Positions 1 through 14,094 of a stretch of 14,094 nt of DNA are shown here, in pieces (position 1 is the first letter of the stretch; the number at the start of each line of letters is the position of its first letter). The stretch comes from a bacterium (GTDB lineage: Bacteria; UBP18; UBA7526). The notes beneath the pieces were generated by a model. The model saw only the letters and a list, made by a program, of their open reading frames with translations. It was not told the DNA's origin and ran no database searches. The stretch covers positions 1 to 14,094 of the forward strand of contig JAUXAI010000032.1 of NCBI GenBank assembly GCA_030619985.1, read 5' to 3'. The translations under genes were made by a program, and so were the position numbers.

Positions 1-230
1 ATGCCTGTATTACCACTGGTAGCCTCAATGAGGGTTGTTTTCCCTGGGGTAATCCTCCCTTCCTTCTCTGCCTCATCAATCATGGCCACCCCGATCCTAT
101 CCTTTACGCTCCCTAAAGGGTTGAAGGACTCCAACTTGGCCGCTATCTCGGCTTCTAATCCTTCAGTTATTCTATTCAACCTCACTAAGGGTGTCTTACC
201 AATGGTCTTTGTTATATCAGAGTAGATCAT
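1..230 (-). CDS. cysK: Cysteine synthase (O-acetylserine sulfhydrylase), 5' part, runs off the window
   Basis: Reading the minus strand from the ATG at 230-228 gives 76 residues of a PLP-dependent O-acetylserine sulfhydrylase before the window ends. The enzyme converts O-acetylserine and sulfide to cysteine in the cytoplasm. Seen: the N-terminal family signature [11 protein letters not shown] (residues 9-19), the segment NPLGSVKDR with the PLP-binding lysine at K43, and TSGNTG at 71-76, the loop that holds the substrate carboxylate. The start ATG shares four bases (ATGA, 227-230) with the stop codon of cysE, so translation is probably coupled. The order cysE-cysK puts the enzyme that makes O-acetylserine directly before the one that uses it; the two proteins are known to form the cysteine synthase complex. 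Only the C-terminal three quarters are missing, through truncation by the window edge. CysK versus CysM or a cystathionine beta-synthase relative cannot be settled from this fragment. Confidence 0.93.
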
Positions 231-868
231 CTCTTCTTTTCTAATCTCTTTACTCTCTTCTCTAACTTCTCCTGCTTCTCTAAGAGGATATTCACCGCCT
301 CTGCTACTGGGTCGGGAAGTCTTCCATGCTCCAAGTCAATTCTGGGTTTCACCTTGGGTCTCTCCACCGCCCTTCCCGGGACACCGACCACTACTGCACC
401 CGGAGGAACATTTTTTACTACTACAGAGCCAGCACCGATCCGCGCTCCCTCACCAATCTCTATGGCTCCTAGGACAATGGCATCCGCACCCACTACCACC
501 TTATTCCTGATGGTGGGATGGCGTTTCCCCTTCTCCTTCCCTGTTCCTCCTAAGGTTACTCCCTGATAGAGCAGGACATCATTCTCTATCTCTGTCGTCT
601 CACCGATGACTACTCCCGAGCCATGATCGATAAAGAACCTCCTGCCGATCTTTGCTCCGGGATGGATCTCAACATCTGTCAAGTGGCGACTGATGTGAGA
701 GATGATCCTTCCTAAGAAGCGCATTCTATGGTTCCAGAAGAAGTGGGCTATCCGATGGAGCCAGAGGGCGTGGAGGCCGGGATAGCAGAAGAGAACCTCC
801 AAGAGATTCCTTGCTGCTGGATCCTCATCAAAGACCGTCCTGATATCCTCAGCTATTCTTCTAAACAT
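227..868 (-). CDS. cysE: Serine O-acetyltransferase, short form
   Basis: 213 residues; transfers acetyl from acetyl-CoA to L-serine, the committed step of cysteine synthesis. A helical N-terminal part (1-60) is followed by a left-handed beta-helix of hexapeptide repeats (about 65-165). Catalytic and substrate motifs are visible: [14 protein letters not shown] with the likely catalytic His at 82, GVTLGGTG and the RHP histidine at 117. The glutamate in VEIHP stands where E. coli CysE has Asp; to my knowledge this is usual in short bacterial CysE. It lacks the long N-terminal domain of the E. coli enzyme. The last about 20 residues ([18 protein letters not shown]) are a charged, coiled-coil-like helix; in known CysE proteins the C terminus contacts CysK. 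An AAGGAG ribosome site lies 8-13 bases before the ATG. A candidate promoter of its own overlaps the end of thi4. Confidence 0.95.
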
Positions 869-892
869 TCAACTCTCCTTACATAAAAACAT

Positions 893-921
893 ATTTTATC
901 ATAATTTCTTAGCTAATTCAA
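893..921 (-). promoter_or_regulatory. Candidate sigma70-type promoter for cysE-cysK
   Basis: On the minus strand TTGAAT (921-916) is followed after 17 bases by TAAAAT (898-893). The -35 box overlaps the thi4 stop codon. The predicted start would give a leader of about 18-20 bases containing the AAGGAG site of cysE. The fit is 4/6 and 5/6 to consensus, so this is a reasonable but unproven call. Confidence 0.4.
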
Positions 922-1691
922 AGTCTTTTTAGGATTGACTGGGCGACCTTCTTCCCGGAAAGAAGCATTCCTCCGAATATGGGACCCATCCTGGGACCAC
1001 CGAAGACCGCATTGGCTGCCATGCCTGCCACATATGCTCCAGGGTAGAACTCCTTGGTATTCTTAACGATGGCCTTCTCTCCCACCTCGGCCCACATGGG
1101 CTCCTCCCCCACGATTCCTCCTGTTCTGGTCTTTAATTTTGTTCCCAACTTTCTTTGAATAATCTCGGCTACCTCACAGTCATGGCCCGTAGCATCCACT
1201 ATAAACTTTGCTCTAACAGTCATGGGATCAACATGGAGATTTGCCAATTCCACGCTACTCCAGTTCAGAACAAAGCCGGTTACTCTATTCTCCCTCATCT
1301 CAACATCCTCAACGCTCATGAGATTAAAGACCTGGGCCCCAGCCTTGACCGCTTTAGAGGCCAAGGTAGTTACGGCCTCAATGGCATCCGCCACATAGTA
1401 TCCTTTCTTATATTCTTTATTTCTAATCCCGAACTCATCTAAGATCTTTTTACCTTCAGAGCAGACCACGATGCTATTGAACATCATTCCTCCGCCCCAC
1501 ATGCCACCCCCAACAGATAACTTCCTCTCAAATAGAGCCACCTTCTTCTTTGCTTTAGCAAGATAATAGGCAGCGCAGAGGCCCGCCGGTCCACCGCCGG
1601 CGATGGCCACATCAGAGGATAAATAATCCAGGAACTTCTTGGTAAAACTCTCTATGATGGCCTCGGTTATGATGATCTCATCCAGTTTCAT
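918..1691 (-). CDS. thi4: Thi4-family thiazole synthase, probably sulfide-dependent
   Basis: 257 residues, full length. Thi4 makes the ADP-thiazole precursor of thiamine from NAD and glycine. Seen: an N-terminal Rossmann motif [18 protein letters not shown] (about 28-45), [17 protein letters not shown] (55-71), VDATGHD (165-171), and the C-terminal signature [20 protein letters not shown] (about 227-246). In the segment ANLHVDP (150-156) His153 stands where the suicidal yeast enzyme has its sulfur-donating cysteine. From knowledge of the archaeal Methanocaldococcus type this predicts a reusable enzyme that takes free sulfide. That suits its place beside cysE-cysK, which also handle sulfide, and beside pncB, which feeds the NAD pool it consumes. 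A strong GAGGAGGGG ribosome site precedes the ATG. No TPP riboswitch fits in the 69-base gap upstream. Ribose-1,5-bisphosphate isomerase is sometimes confused with this family by name, but the FAD/NAD-type fold here is clear. Confidence 0.93.
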
Positions 1692-1708
1692 CCTTTCCCC
1701 TCCTCTAA

Positions 1709-1760
1709 AAATGATTACAGTGATTATTAAATGATTATGGCAATAAAATCACCAATGGGA
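1709..1760 (-). promoter_or_regulatory. Candidate thi4 promoter with three phased TGATTA repeats
   Basis: The 69-base gap between pncB and thi4 is AT-rich. On the minus strand TTGCCA and, 18 bases on, TGTAAT form a possible -35/-10 pair. The plus strand carries TGATTA at 1712-1717, 1721-1726 and 1732-1737, roughly one helical turn apart, covering the -10 and spacer. They could be sites for an unknown regulator or simply AT-rich sequence. No terminator or riboswitch was seen here. Confidence 0.3.
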
Positions 1761-2918
1761 TTAGAGTTCTACTTTCTTAAGCTCTTTCAAGACAGCTTTG
1801 CGAATTTCTTGGACTTTAGGAAGCTTGGTGACCAACCTTCCCTTCCTCATTAATGGTCTGATCAGTCCTTCAAACCTTCCTCCACAGGAGCATTTGATGG
1901 GTCTTTTATTAGCTAAGGTGACCTCCCTCCTCCCACATTTATTACACTGCCAGACCTGTTTCCTACCAGATAATTTCCCCCTTTTAGCAAAGGGCTTTCT
2001 TTCGATCTCAACAATATCTAAAGAAAAGTCAATTACTCTTGCATTGCTTATCGCTGTCCCCACCCCATAGGCATCGGCACAGGGATTTAGTTTCAGAATC
2101 TCTTCCTCATCTATTCCCCCGCTTAAGAATAACTTTACACTCTTAAATTCCCTCTGATCTAACTCCCACCTCACCTCTTCCAGTAATCTTAAGAAGTCCC
2201 CCCTCCTCGACGCCGGGGTATCGAGCCTTACAGCAAAAAGATTTTTTCCTAGGGCTTTAGCCACTTTTAAGGCCTCGAACTTCTCATCCCCTAAGGTATC
2301 AATTAATGATACCCTCTTTATCTCTTTCGGTATTACTTTATCAAAGGCCTTGGTTGCCTTTATTGTATCCCCCATAATCAGGATCAGGGCATGGGGCATG
2401 GTCCCCACTGCTTTCTCACCAATGAGTTCGGCACTTTTGATTACTGCCACGCCATCACAACCTCCCAAGAAGGCTGCCCTCTCAATCATGGGAGAGATGG
2501 CCGGATGCATCCTTCTCGCCCCAAAACTTACCACCGATCTTTCACCTGCTACTTTCTTACACCTTGCCGCTTTGGTCGCTACCCCACTTGCCTGGCAGAT
2601 CAATCCTAATAAGGGGGTCTCATAGACCGCAAAACTGGAATACTCCCCACTAATGGTTAGGACCGGCTCCTCAGGATAGAAGAAGGTTCCTTCTGACATA
2701 GAATCAATATTGACTGGTTTATTCTTGAATAATTCCACTACCTCTTCTATTCCAGCCAATATTACCCAGGGATAATTAGAAGGGAACTTATGGGCTACAA
2801 CCTCCATAGCCACTCTCTTTTTAATCTTTTTCTTCTTTAGGATCTCCTCTGTCCTCTTGAAATAGACATCAGTAACCTTCCCTTCTTTTATCTCCTTCTC
2901 ACTTGCGATATGGAACAT
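1761..2918 (-). CDS. pncB: Nicotinate phosphoribosyltransferase with C-terminal zinc ribbon (archaeal-like)
   Basis: 385 residues; joins nicotinate and PRPP to give nicotinate mononucleotide, the entry step of NAD salvage. Seen: the N-terminal KVTDVYFKRTEEIL (14-27), SFGARRMHP (131-139), the conserved GTMPHAL (172-178), SLIDTLGDEKFEAL (204-217), VRLDTPASRRGD (230-241) and FLSGGIDEEEI (264-274) of the barrel. At the C terminus, C325-x2-C328 and C343-x-C345 form a zinc-ribbon-like module. From memory, the Thermoplasma acidophilum enzyme has a comparable four-cysteine motif, and the length fits that type rather than the longer E. coli PncB. The ribosome site AAAGGAG precedes the ATG. Two TGTCA palindromes lie just upstream, and pncA lies two genes further up, with a HEPN-MNT pair between them. 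A quinolinate phosphoribosyltransferase is a related alternative, but the motifs and zinc module favour nicotinate. Confidence 0.9.
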   Translation of the reverse strand: MFHIASEKEIKEGKVTDVYFKRTEEILKKKKIKKRVAMEVVAHKFPSNYPWVILAGIEEVVELFKNKPVNIDSMSEGTFFYPEEPVLTISGEYSSFAVYETPLLGLICQASGVATKAARCKKVAGERSVVSFGARRMHPAISPMIERAAFLGGCDGVAVIKSAELIGEKAVGTMPHALILIMGDTIKATKAFDKVIPKEIKRVSLIDTLGDEKFEALKVAKALGKNLFAVRLDTPASRRGDFLRLLEEVRWELDQREFKSVKLFLSGGIDEEEILKLNPCADAYGVGTAISNARVIDFSLDIVEIERKPFAKRGKLSGRKQVWQCNKCGRREVTLANKRPIKCSCGGRFEGLIRPLMRKGRLVTKLPKVQEIRKAVLKELKKVEL

Positions 2919-2942
2919 TCCTTGCTCCTTTCATAAGAAATC

Positions 2943-2998
2943 TGTCACTAAGATGACAAATCCATAGAAAAATGGGTAATTTTGTCACCACAATGACA
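2943..2998. promoter_or_regulatory. Pair of TGTCA palindromes (operators A1 and A2) before pncB
   Basis: Two 16-base inverted repeats, TGTCACTAAGATGACA at 2943-2958 and TGTCACCACAATGACA at 2983-2998, have left ends exactly 40 bases apart, about four helical turns. The shared form is TGTCAY-N4-RTGACA. They fill most of the 81-base gap between the MNT stop codon and the pncB start. The same arrangement recurs before the HEPN gene. I infer a dimeric repressor bound cooperatively. The identity of the regulator is unknown; niacin- or NAD-responsive families such as NiaR or NrtR are possible in principle, but I cannot match their motifs from memory. Confidence 0.7.
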
Positions 2999-2999
2999 A

Positions 3000-3614
3000 T
3001 TAATGGCCCCAAAGTCTCTTAACAGAGTAGTTCTGTAGTCCAAACTTGGCAAAAATATTTCTTATTTCTTCGAGTTTCTCTCCTCTTATGAGGATTACCC
3101 CTGGTGCTAACTTCTCCTCTCTTTTATCTATAAGGCTTCCTGCTCTCCTCTTTTTATAGCTGTAGAGTGCCCTCAGCAATCCTCTCCTATCCTTCTCCTT
3201 CAACCCTTTGAGAGAATAAGAGATTAAGAGTAATGGCTCCAAAGAAGGGAGGGGCTCTTTGACCAGGAGGTCCCTTGGTCTCCCCCAAATCAGGATTCCT
3301 TCCCTTGCTATATTCCATAGAAAATCAGGCTCTGTTCCCTCCATCCTCCTCTGATTGATCATGACAAAGGAGAAGGAGTAAGGTAAATCGTATTTGCTCA
3401 AGATATCTGAGGCAATTCTATGGGCTACTCTCGATTCCTCACCGACCTCCGGGTTATGGTCGCAGTCGAATACTAAGAGAAGGTCGATATCGCTCTTTCT
3501 GGAGACTTCTCCAGTGACTGCTGAGCCAAATAGAATAGTGCCTACTAAGTTGGGGATTTCTTCTGCCCGAGCAACAAAATCAATAATTACCTCTTTGAAC
3601 TCCTCACTTATCAT
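3000..3614 (-). CDS. Nucleotidyltransferase (MNT, DNA polymerase beta fold), partner of HEPN gene
   Basis: 204 residues from the ATG at 3614; a GTG four codons earlier (3626) is the alternative. I prefer the ATG because it overlaps the stop codon of the HEPN gene as ATGA, a usual sign of translational coupling. The N-terminal half is a minimal nucleotidyltransferase: LFGSAVTGEVSRKSDIDLLL (residues 28-47) holds the G30-S31 loop and the metal-binding pair D42/D44. The C-terminal half, about 100 residues, is helical and basic and is not part of the minimal MNT domain; I do not recognise a further domain. In known HEPN/MNT pairs such as HepT-MntA, the MNT protein is the antitoxin and modifies the HEPN RNase with AMP. 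Whether that holds for this longer, archaeal-like version is inference. A stand-alone nucleotide-modifying role is an alternative. Confidence 0.85.
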   Translation of the reverse strand: MISEEFKEVIIDFVARAEEIPNLVGTILFGSAVTGEVSRKSDIDLLLVFDCDHNPEVGEESRVAHRIASDILSKYDLPYSFSFVMINQRRMEGTEPDFLWNIAREGILIWGRPRDLLVKEPLPSLEPLLLISYSLKGLKEKDRRGLLRALYSYKKRRAGSLIDKREEKLAPGVILIRGEKLEEIRNIFAKFGLQNYSVKRLWGH

Positions 3615-3958
3615 CCTTCTGTCCACTTTCTCACTTTCTCAATAATCTGGAGGCACCTCTTGACCACATCTCCGTTCTCTTTTGAACCATACCATCTACC
3701 TGCCCTAAGAGTATTCAGAGTGGCAAAGGATTCAGCGATGGAGGATTCTCCTAACTTCCTTAATTCTCTGGGCATTCCAACATGGGTATCCAAGTGTTTA
3801 CCATGCTTTCTCTCCATCCCAGAAGCAATGAGATGGAATAGAATACCATAGGTTAATTCAACAATGGCAACTACATTCTTTCCCTTTGGATCGGGTAGAA
3901 GTTTTTCTAAACTCTCTTCGATCTCTGTGGCCTTCTTTTTATGTCCTTCAGCATTCAT
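3611..3958 (-). CDS. HEPN-domain protein, probable partner (toxin-like) of the MNT gene
   Basis: 115 residues from the ATG at 3958. A TTG start at 3979 would add seven residues but has no ribosome site; GGATGGACGAAAG before the ATG is a modest one. The protein is all-helical in appearance. Its middle helix reads ELTYGILFHLIASGMERKHGKHLDTH, shown here as residues 34-59, with R50-x4-H55 matching the R-x4-6-H pattern of HEPN ribonucleases. A C-terminal LRAGRWYG (84-91) resembles the YG-containing helix common in MNT-linked HEPN proteins. It lacks the R-x4-H-x-Y tyrosine of HepT, so AMPylation by the MntA mechanism, if any, would use another residue. It overlaps the downstream nucleotidyltransferase by ATGA and has its own promoter and operator pair. 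Function as an RNase toxin is family inference; the R-x4-H sits in an unusual central position, so a non-catalytic substrate-binding HEPN is also possible. Confidence 0.75.
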   Translation of the reverse strand: MNAEGHKKKATEIEESLEKLLPDPKGKNVVAIVELTYGILFHLIASGMERKHGKHLDTHVGMPRELRKLGESSIAESFATLNTLRAGRWYGSKENGDVVKRCLQIIEKVRKWTEG

Positions 3959-3962
3959 CTTT

Positions 3963-4018
3963 CGTCCATCCAGTGACAAAAATGGCTAAATTCAGCCTAT
4001 TTTGTCATTATAGTGACA
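3963..4018. promoter_or_regulatory. Operator pair B1 (perfect) and B2 (degenerate) before the HEPN gene
   Basis: TGTCATTATAGTGACA at 4003-4018 is a clean member of the TGTCAY-N4-RTGACA family seen before pncB. Forty bases away, at 3963-3978, CGTCCATCCAGTGACA keeps the GTGACA half but has changes in the other, so the same 40-base spacing is conserved with one weak site. The clean site begins at the predicted transcription start and the weak one ends just before the ribosome site. The 24-base spacer differs from that of the pncB pair apart from AT-richness, so the repeats themselves appear selected. Confidence 0.65.
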
Positions 4019-4023
4019 ATACT

Positions 4024-4052
4024 ATTCTATCTCTTTCTTCCTTCAAAGTCAA
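4024..4052 (-). promoter_or_regulatory. Candidate promoter for HEPN-MNT
   Basis: On the minus strand TTGACT (4052-4047) and TAGAAT (4029-4024) are 17 bases apart, each 5/6 to the sigma70 consensus. They lie in the gap after pncA. Transcription would start near 4018-4017, the first base of operator B1, an ideal place for repression. Confidence 0.55.
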
Positions 4053-4059
4053 GTCTTTT

Positions 4060-4578
4060 TCAAATCATCTTTGCTTTGAGGATATTCTCCATCTGATTTA
4101 GGGCAAATCTGCCATCCTCTTCGTTTAGGGCAGCGACACTATCCTTAGGAATGGTAACTTGATAGCCCCTCATTACTGCATCCGCTGTGGTATAGAGAAC
4201 ACAGATATTGGTCACCAATCCAGTTATGATTAATTCCTTTACCCCTAATTTCTTTAAGGTACTATCCAGACCAGTTTCAAAGAATCCGGAATAGCGCTTC
4301 TTTCTCATTATATAATCTTTCTCTTCTGGTTTCAACTCTTTAATTATCTCTGCTCCTTTGGTTCCAGAGATAGCATGAGGAGGCCAGACCTTGAATTCCT
4401 CATCATCCTTATCGTGACTATCGCAGATATAAATAATTGGAATCCCTTCTCTTCTTGCTTCCTCTATCCTTCTCTTCAAGGCAGGAAGAATTTTCCTTCC
4501 TTCATGAACCTCTAACGGTGCCCCTTCAAGAACGAAATCATTGAGCATATCAATAACTAACAAAGCCTTTTTAGGCAT
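4060..4578 (-). CDS. pncA: Nicotinamidase-like cysteine hydrolase (isochorismatase family)
   Basis: 172 residues; the likely reaction is nicotinamide to nicotinate plus ammonia, feeding pncB downstream. The catalytic triad can be placed: D10 in VIDMLNDF, K93 in RKKRYSGF and C126 in GLVTNICV. D53 and H55 (CDSHD) and H68 (WPPHAISGTKGAE) match the metal-binding segment of nicotinamidases, and the WPPHxxxGTxGAE stretch is more typical of nicotinamidase than of isochorismatase or maleamate amidohydrolase. Position close to a nicotinate phosphoribosyltransferase supports the assignment. The ribosome site is a run of Gs (TTAGGGGGT) before the ATG. A 75-base repeat sits immediately upstream, so any native promoter there may have been displaced; read-through from mnmA and the PP-loop gene is likely. 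Confidence 0.88.
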   Translation of the reverse strand: MPKKALLVIDMLNDFVLEGAPLEVHEGRKILPALKRRIEEARREGIPIIYICDSHDKDDEEFKVWPPHAISGTKGAEIIKELKPEEKDYIMRKKRYSGFFETGLDSTLKKLGVKELIITGLVTNICVLYTTADAVMRGYQVTIPKDSVAALNEEDGRFALNQMENILKAKMI

Positions 4579-4594
4579 GGTATACCCCCTAATT

Positions 4595-4669
4595 GTTCGT
4601 TTACGGTTGACCCGTCCCGATATCCATCGGGACTGTTTACCGTTAACCGTACACCGTAAACTGTTAACC
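4595..4669. repeat. 75-base hairpin-bearing repeat, intact copy
   Basis: Fills nearly the whole gap between the PP-loop gene and pncA. It is built from GTTTACGGTT-type units in both orientations (for example TTTACGGTTGACC at the left and ACCGTACACCGTAAACTG at the right) around a perfect hairpin, GTCCCGAT-ATCC-ATCGGGAC at 4614-4633. A second copy with an insertion lies at 5674-5858. No transposase is present. Confidence 0.85.
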
Positions 4670-4673
4670 TCTT

Positions 4674-5654
4674 TTAGATTCGTTTGACTCCCAACTCAGT
4701 AGCATCGACTGGAGTGACGATTATAAATTCAACCTCTCCCTCTGGTAATCTCTTATAATTTACTTTTACCTTAGGGAATTCCTTTCCATCGCTATAGCGT
4801 GTACAGAGAGAAGCAGCCTCTTCTAAAGTCTTTTCATTCAACGTTCCCCGAACAATGGCTAAAGGCCCTTTATGTCCTATCACATTAAAGGAGGTATCCC
4901 CTTCCTTACTGAGAGACCTTAGTCTCTTATTCTCCTCCTTATTCCTTCCAATTACAATCTTTAATCCCGTTGAAGACCTGAAGTGCCTTCCCAGTTTGAG
5001 AAGTAAAATATTATCTAAGCTATATTCATTATGCTCTAAGAGGTCTTTTAGGCGCCTGGAAAAGATAGCGTCTGTTAAAAGGCAACCACCTGCTGGAGTA
5101 CTATACTTTCTTAAATTATATCTCCTAGCTAATCCCAGTTGGCCCTTTCTGCTCTTTCCAGAAAGGGCCAATAATTTCTCTCTATTAATCGATCCTCTTT
5201 TTTCTGGATCTGTAATTGGTAGGAGTTTTGCAGAAAGGGGTCTTAAGAGTTTTCCCGGGATATCTGCTCTCTTTGCTATGGCTTCCAGGATTTGCTTATT
5301 CTGGGATCTCGGCCTCTGTCCCACCACCTCTCCTGTAATGATGAAAGAGGCCTTTACTTTTTCCATTAACTCCTTTGCCTTCTTGGCCATCAGAATGTGA
5401 CAGTCGATACAGGGGTTCATATTCTTCCCATAGCCATATCTGGGATTCTTAACGATCTCTAATATCTCGCTTGATACATCTCTGATGTAGAGTTTGATTC
5501 CCAGTTCCTCTGCTGCCTCTTTAGCATTTTCTGCACCAAAAAAGAGAGAAGTAAAGCTTACTCCCTCAACCTCAATCTCCTGCTCCTGAATTAGTTTAAC
5601 CGCCAAAGAACTATCCAGGCCACCAGATAGCAAAGCCAGAGCCTTCACTGCCAT
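4674..5654 (-). CDS. PP-loop ATPase, tRNA thiolation-like, with NFACT-R-like C terminus
   Basis: 326 residues from the ATG at 5654. An in-frame start at 5702 would add 16 residues read entirely from the repeat; AAGGAT eight bases before 5654 decides for the shorter form. The N-terminal PP-loop ALLSGGLDSSLAVK (7-20) binds ATP for adenylation of a substrate, as in MnmA and ThiI. NPCIDCH (80-86, C82/C85) and TPAGGCLLTD (186-195, C191) supply cysteines placed like those of sulfur-carrying tRNA thiolases. The C-terminal stretch IVIGRNKEENKRL (233-245) followed by GHKGPLAIVRG (260-270) resembles the DUF814/NFACT-R RNA-binding module. It is often annotated as ThiI- or TrmU-like in thermophiles and anaerobes. 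The direct neighbour is a true mnmA, so this protein probably thiolates another tRNA position or a different substrate. The exact product is unknown. Confidence 0.75.
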   Translation of the reverse strand: MAVKALALLSGGLDSSLAVKLIQEQEIEVEGVSFTSLFFGAENAKEAAEELGIKLYIRDVSSEILEIVKNPRYGYGKNMNPCIDCHILMAKKAKELMEKVKASFIITGEVVGQRPRSQNKQILEAIAKRADIPGKLLRPLSAKLLPITDPEKRGSINREKLLALSGKSRKGQLGLARRYNLRKYSTPAGGCLLTDAIFSRRLKDLLEHNEYSLDNILLLKLGRHFRSSTGLKIVIGRNKEENKRLRSLSKEGDTSFNVIGHKGPLAIVRGTLNEKTLEEAASLCTRYSDGKEFPKVKVNYKRLPEGEVEFIIVTPVDATELGVKRI

Positions 5655-5673
5655 ACTAAAATCCTTATTAGAA

Positions 5674-5858
5674 GTTCGTTTACGGTTGACCCGTCCCGAC
5701 ATTCGTCGGGACTGTTTACCCCATTAGAAATCCTTTTCATAGGATTTTACTCTTCAGGCGTTAGTATCTGTTTATTTCAAAAAATATATCCTTATGAGTA
5801 TATCTGTTGATTTTTCTAACGGGGTTTACCGTTAACCGTACACCGTAAACTGTTAACC
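5674..5858. repeat. Second copy of the 75-base repeat, interrupted by an insertion
   Basis: The left half (5674-5720) and right half (5831-5858) match the intact copy at 4595-4669. Its hairpin is GTCCCGAC-ATTC-GTCGGGAC, with a paired change (T-A to C-G) against the intact copy. Removing the insertion and one duplicated GTTTACC restores exactly 75 bases. Together the elements occupy almost the entire gap between mnmA and the PP-loop gene. Confidence 0.85.
5721..5823. mobile_element. 103-base non-autonomous inserted element (MITE-like)
   Basis: Inserted in the 75-base repeat and flanked by GTTTACC direct repeats at 5714-5720 and 5824-5830, a seven-base target duplication. The ends form imperfect inverted repeats: CCATTAGAAA on the left and, reversed, CCCGTTAGAAA on the right. 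Internal AAATCCTTTTCATAGGATTT (5728-5747) can fold as a hairpin. It has no coding capacity, so a transposase elsewhere in the genome would be needed. Confidence 0.7.
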
Positions 5859-5863
5859 CCATA

Positions 5864-6892
5864 TTAGCAGATCCAGCCCCCACCAAGGACAATATCCTTA
5901 TCATAGAAGACTACCGCTTGTCCGGGAGTAATCGCCCTCTGGGGTCTCTCAAACTTTACTTTCACTCTACTGATAGATAGAGGAGTAATTAAAGCATCGG
6001 CTACTCTATACTGATACCTTATCTTTGCTCTTACCTTTATGGGCTTCTTTAATCTATCGATAGCGACCCAGTTAACATCCCTTGCTATTAGTTCATCCTT
6101 GAGTATCTCTTTCTCACTTCCCACAACAATGACATCTCTACCGCTATCAATGGCTATAACATATAGAGGCTTGCCAGTGGCAATCCCCAAGCCCCTCCTC
6201 TGGCCGATGGTATAGAAGGCGATCCCCTTATGCCTCCCCAAGATCTTCTCTTTCCTATCAACAATCAACCCTTCCTTTAATCTATTCGTGCTCATCCGTG
6301 TCTTCAAAAATCCGTGATAATCCGTGTTCAGAACGAAGCATATCTCCTGGCTGGCCGGTCTATTATGAATTCCCAGTTCCTTTGCTTTCTCTTTAACCTC
6401 TTCTTTAGTGAGGTTCGCTAAAGGGAATAGAGTATGCTCGAGTTGCTTTTGATCCAGACCACACAGGACATAGGACTGGTCCTTCTTCTTATCTCTCCCC
6501 TTCTTTAATAAATACCTCTTTCTTTTTTTATTGTAGGCTACTTTGGCATAGTGGCCGGTGGCGATATAATCTGCTTTTAGCTCTTTTGCTTTCTTCAGGA
6601 GAGCCTTAAACTTTATCTTCTTATTACAGACAACGCAGGGGTTAGGAGTACGGCCCTTAGAATATTCTCTCACAAAGTAGTCGATTACCTTCTTCTCAAA
6701 CTCTCTCTTGAGATTGAGAGAGTAAAAGGGGATGTCTAACTTAGAGGCCATGCTTCTGGCATCTTCTTTGGTATCCAGAGCACAGCCCAGATTGAGATGG
6801 ATTCCGATGACCTCATATCTCTCCTTTAAGAGAGAAGCGGCCACAGAGGAGTCGACCCCTCCGCTCATCCCGATCAAGACTTTCTTTTTCAT
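5864..6892 (-). CDS. mnmA: tRNA-specific 2-thiouridylase
   Basis: 342 residues; activates U34 of Lys, Glu and Gln tRNAs with ATP and inserts sulfur relayed from IscS. Seen: PP-loop GMSGGVDSSVAASLL (8-22), NPCVVCNKKIKF (84-95) with catalytic C89, ATGHYAKV (111-118), DQSYVLCGL (138-146), RPASQEICFV (178-187) with the persulfide-carrying C185, and FYTIGQRRGLGIATG (226-240). Residues 189-204 (NTDYHGFLKTRMSTNR) are read from sequence matching the ACACGGAT-type mini-repeats found between genes here. The segment is nevertheless in frame and resembles the usual DYRGFLK-like stretch of the family. The ATG overlaps the stop codon of the radical SAM gene (ATGA) and has no real ribosome site, because CACAG-type repeats occupy the position; coupled translation is likely. 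iscS lies upstream in the same gene string. Confidence 0.95.
   Translation of the reverse strand: MKKKVLIGMSGGVDSSVAASLLKERYEVIGIHLNLGCALDTKEDARSMASKLDIPFYSLNLKREFEKKVIDYFVREYSKGRTPNPCVVCNKKIKFKALLKKAKELKADYIATGHYAKVAYNKKRKRYLLKKGRDKKKDQSYVLCGLDQKQLEHTLFPLANLTKEEVKEKAKELGIHNRPASQEICFVLNTDYHGFLKTRMSTNRLKEGLIVDRKEKILGRHKGIAFYTIGQRRGLGIATGKPLYVIAIDSGRDVIVVGSEKEILKDELIARDVNWVAIDRLKKPIKVRAKIRYQYRVADALITPLSISRVKVKFERPQRAITPGQAVVFYDKDIVLGGGWIC
6284..6329. repeat. Mini-repeat of the ACACGGAT type inside mnmA
   Basis: On the minus strand this reads AACACGGATTATCACGGATT, then GACACGGATGAGCACGAAT. The same words (ACACGGATCTACACGGAT, GACACGAAT) occur in the intergenic array at 13619-13746. It encodes residues 189-204 of MnmA without breaking the frame. 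Confidence 0.6.
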
Positions 6893-8085
6893 CTCTGTGT
6901 CTTCTGTGGTTTTTTCTGTGTCCTCTGTGGTTCCCAGACCCCAGGAATTCTCGCCCCGCAGTACTTACACCTTCCCTCTATCTTACCTCTGGTAAAAGCA
7001 TAGGAGAGGTTATTCCTCAAGACATGGAACCCAACTCTCTGAATCAAGAGCCTTCTACACTTGGGACAGTAGGTATTCTCTCCTCCATGCCCGGGAACAT
7101 TCCCGATATAGACATACTTCAGGCCCTCTTCCCGAGCAATCCTCTTCGCCATCTCTAAGGTCTTTACCGGCGTGGGAGACAGGTTCCTCATCTTATACTG
7201 GGGCCAGAAACGAGAGAAGTGAATAGGAACCTCTCTCCCTAAATTCTCAACAATCCACTTGCACATCTTTCTAATCTCTTCTGGACTATCGTTCTTGGTA
7301 GGGATGATGAGATTTGTAATCTCAGTATGAATCCCCTCTTCCTTTAGGATCTTTAGGGTGTGCAGCACTGGCTCTAAGGTAGCATCGGTGAGCTCCTGAT
7401 AGAATTCATCACTAAATCCCTTTAGATCGATATTGGCGGCATCCAGATATTTGCAGATTTCTCTTAATGGTTCTTCATTGATGTAGCCTGCAGAGTGCAT
7501 GACATTCATGATTCCGGATTCCTTGGCCAGTTTTGCTGTCTCCAGCATATACTCATAGAAGATGGTGGGCTCGGTATAGGTATAGGCGATGGAGGGACAG
7601 CCACTCCTTTTTGCCATTTCCACTACATCCTTAGGGGGAAGATAGTAGTTATTCGTCTCCTCTGGAGGGAGCTGGGAGATGGTCCAGTTCTGGCAGAACT
7701 TACACTTCAGATTACAACCCGCAGTAGCGATGGAAAAGGACCTCGTTCCGGGAAGGACATGGAATAAGGGCTTCTTCTCTATGGGGTCAGCATGGACGGC
7801 ACAGGGAAGGCCATAGACCATGGTATAGAGCCTTCCATTCCTATTCTCTCTCGCCCTACACTCTCCCCTCTCTCCAGGCCTAAGGACGCATCTCCTGGGA
7901 CAGAGCTCACACAAGACCAATTCCTTACCCAGGGACCTCCAGTACATAGCAAGGTGAGGGATGACCTCTTTTGCCCTGGGAGTTGCTCCCGTCCTGGGAA
8001 TCTCACTTCGGGCATTTTTGATCCCTAAGCTTAAAGCCAATCCTAAAAGAAGGATGATGAAAAGTAAGATTGAGAATCTTTTCAT
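6889..8085 (-). CDS. amrS: AmmeMemoRadiSam-type radical SAM protein with N-terminal membrane anchor
   Basis: 398 residues. Radical SAM motif C124-NLK-C128-KF-C131 binds the [4Fe-4S] cluster that cleaves S-adenosylmethionine. An upstream cysteine cluster (C59, C62, C66, C76 in CELCPRRCVLRPGERGEC) and phrases such as YTYTEPTIFYEY, DLKGFSDEFY, IPTKNDS and HFSRFWPQYK are characteristic of the AmmeMemoRadiSam/PflA-like family, whose substrate is still poorly known. C340/C343 and C373/C376 form a C-terminal zinc-ribbon or rubredoxin-like module. Residues 5-22 are a hydrophobic segment after MKR, a signal anchor or signal peptide, which is odd for an oxygen-sensitive Fe-S enzyme. The last 14 residues (EPQRTQKKPQKTQR) come from a CCACAGAGGACACAG-type repeat. 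A CcdA/TauE-like protein is encoded directly upstream. AAAGGTG in the inserted element provides the ribosome site. The partner Memo and AMMECR1 genes are not in this window. Confidence 0.88.
   Translation of the reverse strand: MKRFSILLFIILLLGLALSLGIKNARSEIPRTGATPRAKEVIPHLAMYWRSLGKELVLCELCPRRCVLRPGERGECRARENRNGRLYTMVYGLPCAVHADPIEKKPLFHVLPGTRSFSIATAGCNLKCKFCQNWTISQLPPEETNNYYLPPKDVVEMAKRSGCPSIAYTYTEPTIFYEYMLETAKLAKESGIMNVMHSAGYINEEPLREICKYLDAANIDLKGFSDEFYQELTDATLEPVLHTLKILKEEGIHTEITNLIIPTKNDSPEEIRKMCKWIVENLGREVPIHFSRFWPQYKMRNLSPTPVKTLEMAKRIAREEGLKYVYIGNVPGHGGENTYCPKCRRLLIQRVGFHVLRNNLSYAFTRGKIEGRCKYCGARIPGVWEPQRTQKKPQKTQR
6893..6938. repeat. CACAGAGG-type mini-repeat at the end of amrS and before mnmA
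   Basis: The plus strand reads CTGTGTCTTCTGTGG and, after a T-rich stretch, CTGTGTCCTCTGTGG, a tandem pair with a 24-base period. It codes for the C-terminal tail of the radical SAM protein and occupies the ribosome-binding region of mnmA. A related copy (CTGCGTCCTCTGTGG) lies beyond the bactofilin gene near 12365-12379. Confidence 0.75.
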
Positions 8086-8223
8086 CCCGCACCTTTTTTA
8101 TGATTCACCCCGCTCCTTCTTCTCTCCAAATCCCCGACTGTATGCAAGGAAGGGGCGGGGTTCACAAGACTTTTTCTTTTGTTTTTTAAAAGATAAATAT
8201 AAAACACAGTAAAAGGTGCGGGA
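8085..8223. mobile_element. 139-base MITE-like element between the CcdA-like gene and amrS
   Basis: Perfect terminal inverted repeats, TCCCGCACCTTTT (8085-8097) and AAAAGGTGCGGGA (8211-8223), bound the element, with TTCA direct repeats outside (8081-8084 and 8224-8227). Inside is a second inverted repeat, ACCCCGCTCCTTC (8107-8119) against GAAGGGGCGGGGT (8149-8161), with 12 of 13 pairs. There is no open reading frame of note. The direct repeat carries the stop codon of the upstream gene on one side and lies in the start codon of amrS on the other. The minus-strand TIR supplies AAAGGTG six bases before the amrS ATG. Confidence 0.75.
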
Positions 8224-8224
8224 T

Positions 8225-8875
8225 TCATCTAAAGACTCCTAGAATGAGACGGATACCAAAATAGATTAAGAAGCAACCACAGAGGCGACTGAAGGTCTGA
8301 TAGAAGATCGGTTTTAAGGATAGGAGCTTTCCCAAGCTTCCGGCAACTAAAGCAAGGATAATTAAAGGAGAGATGACCGTCCCCAGGCCAAAGGAGAGAC
8401 CCCAGAAGGCGCCAACAAAGGGCCCCTTGGCCAATCCAGCGATGGTGGTCAAAGCCCCAAGTAATGGCAAACAGGGGGAAACGCCGATTAATATGCCAAG
8501 TAAAATCATGCTCTTTGCACTTTTCTCAATCGTCTCTTTATGTAGTAGGCGGCAGAAGGGAAACCTTGTCCTACCAAGTATCATAATCATTCCCAATAAA
8601 AGGACGAATATTCCAGCCCCTAAGTACTTTATAAGATTAAACTTTGGAGAAGATATTACCTCTGTTAAGAAATAACCGATGCTACTTGCTAGTAAGCCTA
8701 AGAGTCCATATATCACTACTCGAGAGGCAGAAAAGATTAGAATATCCTTCAATCCCCCAAGCCAGCTTCTCTTACTCCCCGCGATGTAAGGGAAGAGAAT
8801 TGGTCCGCAGAAGGCGAGGCAGGGCCCGAGACCCATAAAGAGGCCGGTAATGAACAAGGCAGTATGCTCTTCCAT
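8225..8875 (-). CDS. CcdA/TauE-SafE-like integral membrane protein
   Basis: 216 residues with about six hydrophobic segments (roughly 5-30, 42-68, 80-100, 122-147, 152-180, 193-213). Two cysteine-bearing, proline-rich motifs stand in the first and fourth segments: GLGPCLAFCGPILFPYIAGS (C19, C23) and GVSPCLPLLGAL (C135). These resemble the DsbD/CcdA transmembrane redox domain, which passes electrons from cytoplasmic thioredoxin across the membrane; databases often label this branch 'sulfite exporter TauE/SafE'. The extra C23 next to the GPC motif differs from plain CcdA. It starts within the stop codon of nadA (TAATG, one-base overlap). Lying directly before a membrane-anchored radical SAM protein, it might serve that protein with reducing power, but this is a guess. 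The transported species is unknown. Confidence 0.75.
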   Translation of the reverse strand: MEEHTALFITGLFMGLGPCLAFCGPILFPYIAGSKRSWLGGLKDILIFSASRVVIYGLLGLLASSIGYFLTEVISSPKFNLIKYLGAGIFVLLLGMIMILGRTRFPFCRLLHKETIEKSAKSMILLGILIGVSPCLPLLGALTTIAGLAKGPFVGAFWGLSFGLGTVISPLIILALVAGSLGKLLSLKPIFYQTFSRLCGCFLIYFGIRLILGVFR

Positions 8876-9798
8876 TAAACCTCGAGCATCCTATCCAGAC
8901 TCTTCTTCGCTTTCTTACGTACCTCTTCAGGAATTTCAATCTTATATCTCATCTTTTCTAAGGACTGAGCAACCTCTTTTAGAGTAATGAGTTTCATACT
9001 GGGGCAGATGAGGTTCTCACTAGGCACATAGAAATTTTTCTCTGGGTTCTCCTTCTTCAGTCTATGGATGAGGCCCATCTCTGTTCCAATAATAAACTCT
9101 TTCGCCTCACTTTCCTTGACATAATTCAACATCCCACTGGTAGAGAAGGCCTCATCTGCTAACTGGATGACCGCCAAGCGGCATTCTGGGTGGACGAGTA
9201 CCTTTGCCTCTGGATGCTCCTCCTCAGTTCTCAATATATCCTTGGGTAGTAGATTGTAATGTGCTGGACAGAAACCCTTCCACAAGATGACATCCTTCTT
9301 TGTCTTACTTGCCACGTATCTTCCCAGATGCTCATCAGGAACGAACAAGATCTTATCTTCTTTCAGCGAATTCACTATCTCAACCCCATTGGCTGAGGTA
9401 CAGCCGATATCTGACTCCGCCTTCACCTGGGCACTAGAATTGACATAACAGACAACCGTGGCTTCAGGATTCTCCTCCTTCTTCTTGCGCAGTTCCTGAA
9501 CGGTCGCCATATCTGCCAATTGACAGCCAGCTTCCTTAACTGGTAAGAGGACCGTCTTCTCTGGGGATAGGATGGCTGCCGATTCTGCCATGAACTGCAC
9601 CCCGCAGAAGACAATAGTCTCTACATCTGAGGCCTGAGCCTTCTTGGAAAGGTCCAAGGAATCACCCACCAGGTCGGCTAAGTCCTGTATCTCCGGCCTC
9701 TGATAGTTGTGGGCTAAGATGATGGCTCTTCTCTTTTCTTTTAGCTCTTTTATCTTCTCTATATAATATTTATCGTCTTTGATATCCCTACTATTCAT
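8875..9798 (-). CDS. nadA: Quinolinate synthase
   Basis: 307 residues from the ATG at 9798. An ATG six codons earlier (9816) lacks a ribosome site, whereas AAAGGAGG stands just before 9798. NadA condenses iminoaspartate with dihydroxyacetone phosphate to quinolinate, the first ring compound of de novo NAD synthesis, using an oxygen-sensitive [4Fe-4S] cluster. Cysteines C91, C177 (KGFCPAHYN) and C265 (NLICPSMK) have the near-equal spacing of the cluster ligands. Other signatures are ILAHNYQRPEIQDLAD (27-42), GDSLDLSKKA (45-54), CGVQFMAESA (65-74), YVNSSAQVKAESD (118-130) and HPECR (203-207). nadB and nadC are not in the window. It directly follows iscU, overlapping it by eight bases, so an Fe-S client is co-expressed with its assembly proteins. 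Confidence 0.96.
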   Translation of the reverse strand: MNSRDIKDDKYYIEKIKELKEKRRAIILAHNYQRPEIQDLADLVGDSLDLSKKAQASDVETIVFCGVQFMAESAAILSPEKTVLLPVKEAGCQLADMATVQELRKKKEENPEATVVCYVNSSAQVKAESDIGCTSANGVEIVNSLKEDKILFVPDEHLGRYVASKTKKDVILWKGFCPAHYNLLPKDILRTEEEHPEAKVLVHPECRLAVIQLADEAFSTSGMLNYVKESEAKEFIIGTEMGLIHRLKKENPEKNFYVPSENLICPSMKLITLKEVAQSLEKMRYKIEIPEEVRKKAKKSLDRMLEV

Positions 9799-10252
9799 TA
9801 GTCCTCCTTTGTTCATGATAATTTGCGTTCTTTTTTGTTCGCGATGATTCGCGTCTTAAGTAGTCATCGATGGCAGCCTTCAAGGCATCTTCTGCTAATG
9901 CGGAACAGTGCATCTTGATTGCTGGTAGGCCATCCAGAGCCTCGGCCACTGCTTTATTGGAGATCTTCAAAGCCTCATTTATCTTTTTCCCTTTTACCAT
10001 TTCAGTAATCATACTACTTGTGGCTATGGCTGCACCACAACCGAAAGTTCTGAACTTGGCATCGGTAATTATCTTTTCTGTTTTTCCTTTTATCCTTTTC
10101 TTCTCTACCTTTATCTGTAATTCCATAATATCCCCACAGACCGGACTACCCACCCTTCCCACCCCACTGGGGTTCTTTATCTCCCCTACATTCCTGGGAT
10201 ACTGGAAGTGGTCAATGACTTTTTTAGAATACAACGACCAGTAATCAACCAT
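9791..10252 (-). CDS. iscU: Iron-sulfur cluster scaffold protein
   Basis: 153 residues of the IscU/NifU-N fold, on which [2Fe-2S] and [4Fe-4S] clusters are built from iron and IscS-derived sulfur. The three ligand cysteines are visible: C39 in GSPVCGD (with D41), C72 in FGCGAAIATSSM and C116 in MHCSALAEDALKAAI. The usual family end lies near DDYLR (129-133). Beyond it is an unusual basic tail, SSRTKKNANYHEQRRTNE, read from tandem repeats GTTCGCGATGATTCGCG (9837-9853) and GTTCATGATAATTTGCG (9811-9827) on the plus strand. The start codon overlaps the iscS stop (TAATG). No hscA, hscB or ferredoxin gene follows, so this is a short ISC set of the kind seen in many anaerobes. NifU-type naming is an alternative. 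Confidence 0.95.
   Translation of the reverse strand: MVDYWSLYSKKVIDHFQYPRNVGEIKNPSGVGRVGSPVCGDIMELQIKVEKKRIKGKTEKIITDAKFRTFGCGAAIATSSMITEMVKGKKINEALKISNKAVAEALDGLPAIKMHCSALAEDALKAAIDDYLRRESSRTKKNANYHEQRRTNE
9811..9853. repeat. 26-base-period mini-repeat forming the end of iscU
   Basis: GTTCATGATAATTTGCG (9811-9827) and GTTCGCGATGATTCGCG (9837-9853) agree at 13 of 17 positions with a 26-base period. On the minus strand they encode the C-terminal tail of IscU and run up to the nadA ribosome site. Confidence 0.6.
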
Positions 10253-11433
10253 TATTTTTTCCTTCCAATCGCCGATATCCCACGAATTCTCTTTACGATG
10301 CTGGGCAATATTTGGATCACATAATTTATCTCCTCTTTGGTATTCTCCCTTCCCAGACTGAAGCGCAATGAGGTATAGGCCTCCTCATAAGAAAGGCCCA
10401 GGGCTAATAGAACATGGGAGGGCTCCGGAGAGCCTGAGGTACAGGCACTTCCTATCGAGACCGCTATCCCCTCAAGATCGAGAGCAAGAAGCAGTGCTTC
10501 CCCCTCCACAGATTCAAAACTGATATTCAATGTCCCGGGAAGTCTCTTCTTGGGATGACCGTTCAACCTTATATCAGGAATCTTCTCTCTTATTCCCTGA
10601 TAGAGTCTCTCACTTAGCTTGAGCAACTTCTTCTCCTCTTTTATTCTTTCTCTGGAGGCAATCTTGCAGGCCTTGCCCAGGCCGATGATCCCTGGGATAT
10701 TCTCCGTTCCTGCCCTCAGGTTATATTCATGCTCCCCCCCTTGCAGAAGGGAAGAGATCCTCACTCCTTTCCTAATATACAAGGCGCCGATCCCTTTCGG
10801 CCCATACAACTTATGGCCAGATAAAGATAAGAGGTCTACCTTTAACTTATTTACATTTACTTTTATCTTTTCTACGCTCTGGACCGCATCAGTATGGAAA
10901 TAGACTCGATTGGGGCGTTTACTGTTCGCTTCTTTAATTATCCTTCCTATCTCTCTTAAGGGTTGGATGGTTCCCATCTCATTATTGGCATGCATGATGG
11001 AGACCAGGATGGTCTTCTTGGTAATCGCTTTTCTGACATCTTCAGAGTTAATAAGACCGTATCTATCTACCGGAAGATAGGTGACCCGACATCCGTGTTG
11101 GGATAGGTATTTACAGACGTTCAAAACCGCAGGATGTTCAATGCTCGAGGTAATGATATGATTCCCTCTCTTTCTATTTGCCTCTACTATCCCTTTCAGA
11201 GCAAGGTTATTCGATTCTGTCCCACTTGAGGTAAATATTATCTCCTCTGATTTAGCCCCAATGAGAGAAGCCACTTTCTCTCTTGCTTCATCCATACTGG
11301 CCCTTACTTTTCTTCCAAAGCGATGGAGGCTCGAAGGATTACCGAAATCTCTTTCAAGATAAGGAAGCATGGCCTTCAGAACCAGGGGATGAAGCGGAGT
11401 GGTGGCATTATGATCCAGATATATTCTCTTCAA
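10252..11433 (-). CDS. iscS: Cysteine desulfurase
   Basis: 393 residues from a TTG start at 11433, which gives the family's usual opening MKRIYLDHNATTPL. GTGAGG stands six bases before it. The open frame extends 30 codons further upstream, but that part is a GC-rich hairpin plus mini-repeats and is unlikely to be translated; a GTG four codons earlier is also possible. The enzyme removes sulfur from cysteine as a persulfide for IscU and MnmA. Seen: SSGTESNNLAL, SSIEHPAVL with H100, HANNEMGTIQP, YFHTDAVQS, SLSGHKLYGPKG with the PLP lysine K208, LRAGTENI, and the active loop GSACTSGSPEPSHVL with persulfide-forming C331. The loop fits the NifS/IscS group I family. It follows iscR and overlaps iscU. 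Confidence 0.96.
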   Translation of the reverse strand: MKRIYLDHNATTPLHPLVLKAMLPYLERDFGNPSSLHRFGRKVRASMDEAREKVASLIGAKSEEIIFTSSGTESNNLALKGIVEANRKRGNHIITSSIEHPAVLNVCKYLSQHGCRVTYLPVDRYGLINSEDVRKAITKKTILVSIMHANNEMGTIQPLREIGRIIKEANSKRPNRVYFHTDAVQSVEKIKVNVNKLKVDLLSLSGHKLYGPKGIGALYIRKGVRISSLLQGGEHEYNLRAGTENIPGIIGLGKACKIASRERIKEEKKLLKLSERLYQGIREKIPDIRLNGHPKKRLPGTLNISFESVEGEALLLALDLEGIAVSIGSACTSGSPEPSHVLLALGLSYEEAYTSLRFSLGRENTKEEINYVIQILPSIVKRIRGISAIGRKK

Positions 11434-11454
11434 AATAGGCCTCACGGAGCCTGT

Positions 11455-11583
11455 CCCGCACCGAACTTGTTCTGGTGCGGGGTTCGGCAAAATGCGGATG
11501 CATACGGATTTAAGCAGATGCACACGGACTTAGTTCTAATCATTTTATTCGTTTGAATCCGTTATAATTCGTTTGAATCCGTT
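11455..11583. repeat. Hairpin and tandem mini-repeats between iscR and iscS
   Basis: Three parts can be seen. CCCGCACC (11455-11462) and GGTGCGGG (11474-11481) form a perfect eight-base stem; the same eight bases form the ends of the 139-base element at 8085-8223. Then come two 20-base units, GATGCATACGGATTTAAGCA (11497-11516) and a diverged copy at 11517-11536. Last are two identical copies of ATTCGTTTGAATCCGTT (11547-11563, 11567-11583), also with a period of 20. No promoter was recognised here, so iscS is probably read from the iscR promoter. Confidence 0.8.
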
Positions 11584-11594
11584 TTTAAGCGATC

Positions 11595-12032
11595 TCAGCG
11601 ACTCTTTTGCGCTTTTGCGGTTGCAGCCTCTTCACATAGGTCAGCCAAGGTATTAGAATCCAAGAACTGGGTGATTCTCTCTCCCAATCTCTTCCACAAT
11701 AAACGAGGAATACAGACATCTATCCTATGGCACTTGGGTTTCTTCTTGGACTCGATACAGGAGATAGGAGCCAAGGACTCCTCAACCGCCCTTATAATGT
11801 CAGAGATCCTGATCTCTTTCGGCCTCTTTCTGAGCAGGTATCCTCCTCCTGGACCGCGCACGCTTTCCACCAGGCCGGCTTTCCTTAATTTTAAGAAGAG
11901 CTGCTCAAGATAGTTCAGAGAGATCTCTTCCCTCTCCGAGATCTGTCTAAGAGGAACCGGGCCATCCTGGGAATGGGAAGCAAGATCGAACATAGCCCTT
12001 ACCCCATACTGTCCCTTCGTTGAAAGACGCAT
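11595..12032 (-). CDS. iscR: Rrf2-family iron-sulfur-sensing regulator
   Basis: 145 residues. The N-terminal winged helix MRLSTKGQYGVRAMFDLA (1-18), RQISEREEISLNYLEQLFLKL and the wing GLVESVRGPGGGYLL (53-67) are standard for Rrf2 regulators. C92, C101 and C107 (SCIESKKKPKCHRIDVC) match the three-cysteine [2Fe-2S] site of IscR, with x8 instead of x5 between the first two; no His occupies the E. coli H107-like spot three residues after the third cysteine. Being first in the iscR-iscS-iscU string, it is expected to repress the operon when its cluster is loaded, and a 25-base IscR-type box lies upstream. A GGGGAGGGAG ribosome site precedes the ATG. The last residues ATAKAQKSR come from a repeat-like GCGCTTTTGCGGTT stretch. 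CymR-type cysteine sensing is less likely given the cysteines and neighbours. Confidence 0.93.
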   Translation of the reverse strand: MRLSTKGQYGVRAMFDLASHSQDGPVPLRQISEREEISLNYLEQLFLKLRKAGLVESVRGPGGGYLLRKRPKEIRISDIIRAVEESLAPISCIESKKKPKCHRIDVCIPRLLWKRLGERITQFLDSNTLADLCEEAATAKAQKSR

Positions 12033-12047
12033 AACTCCCTCCCCTAA

Positions 12048-12132
12048 ACGCTGATCGCCGCTGATATAGTGCGCAGATTGCCGCTGATTATCTGCGTAAA
12101 TCTGCGTTTTGATCTGCGGTCATCTGCGTCTG
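12048..12132. repeat. ATCTGCG mini-repeat cluster before iscR
   Basis: Repeated short words on the plus strand (GCCGCTGAT twice; ATCTGCGT three times and ATCTGCGG once) lie between the iscR ribosome site and the IscR-type box. They separate the TTGACA of the box from the gene by about 110 bases. A TATATC on the minus strand (about 12066-12071) is the only TATAAT-like word noticed within the cluster. Confidence 0.7.
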
Positions 12133-12134
12133 CA

Positions 12135-12159
12135 ATGGTTGACTAAATTTGTCAAGTAT
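12135..12159. promoter_or_regulatory. IscR-type operator overlapping a TTGACA box
   Basis: The 25-base site fits the E. coli type 1 IscR motif (ATASYYGACTRWWWYAGTCRRSTAT, as I recall it) at 23 of 25 positions on either strand. Its core reads TTGACTAAATTTGTCAA on the plus strand (12139-12155). On the minus strand TTGACA (12155-12150) inside it could be a -35 box, as expected for autoregulation by the iscR product. No good -10 lies 16-18 bases on, because the mini-repeat cluster begins there. Confidence 0.75.
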
Positions 12160-12167
12160 TATTCCAA

Positions 12168-12283
12168 AAAATAACGGCGCGCTTCGCTCTCCGCCGTCTT
12201 TTACTTATTCAAGTTTCGATAGCTTAAAATAACGGCGCGCTTCGCTCTCCGCCGTCTTTTGCTTATTGAAGTTCCGATGCCTC
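12168..12283. repeat. 58-base tandem repeat with GC-rich hairpins, two copies
   Basis: Copies at 12168-12225 and 12226-12283 differ at 6 of 58 positions. Each holds an ACGGCG ... CGCCGT stem (12174-12179/12192-12197 and 12232-12237/12250-12255) with a 12-base loop GCGCTTCGC-type core. On the minus strand the first copy's stem is followed by TTATTTTTTGG, and on the plus strand by CTTTT, so each may act as a terminator in either direction. Confidence 0.85.
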
Positions 12284-12314
12284 AAAATAAAAGGTCTCTA
12301 AAGAGATGACCTTT
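12284..12314 (-). terminator. Candidate intrinsic terminator after the bactofilin gene
   Basis: On the minus strand the stem AAGGTCATCTCTTTAGAGACCTT (given in two parts: AAGGTC with GACCTT, and TCT with AGA, 12291-12313) is followed by TTATTTT. It lies about 80 bases beyond the bactofilin stop and ahead of the iscR control region. The 58-base repeat hairpins just downstream may reinforce it. Confidence 0.6.
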
Positions 12315-12339
12315 CATATGTTTTAATCCGTATTCTTAA

Positions 12340-12393
12340 ATTTCTGCGATCTCTGCGATTTTCTCTGCGTCCTCTGTGGTTGCAATTCGTGTC
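12340..12393. repeat. CTGCGATCTCTGCG / CTCTGTGG mini-repeats beyond the bactofilin gene
   Basis: The plus strand shows TCTGCGATCTCTGCGATT, CTCTGCGTCCTCTGTGG and AATTCGTGTCTC in a row, ending exactly at the bactofilin stop codon. The words are shared with the arrays at 6893-6938 and 13619-13746. Confidence 0.65.
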
Positions 12394-12810
12394 TCACTCT
12401 TTAATCTTTTTTACCTCGATCTCCTCCTCTTCTGTCTTTACCTTCTCCTTCGGTTCCACCTTCCCCTTCATGTTGCAGTTTCCCTGGAAGATGACCCCTT
12501 CTGCGATGGCCAATATGGGGGTCTGAATATCGCCATATAATTGAGCGGTGGAGAGAAGTTCCAACCTAGTCTCTGCGGTCATGTTTCCCGTCACCTTCCC
12601 CCCGATAACGATATTGGGGGCCATAATATCTGCCTTTATTATCCCTGTCTCACCAATAATCACGCTATCCCGGGCAAGGATCTTTCCATCCACCTTTCCA
12701 TCGATCCTCACGGTTCCCTCACACTCTATGGTCCCCTTAAACCTCGAACCATCTCCCAGCAGAGTATTAATCGCTCCTCCAACAGGAGCAGCCTTCTTCT
12801 CTCTAAACAT
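12394..12810 (-). CDS. Bactofilin
   Basis: 138 residues of a bactofilin (DUF583), a small right-handed beta-helix protein that polymerises without nucleotides into cytoskeletal filaments. A short N-terminal tail (MFREKKAAPVGGAINTLLGDG) precedes the helix at about 22-115, whose rungs show the pattern of short strands with G at turns: FKGTIECEGTVRIDGKVDGKI, SVIIGETGIIKADIMAPNIVIGGKVTGNM and LYGDIQTPILAIAEGVIFQGNC. The C-terminal tail is acidic then lysine-rich (KEKVKTEEEEIEVKKIKE). The gene sits two bases after a LytM-like membrane protein and near parB. Bactofilins paired with M23-fold proteins shape cells in Helicobacter (CcmA/Csd) and scaffold ParABS in Myxococcus, which this context recalls. 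GGAGG within the end of the preceding gene is the ribosome site. Confidence 0.93.
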   Translation of the reverse strand: MFREKKAAPVGGAINTLLGDGSRFKGTIECEGTVRIDGKVDGKILARDSVIIGETGIIKADIMAPNIVIGGKVTGNMTAETRLELLSTAQLYGDIQTPILAIAEGVIFQGNCNMKGKVEPKEKVKTEEEEIEVKKIKE

Positions 12811-12812
12811 CC

Positions 12813-13556
12813 CTACCTCCAGTCACTAATATAATCTAAAGGATCTATTTCTTTGTCAAACCTTCCCACCTGGTAGGAGATTCCTCTCCCACCTAAATAG
12901 CCGATGGTCTCGCCTTTTTTCACCCTTTCCCCAACCTTAACGTTTACTCTCCCTAAATTCTCATATTCTGTCTTGAGATTATTTCCATGATCTATGATTA
13001 CCCTTCCCTCAGAAGCACAAAGAACCTTCCCCTCTGCTGTTGCCTGCACCGCACTTCCCGGAAGAGAAGCAATTTCCAATCCTTTAGGAGATTTTGAAAT
13101 AATCCATCCCTTCTTAACCGGACTTATAGAGGGGAGGAATGCTTCCTTCATCCTCTCCCCTTCCAATCCCTTCTCTAGTTCAGAGAGGCTCCTCTCCTCT
13201 CTTTCCAGAAACCTTTCTTCCATCAAGACTCGTGGGCTTTCTTGGGCTGGACCGCCCGTTGCTACCTCAGTCTCCCGAGAAGAACCGGTCAAGACCTTCA
13301 GCTTTGCCTCTAATCCTCGAACATCGCTCATGGTCTCTCTGATCTTGGCCACCTCACTGGAAAGCTCTAAGTTGGCTCTTCTCGTCTGAGAGAATGCTCT
13401 AAATTTAAATAAGAAAAGGCTAGAAAGGATGATTGTCCCTGCGCATAGAAGGATGAGAGAATAAAAGATAGCCAGAGGGATCCTTAGATTATAAGAGTTC
13501 CTCTGGCTATGAGGAATAAAGATAACGGTTACTAATTTCTTAAGACCTTTTCTCAT
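12813..13556 (-). CDS. Membrane-anchored LytM/M23-fold protein lacking zinc ligands
   Basis: 247 residues: a basic N terminus, one membrane segment (about 27-50), a coiled-coil-like region (55-90 and 108-140) and a C-terminal LytM domain (about 145-242). The domain fold is recognised from GSAVQATAEGKVLCASEGRVIIDHGNNLKTEYENL and VKVGERVKKGETIGYLG (positions 167-221). In active M23 endopeptidases zinc is held by H and D of HxGxD and by the second H of HxH, with another catalytic H in TxYxH. Here those places read PKGLE (157-161), ISYQV (226-230) and TEYEN (196-200), so no ligand remains. It should therefore be non-catalytic, like EnvC/NlpD-type LytM activators or Csd2, and probably regulates a true hydrolase or links the envelope to the bactofilin. 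GGAGAA is the ribosome site. Confidence 0.88.
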   Translation of the reverse strand: MRKGLKKLVTVIFIPHSQRNSYNLRIPLAIFYSLILLCAGTIILSSLFLFKFRAFSQTRRANLELSSEVAKIRETMSDVRGLEAKLKVLTGSSRETEVATGGPAQESPRVLMEERFLEREERSLSELEKGLEGERMKEAFLPSISPVKKGWIISKSPKGLEIASLPGSAVQATAEGKVLCASEGRVIIDHGNNLKTEYENLGRVNVKVGERVKKGETIGYLGGRGISYQVGRFDKEIDPLDYISDWR

Positions 13557-13578
13557 CAGTTGTTCTCCACAAGTAGAG

Positions 13579-13608
13579 AGAATAACATAAGCTAGATTAC
13601 TTTGTCAA
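13579..13608 (-). promoter_or_regulatory. Candidate promoter of the LytM-bactofilin pair
   Basis: TTGACA (13608-13603, minus strand) is a perfect -35 box; TATTCT 18 bases on (13584-13579) is a weak -10, TTATTC at 17 being the other choice. The start would fall about 15-20 bases before the LytM gene's ATG, with GGAGAA in between. Confidence 0.45.
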
Positions 13609-13618
13609 GCATTTTTTG

Positions 13619-13746
13619 AAACACGGATCTACACGGATAGGAACACGCCTGCCTGTCGGCAGACAGGGATAGACACGAATTTATCTGTGATCATCCGACC
13701 ACGGCAGCTGTCGTGGTGCCCGAAATCTGTGGTAATCTGTGCATAA
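13619..13746. repeat. Mini-repeat array with two palindromes between parB and the LytM gene
   Basis: Repeated words on the plus strand include ACACGGATCTACACGGAT, GGGATAGACACGAAT and AATCTGTGGTAATCTGTG. Two palindromes are set among them: CCTGTC-GGCA-GACAGG (13652-13667) and ACCACGGCAGCTGTCGTGGT (13698-13717, one mismatched pair). No gene or terminator with a clear T tract was seen in this 196-base gap. Confidence 0.8.
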
Positions 13747-13752
13747 AGAGGT

Positions 13753-14094
13753 TTACAAAGATGAAGAAGGTTCGGGAGGTTTCTTCCCTCTCAACTTTTC
13801 TAAAATCCCCTCTAATTGCTCGCTGGAATAATACTCTATCTCAATCCTTCCCTTCTCTTCACTCACTGGCTTGATCCTAACCTTAGTCCCTAAAGCCTTG
13901 TTCAGCTCCTCTTCAACTGCCAGGATCTCCGGGGGTCTGGGAATCACCTTCTTCGGTGGAAGGACTACCTTTCCTTTTAATTTATTGACCAAATCCTCTG
14001 TTTTCCTTACAGATAGTCCGTTTCTCTTTACCTTCTTGGCTGCCTTTATCTGTAAAGCCCGGTTCTCAAGACCCAGAATCACCAGTCCATGGCC
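13753..14094 (-). CDS. parB: Chromosome-partitioning ParB, C-terminal part, runs off the window
   Basis: 113 residues are visible; the gene enters from the right edge, so its N terminus, with the CTP-binding GxxR motif, is missing. The opening GHGLVILGLENRALQIKAA fits the 'GHARALLGL' helix region following the ParB DNA-binding helix-turn-helix; here HGLVI replaces the more usual HARAL. GLSVRKTEDLV is the next conserved helix. The C-terminal dimerisation domain is seen in EEELNKALGTKVRIKP and GRIEIEYYSSEQLEGILEKL. ParB loads at parS sites and slides on DNA to recruit condensin and ParA. Continuity of the frame through the window edge shows that the apparent GTG at 14082 is not the real start. 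A Noc paralogue is possible but less likely. Upstream parA is to be expected. Confidence 0.92.
   Translation of the reverse strand, partial: GHGLVILGLENRALQIKAAKKVKRNGLSVRKTEDLVNKLKGKVVLPPKKVIPRPPEILAVEEELNKALGTKVRIKPVSEEKGRIEIEYYSSEQLEGILEKLRGKKPPEPSSSL

Follow-up and report, generated by a model that had tools for sequence, protein, structure and literature searches.

Why do pairs of closely spaced palindromes stand both before pncB, a gene of nicotinate salvage, and before a HEPN gene in the same stretch of DNA from a UBP18 bacterium? A first-pass annotation of the locus had proposed that one regulator, bound as two cooperating dimers, controls nicotinate salvage and a HEPN-MNT module together. 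We examined the window (the whole stretch of DNA analysed, a 14-kb contig of 14,094 nucleotides from the 1.25-Mb draft genome G000) along with related loci from bacteria and archaea. The comparison makes it likely that both pairs are operators through which a horizontally mobile HEPN-MNT module, class II-like and resembling a toxin-antitoxin system, represses itself; the module lies between a pncA-like gene and pncB.

Paired palindromes around a HEPN-MNT module

On the minus strand, the window reads in the order isochorismatase-family hydrolase, promoter, pair A, HEPN, MNT, pair B, pncB, thi4 and a cysE-like gene, and the MNT reading frame overlaps that of HEPN. The features concerned are as follows.

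4060-4578, minus strand: isochorismatase-family hydrolase, nicotinamidase-like (Pfam PF00857); upstream resident gene
4024-4052, minus strand: sigma-70-like promoter before HEPN, TTGACT-N17-TAGAAT
4003-4018, minus strand: putative operator pair A, first site, TGTCACTATAATGACA on the coding strand (motif scan)
3963-3978, minus strand: putative operator pair A, second site, degenerate, TGTCACTGGATGGACG; 40 bases from the first
3611-3958, minus strand: HEPN-fold protein, 115 aa (AlphaFold model, fold matches, motif scan)
3000-3626, minus strand: long MNT nucleotidyltransferase, 208 aa (Pfam Polbeta/NTP_transf_2; GSX10DXD; extra C-terminal domain)
2983-2998, minus strand: putative operator pair B, first site, TGTCATTGTGGTGACA; adjoins the MNT stop codon
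2943-2958, minus strand: putative operator pair B, second site, TGTCATCTTAGTGACA; 40 bases from the first
1761-2918, minus strand: pncB, nicotinate phosphoribosyltransferase (NCBIfam NF006415, 519 bits); downstream resident gene, outside the module

The arrangement first described for this locus was re-found in the window. The form TGTCAY-N4-RTGACA is matched exactly by the palindromes at 2943, 2983 and 4003 and, with three mismatches, by a degenerate one at 3963 (CGTCCATCCAGTGACA). Together they make up two pairs, 2943/2983 and 3963/4003, with left ends 40 bases apart in each. Even with one mismatch allowed, TGTCA-N6-TGACA is matched only three times in the window, as the first-pass annotation had stated in finding no other full site there; 0.24 matches would be expected, and none of 200 shuffles reaches three. 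Exact copies of TGTCA-N6-TGACA in the entire 1.25-Mb draft genome likewise number three, all of them in the window.

The first site of pair A starts at about the predicted transcription start of the promoter at 4052-4024, as had been noted. That this promoter is a good one is less secure: TTGACT-N17-TAGAAT is the only sigma-70-like match between 2850 and 4150, but shuffles average 2.0 such matches, and it is weak evidence by itself.

The HEPN protein has no Pfam match, while its AlphaFold model (pLDDT 92) has matches that include the HEPN structures 2hsb, 1wol and 7ae6, the first HEPN structure among them being 2hsb (Foldseek E 0.015, TM about 0.7). It lacks the RX4HXY motif and carries WYG at residues 89-91; among the 14 HEPN sequences scanned, RX4HXY is absent from all and WYG or WFAYG present in all. 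The GSX10DXD motif occurs in 12 of the 14 MNT sequences scanned, including that of the window, with GG replacing GS in L079 and L080. A structure search placed the MNT antitoxins 8xeo and 8xeh as the nearest folds of the MNT protein, which scores 27 bits against the NCBIfam MntA antitoxin model, below its cut-off of 60. About 80 extra residues at its C-terminus are predicted to adopt a beta-alpha-beta-type fold that resembles ferredoxin-like folds at a Z of about 7, a level common by chance and uninformative on function. A DNA-binding domain was recognised in neither HEPN nor MNT, and VIA-align found no match to one in the MNT C-terminus, a result that does not exclude such a domain.

The missing RX4HXY motif and the low MntA score argue for class II rather than for the type VII HepT/MntA systems. 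As in described class II HEPN/MNT pairs (PMC7641770), a HEPN fold without RX4H retains its tyrosine and is accompanied by GSX10DXD in MNT, whereas the MNT proteins of that class are under 150 aa (PMC7641770) and the one here has 208. The module is best read as class II-like but with a long MNT.

Two other features of the window were observed. The gene at 4674-5702, adjoining mnmA, encodes a fusion of a ThiI/MnmA-like PP-loop protein with an NFACT-R RNA-binding domain. Either side of this gene lies an intergenic dispersed repeat (4595-4669, 5674-5720 and 5824-5858) with a 47-nt unit 94% identical and a 35-nt unit 100% identical; repeat-like sequence is also found behind the same gene in the draft genomes G002, of the same genus, and G003, of another genus. 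Its appearance suggests a REP- or MITE-like element of UBP18.

Palindrome pairs in related modules

A scan of GTDB with an MNT alignment yielded 21 loci, most of them two-gene HEPN-MNT modules, from WOR-3, Aminicenantes, Desantisbacteria, Desulfobacteraceae, Omnitrophica, Aerophobetes, Atribacteria and several archaeal groups, with most of the genomes being metagenome bins. Counting the window and 17 loci, and setting apart the decayed copy in G003, 18 modules have readable upstream DNA. In 16 of these, a palindrome pair lies directly upstream of the first gene of the module (HEPN, except in L079, where MNT alone was found), amid unrelated neighbour genes; L066 and L067 have no upstream pair. 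Site sequence differs by protein subfamily, being TGTCA-N6-TGACA in subfamily a, TTCGTTA-N3-TAACGAA in subfamily b and TGTAA-N6-TTACA in the Hodarchaeal module.

The 40-base geometry is conserved among these relatives as a spacing of 39 or 40. It is 40 in the window, L063, L064, L065 and L075, as in the decayed G003 copy, and 39 in L069-L074, L076-L079 and L081; the former group comprises subfamily a and one b module, the latter the other b modules and one archaeal module. Sites are 16-18 bp long and spacers 21-24 bp. The spacers are mostly 9-64% identical between lineages (77% in the close pair L079/L081), so that spacing is conserved without sequence. Paired sites of this kind have the look of operators that accommodate two bound units, and to that extent the earlier proposal gains support.

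Pair scores were matched in 0 of 100 shuffles for 15 of the 16 modules and in 1 of 100 for L073, in a test that is somewhat favourable because the scoring motifs were taken from the same sequences; motif-based scoring was used, a generic motif-free palindrome scorer being too noisy. A 29-base alternative ties in loose score in L064, where the exact palindromes stand 40 apart. Of the 124 upstream regions taken as controls, a single unrelated one reaches such a score, with a spacing of 25; two further matches are, in our reading, module pairs viewed in reverse orientation. Near relatives among the loci (L069/L072/L073/L078, L074/L077 and L064/L065) reduce the 16 modules to about eleven lineages.

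Further searches added little to this set: 297 genomes of one phylum returned only the two subfamily-a modules already known, and a protein scan found no relative in viral contigs and one weak match in plasmids. The HEPN-MNT modules of L074 (Aenigmatarchaeota, archaea) and L077 (Aerophobetes, bacteria) are very similar, either because a module recently crossed from one domain to the other or because of a binning error.

Could the palindromes act in RNA, as stem-loops of the transcript involved in translational control or recognised by HEPN as substrates? Each can form a stem of 5-7 bp, and a Shine-Dalgarno-like GGAG falls in the second-site loop in L063-L065. We nonetheless consider this very unlikely, as a spacing that stays constant while the spacers themselves are unrelated is better explained by helical phasing on DNA, and as L079 and L081, by our reading, have a consensus-like promoter within the spacer and second site, which would leave the first site untranscribed. 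A terminator-like hairpin of pair A is at chance level and not retained in G003, and an attenuator at this position was rejected for those reasons. Across modules, as we read them, the promoter seems to shift with respect to the pair while the pair geometry is constant, which favours recognition of DNA over RNA.

Pair B and the nicotinate-salvage genes

A pair directly behind MNT is also found in L066 (Desantisbacteria, spacing 40) and L067 (Methanophagales, spacing 41), in neither case with pncB downstream. The site in place of the first site of pair B is TTGCCATTGTGGTTGCAA in L066 and ATGTCACTATGGTGTCAA in L067, and the cores of the pairs behind MNT are similar (CATTGTGGT, CATTGTGGT and CACTATGGT); 0 of 400 Markov resamples reached the score of the downstream pair at either locus. 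In L067 (3989-4441), the MNT gene has an internal deletion that removed part of it and no HEPN stands in front, while the pair behind is kept, implying that the pair outlives the module. Judged by these sequence comparisons, the pair before pncB is a feature of the module and not of pncB.

The sister genomes bear on the same point. In G002, pncB comes immediately after the pncA-like gene, with neither module nor sites. In G003, the module is pseudogenised by stops, deletions and a run of N (L037 876-1500); pair A is kept with the spacing of the window (first site TACCACTATAATGACA, second site TGTCACTTGATGGACA), as is the promoter (TTGAAT-N17-TAGAAT), whereas pair B has been lost to deletion; pncB remains intact. 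An intact pncB despite the lost pair in G003, together with a site-free pncB in G002, suggests that nicotinate salvage can do without such operators. With so few genomes, the module may have been gained in the family and then lost in G002, or gained more than once. G002 also carries, besides a full pncB 95% identical to that of the window, a second, partial pncB (91%) at a contig end, and the bin may contain mixed strains.

It is against this background that a single NAD-responsive host regulator, binding both pairs and co-regulating nicotinate salvage with HEPN-MNT, has to be weighed. The idea draws on the pair directly before pncB and on the pncA-like gene directly upstream of the module (an isochorismatase-family hydrolase that scores 79 bits against the pncA model NF008623, below its cut-off of 174). 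In other phyla, however, the pairs accompany HEPN-MNT without NAD genes nearby, only L068 among L063-L081 having pncA, pncB, thi4 and cysE, and the counterparts of the pncB-side pair behind MNT occur in two phyla without pncB. Neither the NiaR 3H domain nor the NrtR winged-helix domain gave a match in G000, G002 or G003 (UBP18 drafts 82-93% complete) in searches that detected the controls. NiaR sites are TGT-N4-ACA or ACA-N5-TGT (PMC7713382), whereas the window sites are TGT-N10-ACA. No sites were found before nadA. Taken with the sister genomes, this evidence leaves the proposed tie between NAD status and HEPN-MNT with a slim chance of being right. The neighbouring pncB is most likely there by chance of insertion, although it could fall under module control as a side effect of position.

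That the pairs are transposition or recombination ends serving the mobility of the module is just as improbable: they flank HEPN-MNT in the window and G002 has the empty arrangement, but most modules have an upstream pair only, the alignment reveals no target-site duplication and no recombinase gene accompanies the module.

Probable autorepression by a module-encoded protein

On the MNT tree, in which bacteria and archaea are intermixed, operator type needs four changes, the minimum possible. Two modules coexist in the Desantisbacteria genome G101, L066 (a-like) and L075 (b), and their sites differ in type accordingly. With up to one mismatch allowed, all b sites of G101 and G105 are at the module, and the a sites in G000 are likewise confined to the module there. 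This tracking of the tree, the two modules with two site types in one genome and the restriction of the sites to the module argue that the protein binding the palindromes is encoded by the module.

The competing possibility is a separate host-encoded repressor that differs by lineage. It would accommodate the lack of a recognised DNA-binding domain in HEPN or MNT, and it finds a parallel in phage: 120 viral contigs kept from a pattern scan (L084-L203) have TGTCA-N6-TGACA pairs whose spacing peaks at 41, and none of these contigs contains HEPN or MNT, so ordinary repressors may share the geometry. These viral pairs are probably operators of an unrelated phage repressor, and repressors in general probably make use of sites paired at about four helical turns; the argument rests on the constant association of the pairs with HEPN-MNT. 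A host repressor would have to follow the MNT tree across bacteria and archaea and to supply two operator types within one genome, and no third gene is conserved beside the module. We give it little credence.

In the autorepression that we favour, the module would have inserted into a nicotinate-salvage gene cluster, and the MNT protein or a HEPN-MNT complex would most likely bind each pair as two units, presumably cooperating and placed on one face of the DNA about four helical turns (40 bp) apart, thereby repressing the module's own promoter. Support comes by analogy from the Shewanella MNT antitoxin SO_3165, which has no predicted DNA-binding domain yet binds its own promoter, one with two palindromes, and represses it (PMC4621449). 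The palindrome sequence would have diverged alongside the protein subfamily while the 39/40-bp geometry was retained. Pair B may aid repression by looping between pairs A and B, or may instead block readthrough into the next gene, here pncB.

Known systems resemble the module in part. The type VII HepT/MntA system of Shewanella oneidensis (SO_3166/SO_3165) is likewise an operon of HEPN and MNT with GSX10DXD in MNT (PMC4621449, PMC7641770), but here HEPN comes first and lacks RX4HXY, MNT is about 200 aa long with an extra C-terminal domain, and the palindromes, described as dissimilar in Shewanella, are alike and at fixed spacing. AbiE, a type IV toxin-antitoxin system, also combines a nucleotidyltransferase module with two inverted repeats, bound by the autorepressor AbiEi, cooperatively in Streptococcus (PMC7319586). 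Its repeats, 23 bp each and separated by 3 bp (PMC7319586), differ from the shorter sites and longer spacers here, and a DNA-binding domain is recognised in AbiEi. Metabolic operons have already been described as places of HEPN-MNT insertion: at the Thermus lysine operon, the module lies in a biosynthetic cluster of one relative and is absent from another (PMC2701414); here the cluster is one of nicotinate salvage, the phylum is UBP18 and operators stand at both ends. We found no description of a 39/40-bp operator pair for HEPN/MNT, class II included, in the open-access literature.

A more far-reaching version is conceivable, though we hold it to be doubtful: that these modules form a distinct HEPN-MNT family across bacteria and archaea with a portable double operator, fixed at 39/40 bp and co-evolving in sequence with the MNT antitoxin, that MNT binds it through a new ferredoxin-like C-terminal domain, and that pair B places pncB under module control.

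The locus cautions that regulatory links to metabolic neighbours should not be inferred from a single genome. A portable operator of fixed geometry, specific to its subfamily, offers a direct route to finding such modules and their DNA-binding protein, and the module provides a test of DNA recognition by a nucleotidyltransferase without a known DNA-binding domain.

Follow-up and report, generated by a model that had tools for sequence, protein, structure and literature searches.

How two coupled genes can be separated by an insertion without apparent loss to either is the question raised by one junction in the window, which is the whole stretch of 14,094 nucleotides that was analysed. Both genes lie on the minus strand: upstream is a CcdA/DsbD-like membrane gene (8225..8875; PF13386, E 1e-20) with its TGA stop at 8225-8227, and downstream is amrS (6889..8085; TIGR04337, E 2e-117), which encodes an AmmeMemoRadiSam radical SAM enzyme and starts with the ATG at 8083..8085. 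The preferred reading, to which we assign a probability of about 60%, is that the DNA in between is a non-autonomous MITE of two nested layers, that its parent is a transposon of 270-370 bp with one UPF0213-type GIY-YIG gene, and that the insertion at the start codon keeps the two genes coupled. Such a case would offer a natural example of a separation that is tolerated, together with a testable mechanism, a hairpin that is opened by the ribosome.

The nested element between the CcdA-like gene and amrS

Window positions 8081-8227 consist of TTCA (8081-8084), a 139-bp element that reads TCCCGCACCTTTT ... AAAAGGTGCGGGA (8085-8223, minus strand), and a second TTCA (8224-8227). In gene direction, the upstream terminal inverted repeat is TCCCGCACCTTTT (8211..8223, minus strand) and the downstream one is AAAAGGTGCGGGA (8085..8097, minus strand), and the two are perfect over 13 bp. 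The stop codon (TGA) of the CcdA-like gene falls within the second TTCA, and the first, read on the minus strand together with position 8085, gives ATGAA, the start of amrS; the A of this ATG is the last base of the element. CACCTTT at 8090-8096 is AAAGGTG on the minus strand, a Shine-Dalgarno-like sequence that comes from the element end, lies four bases upstream of the amrS ATG and is kept in other start-codon copies. The element with its perfect 13-base ends and TTCA duplications had already been described in the initial annotation, and the window sequence as well as the repeat counts given below agree with that description.

It had also been proposed that removal of the element and one TTCA fuses the two genes to ATGA, and this is the actual junction in two relatives without the element. 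In a sister genome (G001), whose CcdA-like gene is 98% identical, the junction is GTCTTAGGATGAAGAAG, and in a family-level relative (G003) it is TTTCAATGAGGAG, in both cases an ATGA overlap; the alignment gap of -4 at the locus in both genomes corresponds to the missing element plus one copy of the 4-bp duplication. The element is absent from the locus also in G002 and G004, but there a short TAA-N-ATG spacer is found. A further exact empty site is seen when the rplO copies of G001 and of G000, the 1.25-Mb genome of the uncultured bacterium, are compared with G002. As a separate observation, the DNA identity to G001 (L062; window 6889-8875) shifts at the element, with 97% for the CcdA-like gene and 86% for amrS, which could reflect a recombination breakpoint at this position or a faster evolution of amrS.

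The 139-bp element is composite. An element of the same family, 53 bp in length (8108..8160, minus strand) and flanked by its own TTCA duplications (8104..8107 and 8161..8164), is nested in an 82-bp outer element, and 82 + 53 + 4 gives the 139 bp. The un-nested 82-bp form is present at G000:C43:5986, homologous 52-53-bp copies of the inner element are found in G000 and G002, and the inner element is likewise inserted at an RTGAA-like site.

Other repeats were noticed in the window. A 35-mer (GTTTACCGTTAACCGTACACC...) is repeated at 100% (4635-4669 and 5824-5858) and a 47-mer at 94% (4595-4641 and 5674-5720), both around the gene at 4674-5702. A CTCTGTGGTT-type repeat is found at 6891-6932 and 12340-12381, and the first of these copies overlies the 3' end of amrS, where it encodes the C-terminal tail TQKKPQKTQR. 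At 12168-12283, within an intergenic region, there are two tandem 58-bp copies that are 90% identical.

Target sites and proposed coupling at the rebuilt start

About 50 paired copies are found in G000, mostly of 48-139 bp. Since the exact end TCCCGCACCTTTT occurs 11 times in that genome and its reversed control not once, and since YCCCGCACCT occurs 92 times against 2 for its reversed control, the element ends are not due to chance. From three genomes, 94 candidate copies, about half of them in G000, were first paired and then curated; the terminal repeats match at 11-13 of 13 positions in most copies, and the further copies that the initial annotation had called for thus exist by the dozen, with matching ends and 4-bp duplications. 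Several candidates were rejected: G000:C42:7802, which is coding sequence for GGAGFIG, a motif of a sugar epimerase/dehydratase, G000:C43:10936, perfect hairpins of 23-26 bp without a duplication, and the right ends at G000:C23 and C77, which are tRNA-Ser-like sequence adjoining a GIY-YIG gene. GIY-YIG genes adjoin such tRNA-Ser-like sequence at G000:C23:1-280, at G000:C77 near 9760 and in G004:C31 (L248, L256 and L251), and the 5' end of the latter sequence resembles an element end by chance.

The duplications are exact in 43 of the 50 start-type copies, and because their sequence varies (TGAA, TCAA, TGAG or TAAA in gene direction) they are real duplications and not parts of the element. An R precedes the left TGAA or TGAG in 42 of the 50. 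The target is RTGAA, usually at the start codon of a gene, where the last base of the element and the duplicated TGAA re-form RTG, and the inverted end puts AAGGTG or AAGGAGG about four bases before this codon (RadA, Fmt, EF-Ts, L15, L17 and others). That these RTG codons are the true gene starts follows from NCBIfam alignments, which begin at residues 1-7 in RadA, Fmt, GalT, LpxD, EF-Ts, L15, L17 and Apt (first positions in protein/profile: RadA 2/5, Fmt 1/1, EF-Ts 1/2, L15 2/1, L17 2/3, Apt 2/7). As in the window, the upstream TGA lies inside the duplication in 19 listed copies from the three genomes, the subset with ATGA or GTGA overlaps, and in the remaining listed copies there is a TGATG overlap, a short gap or no ORF close by on the upstream side. 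The initial annotation had seen a single insertion into an ATGA overlap, and of this the location stands, but the copy is two elements, one within the other, and the target is wider, including RTGAA start codons generally.

A minority class has the duplication TTGA and is sited on TTGAC -35 boxes: a -10 match (at least 4 of 6) is present at exactly 17 bp in 15 of the 17 copies; among random TTGA sites, the share is 6%. Certain subfamilies have members in both classes. The pattern of start codons and -35 boxes could also result from survivorship, if insertion at TSAA were random and only the copies that spare genes remained, and we regard this as not far from an even bet. The RTSAA sites of the window are mostly coding (81 of 95), so that insertion there would disrupt genes, and the element ends happen to suit starts and -35 boxes. 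On the other side, starts make up 3 of the 14 non-coding target-like sites in the window, a small background sample, yet 32 of the 47 curated G000 copies are of the start type (29 of these with at least 50 codons), and the -10 spacing of the TTGA copies also speaks against survivorship, with counts that are small and copies that are in part orthologous.

The question of coupling leads to the fold of the element, which as a single strand is much stronger than in shuffled sequences (z -5 as RNA, -5.8 as DNA). The 3' arm, which contains the ribosome site, is complementary to the 5' arm, which starts one base past the upstream TGA. In ensemble calculations with 29 G000 copies as isolated RNA, the median cost to open the ribosome site and the start is 18.8 kcal/mol; it drops to a median of 5.8 when the first 13 element bases are kept open, as a terminating ribosome would do, and the median for ordinary starts of the window is 6.1 kcal/mol. 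For the window copy, the cost decreases from 18.8 to 1.5 kcal/mol when the 5' arm is occupied. A stronger Shine-Dalgarno sequence was found on the 3' than on the 5' arm in 20 versus 11 of the 50 copies, which is not significant (P 0.08).

Tight translational coupling is known for ATGA gene pairs (PMC6728339). The proposed sequence of events is that insertion takes place between the R and the TSAA with a 4-bp duplication; with TGAA in a start codon, the left copy would keep the upstream stop, the terminal R and the right TGAA would re-form the start, and the inverted end would set AAGGTG about four bases upstream of it. In the mRNA, the two ends would pair, and the stem would hide the ribosome site and the start until a ribosome that terminates on the upstream TGA occupies the 5' arm and thereby releases the 3' arm for re-initiation. 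An insertion with such a hairpin could separate two genes and nevertheless keep their translation coupled. The calculated opening costs support, but do not prove, this role of the stem as a gate opened by the ribosome. The ribosome site assigned to the element in the initial annotation is thus retained with its AAAGGTG, but it is computed to be locked in the hairpin and is not simply an independent site; it probably works only during translation of the upstream gene.

It is less likely, though to be taken seriously, that translation is not coupled by the hairpin at all, and that the insertion simply lowers amrS expression or leaves it unchanged. Some start-type copies have no long upstream ORF that ends nearby, and coupling cannot apply to these. 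However, occupation of the 5' arm brings the opening cost back to the level of ordinary starts, and the essential genes for L15, L17 and EF-Ts have the element at their start, which means that translation must be possible there.

GIY-YIG genes in longer copies and in other bacteria

The copies of 272-374 bp carry one gene only, which encodes a GIY-YIG nuclease. The 374-bp copy in G002 (C35:39164-39537) combines the 13-bp ends with an intact GIY-YIG ORF, and 272-bp copies with an intact ORF are present in G000 (C46) and G002 (C30). Intact copies with both ends are only a few; of the four bases of the duplication, the 374-bp copy retains three, and an additional C is present in the 272-bp copy. 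The larger copies match PF01541 (E 3e-16, 7e-11 and 1e-11) with aligned Y-YIG, R, H and E positions, and the ORF-bearing copies of the genus belong to two divergent GIY-YIG types that are 37% identical. Shorter copies are connected to these: a 130-bp copy (G000:C48) carries the N-terminal half of the GIY-YIG gene (E 5e-10), and 86-bp copies match the 374-bp copy at its 3' end over 58 bp at 88-90%. In the longer MITEs, including the window copy, a stretch at element positions 17-55 resembles the GIY-YIG start (best E 0.003). In the window this stretch (8169..8207, minus strand) reads VFYIYLLKNKRKS as compared to MYHVYLLKSKKNS; taken alone, its E of 0.025 is within the shuffle range (20.4 versus 21.2 bits), and it is its position and frame, common to other copies, that make it a probable remnant of the start of the GIY-YIG gene. 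By every sequence feature tested, i.e. inverted ends, duplication, small multi-copy size and a parent with the same ends, the window element is a MITE.

GIY-YIG relatives were found in 108 of the 386 genomes searched, and 25 of 68 loci lie inside inverted repeats that score at least 12; among 188 shifted controls there is a single such case, which is a run of N. Several of these loci share the end type (CCCCGCACCT, CCCAGCACC). Two genomes of unrelated families have such elements, G091 with a clean 277-bp GIY-YIG element that has perfect TGAA duplications and lies before a GTG start, and G293 with elements of 300-304 bp. The composite motif RTGAAYCCMGCNCC occurs in 12 of 13 genomes searched, with a reversed control near zero, and is enriched in unrelated families (14 in G213 and 11 in G293, controls zero). 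In other families and in distant members of the same family, MITE copies lie where Ugd-, AroQ- and L23-like ORFs begin; these ORFs were named by eye from the N-terminal sequence. A search of viral contigs for relatives of the G293 GIY-YIG protein found none.

It has also been observed that UPF0213-like GIY-YIG genes are framed by inverted common palindromes of other types (GTCATTCCCGTGAAAACGGGAATCCA, GTCATTGCGAGCGTAGCGAAGCAA; L276, L286, L288, L269, L271 and L297), as well as at L359 443-820 (Shinella) and at L362 380-886 (Azospirillum lipoferum, between sufB and sufC). The GIY-YIG nuclease may be the mover of those palindromes.

To our knowledge, GIY-YIG enzymes are not among the established transposase types, and we know of no precedent for movement by a GIY-YIG protein alone. 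The cuts made by the GIY-YIG homing enzymes that have been characterised have 2-nt overhangs, which leaves the 4-bp duplications unexplained, and several DDE families typically have 4-bp duplications and short inverted ends. An ordinary transposase (DDE or HUH) that is missing from the assemblies, which are 75-93% complete, could move the MITEs, and the GIY-YIG protein could be a passenger or a maturation factor. We consider this less likely, though a real possibility: the lists of ends from the incomplete genomes G000 and G002 contain no inward-facing pair of IS size beyond neighbouring small copies, and GIY-YIG is the sole gene in the ORF-bearing copies, in two divergent types within the genus and in unrelated families. 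From these sequences we infer that the GIY-YIG nuclease drives the movement of the element. A non-mobile regulatory hairpin that evolved in place (attenuator, thermometer or terminator) would agree with the strong fold (z -5) at starts, but it is refuted by the exact empty sites and has further against it the variable duplications, the nesting, common interiors at unrelated genes and an Rfam search of the element without a match.

Beyond this locus, very small elements in unrelated bacteria are probably moved by the GIY-YIG protein. More tentatively, and with slightly less than even confidence, a widespread class of minimal transposons can be envisaged in which a GIY-YIG protein of 80-90 residues is the transposase and the ends are shaped to rebuild signals and keep coupling. 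This class would comprise elements of about 270-370 bp with inverted ends of the CCC(C/A)GCNCC type and a 4-bp duplication, which in several bacterial families invade start codons as well as -35 boxes. As part of the same tentative proposal, UPF0213 genes framed by other palindromes may likewise move those palindromes. If true, many abundant UPF0213 GIY-YIG genes of unknown function would obtain a role, and in such genomes a start codon or an intergenic hairpin could be the end of a transposon.

Comparison with known mobile elements

Known bacterial MITEs (Correia/NEMIS, MITEAba12, QMITE1 and others; PMC10969869) are likewise short and multi-copy, have inverted ends and a target duplication, lie near gene starts and can supply expression signals. 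However, their parents are DDE-type insertion sequences or unknown, and the signals they supply are mainly promoters, whereas here the likely parent bears a GIY-YIG gene, insertion is at the start codon, and the end gives the Shine-Dalgarno site as well as the first base of the start codon. The review of these MITEs (PMC10969869) contains no mention of start codons, ribosome binding or GIY-YIG. Free-standing GIY-YIG homing endonucleases, such as the T4 Seg enzymes and I-TevI relatives, resemble the longer copies in having a small GIY-YIG gene between genes, but they have one cognate site, depend on homologous repair and have neither inverted ends nor duplications, whereas here many unrelated sites are occupied, each with a 4-bp duplication, and non-autonomous derivatives exist, so that the elements do not behave as homing genes.

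The UPF0213 proteins 1ZG2 and 1YWL (PDB) are by sequence the closest solved relatives of the protein of the 374-bp element; they are represented by structures only, and as far as we know, no mobile function has been assigned to them. In REP/RAYT systems, too, palindromes are present in many copies, and a larger copy has a small enzyme gene. The enzymes of these systems, the RAYTs, are of the tyrosine (Y1/HUH) type, recognise GTAG/GGAG and make no target duplication, in contrast to the GIY-YIG gene, the inverted ends and the TSAA duplication found here, where the flanks are TGAA/TCAA and not GTAG. The BOX elements of pneumococci (PMC3049150) are similar as repeats that give start or stop codons to neighbouring ORFs, but in the parts of that report considered here, the BOX-encoded ORFs are without good Shine-Dalgarno candidates and the elements are not reported at native start codons. 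A literature search with limited journal coverage, which can give only weak evidence of novelty, retrieved no bacterial GIY-YIG elements with inverted ends and no MITEs that target start codons. As judged from the sequences, the target, the design of the ends and the apparent GIY-YIG parent set the element apart from the MITEs in the searchable literature, and there is a substantial chance that the parent represents a new class of transposon.
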